Of a DNA stretch of 64,000 bases, positions 1 through 64,000 are shown piece after piece (the stretch's first letter is position 1; each line of letters starts with the position of its first letter). The position numbers were made by a program, and so were the translations under genes. This DNA comes from Desulforegulaceae bacterium (GTDB taxonomy: Bacteria > Desulfobacterota > Desulfobacteria > Desulfobacterales > JACKCP01). The notes below the pieces were generated by a model that was not told where the DNA came from, ran no database searches, and saw nothing but the letters and a program-made list of their open reading frames with translations. The stretch is from assembly GCA_034006035.1 (NCBI GenBank), contig JAVETN010000006.1, forward strand, positions 62,001 through 126,000. Reading direction: 5' to 3'.

Positions 1-945
1 TAAATCTATTTTTTCAACTTTTAAATTTTCATTTTCAAGCCTGAGTTTTTCCTTCCACAAATTTACCTGCATTAAAAGATTTCCTCTGCAAAAAGAAGCA
101 AGCTTTGTAAAAAAAGGATCTATAGGTTCTTCATTAGAAGATATCCCTGTAATTTTTTTACCATTTGACATATTTAAAAATTTAAATTTTGTATACCTTG
201 CCCTTTGGACTGATTTAGAAAGAAGCTTGATAAATTTTTCATTGTCAAAAGCTTGTAAAGTAAAAACATTTTTTTTGGAAAGTCTGAAAATTAAATTTAA
301 ATATGACCATCCAAAACTCTGGCAACCCACCACTCCTTTTCCAATCTTTCCTGTTTCTGCAAGCTCAAGAAATTTACGGATTATTTTTAATCCATTTACA
401 TGGCGGAGAAAAAACTTTTCTAAATTGGGAAGGACCCATAATTTACCCGACTCTGGAAAACTTTCAGGAAGTTTATCAGAACCTGAAAGAATTTTATCAT
501 AATCTGGAGGCTCAATAATTGTTGAATCATTGTTTTTTGCCCACTTCTTAAGAATTTCACTATTTCCTGAGTATGGCTGCCCAACAATATAAACAACAGA
601 ATTACCTGTATCAGGATTTTCAAGCCAGTTGCTAAGAACATTGTCCAAAGCTTTTGTTCCGTCTTCAAAATCAATTATGGGAAGAAGAAATTCCTCAAGC
701 CGGGAGGGTAAAGAATAAAGTTCTTCTTCACTTCCCGGGTAAATTTCTTCACCCTTATCTTCCCTTTTGAAAATAAGCTTAAAAGATGACCATAAATCAG
801 CTGCCGCACTGCTAGCTGGAACTGTAGGAACTTTGAAACTGTCAAAAGAGACATATTCCCAAATTTCTTTTTCTGGAATAATTTCTTTTTCTGGTGAAGA
901 ATTAAATTTATCTTCTGAAAAAGAGGACTTGTTTTTTTTGCTCAT
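1..945 (-). CDS. Degenerate AAA/P-loop-like protein, C-terminus cut by window edge
   Basis: The frame is open from an ATG at 945 to the left edge, giving 315 residues with no stop. AGGA lies six bases before the ATG, which supports this start. The first 90 residues are low-complexity and acidic. Residues 117-129 form a strand followed by GQPYSGNS, which resembles a Walker A loop but has Asn where the catalytic Lys should be. LWVLPNLE (169-176), followed by FFLRH, resembles a Walker B strand without the usual Asp pair. A helical C-terminal part follows. I infer a catalytically dead or non-nucleotide-binding member of the AAA-like proteins found in proteobacterial membrane or channel loci. The exact function is unknown, and the partner genes are outside the window. 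Confidence 0.7.
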   Translation of the reverse strand, partial: MSKKNKSSFSEDKFNSSPEKEIIPEKEIWEYVSFDSFKVPTVPASSAAADLWSSFKLIFKREDKGEEIYPGSEEELYSLPSRLEEFLLPIIDFEDGTKALDNVLSNWLENPDTGNSVVYIVGQPYSGNSEILKKWAKNNDSTIIEPPDYDKILSGSDKLPESFPESGKLWVLPNLEKFFLRHVNGLKIIRKFLELAETGKIGKGVVGCQSFGWSYLNLIFRLSKKNVFTLQAFDNEKFIKLLSKSVQRARYTKFKFLNMSNGKKITGISSNEEPIDPFFTKLASFCRGNLLMQVNLWKEKLRLENENLKVEKIDL

Positions 946-1526
946 ATCAATCCTGAAATAAATAAAAAAATATTAAAAACAAAAACCTGATTTTGAAAAC
1001 TGTTGCTAAATTTTTTATGATAAAAAATTTGGCTTATTTACTCCAGCTTTAAATAATATTTTATAAAAGATTTTATTCTAGCGACACCAACAAAACACCT
1101 TATATTTTTAAAATAACACTCTCGGAAATTTTGTGGTTTTGAATTTTAAACCTGAATAATTTGGTGAATAAAAATTACCATAACAATTTGATATAAGAGT
1201 TAATTAGTTTAAAACTAAAAAAAGTGAATGCATTGTTTAGGTATATTGATTTGATAATATATCCATGCTATACGCACTAAGGATTTCAGATTAACAGCCA
1301 CAGGCTTACCTGGCCTGTCAACACCTAGAATTAAACCAGAACCAAAGTTGAAAGATCTATCCAGGTTAGCTTTTCATATAAAAACAATTTGAATCAGATC
1401 AAAGGCCTGACAGACAATGGCTATTAGGTTTTTGATCTGCCCTGTAAATGAACCAAAAATAATTTATAATTAAAACCATGGATCAAATTTTAAACAATAT
1501 TTTTTGTATTTTAAGCGGAGTATTAT
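946..1526. other. Intergenic region with promoter-like site and two hairpins
   Basis: This is 581 bases between divergent genes. The part next to the AAA-like gene (about 946-1240) is very AT-rich and shows nothing I recognise. A weak promoter-like pair for the plus strand is TTGATT at 1246-1251 and TATACG at 1269-1274, with 17-base spacing. From about 1280 to 1440 the composition becomes less AT-rich. It holds a small hairpin (1300-1305 with 1313-1318) and a long one (1395-1439). No reading frame of note is present. I see this as the leader of the SLC13-type permease gene. Confidence 0.5.
1395..1439 (+). promoter_or_regulatory. Long RNA hairpin in the leader of the permease gene
   Basis: Bases 1395-1408 can pair with 1426-1439 over 14 positions, counting two adjacent G-U wobbles, around a 17-base loop. 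The wobbles work only in RNA transcribed from the plus strand, toward the permease gene that starts 87 bases downstream. No U-run follows, so it is not an ordinary terminator. It may be a regulatory leader structure, or a relic of a mobile element imported with the GC-richer gene. Confidence 0.45.
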
Positions 1527-3875
1527 ATGACTGTTCAAGTAATTATTCTTTTAACAATTATCCTTATGGCCCTGATCGTGTTTATCGGAGGATGGCTATC
1601 AGCGGATCTTGTGGGGCTGCTTGTTCTTTCCACACTGACCCTGCTGGGATTTTTGACTCCAGATGAAGCTCTGGCCGGGTTCAGCAGTCCGGCGGTGGTT
1701 ACTGTGTGGGCTATGTTCATCCTTTCTGCAGGACTAAACCGTACAGGCATAGCCCATAGACTTGGACAGCCTCTTCAGCGTTTTGCTAAAGGCAGTGAGA
1801 TGACGCTTGTGGTCGTCTTGATGGCCACGGCCAGCATTTTTTCGGCCCTGATTAATACCACAACAGTTGCAGCTGTTCTTTTACCCACCGTCATGGATCT
1901 TGCCCGGCGCAGCGGCAGGCCTCCCTCACGGCTTTTGATGCCTTTTTCTTTAGGCTGCCTTCTTGGCGGGCCATTTACCGGAATTTCAACCTCTACCAAT
2001 ATCCTGGCAACTGATGTTTTAAGCAGTGCAGGTTTTACAACTTTTAAAATTTTTGATTTTACACCGATTACCGCGGCAATTGTGATGGCAGGCATTCTCT
2101 TTGTGGCCTTGATTGGGCGTTTTTTGTTGCCATCTGGAAGTGGAAAAACATTAGAGAATAAAAACCTTTCAAGCGAAGACCCCTACGGGCTTGACAAGCA
2201 TCTTTTCACCACTCTGATTCGTCCAGGATCAAAGCTTGCGGGTCGCACCCTGGTTGAGAGCAGGTGCGGTTCAGCTCTTTCCATCACAATTGTGGCGCTG
2301 AAGCGTAAAGGAGTACTAATTCTTGCCCCCCGTCCCACGGAAATTCTTCAGGTGGGTGACAAACTTATTTTCCACGGCCAGACTGATCGTGTAAAACAAA
2401 TGAACGGCAGTGAGCATCTTAAAATAGAACCAATGGATCAAGCCAGTAATATAATTTGTCAACAAATGGTGGTTGCCGATTGTCGGGTCTCTGAAGATTC
2501 TTCTCTTTTAGGGGCTACGCTTTTTGAAAGTGGATTACGGCGTGAACACCATGTTCATGTATTAACTTTGCATAATTCTGAGGGCAAGCTTGTCAAAGAT
2601 GCCTTACGCCATCCTTTTGCTCCTGGTGATCGTTTACTGCTCCAGGGTGAAAAAAAAGCTCTAGAAGAATTTTTTAACAAAGATTTAGTAACTGGGCCTA
2701 AGTTTATCGATCAAAGTGAGGTGGATAATTTAACAGGTGGCCATGGCCAAATTTTGCCCGTGCGTATTCCTTCAGGTTCGGGGCTTTTGGATCGCAGTCT
2801 GCTTGAAACCCGTCTGGGTAATGTTTTTGGTCTTACCGTTGCAGGAATCCTTAGGGACGAAGCCTTGATTTGTATGCCGTCTCCCCAGGAAAAAATCCAG
2901 GCAAATGATCTATTACTCATGCAAGGCTCTCCACAAGACCTTGAAATCCTTGAGGGGCTTCAGGATCTTGTGATTTATGAAAAATCTGCCGGCCTTTTAG
3001 CCGAGTTGGAGTCCCAGCAGGTTGGTGTTACCGAAGTATTACTTTCACCTAGAACCACCCTTGCAGGCCAAACCCTGGGGGATCTTTTGTTCCGGGAACA
3101 TTATGGGGTCAGCGTACTTGCGATTTTACGCAAGGGCAAAGTCTTTAGAACCCGTTTACAGGAAATGCCCCTCAAGTTTGGGGATGCCCTGCTTGTTTAT
3201 GGACAAAGGGAAAAACTGCACGCCGTGGCAAGGGATCCTGATTTTCTTGTACTGGATACCTCTGCTGTCAAGGTTCCCCGTCTGGAAAAAGCAGGTTTTG
3301 CAGCTGTTATTATGGTTTTAGTTATTGCCAGTGCCATCCTTGGTTTGCTTCCTATTTCCATTGCCGCAGTTGCCGGAGCCTCTCTTATGATTTTGTCCGG
3401 AGCATTAAGCATGCAAGAAGCTTATCGAGCCATTGAGTGGAGAGTTGTTTTTCTCATGGCCAGTATGCTTCCCCTGGGGGTTGCCATCCAAAAAACAGGA
3501 GCTGCTCAAATGGGGGCTGATTTTTTAATCACCATGGTAGGTGATCTTGGACCCCGCTGGGTGGTTGCTGCCTTTTTCTTTGTTACCGTTATAGCGGTTC
3601 AGGCTATTCCTCCGTCCGCTCTTGTTGTGCTCATGGCTCCTGTAGCCCTGAGCGTTGCTGCAAGCTTGGGGATTTCCCCTCAGCTCCTAATAATGACCGT
3701 TGCCATAGCCGTTTCTGCCAGCTTTGCAAGTCCTGTTTCCCATGCCGCCCATATGCTTGTCATGGGACCTGGCGGGTATAAATTCATTGATTATATCAAA
3801 GTGGGAGCACCCCTTACTATAATAGTTTTTGGAGTTTCAGTTTGGCTGCTTCCTATTTTCTGGCCACCTTATTAG
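1527..3875 (+). CDS. SLC13-type (DASS) anion permease with four RCK_C domains
   Basis: This is a 782-residue inner-membrane transporter. Hydrophobic helices occupy residues 1-200 and 585-782. The two halves carry the Ser/Thr-Asn-Thr-type and Pro-rich re-entrant signatures of the family (INTTT near 109, STSTN at 154-158, PPSA near 696). Between them lie four successive TrkA-C-like (RCK_C) domains at about 225-295, 312-382, 408-480 and 500-570; two is the commoner number. GCGGAG precedes the ATG. Family members move dicarboxylates, sulfate or other anions with Na+ or H+. The substrate cannot be read from the sequence, although sulfate is plausible in this kind of organism. The gene is clearly richer in G+C than everything around it, which suggests acquisition by transfer. 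It appears to be monocistronic. Confidence 0.9.
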   Translation: MTVQVIILLTIILMALIVFIGGWLSADLVGLLVLSTLTLLGFLTPDEALAGFSSPAVVTVWAMFILSAGLNRTGIAHRLGQPLQRFAKGSEMTLVVVLMATASIFSALINTTTVAAVLLPTVMDLARRSGRPPSRLLMPFSLGCLLGGPFTGISTSTNILATDVLSSAGFTTFKIFDFTPITAAIVMAGILFVALIGRFLLPSGSGKTLENKNLSSEDPYGLDKHLFTTLIRPGSKLAGRTLVESRCGSALSITIVALKRKGVLILAPRPTEILQVGDKLIFHGQTDRVKQMNGSEHLKIEPMDQASNIICQQMVVADCRVSEDSSLLGATLFESGLRREHHVHVLTLHNSEGKLVKDALRHPFAPGDRLLLQGEKKALEEFFNKDLVTGPKFIDQSEVDNLTGGHGQILPVRIPSGSGLLDRSLLETRLGNVFGLTVAGILRDEALICMPSPQEKIQANDLLLMQGSPQDLEILEGLQDLVIYEKSAGLLAELESQQVGVTEVLLSPRTTLAGQTLGDLLFREHYGVSVLAILRKGKVFRTRLQEMPLKFGDALLVYGQREKLHAVARDPDFLVLDTSAVKVPRLEKAGFAAVIMVLVIASAILGLLPISIAAVAGASLMILSGALSMQEAYRAIEWRVVFLMASMLPLGVAIQKTGAAQMGADFLITMVGDLGPRWVVAAFFFVTVIAVQAIPPSALVVLMAPVALSVAASLGISPQLLIMTVAIAVSASFASPVSHAAHMLVMGPGGYKFIDYIKVGAPLTIIVFGVSVWLLPIFWPPY

Positions 3876-3919
3876 TTGCGGAAATGCTCCATAAAACAGA
3901 CAACTTGCGACAATTAAAA

Positions 3920-3957
3920 CAACAAAAGGAGTTTGTAAATACAAACTCCCTTTGTTG
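3920..3957 (-). terminator. Strong hairpin between convergent genes
   Basis: Bases 3920-3936 pair with 3941-3957 around a four-base loop. The 17-position stem has one non-Watson-Crick position, which is a G-U wobble in minus-strand RNA. On the minus strand the stem is followed by TTTT, so it should terminate the choline operon 14 bases after its last stop codon. It may also stop the permease transcript from the other side. Confidence 0.75.
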
Positions 3958-3970
3958 AAACTAAATAAGC

Positions 3971-4915
3971 CTATAGTTTGTTAAGATAGGTTTCAAATGC
4001 CTCAAGACCATTTTTGCCGTCTTTTGTTTTAACATTATTAAACCATGGACGATAAACTTCAGGATTTTTCTTAATCCAAGCTAAACCAGCTTGTTTAGGA
4101 GTCAGATTCTGATCCTTTTTAAGTGAATCCATTATTTCATTCATCATAGGAATGGGGAACTTTAAGTTTTTAAGGAAAGTTGCAGTATTAGGCTGTTCCT
4201 TATCAAAGCCTTTTCTTATATTTGTATAAACAACAGCTGTACCATTATTTGGGCCAAAGGTATCAGGGGTTGAACCTGTAAGATAGGTCATATCAATAAC
4301 TTCATTCATATAATGAGGAGACCATCCTAAAAACACCACCCATTTTTTTGTTTTTGTATAAGACCTTACCTGGGAAAGCATTCCAGCCTCACTTGAAGGG
4401 ATCAGCTCAAAACCTTTAAGATTAAACATATTTTTATCAATCATGGTCTGAATCACAAGATTTCCGTCGTTTCCTTCTTCAATTCCATAAATTCTTCCAT
4501 CAAGCTTATCTTTAAACTTTGCTATATCTGAAAAATCTTTAAGACCGCCTTCAGCAGCATAAGTTGGAACTGCCAAAGTGTATTTGGCTCCGGGCATATT
4601 TGCAACAAAATTTACAACTGTTCCTCTGTCAAAATATCTTTCAGCAATATTTGTCATTGAAGGATACCAGTATCCAAGAAAAACATCAGCATCACCTGTT
4701 TCAAGTGCCTTGTATGCTATAGGCACAGAAACCATTAGATTTGAAGCCTTATAACCAAGGTTGTTAAGAATAGTTACTGAAAGTTCTGTTTTTACAGTTA
4801 TTCCTGTCCAACTTGTGCTTACAAACCTGATTTCATCTTTTGCATAAACAGATCCTGCAAAAACAAAAGAGAAAATCATAAAAAATACCAGCCACGTTTT
4901 TTTTAAATTAAACAT
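3971..4915 (-). CDS. Choline/glycine-betaine ABC transporter substrate-binding protein (ProX/ChoX type)
   Basis: This 314-residue periplasmic solute-binding protein starts with a clear signal peptide, with likely cleavage after VYA at residue 25. The mature part has the OpuAC fold signatures: SWTG near residue 34 (Trp36) and GYWYPS near 81-86. These supply the aromatic cage that holds a quaternary ammonium group in this family. The gene is last in the operon, 83 bases after betB, so it probably delivers choline to the BetA/BetB pathway. No permease or ATPase gene accompanies it in the window, so its membrane partners must be elsewhere. Choline versus betaine preference is inferred from context. 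Confidence 0.88.
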   Translation of the reverse strand: MFNLKKTWLVFFMIFSFVFAGSVYAKDEIRFVSTSWTGITVKTELSVTILNNLGYKASNLMVSVPIAYKALETGDADVFLGYWYPSMTNIAERYFDRGTVVNFVANMPGAKYTLAVPTYAAEGGLKDFSDIAKFKDKLDGRIYGIEEGNDGNLVIQTMIDKNMFNLKGFELIPSSEAGMLSQVRSYTKTKKWVVFLGWSPHYMNEVIDMTYLTGSTPDTFGPNNGTAVVYTNIRKGFDKEQPNTATFLKNLKFPIPMMNEIMDSLKKDQNLTPKQAGLAWIKKNPEVYRPWFNNVKTKDGKNGLEAFETYLNKL

Positions 4916-4998
4916 AAAAACTCCTTATTTTTTATTAACTAATTTGATTAAAAACATTTAACCGAAATAAACCGGATATCAAACAACTTTTTAACAAC

Positions 4999-6477
4999 TT
5001 ATTTAAATTTGCCAAACCAGTTCATTGGCTTATTTTGATAATTTTGGAAAACATGCTTGAGTTCGCAATACTCATGGAATCCCTCAAGTCCAAGTTCTCT
5101 TCCTATTCCAGATTGCTTATACCCTCCCCAAGGAGCTCTTGGGTAATATACATTGAAATCATTTATCCAAATTGTTCCAAACCTTAATCCTTTTGAAAAT
5201 TTTTCAATTCTTGAAGGTGAATTTGTCCAAAATCCTGCAGAAAGTCCATATTTTGTATCATTGGCAAGTTTTAAAGCTTCATCATCAGAAGAAAATTTTT
5301 CAACAGTAATTACAGGACCAAAACTTTCTTCTTTTACAATTTTCATTTCTGCTTTGCAGTTTGTAAAAAGAGTGGGAAGGTAGAAAAATCCTTTTTTTAA
5401 TTTTTCATCATCCGGTCTTTTTCCACCTGTTTCCAGGATTGCCCCTTCTTTTAAAGCAAGACTTACATAGTTTTCTATTTTTTCTCTGTGCTCTTCTGAA
5501 ATAAGCGGACCCATTTCAGTTGATTCATCAAACCCGTTTCCAATTTTTATTTTTTCAATCCGATTTTTAAGCTCTAAAACAAATTTATCATGGATTTTAT
5601 CTTCAACCATCAGTCTTGCCCCTGCTGAGCAAATCTGGCCAGCATGGAAAAACACAGCATTTAGAGCAAAATCAAGAGCTGTTTCAAAATCACAATCTGA
5701 AAAAACTATATTGGGATTTTTTCCCCCAAGCTCCAAAGCAATCTTTTTCAAACTGCTAGCAGCTGACTGCATTATGATTTTTCCTGTTTCAATCCCTCCT
5801 GTAAAAGAGATGAGATCAACATCTAAAGACTTGGCAAGCTCTGAACCCACTTTGTTTCCAGTACCTAAAACAAGATTTACAACACCTGGAGGAATTCCTG
5901 CTTCCTCTGCAAGCTCAGTTATTTTTATTGTGGTAAGAGGGGTAATTTCACTTGGTTTCATTACAATAGTGCATCCGGCTGCAAGTGATGGGGCCATTTT
6001 CCATGAAGCTTGTAAAAGAGGGTAATTCCAGGGTGAAATCTGCCCACAAACCCCAACAGGTTCATACACAGCTTTACTTGATGTATCCGGGAAAGGAGAA
6101 TCTATAATATAGCCTTTGTTTTCCTCTGCTATGGACGAATAATATTTAAAAACATCTGCAATTCCGTCCATATCCCAGCGGCTTTCTTCAACTGTTTTAC
6201 CTGTATCCAGACTTTCAAGTCGTGAAAGCTCTTCATGATCCCGAAGAATTAATTCATGAATTTTATGAAGATACTCTCCTCGTTTAGCTCCTGAAAGACT
6301 TGACCAGATACCTGAATCAAAAGCTTGTCTTGCGGCTTTTATTGCTTTTACACTATCCCTTTCATCTCCTTCAGCAACTTTTGCTATCACACTTTGATCA
6401 AAGGGATTTATAATTTTCCTTGTTCCTCCGGACTCTGATTCAACCCATTTTCCGTTTATGAACATTTTTTTAAACAT
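4999..6477 (-). CDS. betB: Betaine aldehyde dehydrogenase
   Basis: This is a 492-residue cytosolic NAD(P)-dependent aldehyde dehydrogenase that oxidises betaine aldehyde to glycine betaine. The oxyanion-hole motif SPWNYPL is at 148-154, the general base Glu249 lies in LELGGKNP, and the nucleophile Cys283 lies in GQICSAG. The length is normal for the family. It starts 11 bases after the betA stop, and its position between betA and a choline-binding protein is the main reason for the substrate call. Without that context it would simply be called an ALDH-superfamily enzyme. Confidence 0.92.
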   Translation of the reverse strand: MFKKMFINGKWVESESGGTRKIINPFDQSVIAKVAEGDERDSVKAIKAARQAFDSGIWSSLSGAKRGEYLHKIHELILRDHEELSRLESLDTGKTVEESRWDMDGIADVFKYYSSIAEENKGYIIDSPFPDTSSKAVYEPVGVCGQISPWNYPLLQASWKMAPSLAAGCTIVMKPSEITPLTTIKITELAEEAGIPPGVVNLVLGTGNKVGSELAKSLDVDLISFTGGIETGKIIMQSAASSLKKIALELGGKNPNIVFSDCDFETALDFALNAVFFHAGQICSAGARLMVEDKIHDKFVLELKNRIEKIKIGNGFDESTEMGPLISEEHREKIENYVSLALKEGAILETGGKRPDDEKLKKGFFYLPTLFTNCKAEMKIVKEESFGPVITVEKFSSDDEALKLANDTKYGLSAGFWTNSPSRIEKFSKGLRFGTIWINDFNVYYPRAPWGGYKQSGIGRELGLEGFHEYCELKHVFQNYQNKPMNWFGKFK

Positions 6478-6488
6478 AAAACTTCCTT

Positions 6489-8141
6489 TTATTGTTTTTC
6501 GTGCTTGTAAAAAGGTACTTTTTCAGCGGGAAGAGGTTTTTTCCCAAGAATCATATCTGCAGCTTTTTCTGCAATCATCATTACAGGTCCATAAATATTT
6601 CCATTGGGAATAAGTGGCATTACCGAAGCATCAACAACTCTTAAATTTTCAACTCCATGAACTTTGAGTTCAGAGTCAACAACAGCCATCTCATCATAAC
6701 CCATTTTACAGGTACAACTTGGGTGATATGCACTTTCACCTTCTCTGGCAACAAAATCAAGAATCTGTTCATCTGTCTGGGAATCAACTCCTGGTGCAAG
6801 CTCTTTTCCTCTAAGCTCGTCAAATGCTGACTGATTTGCGATTTCTCTTGTCTTTCTTATAGCTTCAACCCACTCTTTTCTTTCCTGCTCAGTTGAAAGA
6901 TAATTAAAAAGAATTGAGGGATATTGATCAGGATTTTTCGACTTGATTTTAACATGACCTCTTACATCTGTATTCATTGGTCCCACATGAAACTGGAATC
7001 CATGGCCTTCCTGTGGAGCTGAACCATCATAGCGGATTGCAATTGGAAGAAAATGATACTGAAGGTTGGGGTATTTAACTTCATCATTTCCTCTTATAAA
7101 TCCACCTGCCTCAAAATGATTTGTTGCAGCAGCACCTTTTCTTTGAAAAAGCCATTGAGCACCTATAAAAGGCTGTCTATACCATTTAAGTGCCGGAAAC
7201 ATGCTAACAGGTTTTTTACATGCATATTGAACATAAAGCTCAAGATGATCCTGAAGATTTTCGCCAACACCTTTAAGATCCTTTACCACATCAATTCCAA
7301 GATCTTTCAGTTCTTCTCCGTTTCCAATTCCTGAAAGCTGTAATAACTGAGGTGAATTTATTGCTCCTCCGCAGCTGATAATCTCTTTTCCGTAAACCTT
7401 TTGTTGATTTTTTCCTTTTACATTAAACTCAACCCCAACAGCTTTATTTCCCTCAAAAAGAATTCTTGAAGCCTTGGCAAAACATTGTATTTTTAGATTT
7501 GTTCTCTCTTTTTTGACAGGATGAATATATGCCCTTGCTGCATTATATCTTCTTCCCCTGTAAATATTTTGGTCAAACTTTGAAAAACCTTCTTGTTGGT
7601 AGCCGTTAACATCTTCTGTCAAGGGGTAACCTGCCTGCTGGACAGCTTCAAAAAAAGCATCAAAAAGAGGATTTTCACACTTTGCAGTTGAAATTTTAAG
7701 TGGCCCTTTATCTCCGTGATAGAGATTTGCACCCACAAGCCTTGTTTCAAATTTTTTAAAATAAGGAAGGCATTGAAAATAACTCCAGTCTTCAAGCCCT
7801 TCTATTCTTGACCATTTTTCATAATCCATTGCGTTGCCGCGTATATAAATCATTCCGTTTATTGTACTGGAGCCGCCAAGAACTTTTCCCCTTGGCTGAT
7901 AAATTCTTCTATTATTCATAAATGGTTCAGGATCAGATTCATACCACCAATTATAAAATCTTCCCTGTAAAGGATAGGTAAGAGCAGCCGGCATATGGAT
8001 CCTGAAATCAAGCTTATAATCAGGTCTTCCAGCTTCAAGCACAAGAACCTTATTTGATGGATCTTTGCTAAGCCTGTTTGCCAGCACACTTCCGGCTGAG
8101 CCTCCTCCAATTATTATATAATCATAGTTTGTCTTTCCCAT
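6489..8141 (-). CDS. betA: Choline dehydrogenase (GMC flavoprotein)
   Basis: This 550-residue FAD-dependent glucose-methanol-choline oxidoreductase catalyses choline to betaine aldehyde and can often take a second oxidation step. The ADP-binding motif GGGSAGSVLANRLS is near residue 12, the GMC signature GGSSTING lies near residue 90, and the active-site pair is His473 (YHPSCTCKMG) and Asn515 (PNGN). The start ATG lies inside the end of the upstream regulator gene (20-base overlap), so the two are probably translationally coupled. In a strict anaerobe the electrons must go to a quinone or another carrier rather than to oxygen. Confidence 0.93.
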   Translation of the reverse strand: MGKTNYDYIIIGGGSAGSVLANRLSKDPSNKVLVLEAGRPDYKLDFRIHMPAALTYPLQGRFYNWWYESDPEPFMNNRRIYQPRGKVLGGSSTINGMIYIRGNAMDYEKWSRIEGLEDWSYFQCLPYFKKFETRLVGANLYHGDKGPLKISTAKCENPLFDAFFEAVQQAGYPLTEDVNGYQQEGFSKFDQNIYRGRRYNAARAYIHPVKKERTNLKIQCFAKASRILFEGNKAVGVEFNVKGKNQQKVYGKEIISCGGAINSPQLLQLSGIGNGEELKDLGIDVVKDLKGVGENLQDHLELYVQYACKKPVSMFPALKWYRQPFIGAQWLFQRKGAAATNHFEAGGFIRGNDEVKYPNLQYHFLPIAIRYDGSAPQEGHGFQFHVGPMNTDVRGHVKIKSKNPDQYPSILFNYLSTEQERKEWVEAIRKTREIANQSAFDELRGKELAPGVDSQTDEQILDFVAREGESAYHPSCTCKMGYDEMAVVDSELKVHGVENLRVVDASVMPLIPNGNIYGPVMMIAEKAADMILGKKPLPAEKVPFYKHEKQ

Positions 8142-8898
8142 TAATCCTCCTAAAAATTTTAATTAAATTATTGTCTGCTTTTTTGTCTTCAATACACTGC
8201 CTTAAAAGAGAATAATGATAACCAATAGAAGAAAGTGCTTTCATAGGTTCATTACTCTTGATTTCAAAAGCTGTTTTTTTCCAATTATCAGCTGTAAGCC
8301 TTCTAAATTCTTCTTTTTCATACAAAGCATAGTCATATGATGAAAAACCAAATTGTACTGCTTCCATTATCCAGTCAAACAAAGGATTTTTTGTCATTTT
8401 AGCCAAAAGAATATTAAGTTCCCTGTCAGCTTCGCCAATCAGGGTCAAATCTGGATTTTCACAAGAAATGAGTTTACTAAGTTCAACTGCTTTTCCATAA
8501 AGATATTCTTTTTCTTCCACACTACCCCTTGCTATGGAAAGAATAGTTATTGTCTGATCTATATTTTCCCTGAATTCTATGAGCTTTTCAGGCTCAATTT
8601 CCTTTTGTTTTAAAAACAAGGATAAAGTTTCGCTTATTTTACCTACTTCAACTTCTTTGACAAAAGCTCCGCCCCTTGAACCTTTTCTAATTTCTAAAAG
8701 ATCTTTTTGCTTTAAAATTTTAAGAGCTTCCCTGACCACCCCTCTTCCTGTGCCGAACTGAAGCTGAAGCTCCCTTTCGCTTGGCAGTTTTTCGCCGGGG
8801 AGGAAATCTCTGTTTAAAATTGCAGCTTCAATCTGAAGTAAAATATCTTCCACTGCCCTTCCCTGAATAGCTCTTTTAAATACGTACTTTGCCTCCAT
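8122..8898 (-). CDS. GntR/FadR-family transcriptional regulator of the choline operon
   Basis: This 258-residue cytosolic regulator has an N-terminal winged helix-turn-helix (about residues 15-80, containing GEKLPSEREL and GVVREALKIL) and a C-terminal helical FCD-type ligand domain (about 100-240). It is the first gene of the gntR-betA-betB-binding-protein operon and overlaps betA by 20 bases. A TTGGTnnnACCAA palindrome of the type bound by this family lies 31 bases before its start, pointing to autoregulation. It takes the place of the TetR-family BetI found in Escherichia coli. The effector is unknown; choline or betaine aldehyde is the natural guess. Confidence 0.88.
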   Translation of the reverse strand: MEAKYVFKRAIQGRAVEDILLQIEAAILNRDFLPGEKLPSERELQLQFGTGRGVVREALKILKQKDLLEIRKGSRGGAFVKEVEVGKISETLSLFLKQKEIEPEKLIEFRENIDQTITILSIARGSVEEKEYLYGKAVELSKLISCENPDLTLIGEADRELNILLAKMTKNPLFDWIMEAVQFGFSSYDYALYEKEEFRRLTADNWKKTAFEIKSNEPMKALSSIGYHYSLLRQCIEDKKADNNLIKIFRRINGKDKL

Positions 8899-8928
8899 TC
8901 AAAACCCTTTCATCTCAATCAACTCTCT

Positions 8929-8941
8929 TTGGTAATACCAA
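8929..8941. promoter_or_regulatory. GntR/FadR-type operator before the regulator gene
   Basis: TTGGTAATACCAA is a palindrome around a three-base centre and matches the TGGTnnnACCA core known for FadR-subfamily operators. It lies between the promoter-like site at 8945-8971 and the regulator start at 8898, a position expected to block transcription. Inference: autorepression of the choline operon. Confidence 0.7.
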
Positions 8942-8944
8942 TAC

Positions 8945-8971
8945 GCTATATAATATCGTTTTTTAAGTCAA
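8945..8971 (-). promoter_or_regulatory. Candidate promoter of the choline operon
   Basis: On the minus strand TTGACT (8966-8971) is a five-of-six match to the -35 consensus. TATAGC (8945-8950) follows after 15 bases, which is slightly short spacing. The operator palindrome begins only a few bases downstream. Confidence 0.4.
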
Positions 8972-9123
8972 TAAAAAATCTGAAAACTTTTAGACATATA
9001 AGCTTAAAGTGTGAAATCAATATGTTATAGTAGACAAGAGAAACTAGGTATGAAAAAAAAGCTGATAAAAACAAGAAGTTTAATCCAAATAAAACGCAAC
9101 AACCATCTGATTTTAATCATTTT

Positions 9124-9144
9124 GTAATTGGTAATACCAATTAC
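9124..9144. promoter_or_regulatory. Second GntR/FadR-type operator, before iorA
   Basis: This is a perfect inverted repeat with ten-base arms, GTAATTGGTA and TACCAATTAC, around a single central base. The inner 13 bases are identical to the site at 8929-8941. It lies 152 bases before the iorA start. The same regulator probably binds both copies, either to control iorAB or to form a loop across the choline promoter. Confidence 0.65.
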
Positions 9145-9295
9145 TAAAATTTAAATTTAAGCAAAACCAAAATCTATAAAGAAAAAAAGGTTTTTTTAAT
9201 TTCATCCAATTAAAACTTTACACAAAAAAAACTCATGTTATATCTCAGTACTTAAGTACAATAAACTCAACCTAAAAAAGATCAGGACGGAAACA

Positions 9296-11149
9296 ATGCA
9301 TAAACTTTTACAGGGAAAACCCGAAAGCAGACACTTCCTACTGGGAAACGAAGCTATTGCAAGAGGTGCAATTGAAGCTGGGGTAGCATTTGCAACTACA
9401 TATCCTGGCACACCATCATCGGAAATTTCTGAAAACCTTTTTCAGATTTCAAAGGAAACAGACCTTTATTTTGAATACAGCTCCAACGAAAAAATTGCTT
9501 TAGAACTTACAGCGGCCTCCGCAAACTCGGGCCTTAGAAGTCTTTGTCTCATGAAGCATGTTGGTGTAAACGTTGCAGCAGATGTTCTTATGACTCTGGC
9601 TTATCTTGGGGTAAAAAAAGGACTTGTTCTTCTCACAGCAGACGATCCTTTCATGTTTTCAAGTCAAAATGAGCAGGACAATAGATATTATGGGAAACTT
9701 GCAGGACTTCCTGTTCTTGAACCTTCTTCTGCTGATGAAGCAAAAGAAATGATCAAATATGCCTTTGATCTCTCTGAGCAGCTTAATGAACCTGTAATTT
9801 TCAGAACAACAACAAGGATCAACCATTCTTCAGGAGTAGTTCAGTTTAAAGAGATTACTCCGCCTGATACAAAAGGTAAATTCATCAAAGATCCCATGAA
9901 TTATGTTTCTGTTCCTGCGGTTTCAAGAAAAAGACATAAAATTCTTTTAGACAACCTTGAAAAAGCGGCAACACTTTCAGATTCATGCTCATACAACTTT
10001 ATTGAGGGTAAGGGTAGCTTTGGAATTATCTGTAATGGAGTAAGCTATTCTTATGTATGCGATTCAATCAAGGAACTTGGAAACGAAGAAAAATTTAAAG
10101 TTCTAAGACCTGGATTTACCAACCCAATGCCAGATGCTCTTATAAAAGAATTTCTCAAGGGCTGCGAAAAGGTTCTTATTGTTGAAGAAGGAGAACCTAT
10201 AATGGAAGAATATGTTCGTTCCGTTGCCCAGACTGAAAAAGTAACCTGTGAGATAAAAGGAAAATCCAAGGAGCTTTTTTCAAGACTTTATGAATTCAAT
10301 CCCTCAATAGTAAGAAATGCAATTTCAACATTTTTTGGATTAGAAAATAAAAGTGCACAGCCAGTAGATATTTCAGATCTTCCTGTTTTACCGAACAGAC
10401 CCCCCAATCTTTGTGCAGGCTGCTCCCACAGAGCTGTTTTCTATTCAGCCAAAAAAGCAGGAGGTGCCGACACAATTTATCCTTCAGATATTGGCTGTTA
10501 TACTCTTGGTTTTCTTCCTCCTGTTTCAATGGGAGACTTTGTTTTGTGCATGGGTGCATCAATTGGAACTGCCTGCGGTTTCTCAAAAAGCACAGGGAAA
10601 AACACCCTTGCTTTTATTGGAGATTCAACCTTTTTCCATTCAGGAATAAACGGGCTTTTAAATGCTGTTTTCAACAACCATGATATTACCGTTGTAATTC
10701 TTGACAATAGAACAACTGCAATGACAGGACACCAGCCAAACCCAGGTGTTGATATGACTGAGCTAGGGTACAACAATTATAATCAAATCGATATAGAAAC
10801 TGTGGTAAAAAGCCTTGGAATTGGCTATGTCAAAACCGTAAAGCCCTACAATATCAAAAGAACCCAGGAAGCCATTGAAGAAGCAATGAATTTCAAGGGA
10901 GTTTCTGTTGTTATTGCAAAGGAAAAATGTGTTTTATATGCAAAACAGCTTGGACAAGGCAAAAAAACAGTGTTTCAGGTTAACCAGGACAAGTGCAAAA
11001 ACCATAGAAACTGTGTCAATGACCTTGGATGTCCAGCTTTTTACATAGAAAAGGATCAGGTCAAAATAAATCCGGAAATGTGTACAGGATGCTCGGTCTG
11101 TGCCCAGATTTGCCCTGAAAATGCAATTTCTCCGGTAAAAATCAAATAA
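9296..11149 (+). CDS. iorA: Indolepyruvate:ferredoxin oxidoreductase, alpha subunit
   Basis: This 617-residue cytosolic subunit carries thiamine diphosphate and oxidatively decarboxylates aryl 2-oxo acids to aryl-CoA with reduction of ferredoxin. The pyrimidine-binding domain is N-terminal (TTYPGTPSSEI near 38-48). The TPP motif begins GDSTFFHSGINGLL near 442. A two-cluster ferredoxin domain fills residues 563-617. The second cluster has the full CxxCxxCxxxCP set (C596, C599, C602, C606). The first reads CxxHxxCxxxxxCP (C567, H570, C573, C579), so one expected cysteine is histidine. It is followed after 20 bases by iorB. Confidence 0.93.
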   Translation: MHKLLQGKPESRHFLLGNEAIARGAIEAGVAFATTYPGTPSSEISENLFQISKETDLYFEYSSNEKIALELTAASANSGLRSLCLMKHVGVNVAADVLMTLAYLGVKKGLVLLTADDPFMFSSQNEQDNRYYGKLAGLPVLEPSSADEAKEMIKYAFDLSEQLNEPVIFRTTTRINHSSGVVQFKEITPPDTKGKFIKDPMNYVSVPAVSRKRHKILLDNLEKAATLSDSCSYNFIEGKGSFGIICNGVSYSYVCDSIKELGNEEKFKVLRPGFTNPMPDALIKEFLKGCEKVLIVEEGEPIMEEYVRSVAQTEKVTCEIKGKSKELFSRLYEFNPSIVRNAISTFFGLENKSAQPVDISDLPVLPNRPPNLCAGCSHRAVFYSAKKAGGADTIYPSDIGCYTLGFLPPVSMGDFVLCMGASIGTACGFSKSTGKNTLAFIGDSTFFHSGINGLLNAVFNNHDITVVILDNRTTAMTGHQPNPGVDMTELGYNNYNQIDIETVVKSLGIGYVKTVKPYNIKRTQEAIEEAMNFKGVSVVIAKEKCVLYAKQLGQGKKTVFQVNQDKCKNHRNCVNDLGCPAFYIEKDQVKINPEMCTGCSVCAQICPENAISPVKIK

Positions 11150-11169
11150 AAATATTAAGGACAATAAGC

Positions 11170-11769
11170 ATGAGCAAAATAACTAAATTAATAATAGTTG
11201 CAGTGGGAGGCCAGGGTAATTTGCTTGCTTCAAAAATTTTAGGAGAAGCAGCCCTTGAATCTGGAATTCAGGTTCAAATGAGTGAAATTCACGGAATGGC
11301 TCAAAGAGGAGGAGTTGTTGAATCTTCAATTCTTTTCGGAGATGCAAAAAGCTCAATTATAGCAGATGGGGAAGCAGACATTTTACTTGGATTTGAACCC
11401 CTGGAGTCTTTAAGAGCTGTTGCAAAATGCAATAAAAACTCTGAAATTATAACCAATATGAGACCTCTTCAGCCTTTTACATCAGCAATAGGACTTGCAA
11501 AATATCCTGAGCAGGAAGAAATCGAAAGTCTTTTAAAAGCAAAATCAAAAAAATTTCTTGGCTTTGATGCAACCAAACTTGCAATTGAAGCTGGTACAAC
11601 ATTGAGTCTTAACATGGTTCTTCTTGGAGCCCTTGCCCAAAAAAACCTTATTCCCATTAAAAAAGAAGTTATTGAAAAAACAATTCGTGAAAAAACAAAA
11701 ACCCAGTTTATGGAGACAAACCTTAAAGCCTTTCATTCCGGAATGAAAAAAGCTCAGGAGCTAGGGTGA
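11170..11769 (+). CDS. iorB: Indolepyruvate:ferredoxin oxidoreductase, beta subunit
   Basis: This is the 199-residue gamma-domain partner of IorA. The glycine-rich start (VGGQGNLLASKILGEAA) and EIHGMAQRGG near residue 40 are the family hallmarks for the CoA- and TPP-proximal site. Length is normal. Its stop codon overlaps the start of the next gene (GTGA), so the exported protein downstream is co-transcribed. The substrate may be indolepyruvate, phenylpyruvate or hydroxyphenylpyruvate from aromatic amino-acid breakdown or synthesis. Confidence 0.93.
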   Translation: MSKITKLIIVAVGGQGNLLASKILGEAALESGIQVQMSEIHGMAQRGGVVESSILFGDAKSSIIADGEADILLGFEPLESLRAVAKCNKNSEIITNMRPLQPFTSAIGLAKYPEQEEIESLLKAKSKKFLGFDATKLAIEAGTTLSLNMVLLGALAQKNLIPIKKEVIEKTIREKTKTQFMETNLKAFHSGMKKAQELG

Positions 11770-13238
11770 ATAAATTGAAAAATTTATCTTTTACCTTATT
11801 TTTTGTCTTGGTTTGTTTGATTTTTCCATTGAATGTGTTTTCAATGGAAAAATCCCTGGTTTATATTGAAAAGTTCAAAATTCATTCTTCAGAAAAAGAA
11901 GATCAATATCTTTCAGAAGGAATAGATTCACTTCTCAAAAGCCTTGTATCCTCTGCTGACGGAGCGGTTTTAACTGATTCAAAAAGCAATGAGGGTTTTA
12001 CAATTTCAGGTAGTATTCTTATTATTGAAAATACTTCAATAACATCTGCTTCACTTATTCAAAACAAACAAATTATTGAGTCTTATAATAAAAAAAGTGA
12101 TAAAAAATCAGATATTTTAAATAATATCAACGAGGTTGGAATTTTATTTAAAGATATAATAGAAAGCAAAACAATAAAAAGTTCTCCGGCTAAATTCCAA
12201 AAACAGCCAGAGAAAAAACAACAGCCTGATTCTGAAATCATTTTTTTAAGTGAACAAATTCCTGAAGAAATAATTGGAATAACAATTGTTAAATCAGACT
12301 ATAACAATACTCCTAAAATCGGGTGGCTCACTAAGACAAATTTTAACATTTCAACAATAACAGATGGTAGACTTGAAACAATTGCAAGTCTGGAAATCCA
12401 GCCTAACTTTTCTCCCTTATGGATTGAATCTTTCAATAAAGGGGGCAAAAGTATGTTTATAGTTAATTTGTTTCACAATCGAAATAAAAGCTTCAAGTCA
12501 AACCTTTATTTTCTAAAAAATAAAACTAAAACAATTATAAAAGACAAAAGTTTTCCTTCAAACTATTTTTACAAATCTGCCGACCTGGCCTCAGGTGAAA
12601 AAATTATAATTGCAAAGCAGGGAGATTTTTTAAAAACAGAGCTGTTCAGAAAAGGGATAAAAGTTTTAAATACAGCAGACTTCAGCTTTAAAGATTTCCA
12701 TATGAAAAAAGACTTTGAATTTTTTCCTGGAATTGCTGGAGGCAATTTTACAAAACCTGATTCAAATGAATGGGCATTTCTAAAAGCTAACGGAGTCATA
12801 GATTTTTATTCCAATGATTTAAAGAAAATATATGAATCCGAGCCTGAATACGGAGGCTCTGTCACCTTTGCTGATTATGAACAAAAAGGAAGAGACGAAA
12901 TAGATTCAAGATATTTTTTTCCAACAAGGGTAATTAGTATCAAGGGTGAAAACAATACAGATCTTCTTCTTTCAATAAAAAACCAAGATGGGGGAAGCAG
13001 ACTTCTTCAAAGGCTGAGATTTTTCAAAGAAGGCTATATTTCGGGCATTTCCTGGGACAGAATTTCCTTTAAAGAAGTTTTTTCTACCAGAATTTTCGAT
13101 GGATGGATTTCTGACTTTCAGTTGTTTGATATCAATAATGACGGAAAAAGAGAATTGATAATTGCAAACACAGATAAATCAGGAGGGCTTGGGAAAAATC
13201 CAAAAAGCAGGATCATTGTACTCCCCTTTGACAATTAA
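11766..13238 (+). CDS. Exported FG-GAP/VCBS-like protein of unknown function
   Basis: This is a 490-residue protein starting at a GTG that overlaps the iorB stop by four bases. Residues 1-26 form a signal peptide (ending VFSM), so the product is periplasmic or surface-located. The first 130 mature residues look like an alpha/beta TolB- or CsgG-like domain. The rest is beta-rich, and near the end FDINNDGKRELIIAN is a classic calcium-binding FG-GAP/VCBS motif. Similar proteins occur in many Desulfobacterota. Its placement with iorAB looks like operon read-through rather than shared function. I do not recognise a specific role. Confidence 0.75.
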   Translation: MNKLKNLSFTLFFVLVCLIFPLNVFSMEKSLVYIEKFKIHSSEKEDQYLSEGIDSLLKSLVSSADGAVLTDSKSNEGFTISGSILIIENTSITSASLIQNKQIIESYNKKSDKKSDILNNINEVGILFKDIIESKTIKSSPAKFQKQPEKKQQPDSEIIFLSEQIPEEIIGITIVKSDYNNTPKIGWLTKTNFNISTITDGRLETIASLEIQPNFSPLWIESFNKGGKSMFIVNLFHNRNKSFKSNLYFLKNKTKTIIKDKSFPSNYFYKSADLASGEKIIIAKQGDFLKTELFRKGIKVLNTADFSFKDFHMKKDFEFFPGIAGGNFTKPDSNEWAFLKANGVIDFYSNDLKKIYESEPEYGGSVTFADYEQKGRDEIDSRYFFPTRVISIKGENNTDLLLSIKNQDGGSRLLQRLRFFKEGYISGISWDRISFKEVFSTRIFDGWISDFQLFDINNDGKRELIIANTDKSGGLGKNPKSRIIVLPFDN

Positions 13239-13614
13239 AAATTTGTTTAATTTAAAAACAACAAATCCGGTTTTAAATTAATAAGGCCGGCTTTGTTGTT
13301 TTATATCTTGAGCAAAACTTGGATTTTTAACAAATTTAAATATAATAATAAAAACATTAATTTAATATTTATCCTAAAAACATATTCAGCTTAACCAAAA
13401 AATCATTAAAACTTAACTATCTAATATCTGTAGTAATTTTAAATTGTGTTTGACATTAAGAGTTTTTTTAAATAAATTGTTTTTTCAACATAACCATGTG
13501 TTTATTTATCAAATCCAAATAAAAAAATCATAATTTAAATATTTTAGGAAACAAAAATTAACAATGGTTAACTATCAATATAATAGCCATAAAAGGAGAT
13601 AAGGATTAAGATTT
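13239..13614. other. Intergenic region with terminator, otherwise AT-rich
   Basis: This is 376 bases between co-directional genes. It starts with the terminator of the iorAB unit. The next 300 bases are extremely AT-rich with no coherent frame. Two purine-rich stretches before the next gene (AGGAG at 13594-13598 and AAGGA at 13601-13605) could serve as its ribosome binding site; the second has the better spacing. Confidence 0.5.
13258..13305 (+). terminator. Rho-independent terminator of the iorAB unit
   Basis: Bases 13258-13270 pair with 13287-13299, with a single mismatch around a 16-base loop, and the stem runs into a T-rich stretch. It lies 20 bases after the FG-GAP gene and should end the iorA-iorB-FG-GAP transcript. 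Confidence 0.75.
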
Positions 13615-14220
13615 ATGAATGAATTTCTTCACAAATTAAGAACAGCAAACAGCAACAAAAAACACAACAAACCCTATAGAAACAATGATGGTAACAGCAT
13701 AGGAAACCATTATCCTGAAAGAAGATCTAATAATGATAGAAGATGGAGGGCTCCAAAACCTTCGGGAATTAAAGAAGAAGTTATTACTTCACTGAAAAAC
13801 TCTATTGAAGATACTCATACAACACTTCAGGATCAGGTTCTTTTACTGGAAAGAAATATAGACGCCCAGGAAAGACAGGCCAATGCTCTTGAACATATTG
13901 CAGACTTATTTACAGCTTTCATGGAAAAACTTGAAGCATTGCCTTCACCTCAGCCTGCTCAGGAAACAGCTCCGGCTGAAATTCTTGATGAAAGCAATCT
14001 TATCATGAGTGCAGAAGAAGCTGAGCAGATAAAAAAAACAAGCAGAACCTATATTTTAAATCTAATTCAAAGCTTAAGAGATAAAAATTCAACTTATGAT
14101 GAAGTTGCTCTTTATCTTACAGAAAATGATTTTCCGACTTTTTCCGGAAGAGGAAAATGGCACGCCCAAACCATTCACAGGCTATGCCAGGAAATTAAAA
14201 AGTCAAAAACAAAACAATAA
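13615..14220 (+). CDS. Coiled-coil protein with recombinase-like C-terminal motif
   Basis: This is a 201-residue soluble protein. Residues 1-50 are Asn/Lys/Arg-rich and probably disordered. Residues 52-110 are predicted coiled coil. Residues 115-135 are Pro/Ala-rich. Residues 140-195 form a helical domain in which the segment from YDEVALYLTENDF to GRGKWHAQTIHRL resembles the DNA-binding tail of large serine recombinases (leave-one-out pattern: Leu-x-x-x-Asp-hydrophobic-Thr-x-x-Gly-x-Trp). There is no catalytic recombinase domain. It stands alone between two terminators. A small DNA-binding or chromosome-associated protein is possible; the function is unknown. Confidence 0.7.
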   Translation: MNEFLHKLRTANSNKKHNKPYRNNDGNSIGNHYPERRSNNDRRWRAPKPSGIKEEVITSLKNSIEDTHTTLQDQVLLLERNIDAQERQANALEHIADLFTAFMEKLEALPSPQPAQETAPAEILDESNLIMSAEEAEQIKKTSRTYILNLIQSLRDKNSTYDEVALYLTENDFPTFSGRGKWHAQTIHRLCQEIKKSKTKQ

Positions 14221-14239
14221 ATTAAATATCCATAAACAA

Positions 14240-14275
14240 AAAGGCAGACTATAATCATTTGTCTGCCTTTTTCAT
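14240..14275 (+). terminator. Rho-independent terminator
   Basis: AAAGGCAGAC (14240-14249) pairs perfectly with GTCTGCCTTT (14261-14270) around an 11-base loop and is followed by TTC. It ends the coiled-coil gene's transcript. The A-run on the other arm lets it act on the minus strand too, just after the HNH gene. Confidence 0.85.
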
Positions 14276-14287
14276 AAAACCATTTAT

Positions 14288-14566
14288 TCAGCTTCTTTGA
14301 TTTGAAAGATACTCTGACCACTCCATTGGAAGAAGGTTTTTTTTCTTGTTATTACACTCCTTGCAGGAACACACAAGATTTCCTTTAGTACTTTTCCCCC
14401 CTCTTGATAAAGGAACTACGTGATCCATGGTAAGTTCATCAGGCGAAAAGCTCTTAGAGCAATAATAGCATATCCCTTTGGAAAGCCTCCGTTTCCACCA
14501 TTGACTATTTCTTATTTCTCTGGCTTTTGCTTTTTCTCTTTTTATTTCTTTTTCATCAGTAAACAT
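14288..14566 (-). CDS. Small HNH endonuclease-type protein
   Basis: This is a 92-residue protein with a complete HNH core: zinc-knuckle cysteines C33/C36 and C68/C71, DH at 48-49 followed by VVPLSRGG, and Asn63. The N-terminus is a basic helix that may bind DNA. The ATG directly abuts the era stop codon, so it is the last gene of the hisI-engB-era transcript. Such small stand-alone HNH proteins are common in bacterial chromosomes, and their targets are mostly unknown. Nothing around it suggests phage or a restriction system. Confidence 0.85.
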   Translation of the reverse strand: MFTDEKEIKREKAKAREIRNSQWWKRRLSKGICYYCSKSFSPDELTMDHVVPLSRGGKSTKGNLVCSCKECNNKKKNLLPMEWSEYLSNQRS

Positions 14567-15487
14567 TTATTCTATACCATACTCCTTGAAAACTCCTGGT
14601 TTCTTAGTCCAGTTTTTATTCACCTTTACAAAAAGGTGGAGCATTACCTTTTTTCCTGTAAAATCCTCAATTTCAAGCCTTGCCCGGGTTCCAATTTCTT
14701 TTAACATCAAACCTTTTCTACCAATTACTATTCCTTTTTGTGAATCCCGTTCAACATTAATATTTGCAAAAATTTCAATCTTTTTGGAAGATTCCTTAAA
14801 TTTATCTATGGTTACTGCAACAGAATAAGGAATTTCATAATGGGTGAGATTAAAAACTTTTTCCCGTATAATTTCAGAGACAATAAATCTTAAAGGCTGA
14901 TCTGTTAAAAAATCTTCAGGATAAAAAGGAGGGGAAAAATCAAGTCTTTGTTCAATTGCAGGTATAATTTTTTCTATATTATCTCCCCTTACAGCAGAAA
15001 TTGGGATAATATCTTCAAACTCAAGCCGTTCTTTCCATCCTGCTATTGATTGAAGAATCTCTTCTTTCACTTTCACCTGGTCTGATTTATTCAAAAGAAG
15101 AATAACTTTTTTATCCATTGAACTGAGTTTTTCAACTATAATTTCATCATCTTTATCTTTATTTAAAAGATCAACAACATATAAAATCAAATCAGCTTCT
15201 TTGGAAGCCTCAAGGGCTTTTTCTACAATTTTTTTATTCATAATCTTTTCAGAAGAATGAATCCCCGGAGTATCAATAAAAACAATTTGCGAGTTTTTAT
15301 TATTAATAACTGCAAGTATTTTGTTTCTTGTTGTTTGGGGCTTGTCAGTTATAATTGCCAGTTTTTCACCGCAAAGACGATTTAAAAGAGTTGATTTGCC
15401 AACATTAGGGGTTCCAATAATTGAAACATATCCTGCTTTAAAATCGGGTTTTTCATTAAAGATAAAATTTGAATCAATCATTTTCAA
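14567..15487 (-). CDS. era: GTPase Era, 16S rRNA maturation
   Basis: This 306-residue GTPase assists 30S assembly by binding the 16S rRNA 3' end. The G1 motif GTPNVGKST is at 26-34, DTPG and NKSD are in order, and the KH RNA-binding domain with GRKG is at about 225-295. It overlaps engB by 14 bases, so the two ribosome-assembly GTPases are coupled. A second ATG two codons in (MIDSN) is an equally good start. Confidence 0.97.
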   Translation of the reverse strand: MKMIDSNFIFNEKPDFKAGYVSIIGTPNVGKSTLLNRLCGEKLAIITDKPQTTRNKILAVINNKNSQIVFIDTPGIHSSEKIMNKKIVEKALEASKEADLILYVVDLLNKDKDDEIIVEKLSSMDKKVILLLNKSDQVKVKEEILQSIAGWKERLEFEDIIPISAVRGDNIEKIIPAIEQRLDFSPPFYPEDFLTDQPLRFIVSEIIREKVFNLTHYEIPYSVAVTIDKFKESSKKIEIFANINVERDSQKGIVIGRKGLMLKEIGTRARLEIEDFTGKKVMLHLFVKVNKNWTKKPGVFKEYGIE

Positions 15488-16094
15488 CTCCTGCTGCTTT
15501 TAAAATTTTTTCCCAGAGTGTTTCTCTTCCTGTTTTCTTTATTCCCGAAGCAGTTATAAAAACCTCTTCACTGAATCCTAATTTTGAAGCAATTTTATTT
15601 TTCTGGGCAATTTGTTTTGTTTTGGAAAACTTGTCAGCTTTTGTGAGCACATTGATATAAAAAATATTTTTTTCTTCAAGCCAAAGTGCAAAATCATGTT
15701 CAAACTCAGCAGGCTCTCTTCTTATGTCCATTACCCAGACAAGGCAGCACAAACTTTCTCTTTTAATAAGATAATCTTCAATCATCTTTTCCCACTCCCC
15801 TCTCATTGTTTTGGACACCTTGGCATAGCCATACCCAGGAAGATCTACAAACCTTAAAGCATTGTTTACTTCGAAAAAGTTTATCCTCTGGGTTCTTCCG
15901 GGAGTATTACTTGTTTTTACAAGTTTTTTTCTATTAACCAGGCAGTTTATAAGAGTTGATTTGCCTACATTTGATCTCCCTGCAAAAGCAATTTCAGGAA
16001 CACTATCATCAGGATATTCACTTTCATTTCCTGCACTTGTTAAAAATTCAGCACTTTTGATTAAATATTCTTTTTTGTTACTTTTAAATTCCAT
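15474..16094 (-). CDS. engB: Ribosome biogenesis GTP-binding protein EngB/YsxC
   Basis: This is a 206-residue TrmE-Era-like GTPase needed for 50S subunit assembly. The G1 loop GRSNVGKST is near residues 38-46, DLPGYGYAKV (G3) is followed by the TKAD G4 motif, and the length is normal. It lies three bases after hisI and overlaps era. The call is secure from the motifs. Confidence 0.96.
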   Translation of the reverse strand: MEFKSNKKEYLIKSAEFLTSAGNESEYPDDSVPEIAFAGRSNVGKSTLINCLVNRKKLVKTSNTPGRTQRINFFEVNNALRFVDLPGYGYAKVSKTMRGEWEKMIEDYLIKRESLCCLVWVMDIRREPAEFEHDFALWLEEKNIFYINVLTKADKFSKTKQIAQKNKIASKLGFSEEVFITASGIKKTGRETLWEKILKAAGVEND

Positions 16095-16097
16095 ATA

Positions 16098-16478
16098 TTA
16101 TTTATATACCTTTTCTGGATCAAAAACTTTTTCTGCCATTATTACAGGTTTTCCGCTATTTACTGAAGTGTGAAAACAGGAACTATATCCCTTATGGCAG
16201 GCCGCTCCTCCTTTTTGCTCAACAATGAGTAGAATTGTATCATTGTCACAGTCCAATCTTATATCAGATACAAGCTGGGTATGTCCCGATGTTTCTCCCT
16301 TTACCCAAAGTTTGTTCCTTGACCTTGAAAAATAAGTTGCCTTTTTTGTTTCAAGAGTTTTTTCAAAGGCTTCTTTATTCATATATGCAAGCATTAAAAC
16401 CTCTCCGTTTTCTTGATCCTGAGCAATAACAGGAACAAGCCCACCTTCTTTATCAAAATCTATAAAAATTTCTTCCAT
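16098..16478 (-). CDS. hisI: Phosphoribosyl-AMP cyclohydrolase
   Basis: This 126-residue cytosolic zinc enzyme catalyses step three of histidine synthesis, opening the purine ring of phosphoribosyl-AMP. The metal-binding signature runs from DCDND (near 76-80) to [13 protein letters not shown] (near 89-101). The HisE domain fused in some bacteria is absent. It is separated from other his genes and heads the engB-era transcript, so its expression is probably tied to translation genes. Confidence 0.95.
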
Positions 16479-16596
16479 GAAATCCCCTTTATTTTTATTA
16501 TACTGTGCTATACAAGTAGATATTGCCAGATTAAATCTGATCTGTTAGTGATATTTTCGTTACTAAAACAAACCTTAACTATAAAATAATAAAAAA

Positions 16597-18987
16597 ATGA
16601 CTGCAAAAGAAAAAAACAATAAATTAAATAAAAAACAAACATCTTTGATAAAAAAAATTACTTTTATCTTTTTTGTTATGATTCTTATTTGTTTTATCGG
16701 TGGAGTTTTGTCAATAACCGGACTTTATCAGTATTATAGCAAAGACCTTCCTAAAATAAAATCATTGTCAGATTATTATCCTCCCCAAGTTACAGAAGTG
16801 TTTGATGTTTCAGGCCATAAAGTTGCAGAATTTTACAAGGAAAAAAGAATACTTGTTCCCCTTAACCAAATGCCAAAACATCTTTTACAAGCTTTTATTG
16901 CTGCTGAAGATGCCAGATTTTATGAACACGGAGGAATTGACCTTGTAAGTATAGGAAGAGCTTTTTTTAAAAATATAAATGCAGGTGAAATTGTTCAAGG
17001 AGGCTCTACAATAACCCAGCAGGTTGCTAAATCTTTTTTTCTTACCCCTGATAAAATCTATGCAAGAAAAATAAAAGAAGCCATCCTTGCCTATAGAATT
17101 GATAAATATTTTTCAAAAGAAGAAGTCCTTTATCTTTATCTTAACCAGATCTACCTTGGAAGCGGAGCTTATGGGATTGAAGCTGCTGCACAAATTTATT
17201 TTGGTAAAACTACCAACAATCTTAGTCTCAGCGAAAGTGCCCTTTTAGCAGGACTGCCCCAGGCTCCCAGTCGCTATTCTCCCATAAGATATTTTCAAAG
17301 AGCAAAAGCAAGGCAAAAATATGTTCTTCAACAAATGGTGCAAAATAATTTTATTTCAAAACAAGATGCTTTAAATGCTTTTGATCAAGAAATAAAATTT
17401 GCTGAAGCCAAAAATTTTTTTATGGAAAAAGCTCCCTACTATTCAGAGCATATAAGGAAGCTTATACTTGCTCAATATGGAGAAGAACAGCTTTATAAAG
17501 GAGGGTTGAATGTTTACACTGCCCTTTCTCTTGATGCCCAAAGAAGTGCAGATGAAAGCCTTAATAAAGGGCTTAGGGAGCTGGACAAAAGACAAGGGTA
17601 CAGAGGCCCCTTAAAAAGACTTTCCAAAGATGAAATCCAACATTTTCTAGATAAGCAAAAAAACCTTGTAAACTCTGATCAAATAGAGCCAGGTTTTGAA
17701 TTGGAAGCTGTGGTTGTCCAAATAAACGACAAGGAAAATTACGCTATTGTAAAATTTTGCCAATCCAGTGCTAAAATTCCCATCCAAAATATGTCCTGGG
17801 CAAGAAAACCCAATCCAAACAGATACTATCTTTACCATAAAATAAAAAGTCCAGGACAGGCACTTAAAAAAAATGACCTTGTCCTCATCAGGCTTGTATC
17901 AAAAAACGAAAAAACTGATATTTGGGAAGCTGCCCTTGAACAAACCCCTGAAGTGTCTGGAGCAATTCTTTGCATTAAGGCAGGCTCAGGTGAAGTCACT
18001 GCTATGGTTGGTGGAAAAAGCTTTCAATCAAGTCAGTTTAACAGGGCAATCCAGTCAAAAAGACAGCCTGGTTCAGCATTTAAACCTATAGTTTACTCTG
18101 CTGCCCTTGATAAAGGCTATACAGCTGCTTCTGTAATCATGGACAATGCCTTTGTTTTTCACGATAAAGAACAAGATTTCACCTGGAAACCCCAAAATTA
18201 CAACCAAACTTTTTATGGGCCTACACTTCTTAGAAAAGCTCTTGCTCTTTCAAGAAATCTTGTGACGATCAAACTTATGAAAGAAATCGGCATTGATTAT
18301 TCAATAAATTATTCAAGAAAAATGGGAATAGTATCCCATCTTGACAGGGATCTTTCTTTAGCTCTTGGTTCTTCTGGTTTATCACTTCTTGAAATGACAA
18401 ATTCATATTCTGTATTTGCCAATGAAGGAAACTTTTATTCCCCTGTTTTTATTAAAAAAATTGAAAACAAAAAAGGTGAAGTTTTGTTTGAACACCTCGA
18501 TTCACCTAAAAGAGTAATTCCTGAAGAAACAGCCTATATAATGACAAGCATACTTAAAAGTGTTGTTGAAGACGGTACAGGATGGAGAGCAAAAAGACTT
18601 CAAAGACCAGTTGCAGGAAAAACAGGGACCACAAACAATCTTAATGACGCATGGTTTGTTGGATACACCACAGATTATATTTCAGGAGTTTGGGTGGGCT
18701 TTGATCATGAAAAATCCCTTGGAAAAGAAGAAACCGGTTCCAAGGCCGCCAGTCCCATCTGGACAGATTTTATGGCAGATATACATAAAGGAATGCCAAA
18801 AAATGATTTCAAGGTTCCAAAAAATATAATCTTCCAAAGAATTGATGCTGAAACCGGTCTGCTTCCAGGACCCGACACAAAAGAAGAAATCCTTGAATGT
18901 TTTGTAAAAGGCACTGAACCAACAAAAACTTCTCCTGCCAGGGAAAAAGTAAAGGACAAGACAGATTTTTTTAAATTTGGAATGTAG
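16597..18987 (+). CDS. mrcA: Bifunctional class A penicillin-binding protein 1A
   Basis: This 796-residue peptidoglycan synthase has one inner-membrane anchor (about residues 20-42). The glycosyltransferase domain (60-240) carries the catalytic Glu104 in EDARFYEHGG and the GGSTITQQ motif. An OB-like insert follows. The transpeptidase domain has Ser493 in QPGSAFKP, SRN near 553-555 and KTGTTN starting at Lys675. All catalytic residues are present. No good ribosome binding site precedes the ATG, where the upstream bases are mostly A and T, so initiation may be weak or use another feature. It is monocistronic. Confidence 0.96.
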   Translation: MTAKEKNNKLNKKQTSLIKKITFIFFVMILICFIGGVLSITGLYQYYSKDLPKIKSLSDYYPPQVTEVFDVSGHKVAEFYKEKRILVPLNQMPKHLLQAFIAAEDARFYEHGGIDLVSIGRAFFKNINAGEIVQGGSTITQQVAKSFFLTPDKIYARKIKEAILAYRIDKYFSKEEVLYLYLNQIYLGSGAYGIEAAAQIYFGKTTNNLSLSESALLAGLPQAPSRYSPIRYFQRAKARQKYVLQQMVQNNFISKQDALNAFDQEIKFAEAKNFFMEKAPYYSEHIRKLILAQYGEEQLYKGGLNVYTALSLDAQRSADESLNKGLRELDKRQGYRGPLKRLSKDEIQHFLDKQKNLVNSDQIEPGFELEAVVVQINDKENYAIVKFCQSSAKIPIQNMSWARKPNPNRYYLYHKIKSPGQALKKNDLVLIRLVSKNEKTDIWEAALEQTPEVSGAILCIKAGSGEVTAMVGGKSFQSSQFNRAIQSKRQPGSAFKPIVYSAALDKGYTAASVIMDNAFVFHDKEQDFTWKPQNYNQTFYGPTLLRKALALSRNLVTIKLMKEIGIDYSINYSRKMGIVSHLDRDLSLALGSSGLSLLEMTNSYSVFANEGNFYSPVFIKKIENKKGEVLFEHLDSPKRVIPEETAYIMTSILKSVVEDGTGWRAKRLQRPVAGKTGTTNNLNDAWFVGYTTDYISGVWVGFDHEKSLGKEETGSKAASPIWTDFMADIHKGMPKNDFKVPKNIIFQRIDAETGLLPGPDTKEEILECFVKGTEPTKTSPAREKVKDKTDFFKFGM

Positions 18988-19014
18988 AAACTCAATAAAC
19001 TGGAAAAATTAAAG

Positions 19015-19050
19015 AAATGACTGGAATTAATCTTTTGGTCATTTATTTTG
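19015..19050 (+). terminator. Weak terminator-like hairpin after the PBP gene
   Basis: AAATGAC (19015-19021) can pair with GTCATTT (19038-19044), followed by ATTTTG. The stem is only seven pairs and mostly A-T. It sits between the convergent PBP1A and radical SAM genes. Confidence 0.35.
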
Positions 19051-19086
19051 AAGTACAAGACTTTTAGGTTGGATTTTTTGTCTTTA

Positions 19087-20133
19087 TCATCTTGTTTCTA
19101 TAAAAAAAGATTCAAATGGAATTTCAGGTTTTTTTTCAATAAATATATTTTTAAAACAAAATCTTTTCTTTAAATTACTAATGTTATTGTTTTTTAACCC
19201 CCTTGCTCCTGATTCAAAGGAAGGGTTTAAAAAAATATAAAGATTTTTTCCAGAAGTTGATTTATTGGATAAAAGAATCTTCATTGAAACTTTCTTATAA
19301 AAGCTTCTTGAAATTACAAGCTCACCAAAAGAAGGGTGCCAAGGTCCTGCAACTATATTATCTTTTTCAGCAGCCTCAGAAGGAAGGCCCATTCTTATTA
19401 TTTTTATTTTATTTCTTTTGGAATAATCCCTTATCAAAGAAGACATTTCAACTGCCTGATTTAACTCCAGAGGCTTAAAAACACCTTTATAATACATTTT
19501 TTCCAAGTGGGTGTTTTTTAAAACAACAAGGGGATAAATCCTTAAATATTTAGGACTGCTATATTTAAGGAATCTAAGTGTTCTAAAAATACTGCTCCTT
19601 GTTTCTCCGGGAAGTCCAGGCATAATCTGAAGACCAAGGTCAAATTTTTCCCTGTATTTTTTTATAAGATCAACTGCATTGATAGAGTCTTTTGAAGTGT
19701 GCCCTCTGCCGGATTTTTTCAAAACCCTGTCATCCATAGACTGAATTCCAAGCTCAATTGTTTTGATTTTAAATCTGGAAACAAGGTCTAGTTTTTCATT
19801 GGAAATTGTATCCGGTCTTGTTGAAAACCTAATCCCTCTGTTCTTGCCTTCCCTGCAAAAACTTTCTGCTATTTCAAGATATTTTAAAATTATATCATTT
19901 CCCATTCCAAGAAAATTACCTCCAAAAAAGGCAATTTCAATTGGTCTGTCACTAATTTTTGAGAATGAAATAAATTTTTTGAAATGCTTAAAAAGCTCCT
20001 CTTTTTCAGGTAAAACAGGTGAGCTTTTTCCTGTAACTGCATTTTGATTACAAAAAAAACATTTGTTGGGACAGCCATGGAAAGGTATAAAAACCGGAAT
20101 TACAAAAGGTTGATCAATCATCCAGGGTTTCAA
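19087..20133 (-). CDS. Radical SAM protein, Elp3-like
   Basis: This 348-residue protein binds a 4Fe-4S cluster through CPNKCFFCNQ (CxxxCxxC, residues 20-27) near the N-terminus. AFFGGNFLGMG follows near residue 70, the SAM-binding glycine motif of the Elp3/COG1243-like group. The acetyltransferase domain of true Elp3 is missing. The start codon lies within the end of rnc (20-base overlap), so the two are coupled. An RNA- or tRNA-modifying role is suggested by the neighbour and the family but is not shown. Confidence 0.85.
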   Translation of the reverse strand: MKPWMIDQPFVIPVFIPFHGCPNKCFFCNQNAVTGKSSPVLPEKEELFKHFKKFISFSKISDRPIEIAFFGGNFLGMGNDIILKYLEIAESFCREGKNRGIRFSTRPDTISNEKLDLVSRFKIKTIELGIQSMDDRVLKKSGRGHTSKDSINAVDLIKKYREKFDLGLQIMPGLPGETRSSIFRTLRFLKYSSPKYLRIYPLVVLKNTHLEKMYYKGVFKPLELNQAVEMSSLIRDYSKRNKIKIIRMGLPSEAAEKDNIVAGPWHPSFGELVISRSFYKKVSMKILLSNKSTSGKNLYIFLNPSFESGARGLKNNNISNLKKRFCFKNIFIEKKPEIPFESFFIETR

Positions 20134-20818
20134 GACCCTGCCTGGCAGCTTCCTGCTCAGCAGATTTTTTACTCTTGCCTTTTCCTGTAGCTTTTATATC
20201 TGAAATTCTCATTTCAACCTTAAAAACTTTATCATGATCTGGTCCAATTTCAGATACAACCTTATAAACAGGGGGTTCTTTGTATTTCATCTGTGCAAGT
20301 TCCTGAAGTCTGCTTTTGGGGTCAAGATAATTTTCAGGTTTCCCTGCATTTTCAATTACAGGTAAAAACATGAACTCAACCATTTTATAGGCATCTTCAA
20401 ACCCCCCATCCCTATAAATCGCAGCAATAATAGCCTCAAAAGCATCGGCAAGAATTGAGCTTTTGTCGCGCCCTCCTGAACCTTCTTCACCTTTTCCTAA
20501 TTTTAAATAATTACCAAGCGAAATTTTTCTAGCAAGTTTAGAAAGCATAACTTCATTTACAAGATTTGCTCTTATTCTTGAAAGATTTCCTTCATCCATC
20601 TTTTTAAAATGCTTCATCAACATATCGCCTACAACCAGGTTGACAACGGAATCCCCAAGAAACTCAAGCCTTTCATTGTCTTTTATATCTTCATTAGCTT
20701 CATTTGCATAAGAGCTGTGACAAAGTGCTTTAAAACAAAGCTTCTTGTCTTTAAACTTATACTTTATTGCTTTTTCAAGCTCTTTGTATTCATCTAATAC
20801 TGATTCCATAATCACCAT
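20114..20818 (-). CDS. rnc: Ribonuclease III
   Basis: This 234-residue double-strand-specific endoribonuclease acts in rRNA and mRNA processing. The signature NERLEFLGDSV is near residues 44-54 and the second catalytic cluster DAFEAIIAA is near 117-125. A C-terminal dsRNA-binding domain spans about 160-232. Length is normal. A second ATG at 20809 (MESVLDE) is an alternative start. It is followed by a coupled radical SAM gene. Confidence 0.97.
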   Translation of the reverse strand: MVIMESVLDEYKELEKAIKYKFKDKKLCFKALCHSSYANEANEDIKDNERLEFLGDSVVNLVVGDMLMKHFKKMDEGNLSRIRANLVNEVMLSKLARKISLGNYLKLGKGEEGSGGRDKSSILADAFEAIIAAIYRDGGFEDAYKMVEFMFLPVIENAGKPENYLDPKSRLQELAQMKYKEPPVYKVVSEIGPDHDKVFKVEMRISDIKATGKGKSKKSAEQEAARQGLETLDD

Positions 20819-20914
20819 CCAAATTAAGCTGATAAAAAATCAACTTCAGATTTTGGGATTATTTACCGGGAAAGACAAGAATTTATCTCTTCAGGTAAAT
20901 ACTCCAAAAATTTT

Positions 20915-21763
20915 TTAGCGTTCTATTATTGATTTATAAACAGAATAGGGAATATTAAGATTGTTTCTACCCCTGCCCAAAACCAGTCCCTCGTTTTTAT
21001 AACCATGGAAGTCGCTTCCTCCAGTTGAAAGAAGCCCAAGCCTTTTTGTCTCGTTTAAAAAAAATGAACGTAAAGATTTTGAGTGGCCAGGATAAAACAC
21101 CTCAATTCCTTCAAGGCCAAGTTCCTTTAAATATTCAAAAAACTTACGAAAATCATCTTTTTCATAACTATCTATAAGACCAGGATGTGCGATTACAGGA
21201 ACCCCTCCAGCTGATTTTATTTTTTCAATAGCTTTTTTTATTGGTATTTTGTACTTGTCCACATAACAGGGTTTTCCTTTTCCAAGATATTTTTGAAATG
21301 CCTGCTCAACATTCTCAACATATCCTTTTTCAAAAAGATATCTTCCTAAATGAGCTCTTCCTATCTGCACATCCCCTGAAAACTGCTCAAGGCTTTCCAT
21401 TGAAATTTCAATGCCTTGTTCTTTTAATTTTTCAACTATAAGAGGGTTTCTATTCTTCCTTGAATTTCTGAGAAGAACAAGCTCATCTTCCAAAGATTGA
21501 TCCTCAGGGTCGAATCTATAACCCAAAAGATGAACACTTCCGGGAATCTTAAACTTTTTCGGAGCAGTTGAACTAATTTCAACTCCAGTAAGTATATCTG
21601 GAAAATTCTTTCCCTTAAGCTCTAAAGCTTGTTTTGAACCTTCAATTGTATCATGATCTGTTATTGAAATGGCTTCCAGATCCAAATCTGAAGCCATTTC
21701 AAGAATTTCTTTTGGTGAATATACACCGTCAGATGCAGTTGTATGTATGTGAAGGTCTATCAT
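20915..21763 (-). CDS. PHP-domain phosphoesterase
   Basis: This 282-residue metal-dependent phosphoesterase belongs to the polymerase-and-histidinol-phosphatase superfamily, YciV/TrpH group. DLHIHTTASDG starts at residue 3, ITDHDT lies near 38, VIAHPG near 190, and GSDFHG near 255; these are the expected metal ligands. Relatives remove 3' phosphates from 3',5'-bisphosphonucleotides or trim RNA ends. It lies nine bases after the DksA-type gene and upstream of rnc, which fits a nucleic-acid turnover role. Confidence 0.9.
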   Translation of the reverse strand: MIDLHIHTTASDGVYSPKEILEMASDLDLEAISITDHDTIEGSKQALELKGKNFPDILTGVEISSTAPKKFKIPGSVHLLGYRFDPEDQSLEDELVLLRNSRKNRNPLIVEKLKEQGIEISMESLEQFSGDVQIGRAHLGRYLFEKGYVENVEQAFQKYLGKGKPCYVDKYKIPIKKAIEKIKSAGGVPVIAHPGLIDSYEKDDFRKFFEYLKELGLEGIEVFYPGHSKSLRSFFLNETKRLGLLSTGGSDFHGYKNEGLVLGRGRNNLNIPYSVYKSIIER

Positions 21764-21771
21764 CTCTTAAA

Positions 21772-22134
21772 TCAGATACCCAGAGCTCTTTCTCTGGCTT
21801 CTGCCTTTGTTTTGCATTCAATGCATTCAGTGGTAACAGGTCTTGCATTTAGTCTTTCAAGTGAAATTTCTTCACCACAGGTATCGCAAATACCAAAACT
21901 ACCTTCTTCAATCCGATCAAGGGCTTTTTTTATTTTCTTGATAAGCTTATGCTCTCTATCCCGTATTCTTAAGGTAAAATTTCTGTCTGTTTCATGGGAA
22001 GCTCTATCTGTAGGATCTGGGAAATTTTCCTTGGATTCAGTCATTCCGATTACAGTGTTGTCGCCATGGGCAAGAAGTTCCTTGAGCTGGTCTGTTAAAA
22101 CCTGTTTAAAGTATTGAGAATCTTTTTCTTTCAT
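21772..22134 (-). CDS. DksA/TraR-type zinc-finger regulator
   Basis: This is a 120-residue protein with an N-terminal coiled coil (about residues 1-75) and a C-terminal four-cysteine zinc finger (CDTCGE ... CIECK, about 82-107). Proteins of this family enter the RNA polymerase secondary channel and modulate transcription with ppGpp. The acidic tip expected in DksA is not obvious, so either a DksA or a shorter TraR-like activity is possible. It precedes the PHP gene by nine bases. Confidence 0.9.
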   Translation of the reverse strand: MKEKDSQYFKQVLTDQLKELLAHGDNTVIGMTESKENFPDPTDRASHETDRNFTLRIRDREHKLIKKIKKALDRIEEGSFGICDTCGEEISLERLNARPVTTECIECKTKAEARERALGI

Positions 22135-22268
22135 CGGGCGGCACCTTTCATCTAGGCTTAGTCTATCAGATATAAATTAACTTGTTTTGATAGCAAAACA
22201 ACTCATAAAAGTAAAGTTAAATTAGCAATGCTAACTCCAATTAACAATCAACTTGGAACCTTGTTCAC

Positions 22269-23591
22269 TCAATTTACAATTCTTTTGACTTCGCATTCCT
22301 TATTTTTTTTTTGATCGAGATTGAAAAGATTACGTACAAGAAGAAGATATGATTGGGTATCTCTATGGGATCCAGGGTTTTTTAAAAATGCTATGGGATC
22401 ATGCAAAAGCCTGGAACAAATTGAACTAATCATTCTTTCAACAGACTCAGTTTCAAACTCTTTTTCAAGATTATAATCTTTCATTGTCCTGAAAACTTCA
22501 TATTTAACCGAATCCTCCACTTTTTTTCTAAGTTCAACAATTGTGGGGACAACCTCAAGACTTTTTTTCCAACTTAAAAAATTAATTGCTGTTTCTTTAA
22601 TTATTTCTTCACCTTTGGCCGCCTCTTTTTTTCTTTCTTCCATATTGACTTCAACTACATCCTGCAAATCATCAACATCATAAAGATAAATATTGTCAAT
22701 TTTATTAATATCAGGATTTATGTCTCTTGGAACTGCTATATCAATAAAAAAAATCGGCCTGTTTTTTCTTTTCTTCATCACCTGACGCATATCTTTAGCG
22801 TCAAGAATATAGTTAGGAGCACCAGTCGAAGAAATAATTATATCTACCCATTCAAGAGCTGACAATACTTCTTCAAACCTTATTGCAGAGCCTGAAAATC
22901 TTTTTGCAAGATCAAGGCCTTTGTCAAAAGTTCTGTTTGCAACATAGACATGAGAAACACTGTTTTGAACAAGATGCTCAACAGCTAGTTCCGCCATTTC
23001 TCCGGCACCTATTAAAAGAACTTTTTTATTTAAAAAACTGCCAAATATTTTTTTCCCAAGCTCAATGGCTGCATAACTTATGGAAACAGCATGGCCGCCT
23101 ATTCCAGTTTCAGATCGAACTCGTTTTGCTGAATGAAAAGCCCTATGGAAAAGCCTGTTTAAAATCACCTTTGAACTTCCTGCGGAGGTGGCACATTTAT
23201 AAGCACTTTTTACCTGACCTAAAATTTGAGGCTCACCAAGAATCATGGAGTCAAGACTTGAAGAGACTCTGAATATATGCTTTACAGCTTCAAGCCCTTT
23301 AAGTTTGTAAAAACATGGAATAAATTCAGACATGGGGATCTTTTTTACAAGTGCAAGAATTTCAAAAAGCTTTTTAATACCCTCTTCAGGGCAATCAGAA
23401 ACAAAAACAGCCTCAACCCTGTTGCAAGTAGAAAATAAAAAAGCTTCTTTGAAAACTTTTTTATCCTTCATTAAACTAAGAGCTTTTTCAATCTCTTCAT
23501 TATTTAAAGATAATTTTTCTCTAATTTCCACAGGAGCTGTTCTGTGGTTCATTCCTGCAACAATTATTTCCTGCTGATTTAAAACACTCAT
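22269..23591 (-). CDS. hemA: Glutamyl-tRNA reductase
   Basis: This 440-residue enzyme makes glutamate-1-semialdehyde from Glu-tRNA, the first step of tetrapyrrole synthesis. The nucleophile Cys56 lies in FSTCNRVE and the NADPH motif in LIGAGEMAELA. The dimerisation helices follow. The frame extends 26 codons further upstream, but the ATG at 23591 has CGGAG nine bases before it and gives a standard N-terminus. The longer version would overlap the CcsA gene. It lies with a CcsA protein and siroheme synthase, a common arrangement where heme and siroheme share precursors. Confidence 0.96.
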   Translation of the reverse strand: MSVLNQQEIIVAGMNHRTAPVEIREKLSLNNEEIEKALSLMKDKKVFKEAFLFSTCNRVEAVFVSDCPEEGIKKLFEILALVKKIPMSEFIPCFYKLKGLEAVKHIFRVSSSLDSMILGEPQILGQVKSAYKCATSAGSSKVILNRLFHRAFHSAKRVRSETGIGGHAVSISYAAIELGKKIFGSFLNKKVLLIGAGEMAELAVEHLVQNSVSHVYVANRTFDKGLDLAKRFSGSAIRFEEVLSALEWVDIIISSTGAPNYILDAKDMRQVMKKRKNRPIFFIDIAVPRDINPDINKIDNIYLYDVDDLQDVVEVNMEERKKEAAKGEEIIKETAINFLSWKKSLEVVPTIVELRKKVEDSVKYEVFRTMKDYNLEKEFETESVERMISSICSRLLHDPIAFLKNPGSHRDTQSYLLLVRNLFNLDQKKNKECEVKRIVN

Positions 23592-23607
23592 AAAAATAAC
23601 TCCGAAA

Positions 23608-24426
23608 TTATAATTCCCCCATAAAATACTCACCATGGGAAGTATCCATAAATATATTAATCCCGACAAAAGAAAAAACTACTATTGCAAAGCCTATAAT
23701 TGACATTATTGCCGCTTTTCTTCCTCTCCATCTAGAAGAAATTCTTCCGTGAATAATCACAGCATATAAAAGCCAGATAAGAAATGACCAAATTTCTTTA
23801 GCATCTATCATGAGAAAACGGCCAAAAATTTGCTTTGACCAAATCACTCCTATTCCAAGACCCAGGGTAAGAAAACAAAATCCCCAGGTGATACAAAAAT
23901 TCCCTGATGACTCTAAAATTTCAAGGGAAGGAAGTCTTTTAAAAATTATCCCATGCTTTTTAACTTTGATATTTTTTTCCTGAACAAGATAGAATATGCC
24001 TATTACAAAGGCTGTAAAAAAAGCCGCATTGGCAAAAAAAGTAAAAAATACATGAAGAGCTGTCATAAATATGCCCAAATCCTCCTGACCCGGATACCGG
24101 GAACTGTCAAAGAAAAGAGCTAATCCAGTCAAAAAGCCTGAAAATAAAGCAACTGCTCCTCCAAGAAGATCCACTTTAAATCTTAAAAACAGCAAAATGA
24201 AAAAAAACGAAATTAAAAATGAAGACAAAAGTAAAATATTCCGAATCCCAAAAGCAGGGAGGTATCCTAAATTTATTCCTTGAAATATAAGTTCACCGCC
24301 CAATGATAAAAAAGCCAGACATAAAAAAACAAACCCTGTTTTTCTTAGTCGCAAGTCAGCTTTAAGCTGTGAAAAAGCATAAAAACAAAAAGATAAACTA
24401 AAAAGAATTAAAGTTGAAAAAATCAT
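23608..24426 (-). CDS. CcsA/HemX-family cytochrome c assembly membrane protein
   Basis: This is a 272-residue integral membrane protein with about eight hydrophobic helices. LHVFFTFFANAAF (near 126-138) and DAKEIWSFLIWLLYAVIIHGR (near 210-230) carry the conserved His and Trp positions of the CcsA/HemX group. Members either transfer heme to apocytochromes or regulate HemA levels. The start overlaps the siroheme synthase stop by four bases and hemA follows after 16 bases, so a HemX-like role beside HemA is as likely as true c-type assembly. No CcsB/ResB gene is in the window. Confidence 0.87.
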   Translation of the reverse strand: MIFSTLILFSLSFCFYAFSQLKADLRLRKTGFVFLCLAFLSLGGELIFQGINLGYLPAFGIRNILLLSSFLISFFFILLFLRFKVDLLGGAVALFSGFLTGLALFFDSSRYPGQEDLGIFMTALHVFFTFFANAAFFTAFVIGIFYLVQEKNIKVKKHGIIFKRLPSLEILESSGNFCITWGFCFLTLGLGIGVIWSKQIFGRFLMIDAKEIWSFLIWLLYAVIIHGRISSRWRGRKAAIMSIIGFAIVVFSFVGINIFMDTSHGEYFMGEL

Positions 24427-25160
24427 AAATCACTCTCTTTTGATAAAAAGGAAAAGCTGTTTTTTTCGACATCAAAAAAATATTCGTTTTTGTCTTTGAG
24501 GAGTTTTTCCATAAGCTTCCCAGAAAGAGCTTCATTGTTTAAAATCTCCTCTAATTCATTTTCTATTTCTTCAATATCCTTATTTTTTATAGAATTCAAC
24601 AAATTACCAAAAACCATTTCCCTGAATATCCCTTTATTTTCAGGATTACCTCTTCTTTTTTCCAAAATTTCTTCTCTGACTATGCCTAAAAAATAAAGAA
24701 ATACTTCATATTCATCACCAAACTTCTTTTCAAAATCTTTTCTAAGCTTTCTTGATAAGGCAGGGCTTTTTCCTCCTGTTGAAATAGATAGGATCAAATC
24801 TCCCCTCTTAATAGATGAAGGCACAATAAAAGCTGATTTTTCAAGATTATCTGCAATATTGCAAATAATTTTTTTTCTTTCACAGATATCTGCAATCTCA
24901 GAATTAAGAATTAAATCATCTGTGGCAGCAAAAACAAGAAAAACATCGTAAAGATCATTTGTATCAAATTTTTTTAAGTTTAAAAGAAGATTTTTATGGG
25001 ATTTAAGATTTGAAAAACCATGAACAAAAAAAGGAGATACAACTATAGTTGAAGCATTTGCTTTAAGAAGTCTTTTTGTTTTTCTCAAAGCTACCTTTCC
25101 CCCCCCAACCACAAGCACTTTTTTCCCACAAAGATTTAAATATACTGGATAGTATTCCAT
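24423..25160 (-). CDS. Precorrin-2 dehydrogenase / sirohydrochlorin ferrochelatase (Met8/CysG N-domain type)
   Basis: This 245-residue NAD-dependent enzyme oxidises precorrin-2 and can insert iron to form siroheme. The Rossmann loop VVGGGKVALRK is at 17-27 and the conserved STGGKSPALSRKLR segment lies near 126-139. The methyltransferase half of CysG is absent. It abuts the MBL gene and overlaps the CcsA gene. Siroheme is the cofactor of dissimilatory sulfite reductase and the precursor of heme in sulfate reducers. An uninterrupted G8 run (25099-25106) encodes the Rossmann glycines. Confidence 0.92.
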   Translation of the reverse strand: MEYYPVYLNLCGKKVLVVGGGKVALRKTKRLLKANASTIVVSPFFVHGFSNLKSHKNLLLNLKKFDTNDLYDVFLVFAATDDLILNSEIADICERKKIICNIADNLEKSAFIVPSSIKRGDLILSISTGGKSPALSRKLRKDFEKKFGDEYEVFLYFLGIVREEILEKRRGNPENKGIFREMVFGNLLNSIKNKDIEEIENELEEILNNEALSGKLMEKLLKDKNEYFFDVEKNSFSFLSKESDL

Positions 25161-25922
25161 TTATAATTTTATCTCCATAAGATCTGAAGCAAGAGTTAAT
25201 TTCCCTTTAAATATTTTTTCTGCCTCATTTAAAAAATCAGCTTTTTCACATTGGGGATAAAAATGAGTAAGCACCAATTCCTCAACCTTGCCTTTTAAAG
25301 CAATTTCAGAAGCAATAGCAGGTGTAAGATGACCATCAACTTTTAAATTATCAGGCATGGCAGAGTCTATGATTAAAAGATTAGAGCCTTTTATAAATGA
25401 TTCAAATCCCAGGGTAACATCCATATCACCTGAATATACAAAGTTTTTTCCTTTTTTATCTGAAATTTTAACAGCCAGAGATTCCGGCCTGTGATTCACT
25501 GGAAAAACTTTTATTTTTATGTCAAAAATTTCCAAAAAATTCCTTTTGTTTTTATCAAACTCTAAAATTTCAAGTTTTTCTCCAATATCAATCCAATGAC
25601 CATAAACTTTTTTTAAATTATTATAAAAGTCATTCAGCCCCAAACCTCCCATGAGAAAAAACTTGTTTTTATTGTTTAGCAGACCTCCGTTTTTAAGAGA
25701 AAAAAGAATTGGAACAAGTTCAGCACTATGATCAATATGAAAATGGGAAAGAAAAATTCCGTCAATTTTTGAAATATCAAAACCTTTTTCAAGAAGTCTT
25801 CTTGTGCAGCCTGTGCCAGCATCAAGTAAAAGGTTTGTATTTTCTGTTTCCAGAAGAATAGAAGAAGATGCTCTTTCAAGCGAAAAAACACAGGTTCCCG
25901 AACCAAGAATTGTTATTTTCAA
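25161..25922 (-). CDS. Metallo-beta-lactamase-fold hydrolase, RNase Z-like
   Basis: This 253-residue hydrolase has the metal motif SHFHIDHSAE (near residues 59-68) plus later histidines in NHRPES and THFYPQ. The N-terminal ILGSGTC strand is typical of the RNase Z/ElaC and phosphodiesterase branch. The substrate is not evident; tRNA 3' processing or a cyclic-nucleotide/phosphonate-type ester are options. It overlaps the upstream DHH gene by four bases and directly abuts the siroheme synthase gene. Confidence 0.87.
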   Translation of the reverse strand: MKITILGSGTCVFSLERASSSILLETENTNLLLDAGTGCTRRLLEKGFDISKIDGIFLSHFHIDHSAELVPILFSLKNGGLLNNKNKFFLMGGLGLNDFYNNLKKVYGHWIDIGEKLEILEFDKNKRNFLEIFDIKIKVFPVNHRPESLAVKISDKKGKNFVYSGDMDVTLGFESFIKGSNLLIIDSAMPDNLKVDGHLTPAIASEIALKGKVEELVLTHFYPQCEKADFLNEAEKIFKGKLTLASDLMEIKL

Positions 25923-26920
25923 GGCTTTGTCCTTTTCTTTTTCGTACGTAGCTCAATATGATTTCTTATCCAAAGTTCAAGTTTTTGCTGATTTTTTGTT
26001 GAAACAAAGTCTTCAATAGCACTGGTTTCAATTTCAGCCCTTGCCATTCCAATATGACCTCCGGCAGAGCCATATTCCCCAAAGCTTGCTTCTGCAACTT
26101 TTCCAGCATTTTTTCTTATTCCGTCATTTCTTATAATAATTACAACTTTTTTTTCACAAACGCCTGAAACTATTGTCCAGTTAACTTTATCAACTCTCAT
26201 GAAAAAGTCTGCAATCTGAACAAGAACATCTGGGGTGGGAACTTCTTTAAAATGAACATAAAGCCTGGTTCCTTTAATGACTTTTGAACTAAAAGCCTTT
26301 TCATAGTATTGAAGAAATTCAAGGGGAATTTCTGCCTGATCAATTCGCCTTTCAAGATTAGGATTGATAAATTTAAAAAGGTATTGAAAAGCCCTTATAT
26401 CTTCTGGGAGAGTATCCCTTTGAAAATTTGAAGTATCAGTTTTTATTCCATAATACAATCCAGTAGCAAGCTTTACAGATGGTTTTATTTTGGCAGCTTT
26501 TAAATATTCAGTAAGCATGGTGGCATTGGCACCGTAAGTAGGTCTTATATCACTGAATTTAGCTTTGTATCCTGTATCTGGATGGTGATCAATTAAGGCA
26601 TCAATATCAAACCCATTAAACAACTCGCTATGAGATGGCTGAGAATCAACCATTACAAATTTATTGAATTTTGACTTATCAACATCTTCTATATCAATCA
26701 TTTTAATTCCAAGAAGCCTTATCATTGCAAGATTATCAGGCCTTTTGACCTTGTTGATCTTTGCTATTGAAACCCCTGCTACTTTTCTCCATAAAAGTCT
26801 TTTTACAGCCATAGCCGATGACATTGCATCAGGATCTGCATTAATTAAAATTAAAACCTGATCTTCTCCGGAAAAAACTGAAAATAATTTTTTCACCCTA
26901 TCTTTGTTGGAAAGAGCCAT
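25919..26920 (-). CDS. DHH/DHHA1 phosphoesterase, NrnA-like
   Basis: This is a 333-residue two-domain phosphoesterase. The metal site is built from NADPDAMSSAMA (near 28-39), a VDSQPS segment and DHHP near 111-114. The C-terminal DHHA1 domain has GGHIGMARAE. Relatives degrade short oligoribonucleotides, pAp or cyclic dinucleotide products. Together with RNase III, PHP and MBL proteins in the same run, it fits an RNA-turnover theme. Confidence 0.88.
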   Translation of the reverse strand: MALSNKDRVKKLFSVFSGEDQVLILINADPDAMSSAMAVKRLLWRKVAGVSIAKINKVKRPDNLAMIRLLGIKMIDIEDVDKSKFNKFVMVDSQPSHSELFNGFDIDALIDHHPDTGYKAKFSDIRPTYGANATMLTEYLKAAKIKPSVKLATGLYYGIKTDTSNFQRDTLPEDIRAFQYLFKFINPNLERRIDQAEIPLEFLQYYEKAFSSKVIKGTRLYVHFKEVPTPDVLVQIADFFMRVDKVNWTIVSGVCEKKVVIIIRNDGIRKNAGKVAEASFGEYGSAGGHIGMARAEIETSAIEDFVSTKNQQKLELWIRNHIELRTKKKRTKP

Positions 26921-26930
26921 AAGTTCTCCT

Positions 26931-28106
26931 TTAAAACTTTTTTATCTGTTTTCCGCCAATAAGATCAATTGTGTGAAAAACTCTTTTTTTGTTTCCTGCC
27001 CTTTTAATTCTTTCCAGTTGCAAAACACATGCTGGACAGCCTGTTACAAGAACTTCTCCTTCTTTAAGACTAAGATCACCAGCCTTTTTATCAAGAATTT
27101 TCTTTGAAATACCAGGATGATCAATACTAAATGTACCTCCAAAGCCACAGGATGAATTAAGCTTGGACTCTTGTAAAGGCTTAAAGTTTAAACATTTTTT
27201 TAAAACATATTCAGCATCTTTTTCACCGCCAAGAGATTTCAGGTGGCAGGGGAGATGCCATTTGATTTTTTCTTCTGCCTTTCCTTTAAACTCAAATTTA
27301 TTTTCTTTAATAACTCTGGCTGCAAATTGATGAAAATCTAAAACTTCAAAGTTTCTATTAAATTCTTTTCCAAACTCAAAAAAGTCTGGCCATAAATTTT
27401 TTAAAGCTGAAATACAAGTAGGACACCCAGAAACAATAAGATTTGATCCTGAATTTAAAAACTTTCCGTATAATTTGTCTCCAGCCTTAACAAACCCCTT
27501 TTTGTCTCCTGATGTTAAAAAAGGAAGGCCACAACACTCATCATCCACAATAACAGGATCAAAACCCGAACTTTTAAAAAAATCTAAAGCTCTTTTTGTT
27601 GTATCTTCAAAAACTCTGTCAAATAGACAGCCTGTAAAAAAAATCAGCTTTTTTTCATTTACCTTCTCAAACTGATAATTATTTAAATTTGAATTGTTTG
27701 TCCTTTTAAAAAGCTTAAAAAGAAAAGGAAATTTTACAAAAACTCTTATCAGAAATCTTTTTAAAAAAGATTTTTTATCAAACTCATTCATTGCTGTTCT
27801 TGCTTTAAGAAAAACAGACAAGGTATCAATCCCAGAAGGACAGGACCGTTCACATCTCCCGCATAAAAGGCAAAATCTTAAATGCTTTTCTATTAAGGAA
27901 GGATTAAAGAAAAAATTATTTTTAAGCCCATTTATAAGAGTAAGCTTTCCCCTTGCTGTATGCTGCTCAAACCCGGTCTGCCTGAAAACAGGACATACAG
28001 ATTGGCATTTCCCACACTTTCTACATGAATCAGCAGCTGAAAAGATCTCATTTAGCTCTAGAAATTTTTTGTTAACCCCAGGTTTTTTATAAAAACTAAT
28101 TTTCAT
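26931..28106 (-). CDS. Iron-sulfur oxidoreductase subunit (GlcF / HdrD-like)
   Basis: This is a 391-residue protein with two N-terminal 4Fe-4S motifs (CRKCGKCQSVCP near 33-44; CLLCGRCERSCP near 79-90) and two CCG-type cysteine-rich domains (DECCGLPFL near 193; SSCGFGG near 325). This layout belongs to glycolate- or lactate-oxidase iron-sulfur subunits and heterodisulfide-reductase-like proteins. The flavoprotein partner is not adjacent, so the donor is unknown. It is flanked by two unrelated DHH phosphoesterases, 10 and 14 bases away. Confidence 0.88.
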   Translation of the reverse strand: MKISFYKKPGVNKKFLELNEIFSAADSCRKCGKCQSVCPVFRQTGFEQHTARGKLTLINGLKNNFFFNPSLIEKHLRFCLLCGRCERSCPSGIDTLSVFLKARTAMNEFDKKSFLKRFLIRVFVKFPFLFKLFKRTNNSNLNNYQFEKVNEKKLIFFTGCLFDRVFEDTTKRALDFFKSSGFDPVIVDDECCGLPFLTSGDKKGFVKAGDKLYGKFLNSGSNLIVSGCPTCISALKNLWPDFFEFGKEFNRNFEVLDFHQFAARVIKENKFEFKGKAEEKIKWHLPCHLKSLGGEKDAEYVLKKCLNFKPLQESKLNSSCGFGGTFSIDHPGISKKILDKKAGDLSLKEGEVLVTGCPACVLQLERIKRAGNKKRVFHTIDLIGGKQIKKF

Positions 28107-28120
28107 TAATTATACCCAAA

Positions 28121-29020
28121 CTAGTCCTTTAAAGGTAAATTTTTCTTTAAAATACTAAGGATAAGATTTATTTTTTCATCAAACTGTTCTTTTTTTACTG
28201 AAAATGCCCCGGCTCCTTTGTGCCCTCCTCCATTGTGCTTTGCAAGAAGGTTTCCTAGATTAACATTACAGGTTTTATTGAAAATTGAATGTCCAATACT
28301 AACAATCAGCTTTTCTTCATCATCATCTGCACATCTTATTTTAACGCTTACATTGGTTTCAGGAAACATTGAATAGATTAAAAATCTATTCCCAGAAGGA
28401 GCTTTAGTTTTAAAAGCTCTTAAATCAAGAATAGAAACATTTTCATCTGTTTTTGTATTTTCTTTTAAAATAGTTTTCCATTTTAAATTCTCTTCAATTA
28501 CTTTGTCAGATCTTTTTTTAACTTCAGGATCTTTCATTATCTGGTCAATTGACTTTTTTCGAAGAAGTTCAATAAGCCTTTTCCAGTATGGAATATCTTT
28601 AAATTGCCTGTTTTTGATTGTCATTGAAAGAAGAACATAAGGATATTTTTCTGGAAACTTAACCTCATCCATGGTTAGATCTGCTGAGTCTATTTTATCT
28701 GTATTTATTATAAGATCTTTAAATCTATCCTTAAAAACATCTGAATAATAATTGTAAATTACCCCTGCTGCCGAGGGAGCAATTTCATGTTTTCCTTCAA
28801 ACGTTTCTGGTAACAAATTAGAAACATGGTGATCAAACCACATGGTTGCATTTTTGTGGTAAGGAATATTTGCAAGGATATCACCTTTTTTTATATCCGC
28901 TTCATTATTTTGAATCTGGTTTGGTTCTACCCAGTAAACATCTTCTTTAATATCCAAAGCTTCATATAACAAAACAGCACAAACAACACCGTCAAGATCA
29001 GGTCTGGTTACAATTCTCAT
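28121..29020 (-). CDS. DHH-family phosphoesterase, exopolyphosphatase-like
   Basis: This 299-residue protein starts MRIVTRPDLDGVVCA, the DxDG metal loop of the DHH superfamily. It has FDHHVSN near residues 61-67 and the C-terminal GGGHKGAG motif near 272-279. It is shorter than NrnA and belongs to the exopolyphosphatase-related group whose substrates are poorly known. It is the first gene of the long minus-strand run and is divergent from the serine acetyltransferase gene. Confidence 0.87.
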   Translation of the reverse strand: MRIVTRPDLDGVVCAVLLYEALDIKEDVYWVEPNQIQNNEADIKKGDILANIPYHKNATMWFDHHVSNLLPETFEGKHEIAPSAAGVIYNYYSDVFKDRFKDLIINTDKIDSADLTMDEVKFPEKYPYVLLSMTIKNRQFKDIPYWKRLIELLRKKSIDQIMKDPEVKKRSDKVIEENLKWKTILKENTKTDENVSILDLRAFKTKAPSGNRFLIYSMFPETNVSVKIRCADDDEEKLIVSIGHSIFNKTCNVNLGNLLAKHNGGGHKGAGAFSVKKEQFDEKINLILSILKKNLPLKD

Positions 29021-29191
29021 TTCAACTCCTTAAATATATAGATTTCAAAATTTTTAATTTTATATTAAATTCTATTTACAAACAAGAGCATATTGTTTTT
29101 AAACTTTATTGAATTTAATAAGCTTAATATAAAGTTTGTTAAATTTAAAGGTTGCTCAAGTTAACTGTTCACACTTAAAAAAAGAGACAAA

Positions 29192-30172
29192 ATGAATAAG
29201 ATTTTAAAAGATCCAAAACTATGCGAACCATCCAAAGACTCTTTGGAAGAATACAAAAAAAAAATACATGGAATTACAGAAAAAATAATTGATTCTTGTT
29301 TTGACGAGGACTTGTTTATCCATATAAATAACGAACCAATACCCTCAAGGGATGAAATTGTAAGCATTATTAACCAGCTTATAAAAATCCTCTTTCCTGG
29401 ATATTTTTCAAAGCGAAAAATAGAACAATACAATTTGAAATACAAAATAGGATTAAGTGTATCCTATCTTTTTCCAAGGCTTGCCGAGCAAATTATAAAA
29501 AGCTTACGTCATGAATGTTTCAGGTATGATAAGCCATGTGAGGTATGCATAAATAAAGGCTACGAATCAGCACTTGAGCTTTTTAGACAAATACCATATT
29601 TAAGGAAGCTTCTTGCTACAGATGTAAAAGCAACCCTTGATGGAGATCCCGCAGCAAAAAACTATGATGAAATAATATTTTCATACCCCGGTATTTTTGC
29701 AATCACTGTATACAGGATTGCCCACGAACTTTATAAAATGGAGATTCCTCTTATTCCCAGAATAATGACAGAGTATGCACATAGTGCTACAGGAATAGAT
29801 ATTCATCCCGGTGCAAACATAGGTGAAAGGTTTGCAATCGATCACGGAACAGGGGTTGTTATTGGTGAGACAACAAATATCGGTAAAAACGTAAGACTCT
29901 ACCAAGGAGTTACCCTTGGAGCTCTTTCACTTCCCAAAGATGCCGGTAAAAAATTTCGAGGAATTAAAAGACATCCAACCCTGGAAGATGATGTAATTGT
30001 TTATTCAGGAACAACAATTCTCGGGGGAAATACAATAATTGGAAAGCGTGCTGTAATAGGCGGTAACGTATGGCTGACCAAGTCTGTCCCCCAGGATACA
30101 GTAGTTTTACTAGAAGAACCAAAACTAAATTACAGACAAAAATCCAAGGATGAAAACCATGATCATATTTGA
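29192..30172 (+). CDS. cysE: Serine O-acetyltransferase, EpsC/CysE type
   Basis: This 326-residue cytosolic enzyme makes O-acetylserine from serine and acetyl-CoA for cysteine synthesis. An alpha-helical N-terminal half precedes a left-handed beta-helix of hexapeptide repeats from about residue 195. The catalytic His/Asp environment is in the ATGIDIHPGA and FAIDHGTGVVIGE segments. It is longer than E. coli CysE and matches the EpsC-like branch common in anaerobes. It overlaps the next gene by 23 bases. Confidence 0.93.
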   Translation: MNKILKDPKLCEPSKDSLEEYKKKIHGITEKIIDSCFDEDLFIHINNEPIPSRDEIVSIINQLIKILFPGYFSKRKIEQYNLKYKIGLSVSYLFPRLAEQIIKSLRHECFRYDKPCEVCINKGYESALELFRQIPYLRKLLATDVKATLDGDPAAKNYDEIIFSYPGIFAITVYRIAHELYKMEIPLIPRIMTEYAHSATGIDIHPGANIGERFAIDHGTGVVIGETTNIGKNVRLYQGVTLGALSLPKDAGKKFRGIKRHPTLEDDVIVYSGTTILGGNTIIGKRAVIGGNVWLTKSVPQDTVVLLEEPKLNYRQKSKDENHDHI

Positions 30173-31532
30173 AAAAAAAACAAAGCTTAAATTCACTAAA
30201 AAAGAAGTTTTTAATTTCCATGAAAATCCTGGAGCCTTGAAAAGACTTTCCCCTCCCTGGCAGAAAATTTCTGTTAAATTACACAAAGGAGGAATTAAAA
30301 AAGGCGCAAAAGTTAAAATGCATCTTTATGATCCTGTAAAAATTACCTGGAAAGCAAAGCACACTGAATATATAAAAAACAAATATTTTGAAGATATTCA
30401 AACTTTTGGACCTTTTTCAAAGTGGAAACACAAGCATATTTTCAAAGAAGATGAAAATGGCTTTTGCGAAATGACAGACCGGGTTGAATTTAAACTTTTT
30501 TTTCATTTCATAACTTTTCCTTTATTTAAAAAAATTATATTAAAAAAACTTAATACAATTTTTCAACTCAGGCATAAAATTCTTAAAAGAGATCTTGAGA
30601 TAAACTCTAAATTTAAAGGTAAAAAAATCTTTCTTATAAGTGGTTCTGGAGGAGTCCTTGGAAACCTTCTTATTCCAAGACTTACAACAGCTGGCCATGA
30701 GGTGAAAAAGCTTGTCAGAAGACTTCCTAAAAATGGAAATGAATTCTACTGGAATCCTGATAAAAATTTAATAGATAAAAAAGCCTTTACAAATACAGAT
30801 GTTGTCATAAATCTTTCAGGAGAACCAATTGCCCAGGGGTATTGGACAAAAAAGAAAAAGAAAAAAATTGTTTCAAGCAGAAAAAACACAGCTACCCTTT
30901 TAGCAAAAACAATAAACAGCCTTGAAAACCCTCCAAGCATTTTTATTTCATCTTCTGCAACGGGCTTTTACGGAAATAAAGGTAATGAATTGTTAAACGA
31001 AACCTCAGGAATCGGTGACCTTTTTATTTCCAAAGTCTGTAAAATCTGGGAAGACTCTGCCTTACTATGTACAAACAAAAAAACAAGAACAATTATTCTA
31101 AGAACAGGGGTTGTTCTCACCCCTGAAGGAGGGGCTCTTCCAATTATTTTAAAGGGATTTTATTCAGGGCTTGCAGCTATTCCAGGCTCGGGAAACCAGT
31201 ATCTAAGTTGGATTTCACATGAAGATTGGATAAACGGGGTTTACCATATAGTTTTTAACGAAAAAATCAAAGGATATGTAAATCTTTGCTCAAACAATCC
31301 TGTGACATTCAATCAACTTATGACTGACATTTCAACTTCTATTAAACTCCCTTTTTACTTTAGAATTCCATCTTTTATAATCAAAGTTTTTATGGGCCAA
31401 AAAGGATATGAAACTGTTTTATGCGGAGCAAAGGTTTTTCCTGATAAACTTCTTGCAAATAACTTTAAATTTTTTCATAACACTCCAAAGGAAGCTATTG
31501 ATGAAATGCTTGGAAAGGAAAGCCTAAAATGA
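30150..31532 (+). CDS. SRPBCC domain fused to TIGR01777-type (YfcH) epimerase
   Basis: This is a 460-residue fusion. Residues 1-150 form a START/SRPBCC-like lipid- or polyketide-cyclase fold (conserved FHENPGALKRLSPPW). Residues 155-460 are an NAD(P)-binding short-chain epimerase with GSGGVLGN as the dinucleotide loop. INLSGEPI, SSSATGFYG and WISHEDWI are the family marks of YfcH. The substrate is unknown. It starts inside the cysE end, and a second ATG at 30159 is possible. It overlaps the following membrane-protein gene by four bases, so the three are co-expressed. Confidence 0.9.
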   Translation: MKTMIIFEKKTKLKFTKKEVFNFHENPGALKRLSPPWQKISVKLHKGGIKKGAKVKMHLYDPVKITWKAKHTEYIKNKYFEDIQTFGPFSKWKHKHIFKEDENGFCEMTDRVEFKLFFHFITFPLFKKIILKKLNTIFQLRHKILKRDLEINSKFKGKKIFLISGSGGVLGNLLIPRLTTAGHEVKKLVRRLPKNGNEFYWNPDKNLIDKKAFTNTDVVINLSGEPIAQGYWTKKKKKKIVSSRKNTATLLAKTINSLENPPSIFISSSATGFYGNKGNELLNETSGIGDLFISKVCKIWEDSALLCTNKKTRTIILRTGVVLTPEGGALPIILKGFYSGLAAIPGSGNQYLSWISHEDWINGVYHIVFNEKIKGYVNLCSNNPVTFNQLMTDISTSIKLPFYFRIPSFIIKVFMGQKGYETVLCGAKVFPDKLLANNFKFFHNTPKEAIDEMLGKESLK

Positions 31533-32632
31533 AATTTAAAGAAAAAATTTTTCTATCTCTTCTTATGTGGGTTGCTTTTGTTTTTGGATTTACACATCAT
31601 CTAATACCTCCAATAGACGGCCTTCATTTTGATCGTCTTCATATTTTTCTTTTTAATTTATCTGCGGGCGGAGTAATTATTTACTCATACACATTGAGTA
31701 AACCAATATTTTCAAAAAACAGTATTATCTTTATTTTAATTTCACTTATTTTTGCTTTTGCTGCGTTTACTGAACTTTATATTTTGGCAATTATTTGTGC
31801 TTTTTCTCTTTCTGTTTTTACAGAAGCTGCCAGGATTAAAAAATTTGGGTTTTTCCCATGGATGTTTTTTAACAAAAGAATAATAGTTCATAGAAAATTT
31901 CACAATGCTGCCATATTGTGTCTCTCCCTTGGATTATTAATTTCAGGTCTTGTGATGATAAATAATGAATTCATCCATTTTGTAAAAATGGACAAACTTG
32001 AGCTTAATACTTTTTTTCTGGGCTTTTCCTTCCCTCTTTCTCTTATTACAATGTGTGTAATGTTCAAGCTTACAGGCGACAATAGAATTCATCTTACAAG
32101 AGTTTTAAAAAACATAGGCTTTTGGACTGTAAACCTTGGAGTGATTATTTTTTTTATTTTCATTCTTTTTGAATTGTTTATAGCCCAGCTTATAATTGCA
32201 TTTATATTGTTTTTCTCTGTAATTTTAATATTTTATGTGTTTTTTACAGATAAATTCAATAAACAGCAAAGGGCTTTTCTTGTTTCAGGAATGTGTTTTC
32301 TATTATTTACAGGGGTGAGCGGAATAGCCTATATAGCTTTGGAAATGACATCTTACTATTCAAAAGAAAATAGTGAGATCCTTTTAAGAACCCACTCTTT
32401 TGCTTCGGTATATGGATGGAATCTTAGTGGCCTTGCTGTTCTTGTCAGGTTTGAAGACTTCCCAATAGAGCTTCATTCTAAAAAGTTTATTGCCCTTCAC
32501 TGGATTACTGCCCTTATTTTTGCCCCTATAGGTTCAATTTCACCAATTATGGCTCTTTTAGCTATAGTTTCCTATGGAATTATTATTAAATGGATCTTTT
32601 TCAGTAATTCAGAAAATCAAAGTTTGATTTAA
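31529..32632 (+). CDS. Polytopic membrane protein with conserved-looking histidines
   Basis: This is a 367-residue protein with about ten hydrophobic helices and little else. Histidines sit at helix boundaries or inside helices: THHLIPP near 22, DRLHIFLF near 35, TRTHSFASVYGWN near 285 and HWITAL near 323. The pattern recalls heme- or metal-binding membrane proteins, but I cannot assign a family. It overlaps the SRPBCC-epimerase gene (ATGA), which suggests joint function in membrane or lipid modification. Real gene, unknown role. Confidence 0.75.
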   Translation: MKFKEKIFLSLLMWVAFVFGFTHHLIPPIDGLHFDRLHIFLFNLSAGGVIIYSYTLSKPIFSKNSIIFILISLIFAFAAFTELYILAIICAFSLSVFTEAARIKKFGFFPWMFFNKRIIVHRKFHNAAILCLSLGLLISGLVMINNEFIHFVKMDKLELNTFFLGFSFPLSLITMCVMFKLTGDNRIHLTRVLKNIGFWTVNLGVIIFFIFILFELFIAQLIIAFILFFSVILIFYVFFTDKFNKQQRAFLVSGMCFLLFTGVSGIAYIALEMTSYYSKENSEILLRTHSFASVYGWNLSGLAVLVRFEDFPIELHSKKFIALHWITALIFAPIGSISPIMALLAIVSYGIIIKWIFFSNSENQSLI

Positions 32633-32678
32633 ACTTTTAAAGCTTAGTTTTTTTAATACTTTATCAAGCCTGAATTTT

Positions 32679-33515
32679 TTATTTGGACTTGATAGTTATT
32701 TTAAGTTCATTTTCAATATAGATTTGATTATGAACTCCAAGTCTTGATGCAATTTCCCAGACTAGATTCTTTTTTTCCAAAATTTCATCTGGGTTTGCAA
32801 AAGATACCCTGCCTCCCTGAATCATAAATGTTTCTACATTGTTATTTTTTAAAAATTCACTTGTTTCAACAGCCTGCCTGGCTGCCTTGTTGTAGATATA
32901 AAAAAGTTTTTTAAGATAAGTATGAAATTTAACATCTTTACTTTTCCAACCCCCTAAAATATTAAGAAAAAATATAAATTCATTTTTAGAAAACAAAAAT
33001 GGATGAAAAGATTTTTTAAGATAATCATTTAAAATACTTATTTTTTCATTTTTTATATTTTTAATATCTTTCCAGAGAAAAGAAGCTATCAGTCCTTTTT
33101 CTTTTGGGTCAAAATTGTTCAAAGTTGCTAAAATTTTCTTGTCAATTTTTTTTAAAAGTCCAAGTTTTTTAAAAAAATATCTCAAAACTTCTTTGTCTAA
33201 ATTTACAAACTCAGACAATTCTTTATAAACAATTTTTGTTGGATTAACCTTTTTTAAAATAGTCTCCAAATTAAAACCTTGAGCTTGAGACTGAATTTTA
33301 AGCCAGATCAAAGCAAATCTTTTTCTCATTTCAAAATCAGGAGTAAAAATATAAAAAACAATTTCTTCTGATAAATCTTTATCATAATTTGATACAATAT
33401 CTTTTAAATCATTAAAATTTATATTAATTCCAAGATCTTTGGCAAATTGAAAAAACTTATCCTCAACAATAAAGCCTTTATTAATTTCATTAATTATTAA
33501 CCCATTAATGTCCAA
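32679..33515 (-). CDS. Unrecognised helical protein
   Basis: This is a 278-residue Lys/Phe/Ile-rich soluble protein without signal peptide or membrane segments. It appears almost entirely alpha-helical up to residue 230, then has a short beta-containing tail (VETFMIQGGRVSFANPDEIL) and a conserved-looking end. The codon use matches the neighbours and the frame is uninterrupted. I do not recognise the family. It is convergent with the membrane-protein gene and shares no operon. Confidence 0.65.
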   Translation of the reverse strand: MDINGLIINEINKGFIVEDKFFQFAKDLGININFNDLKDIVSNYDKDLSEEIVFYIFTPDFEMRKRFALIWLKIQSQAQGFNLETILKKVNPTKIVYKELSEFVNLDKEVLRYFFKKLGLLKKIDKKILATLNNFDPKEKGLIASFLWKDIKNIKNEKISILNDYLKKSFHPFLFSKNEFIFFLNILGGWKSKDVKFHTYLKKLFYIYNKAARQAVETSEFLKNNNVETFMIQGGRVSFANPDEILEKKNLVWEIASRLGVHNQIYIENELKITIKSK

Positions 33516-33593
33516 ATTACCTCCTTTAGATAAATTTAAATCAAAACCACCATTAATCTTTCATACTAAACTTCAAATGTGAATATTTATTGT

Positions 33594-33622
33594 TTGTCAA
33601 ACAAAATTTAAGGAATTAAATT
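33594..33622 (+). promoter_or_regulatory. Candidate promoter of the putative ncRNA
   Basis: TTGTCA (33594-33599, five of six -35 bases) and TAAATT (33617-33622, four of six -10 bases) are separated by exactly 17 bases. A transcript starting about seven bases later would end at the hairpin near 33720. Confidence 0.4.
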
Positions 33623-33628
33623 TACTTT

Positions 33629-33722
33629 ACTATCATATGATCAATGGTGTAGCTTTATTTTACTTGGAGCTGCCGTCAAAACACTTCCTGTAGGAACTAT
33701 GATTCCCTGGAATCATTTTTTT
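33629..33722 (+). ncRNA. Putative small RNA or attenuator before the EFR1 gene
   Basis: Downstream of a plausible promoter is a GC-richer stretch. It ends in a small hairpin (TTCC-TGTA-GGAA) followed at once by a second one, ATGATTC (33699-33705) with GAATCAT (33710-33716), and then a run of seven T. This is the layout of an intrinsic terminator ending an RNA of about 90 bases. The EFR1 gene starts 139 bases further on, so it may be an independent small RNA or a leader that attenuates that gene. No known RNA family is recognised. Confidence 0.35.
33699..33722 (+). terminator. Intrinsic terminator of the putative ncRNA
   Basis: A seven-pair perfect stem (eight with the closing C-G) has a tiny loop and a T7 tail. 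It is one of the cleanest terminator shapes in the window, yet no recognised gene ends before it on the plus strand. Confidence 0.6.
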
Positions 33723-33860
33723 GGAGACTCTGCCAATATCTTTAGACGACAAGTACTATACAGATTATTTTAAAAATTGTAGATGTAAAACTAACCCATA
33801 ACTCCTGGATAATTAATAAACAAACCCTTTAAAATATTAGATTAAACTGAGGTTATTATT

Positions 33861-34682
33861 ATGAATATTAAAATTAACTCAATTTATTTCAGCCCAACAA
33901 AGACCACAAAAACAATTGTTTCAGCCCTTTCCGAAAAATTATCAAAATCAATCAACAATTCAAACTCTGTAAACTCAATAGATATAACTTTACCAAAAGC
34001 AAGAAAAAACCATTTAAACTTTGACAAAAACGAACTTATAATTTTGGGAATTCCTGTTTATGCCGGCCGGGTTCCTAATGTTCTTCTTGATTATCTTAAC
34101 TCTATCAAAGGAAATAATACTCCTGCAATTGCAATAGTTTTATATGGAAACCGTAATTATGATGACGCTCTTATAGAACTTAAAGATATAATGGAATCAA
34201 ACAGGTTTATTGTAATTGGAGGAGGCGCTTTTATAGGTCAGCATTCTTTTTCTAAAATCCTAGGCGGCAATAGGCCTGACAAGTCTGATATGGAAATTGT
34301 TGATAAATTTGCAAAACAAGTTCACTCAAAACTTAAAAAGTCAACTATTTATAATAAAATTCAGGTCAAGGGAAATAGACCCTATAGACCCTACTATCTT
34401 GTAAAAGATGAAAACAATAATCCTTTATATGATTTCAGAAAAATCAAACCAAAAACAAAGGATAATTGTATTGATTGTAAAATCTGTGTTGATGTTTGCC
34501 CCATGGGTTCAATAGATCCAGACAATGTTTCTTCTGTCAAAGGAATTTGCATTAAATGTTGTGCCTGCATCAAAGAATGTCCTGTAGAAGCCAAACACTT
34601 TGATTCTCCTGATTTTATAAAACATAAGGAAGAATTGGAGCTGGAATTCCTGGAAAGAAAAGAGCCCGAACTTTTTATTTGA
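33861..34682 (+). CDS. EFR1-type flavodoxin-ferredoxin fusion
   Basis: This is a 273-residue cytosolic redox protein. Residues 1-160 are flavodoxin-like, with the FMN phosphate loop in YFSPTKTTK (9-17) and GIPVYAGRVP near 62. Residues 195-245 hold two 4Fe-4S motifs, CIDCKICVDVCP and CIKCCACIKECP. GAGG-type Shine-Dalgarno bases precede the ATG. Members probably shuttle electrons between ferredoxin and other partners in anaerobes. It is monocistronic, with a possible regulatory RNA in front. Confidence 0.9.
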   Translation: MNIKINSIYFSPTKTTKTIVSALSEKLSKSINNSNSVNSIDITLPKARKNHLNFDKNELIILGIPVYAGRVPNVLLDYLNSIKGNNTPAIAIVLYGNRNYDDALIELKDIMESNRFIVIGGGAFIGQHSFSKILGGNRPDKSDMEIVDKFAKQVHSKLKKSTIYNKIQVKGNRPYRPYYLVKDENNNPLYDFRKIKPKTKDNCIDCKICVDVCPMGSIDPDNVSSVKGICIKCCACIKECPVEAKHFDSPDFIKHKEELELEFLERKEPELFI

Positions 34683-34705
34683 TTTGTAGATAAAAAGAAC
34701 ATAAA

Positions 34706-34740
34706 TTTAACGGAGGCAATTTTGATTAACCTCCGTTAAA
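34706..34740. terminator. Bidirectional hairpin between convergent genes
   Basis: TTTAACGGAGG (34706-34716) pairs perfectly with CCTCCGTTAAA (34730-34740) over 11 bases around a 13-base loop. It lies 24 bases after the EFR1 stop and 68 bases after the end of the gene on the other strand. T-rich flanks are modest on both sides. Confidence 0.65.
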
Positions 34741-34807
34741 AACTTCATCAGATATAGTTGGAGATAAAAACTCAAGTTTGGTTATAGGATTTAAATTTAA
34801 AGTTTTA

Positions 34808-35194
34808 CTAATTAAATTTCAGGCGGAGGGGGATGAGATGCTTTTCTTTGCTTAATGAAATTGTTTTGCCCAGCTCCCATTCAGGTTTGAGATCTGACTT
34901 CCCGATTTTTGAGGCTATTTTTTCTACAATTTCATTTATATTAATTACAGGATGCTTGGCAAAAACCGTTGGTAAACCGTAAGTAAGGCTGCATACAAGA
35001 CATTTACCCGGCCTTTGATCAAGGTTGAAGTCAAAAACAATTTCTTGACCATTTTCTTCCCTAAACTTAAGTGAAATATCATATGCTCCATCTTCGGTAT
35101 CACCGAAAAGAGCTTCAAAAAATTTATCGGATTTTTCGGATGGAAAGATTTCATTTAAAACTTCAGAAGAAAAAATCTTTTCAATTTCAGTCAT
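34808..35194 (-). CDS. Conserved-looking small protein of unknown function
   Basis: This is a 128-residue acidic soluble protein. Its N-terminal half is helical (EVLNEIFPSEKSDKFFEALF) and is followed by beta strands (YDISLKFREENGQEIVFDF) and a helical end. One Cys pair occurs in GKCLVCSL. The gene has a normal start, normal codon use and its own downstream hairpin. I believe similar proteins occur in related sulfate reducers, where annotations are unhelpful. No function can be assigned. Confidence 0.65.
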   Translation of the reverse strand: MTEIEKIFSSEVLNEIFPSEKSDKFFEALFGDTEDGAYDISLKFREENGQEIVFDFNLDQRPGKCLVCSLTYGLPTVFAKHPVININEIVEKIASKIGKSDLKPEWELGKTISLSKEKHLIPLRLKFN

Positions 35195-35255
35195 ACCTAC
35201 TCCCTTGGTTGGTGTTAATCAGAAATCTTTCATTACTATAAAACTAAAGTTAAAG

Positions 35256-36197
35256 TCAACCAGGTTTTGAAATTGATTTTTCAATAAAAGCACTAAGTTC
35301 CCTGATTGCAAAATCTGCTTCTGGAAAACATGAATAATAACTTTGAAACGAATGCATCATCAAAGGCCAGATTGATAATGTTGAATCAACATTACTTTCA
35401 ACAGCTTTATTGTGACAATTGATAGAATCTTCCATAAGAATTTCCTCTGTTCCAACCTGAAAAAAAAGATCGCATGAGGAATTAAAATCTCCATAAACAG
35501 GAGATAGGCTTGATTTTTTCAATTTTTTTCCTTCACCTGAATAAGACTTTACACAAAACTCCAAAAACTCTCGAGTTAATACAAAATCTTTAATTTTGTT
35601 TTCTTCAATTGAGGTGTTTTTAAGACAAAGGTCAAAAAACCCAGATAAAAAAATACCGAAATCTGGTTTTAATCTTTGATTTTTATTTAATTCTAAAATC
35701 GCAGCAAGCCCTAAATTTGCTCCTGCAGAGTCTCCTAAAATTCCATTAAAAAAAAACTTTGAAGAATTTTCTTTCATAAATTCAAAAGATTTTAATACTT
35801 CATTTAATTGTGTGGGATATTTGTTTTCAGGTGCAAGGGGATAATCAACCATTAAAACATTGGCGTTAAGTTTCTTTGACAAAATTTTTGCAAACGGCCT
35901 ATGGTTGTCAAGAGAACCTGCAATAAATCCTCCCCCGTGAATGTATAAAATATTAACTTTTGAATTTTGACTAGATTCTCTAACCCATTCAAGACGGGAG
36001 TTTGAAAATTTAAAAACATTTCCAGGAGTGTTGTTTTTAATATTTTTTGCAGCAATTAAGGCGTTTTTTCTTATTTCCTTGATATTATAAGAGCCGTTTT
36101 CATAATAACTTAAAAACTTTTTCCATCTGATAATTTTTTCTTTAATTTCTAAAAACTTCTCAGAAGGTAAATATTTAAATTTTGACTTGGCAATCAT
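35256..36197 (-). CDS. Alpha/beta hydrolase, hormone-sensitive-lipase family
   Basis: This is a 313-residue esterase-type hydrolase. The oxyanion-hole motif HGGGF is near residue 87, the nucleophile elbow GDSAG near 157-161, and the late acid and base in the QVGTEEILMEDS and HSFQSYY segments. Family IV carboxylesterases act on short acyl esters; the physiological substrate is unknown. The ATG overlaps the stop of the small upstream gene by one base (TAATG), so the two are coupled. Confidence 0.9.
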   Translation of the reverse strand: MIAKSKFKYLPSEKFLEIKEKIIRWKKFLSYYENGSYNIKEIRKNALIAAKNIKNNTPGNVFKFSNSRLEWVRESSQNSKVNILYIHGGGFIAGSLDNHRPFAKILSKKLNANVLMVDYPLAPENKYPTQLNEVLKSFEFMKENSSKFFFNGILGDSAGANLGLAAILELNKNQRLKPDFGIFLSGFFDLCLKNTSIEENKIKDFVLTREFLEFCVKSYSGEGKKLKKSSLSPVYGDFNSSCDLFFQVGTEEILMEDSINCHNKAVESNVDSTLSIWPLMMHSFQSYYSCFPEADFAIRELSAFIEKSISKPG

Positions 36198-36382
36198 TAT
36201 TTCTTTTTTTTACTAACTTTTTCAAGCCAATCTTTTTGTGATTTCAAATAGTTTTCTTCAGATTCCTCCCAGCCGGGATTTTTTTCATCAAGATTAACTT
36301 TATTGTAATTTTTTTTGATCCTGAATTTTTTAAGTTCTTTAAGAGCCTTGATAATATCCTTTTTGTTCTTTTTTTTATTCAT
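36197..36382 (-). CDS. Small Lys-rich protein coupled to the hydrolase gene
   Basis: This is a 61-residue, strongly basic peptide (KNKKDIIKALKELKKFRIKK) with an acidic middle and a Trp pair (PGWEES, KDWLEK). It has no signal or membrane segment. The one-base stop/start overlap with the following hydrolase gene argues that it is translated. No clear Shine-Dalgarno site precedes it. I do not recognise a family. Confidence 0.5.
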   Translation of the reverse strand: MNKKKNKKDIIKALKELKKFRIKKNYNKVNLDEKNPGWEESEENYLKSQKDWLEKVSKKKK

Positions 36383-36441
36383 AAGATTAAATCTATGTTT
36401 TACTTTGATTTCCTTTTTAATTTATTTAATAATTTAAAATT

Positions 36442-36675
36442 CTAGTTAGCTTCTAAAAATAACTTTATTTGATTTCTAGTCAAAAGTAAACCGGTTAAAT
36501 ATTTATCTTTATATACAATAAACGGAGGTAAACTAAGTTTATTGTTAAGTTTAAAGTAAAAACCCTTTGTTATTTTAAGCTGAAAGTCAAGATCCTTAAT
36601 TTCATTTTTTAAATTCCTGAGTGAAAAATAAGACCTTGGGCAATCGGGCATATAATAAAAACAAATAGTTTCCAT
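36442..36675 (-). CDS. Small thioredoxin-fold protein coupled to nuoN
   Basis: This 77-residue protein begins with a beta strand leading to CFYYMPDCPRS. That matches a glutaredoxin-type active-site loop in which the second cysteine of CPxC is Ser. A cis-Pro-like LPPFIVY and a final helix complete the fold. The ATG lies one base after the nuoN stop, so it is translated from the complex I message. It could be a monothiol redox partner or an assembly factor; the function is inferred from fold and position only. Confidence 0.65.
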   Translation of the reverse strand: METICFYYMPDCPRSYFSLRNLKNEIKDLDFQLKITKGFYFKLNNKLSLPPFIVYKDKYLTGLLLTRNQIKLFLEAN

Positions 36676-36676
36676 C

Positions 36677-38101
36677 CTAAATAAAAATATACTTAACAGC
36701 TTCTACTGCTCGTGAGATTATTGGCTCGGGATAAACCCCTGTAACTAAAATTCCAAGATTAATCAAAATAGCAAAAGAAGCCTTTCCAAACCCAATTGAA
36801 AACCTAGGTTCGCTATTATCACCCAAAGTATAGGCTGCTCTTACAAGTTTTAAATAATAATAAGCTGAAATGCCTGCATTTATCACACCGATAATAACAA
36901 TTGCATAATAACCTTTTGCAATTGCAGAGGTAAATACCATCAACTTGGTTGTAAAACCTACTGTAGGCGGGATTCCGGCCATTCCAAATGCTGCAAGAGC
37001 AAGGGTGAAAGCAAGAAAAGGAGATCTTTTACTTAATCCTTTTAATGATTCAAAGCTAATATTTTCCCCGTTTTCAGAAACATTATAGATTACAAAGAAC
37101 AAAGCAATGCTCATAAGGACATAACCTGCAATATAATAAACTGAAGAAGAAAAACCTTCAGTTCCAGCACTCAATACACCAATCATCACATAACCTGCAT
37201 GGGCAATGGTTGAATAGGCAATAAGTCTTTTTATATCTTTTTGAACTAGAGCTGAAAGATTACCAAGTGTCATTGAAAGTGCTGCAAGCACAGTGAGAAC
37301 TAAAATTATTTCTCCTGACTGAACACCTGAAAGAGCTACGAATCTGATAATCAGTGCTAGACCTGCAAGTTTTGGAAGAGTTGCAATATAAGCTGCAGTT
37401 TCATTGGAAGATCCTTCATAAATATCAGGAGTCCAAAAATGCATGGGAAAAAGTGCAAGCTTAAAGAAAAAACCTGTAAGCATTAAAACAAAGCCAATAA
37501 TTCCAGCTGGAGATTCATTTAACATAGATGGAAGAACTGTGAAAAGCTCTTTTAATACTGTGGTATGGCAAAGACCAAAAATATAACTCATTCCAAAAAG
37601 GGTGACAGCTGTTGAAACTGCTCCAAAAAGAATATATTTAAGCCCTGCTTCATAGTGTATTTTTGTGGAATCATCTGATCTAAAAGGTATTGCAATGTAA
37701 AGGGAAAATGAAGATATCTCAAGACATAAAACAATAGTGATAAGCTCAGCTGCACTTGTGATGGCAGTAAGGCCAAAGGTACTTATTGAAAGAAACATTA
37801 GATACTCAGGAGATATCTCTTTTTTTATTCCTTTGATTCCTCTGCCCAGAAGAAGAACAAGAAAAAAAGCAGCAAGAATTAATACCTTAAAAGTTTGGGA
37901 ATAAAGATCTATTCGATAATAGCCAGAAAAAAGCTCTCCATTTGCATTGAGGGAAGCTAAAGCTGCCAATAATGCAAAAAATGCAAAAAAAAGGGCTGAT
38001 TTATCCGATGCAAACTTATTCTTTTCTCCAAGGGAACCAAAGAAAAAGAATAAAATCATTGAGATTAGTACCAGTTCAGGAAGAAATAAAAGTAAATTCA
38101 T
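36677..38101 (-). CDS. nuoN: NADH-quinone oxidoreductase subunit N
   Basis: This is a 474-residue antiporter-like membrane subunit of complex I with about 13-14 transmembrane helices. The proton-path residues are present: Glu in CLEISSFSLY (helix 5), Lys in FFFKLALFPMHFWTPD (helix 7), Lys in LPKLAG (helix 8) and Lys in TTKLMVF (helix 12). It is 43 bases after nuoM and the last complex I subunit gene in the operon. Confidence 0.95.
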   Translation of the reverse strand: MNLLLFLPELVLISMILFFFFGSLGEKNKFASDKSALFFAFFALLAALASLNANGELFSGYYRIDLYSQTFKVLILAAFFLVLLLGRGIKGIKKEISPEYLMFLSISTFGLTAITSAAELITIVLCLEISSFSLYIAIPFRSDDSTKIHYEAGLKYILFGAVSTAVTLFGMSYIFGLCHTTVLKELFTVLPSMLNESPAGIIGFVLMLTGFFFKLALFPMHFWTPDIYEGSSNETAAYIATLPKLAGLALIIRFVALSGVQSGEIILVLTVLAALSMTLGNLSALVQKDIKRLIAYSTIAHAGYVMIGVLSAGTEGFSSSVYYIAGYVLMSIALFFVIYNVSENGENISFESLKGLSKRSPFLAFTLALAAFGMAGIPPTVGFTTKLMVFTSAIAKGYYAIVIIGVINAGISAYYYLKLVRAAYTLGDNSEPRFSIGFGKASFAILINLGILVTGVYPEPIISRAVEAVKYIFI

Positions 38102-38144
38102 TTTTTATAATCCAGTTTAATTAATTTATTTTTAATTAATAAAA

Positions 38145-39719
38145 TCATCCTGCAATAAAACATTTAACAGTTTTTAAAGCATGATTCAGACCTTCAGAAG
38201 AATCAACAGCCTGAGTTATTCCGTCATTATATTGGATTAAAAGATGATTTATGCTTTCATCCATTATATTTAAAAGAGGTTCTGGATTAAGACCTATCCA
38301 GAAAACAAAGAAAGTTAAAAATGCCAGAGTCAGTTTCTCTCTTAAATCAAGATCAAACAAGCCTCTTTCGCTGCCGTCTCCATGCTTATGCCCGTCACTG
38401 TCAGCCCAGACCATTTTCTGAAGCAATCTAAGCATATAAGCTGCTGCAAGCACAGCTCCTGGAATTGCAATTGCACCCACAAGTTTGCTTTTTTTGAAAG
38501 CTCCCACAAGAACCAAAAATTCACCTACAAAACTGTTTGTTCCTGGAAATGCCAGGGATGAAAGAGAAAAAATTCCAAGAAATGTTACATAAATCGGCAT
38601 AAACATTCCTATGGCAGAGTTGACTTTAAGATCCCTGCTCTGGGTTCTTTCATAAATTATTCCAATACAAATAAACAAAGCACCAGTTGTAATACCATGA
38701 TTTATCATCTGAAGCATTGCACCTTTAAGACCAGCGGTATTTAAAACAAAAATACCAAGTGTTACAAAACCCATATGCCCTACACTTGAGTAAGCAATAA
38801 GTTTTTTAATGTCATTTTGCCCAAGAGCAAGATACCCCCCAAAAATTATAGAAGCCAGTGAAAGAGCAATTAAGTAAGGTACACAGGCTTGAGTAGCAAG
38901 GGGAGTTATGGGAAGACATAATCTTAAAAACCCGTATCCACCCATTTTGAGAAGAACAGCTGCAAGAATTACACTTCCTGCTGTAGGTGCTTCAACATGA
39001 GCTGCCGGAAGCCATGTGTGCAAAGGAAACATGGGAACCTTAACTGCAAAAGCAATGGCACATGCAAGAAAAACCCAAAGCTGAAATGAAAAAGCAAAAT
39101 TTCTTCCCATAAGTTCAGGTATGAAAAAAGTTCCTGTATTTATATAAAGGGCAATTATTGCAACAAGGAGGAAAATACTTGCAATCAATGTGTATAAAAA
39201 AAACTTAATTGAAGCATAATCTTTTCTTGTGCCTCCCCAGACTGCAATAAGAAGATACATTGGAATAAGCATTGCTTCCCAAAATATATAAAATAACACT
39301 GTGTTAAGGGAAACAAAAACTCCAATCATTGCAGCTTCCATTATAAGGATTACAAAAAGGAACTCTCTGATTCGTTTGTCTATATAGTTCCATGAACAAA
39401 GAATACAAAGAGGCATAACAAAAGTCGTTAAAATAACAAGAAGAACACTGATTCCATCTATACCCAGCACATAATTCAGATTTATGGTTGGAAACCATTG
39501 GTAAAGCTCAGCAAATTGATATTTTGCTGTAGTTGTATCGAAACGGGTATAAAGAGGAATTGATATCACAGCTGTGAGAAGTGTAATAAAAAGTCCCCAT
39601 ATTTTCATCATATACTGAGAATTGATGAAAAACAGCCCTATCGCTCCAAGAATTGGAGTAAATACAAGCATCGATAAAACCGGGTAAGAAACATTGTCAA
39701 AAATTAAAAACTGTTCCAT
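38145..39719 (-). CDS. nuoM: NADH-quinone oxidoreductase subunit M
   Basis: This is a 524-residue antiporter-like proton-pumping subunit. It carries the key Glu in FYIFWEAMLIPMYLL, Lys in AFAVKVPMFPLHTWLPAAHVEAP, and LLKMGGYG, all diagnostic for NuoM. A His/Asp-rich loop (DSDGHKHGDGSE, near 440-451) before the last helix is unusual and could bind metal. It lies 37 bases after the upstream antiporter-like gene. Confidence 0.96.
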   Translation of the reverse strand: MEQFLIFDNVSYPVLSMLVFTPILGAIGLFFINSQYMMKIWGLFITLLTAVISIPLYTRFDTTTAKYQFAELYQWFPTINLNYVLGIDGISVLLVILTTFVMPLCILCSWNYIDKRIREFLFVILIMEAAMIGVFVSLNTVLFYIFWEAMLIPMYLLIAVWGGTRKDYASIKFFLYTLIASIFLLVAIIALYINTGTFFIPELMGRNFAFSFQLWVFLACAIAFAVKVPMFPLHTWLPAAHVEAPTAGSVILAAVLLKMGGYGFLRLCLPITPLATQACVPYLIALSLASIIFGGYLALGQNDIKKLIAYSSVGHMGFVTLGIFVLNTAGLKGAMLQMINHGITTGALFICIGIIYERTQSRDLKVNSAIGMFMPIYVTFLGIFSLSSLAFPGTNSFVGEFLVLVGAFKKSKLVGAIAIPGAVLAAAYMLRLLQKMVWADSDGHKHGDGSERGLFDLDLREKLTLAFLTFFVFWIGLNPEPLLNIMDESINHLLIQYNDGITQAVDSSEGLNHALKTVKCFIAG

Positions 39720-39756
39720 ATTTATCAGCCGTTAAATAATTTAAGGGTTAACTTCT

Positions 39757-41529
39757 TTAAATAAGCACAATTACTATAAGGACAGCAAATAGAACTAAAA
39801 CAGCAGCTCCTATATATTGCTGAATTTTGCCTGTGGTAATCATTCTAACCTTGTCTCCAAGGTTTAGAGTCTCTTTTGCACTTCCATCTATCACATAATC
39901 TATTCCGTTCCAGTCAAACCAGGACATTGCCTTGGCAAACATCATTGCAGATCTTGTTCCTATGGTTTTGTAAATGTCGCCAACAATGTCATTGATTTTT
40001 GACAAAGGTCCTTCGCAGAAGTGTTTAAAAGGATTGGCAGCTTTTCTGTAAAACCAGTCAATATCAAGATTGATTTTATCTTCAGGAACCAGCTTTTTCC
40101 GCATGAGATAAAAACCAAGACCTGTAAATCCGATTATCTGTAAAGTTTCGGAAATATGATACATTGTATAAGGTTGATAATTAACTTCAAAGGGAAGCAT
40201 ATTGTAAAGAAAATCAGGATAAAAACCCATCATTATGCAAAAGAAAGCTGCTATTGACATTCCGCCTATCATAGGAAGATGAGCTTCCTTTACATCTGGA
40301 ACAGAAGGTTTTGCTTTGTGAAACCAGATAAAATAAGGAAGTTTGATACCAACTGAAAGAAAGGTCCCAACAGAAGCCAGGAGAAGCATGAGCATGATAA
40401 ATATCCTGTGTTCATCACCTGCTGCAGTTATAATCATTGACTTGCTTATAAATCCGCTTGTAAGTGGAAATCCTGAAATTGCTATTCCGCCTATCACAGT
40501 TAATATGAGAGTTATGGGCATTTTGGAATAAAGACCACCCAACTCTGAAAGTTTGGATTTTCCTGTCATCTCAAGAACTGAGCCAACTCCCATGAAAAGC
40601 AGGGCTTTATAGAGGATATGAGCATAGGCATGGGCACATGCACCGTTGATTGCCATGGTAGTACCTATTCCTACTGCACAAACCATATATCCGACCTGGG
40701 AAACAATATGATATGACAAAATTCTTCTGGCATCGTTTTCTATTACAGCATAAAAAACACCGTAAAGTGTCATTACCGCACCTAGAACCACAAGAATTTC
40801 AAATCCGGCAAATCCTCTTGCAAGGACATAAACCGCTGTTTTTGTAGTATAAGCACACATATATACTGCACCAATAACTGTAGCTTCGGGATAGGCATCT
40901 GTAAGCCAGGCGTGAAGAGGTGGTACAGCCGCATTCACCATAAAACCTATCATGATCAGATAGTCACCAAATGTTGCTGCTTCAGGCACTATTGGAACAA
41001 ACAAAAAATTACCCACTTCACTATGTCTTATAATTATTCCGGCAAGAAGGAAAAGACCTCCTGTTACATGGATAATCAAATACCTCAAACCCGCTTTGTG
41101 GGATTGTCTTTTTTTTCTGTACCAGATAAGAAAAACAGAAGAAAAAGCCATAAGCTCCCAGAAGATAAAAAGCGTAAGATAATCTCCTGCCAGAGTAACT
41201 CCAAGAGCACTGCCCCCATAAACAAAAGCTGCTGCACGCTGCTCCCACCCATCTGAGTAGGAACTGTAAATCCCAGCTATAAGAGACATAAGCGTAAATA
41301 CATTTAAAAATATATAGCTGAGCTTATCAACTCTTCCTAAAACAAGATCCAGTCCAAGATAACTTATATTTCCAAATTCTGACGGAAGAAAGTTTATCTG
41401 AAACATTGCAATTACAGGCACCAGTACAAGCACAGGCTTCATTAAATTGTTTTTTTTAAACCAGGGCATAAAAAAAGCTGCAATAAAAAATACTGATGCA
41501 GGATGCATTAAAAATGAAACCTGTGTCAT
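39757..41529 (-). CDS. Complex I antiporter-like subunit, MrpD core with NuoL-like C-terminal tail
   Basis: This is a 590-residue membrane protein. The first 470 residues read like MrpD/NuoL-type antiporter subunits (FIFWELMAFSSVFLIW, PPLHAWLTDAYPEA, FISKSM). The last 100 residues resemble the lateral and final helices of NuoL (IDYVIDGSA ... TGKIQQYIG ... hydrophobic end). It starts inside the stop of a small membrane-protein gene (four-base overlap). It is one of two proteins that occupy the usual nuoL place, probably the one holding the end of the pump arm. Confidence 0.88.
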   Translation of the reverse strand: MTQVSFLMHPASVFFIAAFFMPWFKKNNLMKPVLVLVPVIAMFQINFLPSEFGNISYLGLDLVLGRVDKLSYIFLNVFTLMSLIAGIYSSYSDGWEQRAAAFVYGGSALGVTLAGDYLTLFIFWELMAFSSVFLIWYRKKRQSHKAGLRYLIIHVTGGLFLLAGIIIRHSEVGNFLFVPIVPEAATFGDYLIMIGFMVNAAVPPLHAWLTDAYPEATVIGAVYMCAYTTKTAVYVLARGFAGFEILVVLGAVMTLYGVFYAVIENDARRILSYHIVSQVGYMVCAVGIGTTMAINGACAHAYAHILYKALLFMGVGSVLEMTGKSKLSELGGLYSKMPITLILTVIGGIAISGFPLTSGFISKSMIITAAGDEHRIFIMLMLLLASVGTFLSVGIKLPYFIWFHKAKPSVPDVKEAHLPMIGGMSIAAFFCIMMGFYPDFLYNMLPFEVNYQPYTMYHISETLQIIGFTGLGFYLMRKKLVPEDKINLDIDWFYRKAANPFKHFCEGPLSKINDIVGDIYKTIGTRSAMMFAKAMSWFDWNGIDYVIDGSAKETLNLGDKVRMITTGKIQQYIGAAVLVLFAVLIVIVLI

Positions 41530-41801
41530 CTCACTATCCCTTCGTCTTCATCTTCCCAGTAGTAATCAACATCTTTCATGAGAAAAGAATGAGCTATTCC
41601 CTTGCATACAAGTATCATCACAAGACAGCCTACGATTCCGAAAAAACTCCAGAAACCAACAATTGAGTCTCCGAAAAAATGACCATTACCGCTTCTTGGA
41701 ACAAAAAAATCAAAACAAATTATTCCAGCAAGGAAAAGAAAAAACAACCACTTTAAAATATTAGAATTTTGTTGTAAAAAACCGAAAAATTTACCCATCA
41801 T
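41526..41801 (-). CDS. Small two-helix membrane protein within the nuo operon
   Basis: This is a 91-residue protein with two hydrophobic segments (about 17-33 and 48-68) and a very acidic C-terminus (DYYWEDEDEG). Four-base overlaps on both sides (with the MrpD-like genes before and after it) show that it belongs to the same translated unit. It is not one of the standard complex I subunits. It probably sits between or beside the two antiporter-like subunits; an MrpC- or accessory-like role is a guess. Confidence 0.75.
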   Translation of the reverse strand: MMGKFFGFLQQNSNILKWLFFLFLAGIICFDFFVPRSGNGHFFGDSIVGFWSFFGIVGCLVMILVCKGIAHSFLMKDVDYYWEDEDEGIVR

Positions 41802-43282
41802 ATTGTATCCACCAGAAGGTTAATGATTTTAAGGAAAAGATCGGGCCATATACCTATACATACAGAAATTACCGCTGTTATAAAAAGAGGAACCACCATC
41901 ATTGCAATTAAGGGGGACTTCTCAAGATTTATATTTGACTCCGGCATCCTGGAAAAAGATCTTAAAAATATAGGCACAAAATAGCAGGCATTTAAAAAAG
42001 AACTCAACATAAGTACAGTCAGTAAAATCATATTATTTATATCCAGAGTTCCAAGGGCAAGAAACCATTTGGTAACAAATCCTCCGGCAGGAGGAACACC
42101 AATCATACTTAAAATTGCAAGACCAAAAGCCGTTATTGTAAAAGGCATCTGGTATGCAACCCCTTTCATGTCTCTTATATCTTTTTTGTTTGTAGCAACA
42201 AAAATTGCTCCTGCACAGAAAAACAAAGTGATTTTTGCAAAAGCATGGTTTGTAATATGAATTAAACCACCTGTAATAGAATTAGGGGTAAGCATAGCAA
42301 CCCCAAGAATTATATATGAAAGCTGACTTACAGTTGAATATGCAAGCCTTGCCTTTAAATCTGTTTTGGATAATGCAATCATTGACGCAGTCAGAATGGT
42401 AAAAGAAACTATATAGGCTGTGATAAGGCCAAGATTAAGTGAAGATAAAAGATTTACTCCAAAAACTGAAAGCATCACTCTTGAAATTGAAAAAACACCG
42501 ACTTTTACAACAACAACCGCATGTAAAAGTGCTGATACCGGAGTAGGAGCAACCATGGCAGAAGGAAGCCAGCTGTGAAAAGGCATGATCGCAGCTTTTG
42601 CAAAACCAAAAAGGCACAAAAAGTAAATCGCTATTATAAGGCCTTTTGAAACACCACCTGAAAAAATACCCTCAGCTATACCTGAAGTTGCAAAGTCAAG
42701 AGTTCCGCACTGCCAATAAATAAGAGCCATGGCAGGAAGAAGGAATGCTTTTGAGGTAAACATCAAATAAATAATATATTTCTTTGATCCCTCATAGGAT
42801 TCTTTGTCCTGATGATGGGCAACAAGAGGATATGTAATAATTGATACTATTTCATAAAACAGATAAAGGGTAAAAAGGTTGGCTGAAAAAGCAGCACCCA
42901 TTGCACCACAAACTGCGACTGCATAGCAAAAATAAAACCTTGTCTGTGCGTGTTCCGAAAGCCCTCTCATATATCCTATGCAGTAGATTGCTGCAAAAAT
43001 CCACAAAAAGGAAGCTGTTCCTGCAAACATAAGACCAAGTCCGTCAATGAAAAAAGAAACATTGACACCTGGAACAAGTTCAAAAAGAGTAAAAGAGTAA
43101 TGACCTCCTGAAATAACTTGAGGAGCAATCATTAAAGCTATGGAACCAAAAGTCAAGACAGCTCCGACTATGGCACCAGCATCCCTTAAATTTTGCCTTC
43201 CGGAAAAAAACATTACCCACAAGGCGGCCAGGACAGGCAACATTATTGTTATCATCAGTTTAGCGGTTACAACTGTTTCCAT
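41798..43282 (-). CDS. Complex I antiporter-like subunit, MrpD type
   Basis: This is a 494-residue membrane protein with about 14 helices. The antiporter-path residues are present: Glu in LFYEIVSIITY, Lys in FGFAKAAIMPFHSWLPSAMVAPTP, Lys in VVVVKVGVFS and Lys in GGFVTKWF. The sequence is closer to MrpD/HyfB-like proteins than to NuoL, and the NuoL tail is absent. It follows nuoK by 36 bases and overlaps the small membrane-protein gene by four. With its neighbour it gives this complex I four antiporter-like subunits instead of three. Confidence 0.88.
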   Translation of the reverse strand: METVVTAKLMITIMLPVLAALWVMFFSGRQNLRDAGAIVGAVLTFGSIALMIAPQVISGGHYSFTLFELVPGVNVSFFIDGLGLMFAGTASFLWIFAAIYCIGYMRGLSEHAQTRFYFCYAVAVCGAMGAAFSANLFTLYLFYEIVSIITYPLVAHHQDKESYEGSKKYIIYLMFTSKAFLLPAMALIYWQCGTLDFATSGIAEGIFSGGVSKGLIIAIYFLCLFGFAKAAIMPFHSWLPSAMVAPTPVSALLHAVVVVKVGVFSISRVMLSVFGVNLLSSLNLGLITAYIVSFTILTASMIALSKTDLKARLAYSTVSQLSYIILGVAMLTPNSITGGLIHITNHAFAKITLFFCAGAIFVATNKKDIRDMKGVAYQMPFTITAFGLAILSMIGVPPAGGFVTKWFLALGTLDINNMILLTVLMLSSFLNACYFVPIFLRSFSRMPESNINLEKSPLIAMMVVPLFITAVISVCIGIWPDLFLKIINLLVDTI

Positions 43283-43318
43283 TGTTGAAATTCCTGTAAG
43301 ATATTTGAAATATTGATA

Positions 43319-43636
43319 TTAATGTTTCATTTCATGTACATTGTCTGGATCATCACATTTATAGCGCCTGTAAACTGCAAGAACCATACTTATTGCAATT
43401 GCTACCTCAGCTGCGGCAATCCCCATTATAAATAAGGTAAAAACCTGACCAACAGCTGGATCTGGAGCTGTAAACCTGTTGAAAGCCATAAAGTTCAATG
43501 CTGCAGAATTCAGCACAAGCTCAGCCGAAATCAGCATACCCACAAAAGATCTGTGCTGAATCATTCCGTAAAGTCCTGTAACAAACAAAAAAACGGCTAT
43601 CAGCAAATATGTTTCCAAAGTTTGGCTGAAAAACAT
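43319..43636 (-). CDS. nuoK: NADH-quinone oxidoreductase subunit K
   Basis: This is a 105-residue, three-helix membrane subunit. Two conserved glutamates are in MLISAELVLNSAALNF and GIAAAEVAIAISM. I place the start at 43636 (MFFSQTLE) because AGAGGGGAC lies nine bases before it and nuoJ ends at 43638. The frame extends ten codons upstream into nuoJ, but that part is not subunit-like. Confidence 0.94.
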   Translation of the reverse strand: MFFSQTLETYLLIAVFLFVTGLYGMIQHRSFVGMLISAELVLNSAALNFMAFNRFTAPDPAVGQVFTLFIMGIAAAEVAIAISMVLAVYRRYKCDDPDNVHEMKH

Positions 43637-43637
43637 G

Positions 43638-44156
43638 TTAATTGTCCCCTCTTCCACCTTTTCCAAGAATTATTGCACCTACAATTGCTGCAAGCAAAAT
43701 TAGAGAAATCAATTCAAATGCCAGGCAATAGTCATATAAAAGTGATCTGCCTAGCCGCTCCATTGAAAAATCACCTGTTTTATTTAGAGCAGGAACAAAT
43801 TCGGTTCTAAATATCAATGCTGTCATCAAACTAAAAACAGACACTCCTGCCAAAACAGCAAGAACCAAATTTTTTCCTTTAAGATGCTTTTCTGCTATCT
43901 GAGTTGGGGTGTAACCGACCATTACTCCAAAAACAAGCACTATGCAAATAGCACCTACATAAATAAGAATCTGCATCATGGAAAGAAATGGAGATCCAAG
44001 ATAGAAATAAAGACCCGCCACCCCTAGAAAACAAACAGCCAGACCAAGGACTGAATGAATTATAAGCTTTGACTTTACCGCCAAAATTCCGCCAAAAAAA
44101 GTCAAAACAACAAAGGCAAAAAATAAAACTTCGGCAATATAATAATAAATCAGCAT
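43638..44156 (-). CDS. nuoJ: NADH-quinone oxidoreductase subunit J
   Basis: This is a 172-residue, five-helix membrane subunit. The hydrophobic QILIYVGAICIVLVFGVMV segment (helix 3) carries the conserved Tyr and Gly of the pi-bulge region. The start is set at 44156 (MLIYYYIAE), where AAAGGAG lies six bases upstream. The longer start at 44174 would place this site inside the gene. It overlaps nuoI by seven bases. Confidence 0.93.
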   Translation of the reverse strand: MLIYYYIAEVLFFAFVVLTFFGGILAVKSKLIIHSVLGLAVCFLGVAGLYFYLGSPFLSMMQILIYVGAICIVLVFGVMVGYTPTQIAEKHLKGKNLVLAVLAGVSVFSLMTALIFRTEFVPALNKTGDFSMERLGRSLLYDYCLAFELISLILLAAIVGAIILGKGGRGDN

Positions 44157-44593
44157 GAAGTCTCCTTTAGGCATTCAAGAAGATCAAAATGAAATTCTTC
44201 TTTGGTAAAGCCTGCCAGATTATATTCCTTGGAATATTCAATTGCACCGACAGGACATGACTCAACACAGATTCCACAAAGAGAACACTTGGTAAAGTCA
44301 AGATCAAATTTTGTGAGGCTCTTCTTTTTTTCACCTTCTTTTTTTTCAGAAGAAATCTCAATACAATGAGAAGGACAAGATCTTGAACAAGTGCCGCAGG
44401 CTATACATTTGTGCGTTCCTGCCTTTTCATTTACAACCAAGACAATATGACCCCGATATGCTTGGGGAATTATATTTTTCTCCCTTGGATACTGAACAGT
44501 TACAACTGGTGAAAAAAAGGCTTTGATTGTTACGCCCATTCCTATAAGAAGGCTTTTTAGGCCTATAAAAAAATACTTAAAATATTTTATCAT
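44150..44593 (-). CDS. nuoI: NADH-quinone oxidoreductase subunit I
   Basis: This is a 147-residue peripheral subunit with two 4Fe-4S clusters (N6a/N6b). The motifs are CIACGTCSRSCPSHC and CSLCGICVESCPVG, eight cysteines in the right spacing. An N-terminal amphipathic helix binds the membrane arm. It overlaps nuoH by four bases. In complexes without NuoEFG this subunit is near the entry point for electrons from ferredoxin or another donor. Confidence 0.95.
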   Translation of the reverse strand: MIKYFKYFFIGLKSLLIGMGVTIKAFFSPVVTVQYPREKNIIPQAYRGHIVLVVNEKAGTHKCIACGTCSRSCPSHCIEISSEKKEGEKKKSLTKFDLDFTKCSLCGICVESCPVGAIEYSKEYNLAGFTKEEFHFDLLECLKETSC

Positions 44594-45573
44594 AGCTTCA
44601 CTACCACTGCTGTAATTAAAAGATTTACAAGCGAAAAAGGTATAAGATACTTCCAGGAAAGATTAAGAAGCTGATCAAATCTTACCCTTGGGAAAGTCCA
44701 TCTGAACCAGAGTATTAAAAACATAAGACAATATGTTTTCAATAAAAACCAAACTGCAGATGAATATTCAAAATACGGAAGGGGAAATCCGTGCCATCCA
44801 CCTAAAAAAACAGCTGTTGCAATTGAACTTACAACAAAAATCTCTGTATATTCGCCAAGAAAAAACAAAGCAAAAGCCATTCCACTGTACTCTGTATGGA
44901 AACCGGCTGTAAGCTCACTTTCTGCTTCAGGCAGGTCAAAGGGAGCTCTATTTGTTTCAGCAACACTGGCAACAAAATAAATCAAAAAAGCAACAGGCTG
45001 AACAAGGAAAAGCCAAATTTTACCCTGATAACTTACAATATCCCCCAAACTGAAAGAACCAACAACAAATACAATTGAAAGAAGAGAAAGAATTATTGGA
45101 ATTTCATAGGCAATACCTTGAGATATAGACCTCATTGCTCCAAGAAGTCCATATTTGTTATTTGAAGCCCAGCCCGCTACAAAAATTGCAAAAACGTTTA
45201 GAGATGCCATTGCAAGAATATAGATTAATCCAATGTTTATGTCAGCTGCCTGAAGTTTTGGAGCAAAAGGCATTACAACAAAGGGAAGAACAGAAGGAAC
45301 AAAAGCAAGAAGCGGTGCTATCCTAAAAAGCTTAGAGTGTGCAGCTCTTGGAACTATCAGCTGTTTTGCCATAAGCTTTACTCCATCAATTAATGTCTGG
45401 AGTACACCATGCCAGCCAACTTCCATTGGTCCAAGTCTTAACTGCATATGGCCCGCTACTTTTCTTTCAAGGTAAACCATAATCAATGCATTGATAAAAA
45501 CAAGAGAAACTACAAGAATCAATGCAATTGGTATTCTTAAAAAATGTGGTGGTAAATTTGCAATAAAATCCAT
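44590..45573 (-). CDS. nuoH: NADH-quinone oxidoreductase subunit H
   Basis: This is a 327-residue, eight-helix membrane subunit forming part of the quinone chamber. The signatures GWHGVLQTLIDGVKL, SISQGIAYEIP, APFDLPEAESELTAGFHTEY and the final WTFPRVRFDQLL match the family closely. It begins four bases after nuoD. All conserved acidic residues of the E-channel appear to be present. Confidence 0.97.
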   Translation of the reverse strand: MDFIANLPPHFLRIPIALILVVSLVFINALIMVYLERKVAGHMQLRLGPMEVGWHGVLQTLIDGVKLMAKQLIVPRAAHSKLFRIAPLLAFVPSVLPFVVMPFAPKLQAADINIGLIYILAMASLNVFAIFVAGWASNNKYGLLGAMRSISQGIAYEIPIILSLLSIVFVVGSFSLGDIVSYQGKIWLFLVQPVAFLIYFVASVAETNRAPFDLPEAESELTAGFHTEYSGMAFALFFLGEYTEIFVVSSIATAVFLGGWHGFPLPYFEYSSAVWFLLKTYCLMFLILWFRWTFPRVRFDQLLNLSWKYLIPFSLVNLLITAVVVKL

Positions 45574-45577
45574 TTTT

Positions 45578-46714
45578 CTACCTGTCTATTTCAGGAATTA
45601 CTAGATCAAAACTGCCCATGACTGCCACAAGATCAGCAATAAGCATCCCCTCGCAAATTTCTGCAAGTGCTGAAAGATTGCCATAGGAAGGAACCCTAAC
45701 CTTAAGTCTGTATGGAACATCGCTTCCATCAGATACCATATAATAACAGAGCTCTCCCCTTGCAGATTCAACTGAAAAAGACGATTGCCCTTTTGGAATT
45801 TTCAGTTTTCTAGGAACTTTTGCTCTGATATCTCCTTTAGGTATCATATCAAAAGCTTGGGAAAGAATTCTCATGCTTTGTTTCATTTCATTGATTCTTA
45901 CATAATAGCGTTCAAGACAATCACCTTTGGTTCCCAAAGGAACCTCAAAGTCAAATTTATCATAGATTGAATATGGAAAAGCTTTTCTTATATCATAAGA
46001 AACCCCGCTTGCCCTGAGGTTTGCTCCTGTAATTCCATATCTTCTTGCCATATCTGAACTAACAACTCCCACACCTTCAGTTCTATTCCGAAAGATCACA
46101 TTTCCTGTTACAAGCCTGTCATAAACATCGAATCTTTTCTCAAGCCTTTTCATAAATTCACGGGATTTTTCGATGAAATCATCGTCAATATCTTTGTAAA
46201 CACCGCCAACCCTGTGAAAACTATAGGTGAGTCTTGAACCGGTAAGACTTTCAAGTATATCCAGAATATGCTCTCTGTCATCAAAACAATATAAAATAGG
46301 GGTGAAAGCACCAAGATCAAGAAGAAAAGTTCCAAGCCAGAGGAGGTGACTTGCAAGCCTATTAAGCTCAACTGTAATTACTCTTATGTATTCTGCACGC
46401 TCAGGAACTTCTATTCCAGCCATTTTCTCAATAAGAGCAACATACCCATGATTGTAAGGAAGGGCACACACATAATCCATTCTTGCCGTATTTGGGAGAA
46501 AAGATTGAGCCGGCCTGACCTCTGCTATTTTTTCATGCATGCGGTGACTGTACCCTATTACAGGATCAATTCCCATTACGTATTCGCCGTCCATTTCAAG
46601 CACAACTCTTAAAACACCGTGAGTACTTGGATGCTGGGGACCCATGTTTAAAAGGAACTTATGCTTCCCCTGACTTTCCAAATTTTCACATTTAATTTCA
46701 TTTTCTAAAGTCAT
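45578..46714 (-). CDS. nuoD: NADH-quinone oxidoreductase subunit D
   Basis: This is the 378-residue 49-kDa-type subunit that lines the quinone site. NMGPQHPSTHGVLR (with the quinone-binding His) and the YSHRMHEK loop are near the N-terminus. ASGVSYDIRK and ESARGELCYY follow in order, and the family's C-terminal DLVIPEIDR is present. NuoC is a separate gene here, not fused. It follows nuoC after 81 bases without obvious features. Confidence 0.97.
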   Translation of the reverse strand: MTLENEIKCENLESQGKHKFLLNMGPQHPSTHGVLRVVLEMDGEYVMGIDPVIGYSHRMHEKIAEVRPAQSFLPNTARMDYVCALPYNHGYVALIEKMAGIEVPERAEYIRVITVELNRLASHLLWLGTFLLDLGAFTPILYCFDDREHILDILESLTGSRLTYSFHRVGGVYKDIDDDFIEKSREFMKRLEKRFDVYDRLVTGNVIFRNRTEGVGVVSSDMARRYGITGANLRASGVSYDIRKAFPYSIYDKFDFEVPLGTKGDCLERYYVRINEMKQSMRILSQAFDMIPKGDIRAKVPRKLKIPKGQSSFSVESARGELCYYMVSDGSDVPYRLKVRVPSYGNLSALAEICEGMLIADLVAVMGSFDLVIPEIDR

Positions 46715-46795
46715 TGTATTTAGATTTCCTCTGACTTTGTGTTTGTTAATTTACTTTGCTAGCCAAAATATAAACTAAACTTCAAATCCAAAACA

Positions 46796-47260
46796 CTAAG
46801 TATTTTTAAAACCTGTTTCTTCAGCACTCAAAGCTTTATCTTCTTTTTTAAGAAGAGGGTTCAGCCCTTTATCAGATTCATCAAGAATAAGGGTTCGTTT
46901 ATCTTGGTGCCCTTCAAAATCAAGTCCGAAAAACTCCATAACTTCCCTTTCATACCAGGATGCACCATTAAAAATATCTGAAATTGTTGGTAAAGATCTG
47001 GTCTCACTGCAAAACACCCTTGCTCTAATTCTAAACTTTGATTCAGGGTTTACAAATTGGTAGATTACCACAGGAAAAGGTTCAATATGTACTGCAGTTA
47101 CGAAAAGCAGCATAAATTCACTTTTATAAGCAATTGAAACAAATTCCCTTATATTTTCATTTGAAACAGTGAATTCATACTCAACTCCAGGAAGGATATC
47201 CTGGCTTTTTTCTTTTACTGATATTTTCTCTATTTCTTTTAAAAACTTAGCTGTGTCCAT
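46796..47260 (-). CDS. nuoC: NADH-quinone oxidoreductase subunit C
   Basis: This is the 154-residue 30-kDa-type subunit. The conserved motif SWYEREVMEFFGLDFEGHQDKR (near 105-126) is the family signature, and the N-terminal half is a divergent alpha/beta domain. It is shorter than many NuoC proteins, ending soon after the signature. It lies between nuoB (11 bases) and nuoD (81 bases). Confidence 0.94.
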   Translation of the reverse strand: MDTAKFLKEIEKISVKEKSQDILPGVEYEFTVSNENIREFVSIAYKSEFMLLFVTAVHIEPFPVVIYQFVNPESKFRIRARVFCSETRSLPTISDIFNGASWYEREVMEFFGLDFEGHQDKRTLILDESDKGLNPLLKKEDKALSAEETGFKNT

Positions 47261-47271
47261 TGCAATTAACC

Positions 47272-47826
47272 CTAACTCCTTGATGGATGTCTGTTTTGAG
47301 GAAAAGGATGACGTTTGCCGGTAATTTTTTCCTGAAGTTTGAAAATTGCTTCAAGAAGTGCTTCCGGTCTTGGGGGGCATCCTGGAACATATACGTCAAC
47401 CGGAATCAATTTATCGACCCCTTCAATAACAGTATAATTTTCCTCTATCGCAAAAGGCCCGCCTGAAATTGCACAATTTCCCATTGCGATCACCCATTTT
47501 GGCTCAGCCATCTGCTCGTAGAGCCTTACAACGGTGGAAGCCATTTTTTTATTTACTGTACCAGCTACTATCATTAAGTCACTTTGTCTTGGAGAAGGCC
47601 TAAAAACTTCAGCTCCGTATCTTGCGGAATCAAATCTTGCCATTCCTGTAGCCATCATTTCAATTGCACAGCAGGCAATTCCAAAAGTTAAAGGCCAAAG
47701 TGAGTTTGCTTGGCAATGCTTCAAAAAAATATCAGCCTGAGCAAATTTAAGGACTAGACCCTGACCTTGGTAATCAGCGTTTTCCAAGACTGCATCAGAT
47801 CTTGTATTTTCAATAAATTTATCCAT
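47272..47826 (-). CDS. nuoB: NADH-quinone oxidoreductase subunit B
   Basis: This is a 184-residue subunit holding cluster N2, the last electron station before quinone. Ligands are the CC pair in [12 protein letters not shown], the Cys in [12 protein letters not shown] and the Cys in [11 protein letters not shown]. The arginine-rich [11 protein letters not shown] loop is present. It follows nuoA after two bases. Confidence 0.97.
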
Positions 47827-47828
47827 TT

Positions 47829-48218
47829 TTAAACCTTTTTTCTCTCCCAGTTAAAAACACCTTTATTCCAGGCATATACAATTGCAAGAGATAAAATTCC
47901 TATGAAAATAAAAAGTTCTAAAATCCCTCTCCAAGCTTCAACAGAATTAAATGCCACAGCAACAGGAAAAAGAAAAAGAATATCAACATCAAAGGCCAAA
48001 AAAATGAGGGCATAAAGATAATATGCAGCTCCATATCTGAAATTCCACATTTCCCCATATGGTTTCATACCACATTCATAAGTATCTAGACTTTTAGATG
48101 AATCCCGTCTGCCAGGGGCAACTAGCAATGCAATTACAAAAGGTGCAAAAGCTGCAAGAAACCCTCCTATCAGAAAGGATATTATGTAAAGATAATGAAT
48201 TAGCAATTCATCTGGCAT
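47829..48218 (-). CDS. nuoA: NADH-quinone oxidoreductase subunit A
   Basis: This is a 129-residue, three-helix subunit and the first gene of the operon. The conserved acidic loop includes [17 protein letters not shown] (near 47-63), and [16 protein letters not shown] is helix 2. GGAG lies eight bases before the ATG. No nuoE, F or G lies upstream, where a KamA-type gene is found instead. Confidence 0.96.
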
Positions 48219-48259
48219 TTACTCATCTCCATGTATCAGGTTTGTACCAAAGTTATACT

Positions 48260-48289
48260 TTATTAGTTCCTTAAATATGGCTATGTCAA
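48260..48289 (-). promoter_or_regulatory. Candidate promoter of the nuo operon
   Basis: On the minus strand a perfect -35 box TTGACA (48284-48289) is followed after 18 bases by TAATAA (48260-48265), a weaker -10. It lies about 45 bases before the nuoA start in the gap after the KamA-type gene. Confidence 0.45.
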
Positions 48290-48351
48290 GGATAAATATT
48301 TTAATTTTTGTTTAAAAAAATAAATATTTTTAACCAAAAGCCTTTAAGTAT

Positions 48352-49692
48352 TCAGTTGGTGCAGCTTCTAAGTATATCTAACTTTTTTTCCTTGAACTCA
48401 TTATGCTTTTTTTCAAAAAAGAATTCTTTTTCACCAAAAGCTGGCTCTAATTCATCTATCCATGAGGCATCTTTGTTGAATTTTGCAAAAAAAACCTTAT
48501 TTACATGTTCTTTAATTCTTGACTGTACAAATTTTAAAACATAAACTTTTTCACCTTTTATTTCAGTGATATCCTCAACAAGAATTTTACCAATTTCGGC
48601 TGACATAGAAGGACCGCGTACAGTTCTTGCCAATCCTGAAACATTTCTATAGGCTTGGGTAAAAATTTCAAAAGCCTTAGCAAGAGAAATTTCAAAATAT
48701 TTTTTCGACCCTGTGTCCCTTCCAACAAACATATAATATGGGATTGTGCCAAGCTTTAATTGACCCTTCCACATTCTTTCCCAAACATAACTATTGTCGT
48801 TTATATTTTTTATCAAGGGAGCCTGGCATCTTATCTGGGCTCCTACTGACTTTAGTCTTTTAACTGCTTTTTCAACGGCAGGAGTTTCAAGTTCTCTATA
48901 ATGGGAAAAATGAGCCATAATTGCGAGATGGTAACCTTTGTTTGTTATTTTTTCAAAAAGCCTCATTAAGTCATCTGAATCTTTATCCCGATAAAATCTA
49001 AAGGGCCAGTTTGCCAGAGCTTTTGTTCCAAATCTTATATTAAGAAGATTTTCAGGTTTTTCCTTTAAAAAAGGTTCAATATATTTTTCAAGAACAGATG
49101 TTTTCATAACCATGGGATCCCCTCCTGTAAACAAAAGATCTGTTACCATGGGATTTGTTTTTATATATTTATGAAGACTTTCTCTTTCACTCGATGAAAA
49201 TTTAAATTTCTGAAATCCTATAAATTGAGCCCATCTAAAACAATAGGTGCAATAACTATGACAAAACTGACCCTGAGTTGGGAAAAAAAGAACAGTTTCA
49301 TCGTATTTATGCTGCATTCCTTGAAGAATTGTCTTATCCATAACCGGAACGTTTAAATCCATTTGTCCTGCAGGGTGAGGATTCATGCCTAAATGAATTT
49401 TTCTTACCTGCTCTTTAAATACATCCATTTCACCGTTTAAATACAACAATTTCAGTTGGTTATAGTTATCATCACCTATCATCCCCGGCTGGGGAAATGT
49501 CAACTGGAAAATTGGATCATCTGGAGCATTATTCCAGTCAATGAGTTCATCAAGAACATAACTGCTAACCCTAAAAGGAATTATATTAGCACAGATTTCA
49601 ATTTCTTCTTTTATTTCAGGTGCCAGCTTATCGAGGTATTTGATTTTATTTAAAAAATTTTTATTGTAAAATTGAAAATTGAGTTTATCCAT
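48352..49692 (-). CDS. KamA-family radical SAM protein (lysine 2,3-aminomutase-like)
   Basis: This is a 446-residue enzyme. The radical SAM cluster is held by CHSYCTYC (C144, C148, C151). HPAGQMDLNVP near 106-116 is the KamA signature, and LFTGGDPMV provides SAM contacts. KamA relatives interconvert alpha- and beta-amino acids with PLP. I cannot point to a secure PLP lysine, so the reaction is open: lysine 2,3-aminomutase (compatible-solute N-acetyl-beta-lysine route), another amino acid, or a non-mutase activity. A perfect AGGAGG ribosome site precedes the ATG. No acetyltransferase is adjacent. Confidence 0.82.
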   Translation of the reverse strand: MDKLNFQFYNKNFLNKIKYLDKLAPEIKEEIEICANIIPFRVSSYVLDELIDWNNAPDDPIFQLTFPQPGMIGDDNYNQLKLLYLNGEMDVFKEQVRKIHLGMNPHPAGQMDLNVPVMDKTILQGMQHKYDETVLFFPTQGQFCHSYCTYCFRWAQFIGFQKFKFSSSERESLHKYIKTNPMVTDLLFTGGDPMVMKTSVLEKYIEPFLKEKPENLLNIRFGTKALANWPFRFYRDKDSDDLMRLFEKITNKGYHLAIMAHFSHYRELETPAVEKAVKRLKSVGAQIRCQAPLIKNINDNSYVWERMWKGQLKLGTIPYYMFVGRDTGSKKYFEISLAKAFEIFTQAYRNVSGLARTVRGPSMSAEIGKILVEDITEIKGEKVYVLKFVQSRIKEHVNKVFFAKFNKDASWIDELEPAFGEKEFFFEKKHNEFKEKKLDILRSCTN

Positions 49693-50362
49693 TGTGCCTC
49701 CTTGAATATTTCTAATTTTAGAAAAATCTAAACGCGAGATTTAAGTTTTGTTTGTAGGGTGAACGAAAGATATGAGAGTTTAATTGATTTGTCAAACAAA
49801 GACAAACACCAAATTCTTTTAAAACAATGAGTTATACAATTAAACAACTAGAATTTATTTTTATTTAAGACTTAAATAAAAGTATAAACCTGGTGTTTAA
49901 AAAATTTTTTAAAAAAACAACTTAATGCCAGGAGAGCAAACAAAGAGAAAATCAAAGCACTTAAGCATTAAACAACTTTGACTTTAAAGGGGGTTCTTTT
50001 TAATTACAGCCTTTTTTATCAGACCCATCTTGATAAAATTATTTCCTTCAGATGAGAGGTACAGCAAAGCAAAAATGGTTAAAATTTAACCTGGGGATAA
50101 TTGAGATTGAAAATATTTTCTTACAATATCAAATTGAAGCACCCCCAAGATAAGCTTGCAAAATAAGACGGCGACCATAAAATGTTTTTCTAAAACAAAA
50201 AGGGTTAGCTTACTTGTCCGAATAGAAAAAATCGGCTAAAAAAGATGCAATATATTGCTAATCTAGATATAAAACATCTTTGAAATATTCTTGCGGGCAA
50301 ACAAACCGTTAAAGCTTGTGGAAATTTTCCAACAGCAAGTCTATGAACCAAAAATCACCCTA
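49693..50362. other. Long intergenic region with palindromes, no gene seen
   Basis: This 670-base gap between two minus-strand genes is the longest in the window. Near the KamA-type gene it is AT-rich and holds a perfect palindrome (49859-49881). TTTTATCA (50014-50021) pairs with TGATAAAA (50031-50038). Just after the AOR-like gene a nested hairpin (TGGAAA 50319-50324 with TTTCCA 50326-50331, and CTTGC 50290-50294 with GCAAG 50335-50339) may be that operon's terminator, although no U-run follows. About 50080-50340 is somewhat richer in G+C but all frames are broken, which suggests decayed coding DNA. Confidence 0.45.
49859..49881. promoter_or_regulatory. Perfect AT-rich palindrome upstream of the KamA-type gene
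   Basis: Arms of 11 bases, TTTTATTTAAG and CTTAAATAAAA, flank a single base 167 bases before the start codon. The symmetry suggests a dimeric regulator site or a hairpin in the leader. In AT-rich DNA such symmetry is easier to get by chance, so confidence is limited. Confidence 0.35.
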
Positions 50363-51991
50363 TTAAATCTGAGATCCTCTTCCTTTTAAAACATCTTTTT
50401 TCCCTAAAGAGTATTCCCGTATGTTCATATTTTTTTCAAGCTTATGGATTCTTTCACCCGCTTTTAAAAAATCCTTTCTTGACAACTTTATTCCTGTTAA
50501 AGCTGTAAAAAGTTTGGAATAAAGGCTGAAGTTAACAAGGGAAATTGCAAGGGCTGGAAACCTTTTCACAAAAATATTCAAAGTTAATTTAGGACAATAT
50601 TTCAACAAAACGGGATTACGAGCATAGAAATAGGATGTAAAACAGCAGATACCAAGTGAATTTACAGCACAAAAAACATTTTCAAATAATTTAATAAAGC
50701 CAGGTTGTGACCTAAGATTATCAATCTTTAAAAGTCTAAAAAAAGAATCAATTGCAATCTCATAAAAAGAAAAACTAAAGGACCCGCTATTTAGATCATG
50801 AAAATCAATTTGAGAATCAGGCAAAGCCTCGTTCATAAAAGCATCCATTTCCCTTATTTTCATCTTAGTTGTAAAATCTTCCTGGTTGTATTGCCTTAAA
50901 AGCTCTTCTAAACCAAGACCTGCTTTTACTCCTTCACCTCTTGAATATGCAATCTCATATAAAAAATCCTCTATCCCTTTATAGGATTCAGTTTTCACCT
51001 GAAAATCAAGGCCACACTTTTCTGAACTTCCCATTATCCAGCCAATAGTTCTTCCTGCTAAAATTGTATCCATCCCCATTTTTGAACAGATTTCATTAAA
51101 CTTAGCCGTTATGCTTGAGTCTGAAGTTTTAAGGTTTGTGCCAATAACTGAAGCTGCTCCAAGTTCAATCAGGCTTTTTTTGTCCTCAGATGAAACTTTA
51201 TAAGGTTTTCGTTTTGTAAATATTTCACTGAAAATTTCGCCTAAATCAGAAGAAGATTCAGGCTTAAAACTTTTAAAAAGATATGAACCGGCTTGGTTTT
51301 GATTAGTATATTTATTTGCTTTTTTTCTAAGTTTATTAAGCTTTTTCTTATTTGCAGGAAGAATTTTATAATCTCCGCCTTTTACAACAACTCCTTTTAA
51401 ATTTTTTGAACCCATTACAGCACCAAGGCCTTCTTTTCCAAAAAAGCTATTCCCTGATCTAATATTTGCAAACTTTACCCCGTTTTCACCTGCTGGTCCA
51501 ATCACAAGGGCGGCTTCGTTTTTACCTTTTACAAGTTTTTCCTGGGACTTTTTTGTGCTAAACCCCCAAATAGCTTCTCCATCTTCAAAGTAAGCACCAT
51601 TTTTATCAATTTTTAAGATTATATGCTTTCTACTTCTTCCTTTGATTATCAAACCATCCCATCCTGCTGTTCTAAGCTGAACTCCAAAAGAACCGTTGCA
51701 GAATGAAGAATTAAACAAATTTGTAAGAGGAGATTTGGCAACTGAATAAAACCACCCAGAACAGCCTCCTTTTGCATCCGTTAAAATACCAGGGACAATT
51801 GAGAGGATGTTTTTTTCGCTAAGAGGATCAATCCCTGGATTTATTCTGTCAAACAACAACTTTAACCCTAAACCTTTTGCTCCAATATAGAGTTTTCTTT
51901 CCTCCCTTGAAACCTCAAAAACATTCCAGGTTCTTGAAGATAAATCAACTTCAAGAACTTTATTTGAAATTCCAATATTTTTTTTAGCCAT
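50363..51991 (-). CDS. Aldehyde:ferredoxin oxidoreductase-family protein without its Fe-S cysteines
   Basis: This is a 542-residue protein. The N-terminal tungstopterin domain is recognisable (EVDLSSRTW; KSPLTNLFNSSFCNG; GWDGLIIKGRS; GPAGEN; GKEGLGAVMGSKNLKGVVVKGG at 185-206). The CxxCxxxC triad expected about residues 240-290 is absent, and there is no cysteine between 98 and 302. The later acidic and His-containing pterin contacts are also altered (MKIREMDAFMNE in place of the Glu-Leu-x-x-Tyr-Asp-Pro-Arg stretch). The protein is about 60 residues shorter than the usual 600. It is probably non-canonical or inactive as an AOR. It follows the iron alcohol dehydrogenase gene by 19 bases. Confidence 0.85.
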   Translation of the reverse strand: MAKKNIGISNKVLEVDLSSRTWNVFEVSREERKLYIGAKGLGLKLLFDRINPGIDPLSEKNILSIVPGILTDAKGGCSGWFYSVAKSPLTNLFNSSFCNGSFGVQLRTAGWDGLIIKGRSRKHIILKIDKNGAYFEDGEAIWGFSTKKSQEKLVKGKNEAALVIGPAGENGVKFANIRSGNSFFGKEGLGAVMGSKNLKGVVVKGGDYKILPANKKKLNKLRKKANKYTNQNQAGSYLFKSFKPESSSDLGEIFSEIFTKRKPYKVSSEDKKSLIELGAASVIGTNLKTSDSSITAKFNEICSKMGMDTILAGRTIGWIMGSSEKCGLDFQVKTESYKGIEDFLYEIAYSRGEGVKAGLGLEELLRQYNQEDFTTKMKIREMDAFMNEALPDSQIDFHDLNSGSFSFSFYEIAIDSFFRLLKIDNLRSQPGFIKLFENVFCAVNSLGICCFTSYFYARNPVLLKYCPKLTLNIFVKRFPALAISLVNFSLYSKLFTALTGIKLSRKDFLKAGERIHKLEKNMNIREYSLGKKDVLKGRGSQI

Positions 51992-52010
51992 AAATATTTT
52001 TATCCTGATT

Positions 52011-53192
52011 TTAAAATGCTTTTTTCAAAATTCCCATTGCATCTTCATGACTCATCTCCTCTGGATTCATCATCAAGGCACCGTCATTTATTGTCTTTGT
52101 TGCAATACTTTCAAACATGTCTTCTGTTACGCCAGCTTCTTTCAATCTCATTGGAAGAGATGCTTTTTCATTGAGCTTTCTTTGTAAATTTCTCAAATTT
52201 TCAATAAATTTAAAAGCTCTGTTTTCCTTTGAAGTATTTGAATAAATTTCAGGGCCGGAAAGAGGCAAAAGAAGCTCACTTAAACTGTCTTTGATTTTTT
52301 CAAAACTATATTCAAGCCCATAGGGAAGAAAGATAGACATTGCCACTCCATGTGGAACCTTTGCAACTGCACCTGTTGAATGACCAAGAGCATGAATTCC
52401 GCCAACCATTGAATTTGAAAATGCAATTCCTGCCATAGTTGCAGCATTTGCCATATTGAGCCTGGCTTTACGATCCTTCCCGTTTTCCACAGCAGCCAAA
52501 ATATTTTCACTTATAATCCTTATTGCTGAAAAAGCATAGGCATCACTTATGGGATTTTTCTGTAAACATGTATAAGCCTCTATTGCGTGGGTTAAAGCGT
52601 CCATCCCAGTTGCAGCTGTAATTTTAGGAGGCATTGTTTCTGTCATTCTAGGATCAATAACTGCAAGGTTGGGAAGAAGGTAGTCTGAAATAAATTCCAT
52701 TTTAACTTTTTTTTCTTCATTATAAATAACAGCGACAAGAGTAGCTTCTGATCCTGTTCCCGCCGTTGTAGGAACAACTATCAAAGGTTTTAAAGGTTTT
52801 TTAAGTAAGTCTGTACCTTCGAATTCCATCAAGTCATCGGAGTTTTCAGTTACAAGAATATTAGCCCCCTTGGCAGTGTCAATTGGAGAACCTCCCCCCA
52901 CCGCAATTAAGGAATCACATTTTTTTTCTCTGTAAACCCTTGCAATATCTTTAACAACTGAATTTGAAGAATCAGGAGGAACATCCGAATAGATCCCGCC
53001 TATTTCAACACCGCTGTTTTTAAAAGAGTTTATAAAAACTTTAATTAATCCTGCATTTTCAACACCCTTATCTGTAACTACAAGAGGACGCTTTGAGTTT
53101 AAAAGTTCAAGTTCATAGGGAAGGTTGTCTAACGCTTTGTTTCCAGATATTATTTTTACCGGATTATAAAACTGATAGTATGATGGAAGCAT
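52011..53192 (-). CDS. Iron-containing alcohol dehydrogenase
   Basis: This is a 393-residue group III alcohol dehydrogenase. The NAD(P) motif VGGGSPIDTAKG is near 98-109. Metal ligands are Asp and His in ATGMDALTHAIEAY, plus two histidines in GGIHALGHSTGA and KVPHG, all present. It is probably a cytosolic enzyme that interconverts aldehydes and primary alcohols. Operon position just before an AOR-family gene suggests aldehyde/alcohol handling, although that partner lacks key residues. Confidence 0.93.
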   Translation of the reverse strand: MLPSYYQFYNPVKIISGNKALDNLPYELELLNSKRPLVVTDKGVENAGLIKVFINSFKNSGVEIGGIYSDVPPDSSNSVVKDIARVYREKKCDSLIAVGGGSPIDTAKGANILVTENSDDLMEFEGTDLLKKPLKPLIVVPTTAGTGSEATLVAVIYNEEKKVKMEFISDYLLPNLAVIDPRMTETMPPKITAATGMDALTHAIEAYTCLQKNPISDAYAFSAIRIISENILAAVENGKDRKARLNMANAATMAGIAFSNSMVGGIHALGHSTGAVAKVPHGVAMSIFLPYGLEYSFEKIKDSLSELLLPLSGPEIYSNTSKENRAFKFIENLRNLQRKLNEKASLPMRLKEAGVTEDMFESIATKTINDGALMMNPEEMSHEDAMGILKKAF

Positions 53193-53261
53193 TTTTTTCT
53201 CCTTATTTAAAAACTTTTATAAAAAATGAATTATATAAAATTTAAGTAAGCTGATAGCTGA

Positions 53262-53786
53262 TTAACAACCCCTAACCAGCCCTATTGTATAAAAATAGAG
53301 TCTTTTTGACATTCTTTTCGAAAAGCTTATTTTCGGGATTCTCCTCATTAGATTTTTACAAAGAAAATCAGGGTAAAGATAGGCAAGAATTCTGTTTAAA
53401 CACCTTGTAAATGACATTGCCTTGGCAACATCGCCAATTACAATAAACCTGCTTTCTGAAAAACCCTGGGGAACTCCCATTAAAGGAGTAAGAATAAGAA
53501 AAGCTGATTCTATATTTTTAAAATTTACTGATAAATTCGGTTTGTTTTCCTGATTTGAAGATGCCTTTAAATTACCACTATTTTTTGTTAAAAAAAGTTT
53601 TGGCCCATGGGGAAGAACATTAAGTTCAAGTATAAACCCTTCCGGCCAGGCTCCAACCTCACCCATAATTTCATGATCATGCTTTGAAAATACCTGAAAA
53701 GCTCTTCCTAAAATCACCATTACAACTTTGCATACAGCGGTTTTAAACCATTTTCTGCCAGGTTTGTAACTTTTAAATTCTGACAT
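53262..53786 (-). CDS. SCP2-like lipid-binding protein (putative)
   Basis: This is a 174-residue protein of mixed alpha/beta character with a hydrophobic N-terminal helix (AVCKVVMVILGRAF). The middle part (LSVNFKNIESAFLILTP ... GVPQGFSESRFIVIGDVAKAM) reads like a sterol-carrier-protein-2-type binding fold; the C-terminal third is basic. It overlaps the TetR gene by 14 bases and precedes the alcohol dehydrogenase by 69 bases. A role in carrying an acyl or lipid substrate is inference from fold only. Confidence 0.6.
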   Translation of the reverse strand: MSEFKSYKPGRKWFKTAVCKVVMVILGRAFQVFSKHDHEIMGEVGAWPEGFILELNVLPHGPKLFLTKNSGNLKASSNQENKPNLSVNFKNIESAFLILTPLMGVPQGFSESRFIVIGDVAKAMSFTRCLNRILAYLYPDFLCKNLMRRIPKISFSKRMSKRLYFYTIGLVRGC

Positions 53787-54333
53787 CTTCTTCCCCCTTT
53801 GTGTTTTTAAACAAAATTTTGATTAACTCCACATATCTTTTGCTTGAAACTTCGTTTATGGAAAGCAGGTTCTGAATAACAAGTCCATCAACAGCCGCTA
53901 TAAAAAAACTTGCAAGAGCATCTGGATCTCTAAGATCTGGAACAACCTCATTCAAACCCCGGACAAGCATTTTTTTCCATCTCCCGTAAATATAACGAAA
54001 CTTGTCCAAAAGCTCTCCTTTTTCAGTTACAGCTTCACGAACTAAATAAATATGGAGCCTGCTCCTTGTTATTGAATCAGGCACTGTTTCAAAAAGTTTT
54101 CCAACTATTTCTTCAGGTGGATCGCCTGTGTTTAAAAGATTTAAAAGATTTTGAGTAATTTTTTCCATATGCATTTCAGTCACTGCAAAAACAAGATCGT
54201 TTTTAGTTGAAAAATGATAATACAAGGTTCCTTTGCTTATCTTTGCCTTTGAAGAAATTTCAGCCAGTGATGTTTTTTCCACACCTTTTTCAGTAAAAAG
54301 CTTTGAAGCAGATTTTATTATATTTTTTTTCAT
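53773..54333 (-). CDS. TetR-family regulator of the AOR-like/ADH cluster
   Basis: This is a 186-residue repressor with an N-terminal helix-turn-helix (ISKAKISKGTLYYHFSTK) and a helical ligand domain. An ATG 17 codons upstream exists, but the start at 54333 (MKKNIIKSASKLF) gives the usual family N-terminus. It also leaves the palindrome at 54346-54361 outside the coding part. The gene is coupled to the SCP2-like gene and likely controls the ADH/AOR-like operon and itself. The ligand is unknown; fatty acyl-CoA or aldehyde derivatives are possibilities. Confidence 0.87.
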   Translation of the reverse strand: MKKNIIKSASKLFTEKGVEKTSLAEISSKAKISKGTLYYHFSTKNDLVFAVTEMHMEKITQNLLNLLNTGDPPEEIVGKLFETVPDSITRSRLHIYLVREAVTEKGELLDKFRYIYGRWKKMLVRGLNEVVPDLRDPDALASFFIAAVDGLVIQNLLSINEVSSKRYVELIKILFKNTKGEEDVRI

Positions 54334-54345
54334 CAAACTATCCGT

Positions 54346-54361
54346 TCGGTCGGCTGACCGA
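54346..54361. promoter_or_regulatory. TetR-type operator palindrome
   Basis: TCGGTC and GACCGA form perfect six-base arms around four bases. The site stands out by G+C in AT-rich DNA. It lies 13 bases before the proposed start of the adjacent TetR gene, the expected place for an autoregulatory operator. Confidence 0.65.
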
Positions 54362-54471
54362 CATAAGGTTAAAAAACAAGGCATCTGAGTTTTTTTACAA
54401 ACGCCTTATTATTTGTGTATATAAAAATAAAAATTATTTCAGTCAAGAAAGAAGTTAAAAAAAGATAAAAT

Positions 54472-55131
54472 TTATCGTTTATCTCTCATTTCTTCTCTTA
54501 TTTGACTTAGATCTTTTTCCAGAATTTCCCGCCCAAGAGCATTTCCTTCTTTAATTATCAAAATTGCAAGCCTATGCATATACTCTCTTCTTTCTTCTTG
54601 GCTTCTTCCAGGATAATTCCTAAATGTAAGCACAACGCCAGCAAGGGACGCAAAAAAAGCATGGGTAAAAAACCTTATATTTGAAACACCTTCAGCCTTA
54701 TTAACTGCTTTATCAAACATATTGAGGAAATATCTTTGAACTGCGTTAAATTTCTTCAAAGCCCTTTGATTAACCTCACCTCTTATCATAAAATGGCACA
54801 TCATCTGGAAGGTTGATTCGTTATCTATAAGATAATCAACTACAGCTATTGCAAGTTCATCTAAAGTACCGCCAGCAGTTATTCTTTTTTCGAGCTCGCC
54901 TTCTATCTTATTTATATCCTGAATAAGGGCTTCTACAAACAAATCATCCCTGCTTGGAAAATATCTATAAATAGATGCGGCAGAAACCCCTGCTTCTGCT
55001 GCTATATCCCTCATTCCTATTTCATGGAAGGATCTTTCATCAAAAAGTGTCATGGCAGCAGAAATTATAAGCTGCTTTCTCACTTCTCTTTCATCCTCCC
55101 TAAGCTTCATAAAAGTTGACTGTTGAGTCAT
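54472..55131 (-). CDS. TetR-family regulator
   Basis: This is a 219-residue regulator with a typical HTH (MRDIAAEAGVSAASIYRYFPSRDDLF) near residues 40-65 and a helical ligand domain ending in a basic tail. It differs clearly from the neighbouring TetR protein, so it is not a recent duplicate. It is transcribed alone or reads into the TetR-SCP2 operon 138 bases downstream. A small inverted repeat at 55160-55177 before its start may be its own operator. Target unknown. Confidence 0.87.
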   Translation of the reverse strand: MTQQSTFMKLREDEREVRKQLIISAAMTLFDERSFHEIGMRDIAAEAGVSAASIYRYFPSRDDLFVEALIQDINKIEGELEKRITAGGTLDELAIAVVDYLIDNESTFQMMCHFMIRGEVNQRALKKFNAVQRYFLNMFDKAVNKAEGVSNIRFFTHAFFASLAGVVLTFRNYPGRSQEERREYMHRLAILIIKEGNALGREILEKDLSQIREEMRDKR

Positions 55132-55437
55132 TAACAGGCCTCCTTAAAAATTTATATATATATGTACTGACACATATTAATCTGAGTTAATTGAGGAAGA
55201 TAAAAAATGATTTTCCCTAGTCAGATTCAAAACTTAAGCCTCAAAAACATCAATTCTGAAAGTTAACTTTTTTACCTGACTTAAAACAAACCCCAAGCCC
55301 CTAACATTTAACAAATAAATCCAATTAGTTTTATTCAATATAAATAAAATTACGGAGATGTTAATAGCTAACACTTTAACAAATAAATTACAAACAGCTT
55401 GGACAATCTTTAACTATGGCTATTCACTTCTGCAAAA
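55132..55437. other. Intergenic region upstream of the second TetR gene
   Basis: This is 306 AT-rich bases. Apart from the inverted repeat close to the TetR start and a short AAAGTTAACTTT palindrome near 55258, I see no gene, tRNA or strong promoter. Confidence 0.45.
55160..55177. promoter_or_regulatory. Inverted repeat before the second TetR gene
   Basis: ATATGT (55160-55165) and ACATAT (55172-55177) are perfect six-base arms around ACTGAC, 29 bases before the TetR start. Size and position fit a TetR operator, but the arms are AT-rich. Confidence 0.4.
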
Positions 55438-55842
55438 TCACACAGTTTTCACGCATTTTTTACCTGCATCACTTAAAGCAAGAAAAAAAGCTCCCACAGC
55501 CAGTTCAGCACAATGAGTTTCATCTTCAGGCAAAGTTTCAAGGTATTCTACAAGGTCTTCAGGAGTAGTTTCCCAAGCCTCATCAAAGTCCTTACCTTCT
55601 ACAAGCTTTGAAAGTGCAGCTGAGCATGCATTTGTGTTTATACATCCATCAATCTGATATGAAAGAAACTTAATTTTTTCCTCACTGATTGTAAGATACA
55701 TTGAAATTGTATCCCCGCATTCTCCTGTTTTAGAACCAAAACCATCAGGATTTTCCACATATTCTGCTCTGTCTGTGCTGAAAGCCATTTCAAGAAATTT
55801 TTTTGAATGTTTTTCAAAAAAACCTTCTTCAATACCATGCAT
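55438..55842 (-). CDS. Stand-alone IscU/NifU-N-type iron-sulfur scaffold
   Basis: This is a 134-residue protein with the scaffold ligands in order: GECGDT (Cys and Asp), GCINTNACSAAL (second Cys) and HCAELA (His-Cys near the end). The cysteine replacing a serine in ACSAA is unusual. A frame start at 55899 exists, but the ATG at 55842 has GGGGG eight bases before it and the usual N-terminus. No cysteine desulfurase, HscA or ferredoxin gene is adjacent. It likely receives sulfur from an unlinked NifS/IscS. Confidence 0.85.
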   Translation of the reverse strand: MHGIEEGFFEKHSKKFLEMAFSTDRAEYVENPDGFGSKTGECGDTISMYLTISEEKIKFLSYQIDGCINTNACSAALSKLVEGKDFDEAWETTPEDLVEYLETLPEDETHCAELAVGAFFLALSDAGKKCVKTV

Positions 55843-56198
55843 TTTATACCCCCAGATACTCAAATTAAAAAAATTAATATACATTATGCCAGATACCAAG
55901 GCAATTGATTTTTAGTCTCACTAATAAAAATTGAATGCTCTGTCAAAATTTAAATTGCTTTTCACCTTAACTTTCTACTATTAAGCATATAAAATCCAGT
56001 ACAAAAAAAAAGCCCCCTGATAAAACCAGAGGACTTTTTTAAACCAATAAATAACACAGCATAAGGAGAATAATTGTTATTAAATTTGAGCTTAATTTTA
56101 TTTTAAAAGAACTCTATAATAAAAGTTTATATAATTCAACTAAAATTCAGTTTTTGAAATTTAAAAACAAACTAAATTAATTATTTGCAAAAACTTAT
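55843..56198. other. Intergenic region holding the thioesterase-gene terminator
   Basis: This is 356 AT-rich bases between two minus-strand genes. The only clear element is the terminator-like hairpin at 56006-56040. The remainder has no coding frame or recognisable RNA; the promoter for the IscU-like gene should lie between 55843 and 56000, but no convincing boxes are seen. Confidence 0.5.
56006..56040 (-). terminator. Terminator on the minus strand
   Basis: Arms 56006-56019 and 56027-56040 pair over 14 positions in minus-strand RNA, where two positions are G-U wobbles (they would be mismatches on the plus strand). The stem ends in six U. It lies about 160 bases after the acyl-ACP thioesterase gene, whose transcript it should end. 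Confidence 0.7.
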
Positions 56199-56942
56199 TT
56201 AAGAGATAAAAATCTTTATCAATGCAAGTGATTTAAGATTTTTTCCATTTTTAATTTCAATTAAATACCGGCTTGAGTCTTCTTCTTTTTCTGAAAAAAC
56301 TTTAAGTCTATCATTATATAAGGAATCATTTAAATATAAAATTTCAATTTTTTTTAAATTTTTATTTTTAAAATCATCTTCATCTATACATTCTTTTGCC
56401 CATTTTAAATAAGAAGTATTATTCACATGGTTGTTAAAATCTATATCATCTCTTAAAGCTTTGAACTCCGATTTTAAAACAGGATTTAAAGGGCTTTTAA
56501 TTTCAGCTGCAAAAACTTCAGGATTTTTTGGTTCAAAGCAAAACTTTTCTTCAATTGTTCTATCTAATCTTGAAGGCCTTTTAGTCTTTTTATCTACAAT
56601 AACCCAGGAACAAAGACCTTTTACAAAGACGTCATTATTTGAATCCAAAAAATCAAACCTTCTCATCTCATAGAGCTTTTTAAAAGGATATCTCCAGGTT
56701 CTGATTTTAAAGACTTCATCCCAGAAAGGTCTTTTTTTAAATTCAAGCTCATACCTGTGAACAACCCAGATTTTTCCTTTTTCTCCAAGGTGGAGAGCTG
56801 AAAGACCTAATTGATAAGAATGCCTGCTTGCAATATCCTGACATAAATTTAAAATTTTAACTGCTTTTATCTGACCTTTAAAGTCAACATCAGAATATAA
56901 AACTCTAAAATCTTCTTCAAAAACATCTTCACACCCAGGCAT
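56199..56942 (-). CDS. Acyl-ACP thioesterase (FatA-like hotdog protein)
   Basis: This is a 247-residue double-hotdog protein. The N-terminal hotdog has YSDVDFKGQIK, and the second carries DIDFNNHVNNTSYLKWAKE (near 166-184), the Asn-His-x-x-x-x-Tyr catalytic signature. It releases fatty acids from acyl carrier protein in the cytosol. It lies 54 bases after ligA on the same strand, so the two may be co-transcribed. Chain length preference cannot be read. Confidence 0.9.
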   Translation of the reverse strand: MPGCEDVFEEDFRVLYSDVDFKGQIKAVKILNLCQDIASRHSYQLGLSALHLGEKGKIWVVHRYELEFKKRPFWDEVFKIRTWRYPFKKLYEMRRFDFLDSNNDVFVKGLCSWVIVDKKTKRPSRLDRTIEEKFCFEPKNPEVFAAEIKSPLNPVLKSEFKALRDDIDFNNHVNNTSYLKWAKECIDEDDFKNKNLKKIEILYLNDSLYNDRLKVFSEKEEDSSRYLIEIKNGKNLKSLALIKIFIS

Positions 56943-56996
56943 TTAATTTCCTTTTATAAAATTTCATTTCTCAGCTCACAAAGCAACAGGCCTTGA

Positions 56997-59006
56997 TCAA
57001 TTATTGCCCAAAAGTTTTTTTTCTAAGTAATTCAAATCAATTATTTTAACCCCTAAACTTTCAGCCCTGTCAATTTTTGAGCCTGCTTTTTCACCGGCAA
57101 TAAGATAATCTGTGTTTTTGCTTATGCTATTTGAAACCTTACCGCCCATATCTTTAATAAGTTTTTCAAGCTCTGTTCTAGTATACCCTTCCATTTTACC
57201 TGTTATCACAAAAGTTTTATCAGTGATTTTTGTTTGTTTGGATGGTTGTTGAAAGGTTAAATTTTCTATTTTAATTCCACAATTAAACAAATTTGATATT
57301 ATTTTTTTGTTTGTTTCATTTCCAAAAAAAGATTTTATTTCCTTTGCTGCTTCAGGACCTATGCCTTCAATACTTAAAAGCTTTGTTTCTTCTGCACTTA
57401 AAAAATCATCAAATGTTTCAAACTTTGAGGCTAAAACTTCAGACATATGTTTTCCTACATTTTTTATCCCAAGAGAATAAATAAACACATCAAGAGTTGT
57501 TGTTTTTGAATTATTTATTGAATCAATAAGATTTGATGCTGATTTATCTCCCATTCTTTCAAGTGCCGAAACCTCGTCTTTTGAAAGCTTGAAAATATCA
57601 GAAAATTCTTTTACCAACCCTTTACTTACGAGTTGTTCAACTGTTTTTTCTCCAAAACCGTCAATATCAAATCCTGATTTTGAAGTAAAATGCCTTATTT
57701 TTTCCTTAAGCTGGGCTGGACATGAAAGATTTACACATCTGTGTGCTGCCTGCTCTTCATCTTTTATAATTTGTTCACCACATGAAGGACATTTGGCTGG
57801 CATTTCAAATTTAAGCTCTTTACCAACTCTTTTTGATTTAACGACTTTTATAATTTTTGGAATTACATCCCCTGACCTTTGAACAAAAACACTGTCCCCA
57901 ATTCTTATGTCTTTTCTTTCAATTTCGTCCATATTATGAAGGGTAGCTCTCTTTATCAAAGCTCCTGAGATTTTAACAGGCTCAAGTTCTGCAACCGGCG
58001 TAAGCACACCTGTTCTTCCCACCTGAACTGTTATATCCAGAATTTTTGTTGTTTCCTCCCTGCCTGGAAACTTTATTGCAATTGCCCATCTTGGGGCTTT
58101 TGAAGTGGCTCCAAGAATTTGATGAAATTTGAAATCTTCAACTTTTACAACAGCTCCATCAATTTCACAGGAAAGACTGTCTCTTATTTCAAGATAATTT
58201 CTATAAACTTTTATTACTTCTTCAGGGGACAAATTATATTTATTAAGTTCATTTATTCTAAATCCCATTTCCTTTAAATCTAAAAACATTTCTTCAAAAG
58301 AGCCATATAAGATATCAGTTTTGCCAACCCCGTAAACATAAATTTCAAGAGGTCTTGAAGCTGTAATTTTTGAATCAAGCTGCCTTAGTGAACCCCCTGC
58401 TGCATTTCTTGAGTTGGCAAAGAAAGTCTCACCCTTTTTTCCCCTTTCAAGATTAAGTTCTTCAAATTCTTTCCTTGGAATTATTACTTCTCCTCTTGCT
58501 TCAAAAATACCTTTTACATGTTTGGAAAGTTTTAAGGGTAGGGTTTTTATGGTTTTTACATTTTCTGTAATATTTTCCCCAATATATCCATCCCCCCTTG
58601 TTGCAGCCCTTAAAAAAACCGAATCCTCATAAATAAGAGAAACTGCAATTCCATCAAGTTTTGGCTCTATTGAATATTTTATTTCTGAAGTTTTTAAGTT
58701 TTTTACAACCCTTGAATGAAAATCTAAAAACTCTTCTTCATTTAAAGCGTTGCTCAAACTCATCATTGGAATAAAATGTTTTACTGATTCAAATTTAGAA
58801 AGGGGTTTGGAACCTATTCTTATTGTAGGAGAATCAGGAACTTTAAACTGGGGATATTTTTCTTCAAGTAAAATAAGTTCTTTTAATAAAGAATCGTATT
58901 TTGAATCTGAAATTTCAGGATCATCATCTATATAATATTTTTTAGAATGATAATTTAATTCTTTAACAAGATTTAAAATTTTATTTTTAACTTTATTTTC
59001 TGACAT
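56997..59006 (-). CDS. ligA: NAD-dependent DNA ligase
   Basis: This is a 669-residue enzyme that seals nicks. The adenylated lysine is Lys116 in EPKLDGIA. The OB domain, the four-cysteine zinc finger (CPSCGEQ ... CVNLSCPAQ), helix-hairpin-helix repeats and a C-terminal BRCT domain (about 590-669) follow in normal order. The frame is open for 33 codons further upstream, but the ATG at 59006 gives the standard N-terminus and length. It overlaps the nucleoside phosphorylase gene by 14 bases. Confidence 0.97.
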   Translation of the reverse strand: MSENKVKNKILNLVKELNYHSKKYYIDDDPEISDSKYDSLLKELILLEEKYPQFKVPDSPTIRIGSKPLSKFESVKHFIPMMSLSNALNEEEFLDFHSRVVKNLKTSEIKYSIEPKLDGIAVSLIYEDSVFLRAATRGDGYIGENITENVKTIKTLPLKLSKHVKGIFEARGEVIIPRKEFEELNLERGKKGETFFANSRNAAGGSLRQLDSKITASRPLEIYVYGVGKTDILYGSFEEMFLDLKEMGFRINELNKYNLSPEEVIKVYRNYLEIRDSLSCEIDGAVVKVEDFKFHQILGATSKAPRWAIAIKFPGREETTKILDITVQVGRTGVLTPVAELEPVKISGALIKRATLHNMDEIERKDIRIGDSVFVQRSGDVIPKIIKVVKSKRVGKELKFEMPAKCPSCGEQIIKDEEQAAHRCVNLSCPAQLKEKIRHFTSKSGFDIDGFGEKTVEQLVSKGLVKEFSDIFKLSKDEVSALERMGDKSASNLIDSINNSKTTTLDVFIYSLGIKNVGKHMSEVLASKFETFDDFLSAEETKLLSIEGIGPEAAKEIKSFFGNETNKKIISNLFNCGIKIENLTFQQPSKQTKITDKTFVITGKMEGYTRTELEKLIKDMGGKVSNSISKNTDYLIAGEKAGSKIDRAESLGVKIIDLNYLEKKLLGNN

Positions 59007-59730
59007 AGTCTGCTGCCCAGTTAATAATTTTTTTTCTTGATTCATTAAACTCCTTTGATTTAAACCCTTGAACCCATTTCTTGCCTGAAACAAAATCTGA
59101 AACAATATTTATACAAATAAGATTGATATTTAAAAATTTAGCAGCATGGTAAAGTGCAGAATTTTCCATTTCAACACAGGTTGAGCCCTTGTTTTTAAAG
59201 AAATCAATTTTCTCCCTTGTTTCACGAAAAATTGCATTTGTAGTCCAGATTTTTTCTTCCTTAAACAAAATATTGTTTTTATTTAAACTTTTTTTAATTT
59301 TAACTTGAAAATCTGAATCAAATTTTATTTCTTCATCTAAAGCATAGCTTTTATATGTTGAATCTTCATATTCAAAGGATGAAGGAATTATTAAATCCCC
59401 TAATTTTAAATCAGAGCTTAAACTTCCACACCATCCAATTGCTAGAATATTATCTGCTCCTGAACAAACAAGAGACTCAAGCACAGCAACAGCATGAGGA
59501 GCTCCAAAATAAGGGCCTGCAATAAACCCTGAGTCTGAAGAGTAAACCTGGCTCATTAAAAAACCAAAACCTCTTTCCTTAAATGAAATGTTCTGGCGTA
59601 AAAAATCAAAATCTTTTTTTACTGCAGATAAAACTCCTTTTCCAGGAAGAGGTTTTTTAGATAAAATTAAAGGTCTTACAAGCCCTTTAGAATCTCTTTT
59701 ATTCTGGTAAGGCAAGATCCTGGAGCTCAT
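58993..59730 (-). CDS. Nucleoside phosphorylase-family protein
   Basis: This is a 245-residue PNP/UDP-family protein. GPYFGAPHAVAVLESL (near 73-88), NILAIGWCGSLS (near 94-105) and VEMENSALYHAAKF (near 187-200) are the phosphate and ribose contacts. It could be a uridine or purine nucleoside phosphorylase or an MTA/SAH nucleosidase; these differ by residues I cannot settle. Its start overlaps the upstream 85-residue gene by 32 bases. Confidence 0.85.
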   Translation of the reverse strand: MSSRILPYQNKRDSKGLVRPLILSKKPLPGKGVLSAVKKDFDFLRQNISFKERGFGFLMSQVYSSDSGFIAGPYFGAPHAVAVLESLVCSGADNILAIGWCGSLSSDLKLGDLIIPSSFEYEDSTYKSYALDEEIKFDSDFQVKIKKSLNKNNILFKEEKIWTTNAIFRETREKIDFFKNKGSTCVEMENSALYHAAKFLNINLICINIVSDFVSGKKWVQGFKSKEFNESRKKIINWAADYVRK

Positions 59731-59956
59731 CTTTTAATTCATCTATTATTTCATAAAGCCAGATTATATCTTCAACACTAAGTCTTCCAGCACGCCTTGG
59801 AGCACCTTCAGTACCATCCTTTTTCATTATAATTCTTGGACCAATTTGAACTTTTGGCTCTCCTTCAGCATATTGATTTATGGAAACAACAAGACCTGTT
59901 TCTTCAGATCTCCATTGTTTTAATAATTTGTCTTTTTCAGGATCAAAACCTGCCAT
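59699..59956 (-). CDS. Small conserved-looking protein of unknown function
   Basis: This is an 85-residue, highly charged protein with a beta-rich middle (EETGLVVSINQYAEG, VQIGPRII) and an acidic helical end (YEIIDELKDELQDL). It has no signal peptide, cysteines or membrane segments. It is translated between glyS (20 bases upstream) and the phosphorylase gene. Short proteins of this type accompany glyS in several Desulfobacterota as far as I recall; no function is known. Confidence 0.65.
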   Translation of the reverse strand: MAGFDPEKDKLLKQWRSEETGLVVSINQYAEGEPKVQIGPRIIMKKDGTEGAPRRAGRLSVEDIIWLYEIIDELKDELQDLALPE

Positions 59957-59976
59957 AATTTACCTCCTCAATTTTA

Positions 59977-62055
59977 TTAACCAGATATTCTTGAAAAATC
60001 TGCAAACCCTTTAAAAATATTTGAAATATTTGATAAAAGAGCAATCCTATTGTTTTTTATTTTTTCATTGTCTGACATTACCATTACATGATCAAAAAAA
60101 CTGTCAACCTCATCTTTTATTGAAGAAACCTCAAATAGAGCTTCTTTTATTTTACCTTCGCTTACAAAAAGTGCGGACTTTTCTTTTATATCTTTTGCCT
60201 TTGAATAAAGAGCTTTTTCTTCACTGGATTCAAAAAGAGACTCATCAATTAAATCAGTTTCTATTTTGATTTTTTTAAGAATGTTTTCCACTCTTTTAAA
60301 TCCGCTTGCTAAAGTCGCAAAAGATTCCTTGTCCTTTTGTCTTAAGGCAGTTATTGCAGAGACCCTTTCCCAAACATTTGGAATTAAATCAAAGTCTGCT
60401 GAAATTACAGCTGAAACAAGATCTCTTAAATATCCTTCATCAACAAGAATCTGCTCCATTCTTACAGCAAAAAACTCCATAACTTCATTTAAAATAATAT
60501 CTTTATCTTTGGTCATTAATGAAGAAAACTGCTCAAGTGAAAAAGTTACCATTTCTTTTAAGGAAATAAATCCTTTTTTTGCTTTTAAAATCTGAATAAT
60601 TCCAATGCATTGTCTTCTTAAGGCATAGGGGTCAGAGGCTCCTGTTGGGACAAGACCTATGGAAAAACACCCACAGATTGAATCAAGTTTGTCTGCTAAA
60701 GAAACACAATACCCAGATTTTGTTTCAGGAAGCTTGGCTCCAGCACTTACAGGCATATAATGCTCTTCAATTCCTATTGAAACTTCATCTGGATAACCCA
60801 TGTTTTTTGCATAAATTCTTCCCATTATTCCCTGGAGTTCTGCAAACTCATCAACCATTTTAGAAACAAGATCTGATTTAGATAAACTTCCAGTAATTTT
60901 GGCATTTTCAGTTTCATTTTCATCAAATCCAAGTTTTTCACAAATAAACTCAGTGTTTTTTTTGATTCGTGAAACTTTTTCTCCAATTGAACCAAGTTTT
61001 GCCTGAAACATTACATTTTCAAGTTCTTTATTCCAGGTTTCAAAATCTGCTTCAAGATCAGCATCAAAGAAAAAATCAGCATCTGAAAGCCTTGCTCTTA
61101 AAACCTTTTCATTACCTTTAATTACAATTTCATCTTTTAAGGGTTTTATATTTGAAACTGTAATAAAATAAGGAAGCATTTTTCCATTCTCATCTAAAAC
61201 TGCAAAATATTTCTGGTGATTTTTCATTGCAGTATATAAAACCTCATCAGGAAGTTTTAAAAATCTTTCTTCAAATTTTCCTGTAAAAATAACAGGATAT
61301 TCTACAAGGTTGGTTACTTCATCAAGAAGCCCAAGGTCTTCGTATACCCTGCCGCCCGCTTCTAAGCCTGCTTTTTTAATTTCAGATTTGATAAAATCCC
61401 TTCTTTTTTCTCTGTCTGCAATTACAAAAGCCTTTTTAAGCTTTTTTTCATATTGATCAGGATTTTCAATTACAAGCTCTCCGCTGTGATGAAATCTATG
61501 GCCTGTAGTTGACCGGGAAGACTTTATCCCCTCAACTTCAAATTCTATAAGTTCACTGCCGATAAGGGCAATAAAGCCTTTTACAGGTCTTGCAAATGTC
61601 AAATCAAGATCTGCCCATCTCATGCTTTTAGGAAAAGGAATTTTTGTAACAAGCTCAGGAAGAAGCTTTTTTAATATATCTTTTGTTGAAAAAACATCTT
61701 CATTTTTAAGTACAAAAATATAATTTCCCTTTTTAGTTTCTTCAATCTGAATATTATTTGGTAAAACACCATTTTTTTCGGCAAACTTAATTCCTGGAGT
61801 CTGAAGTTTTCCATCCTTAAAAGCAACTTTTTCAGGAGGCCCCATAATTTTTGTCTGAGCTTTTTTTTGCTCGGAGGAAATTTTATTTATAATAAGGGCA
61901 AGTCGTCTTGGAGTTGAAAATTTATAAACTTTTTTAAAATCTATTCTTTTATCTGAAAGATTTTTTTCAAGGAATGAAGACATAAAATCAAGAGCAGGTT
62001 TTATATATCCTGCTGGAAGTTCTTCTGTTGATATTTCAAATAAAAAATCAGTCAT
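59977..62055 (-). CDS. glyS: Glycyl-tRNA synthetase beta subunit
   Basis: This is a 692-residue tRNA-binding subunit of the alpha2beta2 enzyme. It starts DFLFEISTEELPAGYI and contains the conserved ADLDLTFARPVKGFIAL, MKNHQKYFAVL and GASDPYALRRQ segments, ending in an anticodon-binding (DALR-like) domain. Length is normal. It follows glyQ after three bases. Confidence 0.97.
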   Translation of the reverse strand: MTDFLFEISTEELPAGYIKPALDFMSSFLEKNLSDKRIDFKKVYKFSTPRRLALIINKISSEQKKAQTKIMGPPEKVAFKDGKLQTPGIKFAEKNGVLPNNIQIEETKKGNYIFVLKNEDVFSTKDILKKLLPELVTKIPFPKSMRWADLDLTFARPVKGFIALIGSELIEFEVEGIKSSRSTTGHRFHHSGELVIENPDQYEKKLKKAFVIADREKRRDFIKSEIKKAGLEAGGRVYEDLGLLDEVTNLVEYPVIFTGKFEERFLKLPDEVLYTAMKNHQKYFAVLDENGKMLPYFITVSNIKPLKDEIVIKGNEKVLRARLSDADFFFDADLEADFETWNKELENVMFQAKLGSIGEKVSRIKKNTEFICEKLGFDENETENAKITGSLSKSDLVSKMVDEFAELQGIMGRIYAKNMGYPDEVSIGIEEHYMPVSAGAKLPETKSGYCVSLADKLDSICGCFSIGLVPTGASDPYALRRQCIGIIQILKAKKGFISLKEMVTFSLEQFSSLMTKDKDIILNEVMEFFAVRMEQILVDEGYLRDLVSAVISADFDLIPNVWERVSAITALRQKDKESFATLASGFKRVENILKKIKIETDLIDESLFESSEEKALYSKAKDIKEKSALFVSEGKIKEALFEVSSIKDEVDSFFDHVMVMSDNEKIKNNRIALLSNISNIFKGFADFSRISG

Positions 62056-62058
62056 ATC

Positions 62059-62943
62059 CTAATTTCCTGTATTCTGTTTTTTAAGCAAAGGAAACCCCAT
62101 CTCTTTTCTTTGTTCAAGATAAGCTTCTGAGCATTCCCTTGCAATCTTTCGTATCCTTCCTATATAGCCTGTTCTTTCAGTTACACTTATTGCCCCTCTT
62201 GCATCAAGGAGATTGAATGTGTGTGAGCATTTGAGACAAAATTCATAGGCAGGAAGAACCACTTCTTCTTTAATGAGACGGTGTGCTTCAGACTCGTAGC
62301 TTGAAAAAAATTCATGGAGAAGAGAAACATTTGCAAGCTCAAAATTATATTTTGACTGCTCCACTTCCTGGGTATGGAAAAGATCTCCGTAATTTAGTTC
62401 ATCATTCCATTTTAAATCATATACATTGTCAACACCCTGAATATACATAGCAATTCGTTCAAGACCATAAGTTATTTCCACTGAAACAGGCTTTACTTCA
62501 ATACTTCCTGTCATCTGAAAATATGTGAACTGAGTAATTTCCATTCCGTCCAGCCATACTTCCCAGCCAAGTCCCGAGGCTCCAAGAGTTGGAGATTCCC
62601 AATCATCTTCCACAAAACGGATATCATGCTCAAGAGGATTGATTCCTAAAACTTTTAAACTATTTAAATATTTTTCCTGAATATCGGAAGGAGAAGGTTT
62701 AATTAAAACCTGAAACTGATAATAATGCTGGAGTCTGTTTGGATTTTCTCCATACCTTCCGTCTGTTGGCCTTCTTGATGCCTGAACATAGGCAGTTTTC
62801 CAGGGCTCAGGGCCTAAAGATCTGAGAAGAGTTGCATGATGAAAAGTTCCTGCTCCCACTTCAGTATCATAGGGCTGTGATATAAAACATCCTTCATCTG
62901 CCCAGTATTTTTGAAGATTAAAAATAAGATCTTGAAAATTCAT
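62059..62943 (-). CDS. glyQ: Glycyl-tRNA synthetase alpha subunit
   Basis: This is a 294-residue catalytic subunit. The class II motifs are recognisable in [34 protein letters not shown] (motif 2) and [14 protein letters not shown] near 165 (motif 3, TYGLERIA). It is the first gene of the glyQ-glyS-(85 residue protein) operon. A separate alpha subunit indicates the bacterial heterotetrameric enzyme. Confidence 0.97.
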
Positions 62944-63094
62944 AACAAAATTTTCCTTAAATATTTTGAAAATTAACCAAAAAACTTTTGGGAATAATTA
63001 AATGCCAAACTTTATACTAAAATTAAATTTCGTCCATGATAAAATTCAGTTGATCTAAATCATGAAAAACTCAAATTAAATGAGAAACTAAAGT

Positions 63095-64000
63095 TTAAAT
63101 TGATTCAAACAAAAGCCCCTCAGATTCTGGCTTTGTATCAAGAAGCATTCCTCCTTCAATTTTTGAAAGCTTGCTCTTCCACAAAGATTTAAGGTTTAAA
63201 ATGTCTTTTTGAGAGCCCACAGCCCAGACACAGCCTCCTGCTCCTGCTCCTGTAAACCTTGCTCCGCAATTATTTTGCTTTGCAAGTTCAAAAAGCTGTT
63301 TACCTGAATTATCAAGAACATCAGGAGTCATTTCAAGACGTAATTCAACTTCCCTATTTACAATTTCTCCAAGAGCTGAAAAATCTTTATTCCCAAAATA
63401 AAGACAAAACTCATGGGAAAGAAGAGCAATTTCATTCCAGATTTCTCTAAACTTACCTGATACAAATTGCTGTCTCCATTTTGTATTTACCAAGTGTGAA
63501 TCATGGGTTTTTCCAGTATAGGCCACAAGAAAATGTTTTCCTGCATTTTTAAATTCGTTTTTTCTTAAAAGAGAAGTATTTGTAAAATCAGGCCAGGAAG
63601 AAACATCTGTCCAATGCCAGGCATTTGCACCTCCAAAAGCAGCACAAAGGTGATCTTGAAGACCGCAGGGGACTCCGGCTACTGCACTTTCAATTAAAAA
63701 TGCCCTTAATGCAGCATTTTTTGCAAAAATTTTTTCTTTATTCAAAATTTTCATTAGAAGAGAAACAAGAGCCACAGAAAACACTGAAGAACCCCCAAGA
63801 GCACTTTTTGGAGGAGATGAAGATTCAATTTTAACTTCTAGGCCTCCACAATCAAAACAATCACAAATTGCAAACACAAGACCTAAATCATGATTATAAG
63901 GAGCTTCTTTGGACTTGAAAACAGCGTCTTCAAACCCTTTTGAACTTACTTTTATATAATCTTTTTTATATGGATTAAGACTTACTTTAGTTCTAAGGTC
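63095..64000 (-). CDS. GHMP-family sugar kinase, N-terminus cut by window edge
   Basis: This frame is open from the right edge to a stop at 63095, giving 301 residues. A GTG at 63877 exists, but the in-frame sequence upstream is coding-like, so the start lies beyond the window. SSPPKSALGGSSVFSVAL is the ATP-binding GHMP motif 2, and FTGAGAGGCVW near the C-terminus is motif 3. It resembles galactokinase/heptose-7-phosphate-kinase-type proteins used in nucleotide-sugar or LPS precursor synthesis. The exact substrate is unknown. Confidence 0.85.
   Translation of the reverse strand, partial: DLRTKVSLNPYKKDYIKVSSKGFEDAVFKSKEAPYNHDLGLVFAICDCFDCGGLEVKIESSSPPKSALGGSSVFSVALVSLLMKILNKEKIFAKNAALRAFLIESAVAGVPCGLQDHLCAAFGGANAWHWTDVSSWPDFTNTSLLRKNEFKNAGKHFLVAYTGKTHDSHLVNTKWRQQFVSGKFREIWNEIALLSHEFCLYFGNKDFSALGEIVNREVELRLEMTPDVLDNSGKQLFELAKQNNCGARFTGAGAGGCVWAVGSQKDILNLKSLWKSKLSKIEGGMLLDTKPESEGLLFESI

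Follow-up and report, generated by a model that had tools for sequence, protein, structure and literature searches.

The NuoG (Nqo3) subunit of complex I, a member of the DMSO-reductase family, is an ancient and widespread relative of the molybdopterin enzymes that has lost its cofactor but remains in place as a structural component. Molybdoenzyme homologues in genomes without a complete Moco pathway have been recorded in 292 bacteria lacking nitrogenase and in 13 possessing it; no sequence feature was found that marks these orphan molybdoproteins, and whether they use a metal was left as an open question to which sequence gave no clue (PMC6147048). T243, E313, Y427 and H448, in the numbering of P. 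furiosus AOR (PfAOR), have been listed for most aldehyde-oxidizing members of the tungsten aldehyde:ferredoxin oxidoreductase (AOR) family (PMC13328260). In Desulfofundulus kuznetsovii an alcohol dehydrogenase (ADH) gene adjoins an AOR gene, and proteomics supports the oxidation of methanol by this pair (PMC10907483). The locus described below is comparable to that pair by gene arrangement alone: the AOR of D. kuznetsovii is taken as active, in contrast to the AOR-family protein considered here, which would be unable to carry the AOR cofactors. No report of an AOR pseudoenzyme turned up in a literature search.

The window, i.e., the whole 64,000-nucleotide stretch of DNA analyzed, carries this gene as the last of an operon, with the following features:

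50363–51991, minus strand: putative AOR-family pseudoenzyme, 542 aa (N-domain at residues ~7–210, degraded domains 2/3 at ~276–538)
52011–53192, minus strand: iron-containing alcohol dehydrogenase, 393 aa, with 56–64% identity to orthologues from relatives that have the full operon
53262–53786, minus strand: SCP2-like protein, 174 aa, whose copies in relatives adjoin AOR/ADH
53773–54384, minus strand: TetR-family regulator heading the ancestral operon, with 38–45% identity to the TetR of this operon in relatives
54472–55131, minus strand: second TetR, whose orthologues in relatives (55–57% identical) lie immediately upstream of another AOR copy

The order TetR/SCP2-like/Fe-ADH/AOR, with a gap of 19 nt between the ADH and AOR genes, was shared by the Desulfobacterales loci L060, L062, L067 and L080, and SCP2-like/ADH/AOR clusters recurred in other Desulfobacterales and in Spirochaetes. 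Judged by its place in the operon, the window AOR corresponds to the AOR usually found at the operon's end, as its orthologue and not as an extra paralogue. The conservation of the neighbors was assessed by the share of invariant residues kept. The ADH kept 137 of 148 (0.926, within the orthologue range of 0.914–0.987) and has intact metal ligands D198, H202, H267 and H281, the SCP2-like protein kept 24 of 31, which is a little low, and the AOR kept only 115 of 208 compared to 0.90–0.995 in its operon orthologues. Since the SCP2-like gene is also somewhat fast, part of the AOR divergence may be lineage-wide. The 174-aa SCP2-like protein itself had no Pfam match, while four of the seven members of its family matched Pfam SCP2 (best E 1.5e-4); this family accompanies ADH/AOR operons in several phyla. 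In L074 and L078 a single open frame holds both the AOR and, fused in frame to its C-terminus, the SCP2-like stretch, and open frames of 806–843 aa in several other genomes suggest that there may be more such fusions. The orthologues of the second TetR lie upstream of the different AOR copy in L066, L069, L071 and L100; that AOR is absent here, suggesting that another AOR gene was lost from the second-TetR locus.

The ORF at 50363–51991 is the single AOR-family gene in the host genome, a 2.64-Mb draft in 31 contigs with 97.7% completeness. It belongs to the AOR protein family by homology, both Pfam matches being above the gathering score: AFOR_N (PF02730) at residues 10–205 (E 7e-59, 199.3 bits, cut-off 29.8) and AFOR_C (PF01314) at residues 267–538 (E 1e-34, 120.6 bits, cut-off 27). 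The latter covered only positions 91–338 of the 385 in the profile, which identifies the triad region and the C-terminus as the missing parts. The protein has cysteines at residues 77, 98, 302, 326, 441, 449, 450 and 466, and therefore none between C98 and C302, exactly as the initial annotation had claimed together with the absence of the CxxCxxxC triad; in the alignments the triad segment is deleted around residues 235–275, and the C-terminal ~50 aa are also absent. Displaced cysteines or an out-of-frame remnant of the triad were ruled out: neither the other reading frames nor the 670 bp downstream contained remnants of the triad or of the AOR C-terminus. This downstream stretch (49693–50362), an AT-rich intergenic region with 29.7% GC, was likewise searched for an AOR remnant and none was detected.

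To locate the residues lost, the window protein and one close relative were aligned to 1AOR with HMMER and the PfAOR numbering was transferred, with the positions counted by script. The segment with C288/C291/C295 is deleted, not shifted, in the alignment with solved AORs and 32 close relatives, so that the cysteines are not displaced elsewhere, and of the [4Fe-4S] ligands only the fourth, C494, is kept as C449, together with three other cysteines of the subfamily. Changes in later pterin and active-site contacts, already suspected from the first inspection, proved to be wider than claimed: T243 falls in a deleted or unalignable segment, E313, Y427 and H448 are replaced by G278, F385 and S406, respectively, which makes all four lost, the YDPRG motif is gone (DPRG reads MNEA), and the C-terminal YYxxRG segment is missing. 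In the N-domain the pterin-pocket residues R76, N93, G95 and R182, which we take to contact the bis-pterin phosphates in 1AOR, are W80, F97, N99 and S182, and R186 is K186. As read from these positions, the ORF would not qualify as a functional tungsten AOR or Class I WOR, lacking the cluster ligands as well as the active-site and N-domain pterin residues. The window protein is thus very probably devoid of AOR chemistry, with its contacts to tungstopterin, its catalytic residues and its [4Fe-4S] triad all lost.

The nearest relatives, AORs of 620–650 aa with a CKPCxILC triad, come from Desulfobacterales and other phyla and are up to 58% identical in the N-domain alignment. They share with the window AOR the operon order of the ADH/SCP2-like operons of Desulfobacterales and Spirochaetes but, in contrast to it, all readable relatives keep the triad. 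In the 32-relative alignment the window protein kept 70 of 125 near-invariant columns, with 55 scattered residues changed or missing, while each of the relatives kept at least 96.9% in a leave-one-out comparison. Of the related loci, 160 had a readable triad region, and the CxxCxxxC motif was present in every one of them: 57/57 AOR loci of a first set, 74/74 readable out of 76 GTDB loci (the other two are fragments cut by contig ends) and 29/29 loci of the phylum sample; the three sets partly overlap, some GTDB records appearing to be the same genomes, and 160 is a number of loci, not of independent species. A shared triad loss was found neither among the best 30 loci taken from 389 Desulfobacterales genomes, nor in the 29 loci read in the phylum sample of 395 genomes, nor in the 74 readable GTDB loci. 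Since every relative with a readable triad region keeps it, chance was excluded as the cause of the loss. No relative of the same genus or family as the host was found among the genomes searched, and a scan of genome contigs with the window protein as the sole query gave no match. Two candidates for short AORs were rejected: G250, which resembled a short AOR in giving one uninterrupted match, carries CPGCPIKC, and the Azospirillum plasmid homologues, short only in the match, are full-length (annotated CDS of about 600 aa) with CFSCIISC.

The AlphaFold model of the window AOR, built with a 37-sequence alignment, had a mean pLDDT of 76.0, with values below 50 at residues 235–275, 373–418 and 530–542, compared to 94.2 in the intact relative L003 modeled with the same 37 sequences, where only residues 1–3 were below 50. 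The low confidence of the pocket segments fits the predicted loss of the active site, and by itself is no proof of disorder. Foldseek matches at E below 0.001 were exclusively to AOR-family structures (1AOR: E = 5.7e-27, TM-score about 0.79). The resemblance to the tungsten AOR family (1AOR, Class I WorL) consists of homology over nearly the whole length, the modeled fold and the kept C494, and the difference of the absent C288/C291/C295, T243/E313/Y427/H448, pterin-pocket residues and C-terminal segment. The N-domain, described as well preserved in the initial annotation, is so in its fold, with most of its blocks exceeding a pLDDT of 90 and 36 of its 43 near-invariant columns kept, compared to 34 of 70 aligned elsewhere (Fisher p = 2.7e-4), but not in its cofactor contacts.

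The genomic background of the host is in line with the state of the protein. MoaA (PF06463), MoaC (PF01967), MoaE (PF02391), MoeA_N (PF03453) and the molybdopterin oxidoreductases (PF00384) were all undetected in the 97.7% complete draft, while the search for each of these families was positive in 11 of 14 control genomes. MoaC was present in 50 of 58 relatives and in 42 of the 45 with good quality; in G040 it was undetected yet MoaA was present, showing that MoaC alone can be missed, and therefore the argument rests on the joint absence of the families. It appears that pyranopterin (Moco/Wco) synthesis was lost in the host lineage. The window AOR is an orphan molybdoprotein in the established sense, a homologue of Moco enzymes in a 97.7% complete draft with no Moco pathway found, albeit one in which, in contrast to the described cases, the ligand residues are plainly gone (PMC6147048). 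Aldehyde dehydrogenases are encoded by four strong Aldedh genes and one weaker, and a replacement of the AOR by an NAD-dependent one remained unsupported: the copy in the window is accompanied by a GMC oxidoreductase and OpuAC, which is more choline-to-betaine-like. These genes, encoding an OpuAC-type binding protein, an aldehyde dehydrogenase and a GMC oxidoreductase, lie in a row at 3971–8141 (minus strand) and look like a set for choline-to-betaine conversion and betaine uptake.

Our preferred interpretation, held with moderate confidence, is that of a cofactor-less AOR pseudoenzyme which arose after the loss of pterin synthesis and was probably retained as a non-catalytic partner. The ancestor would have been a tungsten-dependent AOR paired with the iron ADH and the SCP2-like protein, oxidizing alcohol via aldehyde to acid. 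The lineage would then have lost pyranopterin synthesis and the AOR its pterin contacts, catalytic residues and triad, presumably in this order, whereupon altered selection may have preserved the ORF as a protein partner without catalytic function. The likeliest partners would be the SCP2-like protein and the ADH, because some relatives carry SCP2 as a fusion with the AOR and the N-domain still present might provide a scaffold. As far as can be judged from sequence, maintenance by selection for a non-catalytic role has a somewhat better than even chance, and the more specific proposal of a true pseudoenzyme, free of tungstopterin and [4Fe-4S] and selected as a scaffold or regulator of an ADH/SCP2-like complex, falls slightly short of an even one. 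The suggestion in the initial annotation of a regulatory or structural paralogue next to an ADH held insofar as the operon link is real and ancestral and the pattern of the ORF does not fit simple neutral decay, but the protein is an orthologue and not an additional paralogue.

The main rival is a slowly decaying relic, for which function was lost after pterin synthesis and constraint relaxed, the ORF being still open either because the decay is recent or slow or because the gene is terminal in a translated operon. The triad loss seen in this genome but in none of the relatives sampled, the truncated C-terminus, the destroyed active site and the terminal position in the operon, where truncation costs the other genes little, speak in its favor. 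However, the ORF shows none of the stops, frameshifts or loss of coding signature that characterize a pseudogene: it has no premature stop, and its codon usage (0.244 per codon, neighbors 0.18–0.34) and GC by codon position are ordinary. Neutral evolution was simulated from the present sequence to 15% or 30% residue change in domains 2/3, without indels and with settings of our choice. Across the whole ORF the simulations accumulated 5.7–12.9 stops (11–13 at 30% change) and no run was stop-free, compared to zero stops observed, so that whole-gene neutrality is rejected under the settings used. For domains 2/3 only, 3–7% of the simulations were stop-free at 15% change and 0–1% at 30%; a shorter-lived relaxation of constraint confined to these domains keeps some probability. 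Erosion is significantly weaker in the N-domain than in the remainder, and the terminal branch of the window AOR had a length of 0.59 there, compared to 1.61 in domains 2/3 (medians of the other branches 0.18 and 0.14, respectively). Simple neutral decay is unlikely because of the absence of stops, the normal codon usage and the slower-evolving N-domain. A recently ended constraint would likewise leave the ORF without stops, which counts against the retention reading. The possibility raised at the outset, that the loss is unique and the gene decaying, was thus borne out for the uniqueness among the sampled genomes, but the gene is unlike an ordinary decaying pseudogene; overall, we regard a relic as rather unlikely.

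An active oxidoreductase without the cluster, performing a new chemistry with pterin or another cofactor, was the other possibility raised in the initial annotation and is disfavored. The AOR fold still matched overall and the retention of C449 with the three other subfamily cysteines would agree with it, but the pterin-synthesis genes were undetected, R76, N93, G95 and R182 were lost together with T243, E313, Y427, H448, YDPRG and the triad cysteines, and the pocket segments were modeled without confidence, which makes such an enzyme improbable. Slightly less probable still is an enzyme that works with pterin obtained from outside the cell or made by genes missing from the assembly: the assembly is a draft (97.7% complete, 31 contigs) and about 300 prokaryotes have orphan molybdoproteins of unresolved status (PMC6147048), but four pathway families and all molybdopterin oxidoreductases were undetected at once and the protein itself has no cofactor contacts. 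A chimera or frameshift errors, imaginable in a draft assembly, are hardly credible in view of one uninterrupted ORF of 542 aa, its native codon usage, a conserved operon order, 55 scattered changed or missing invariant residues and no out-of-frame remnants.

If the preferred interpretation of a retained, cofactor-less pseudoenzyme is true, the window AOR would be the AOR-family counterpart of NuoG, although in a different family and a single genome, and an orphan molybdoprotein whose sequence itself indicates that the cofactor is no longer used. It provides a clean case in which pathway loss and cofactor-residue loss coincide while the gene is still open. What becomes of an enzyme once its cofactor is lost can be tested directly on it, and it hints at a structural role, besides catalysis, of the AORs of this operon type with the ADH and the SCP2-like protein. 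Beyond the end of the AOR gene, at 48352–49692 (minus strand), a lone radical SAM protein of the KamA family (lysine 2,3-aminomutase-like), scoring below every subfamily cut-off, is encoded, flanked by the AOR and nuo operons.
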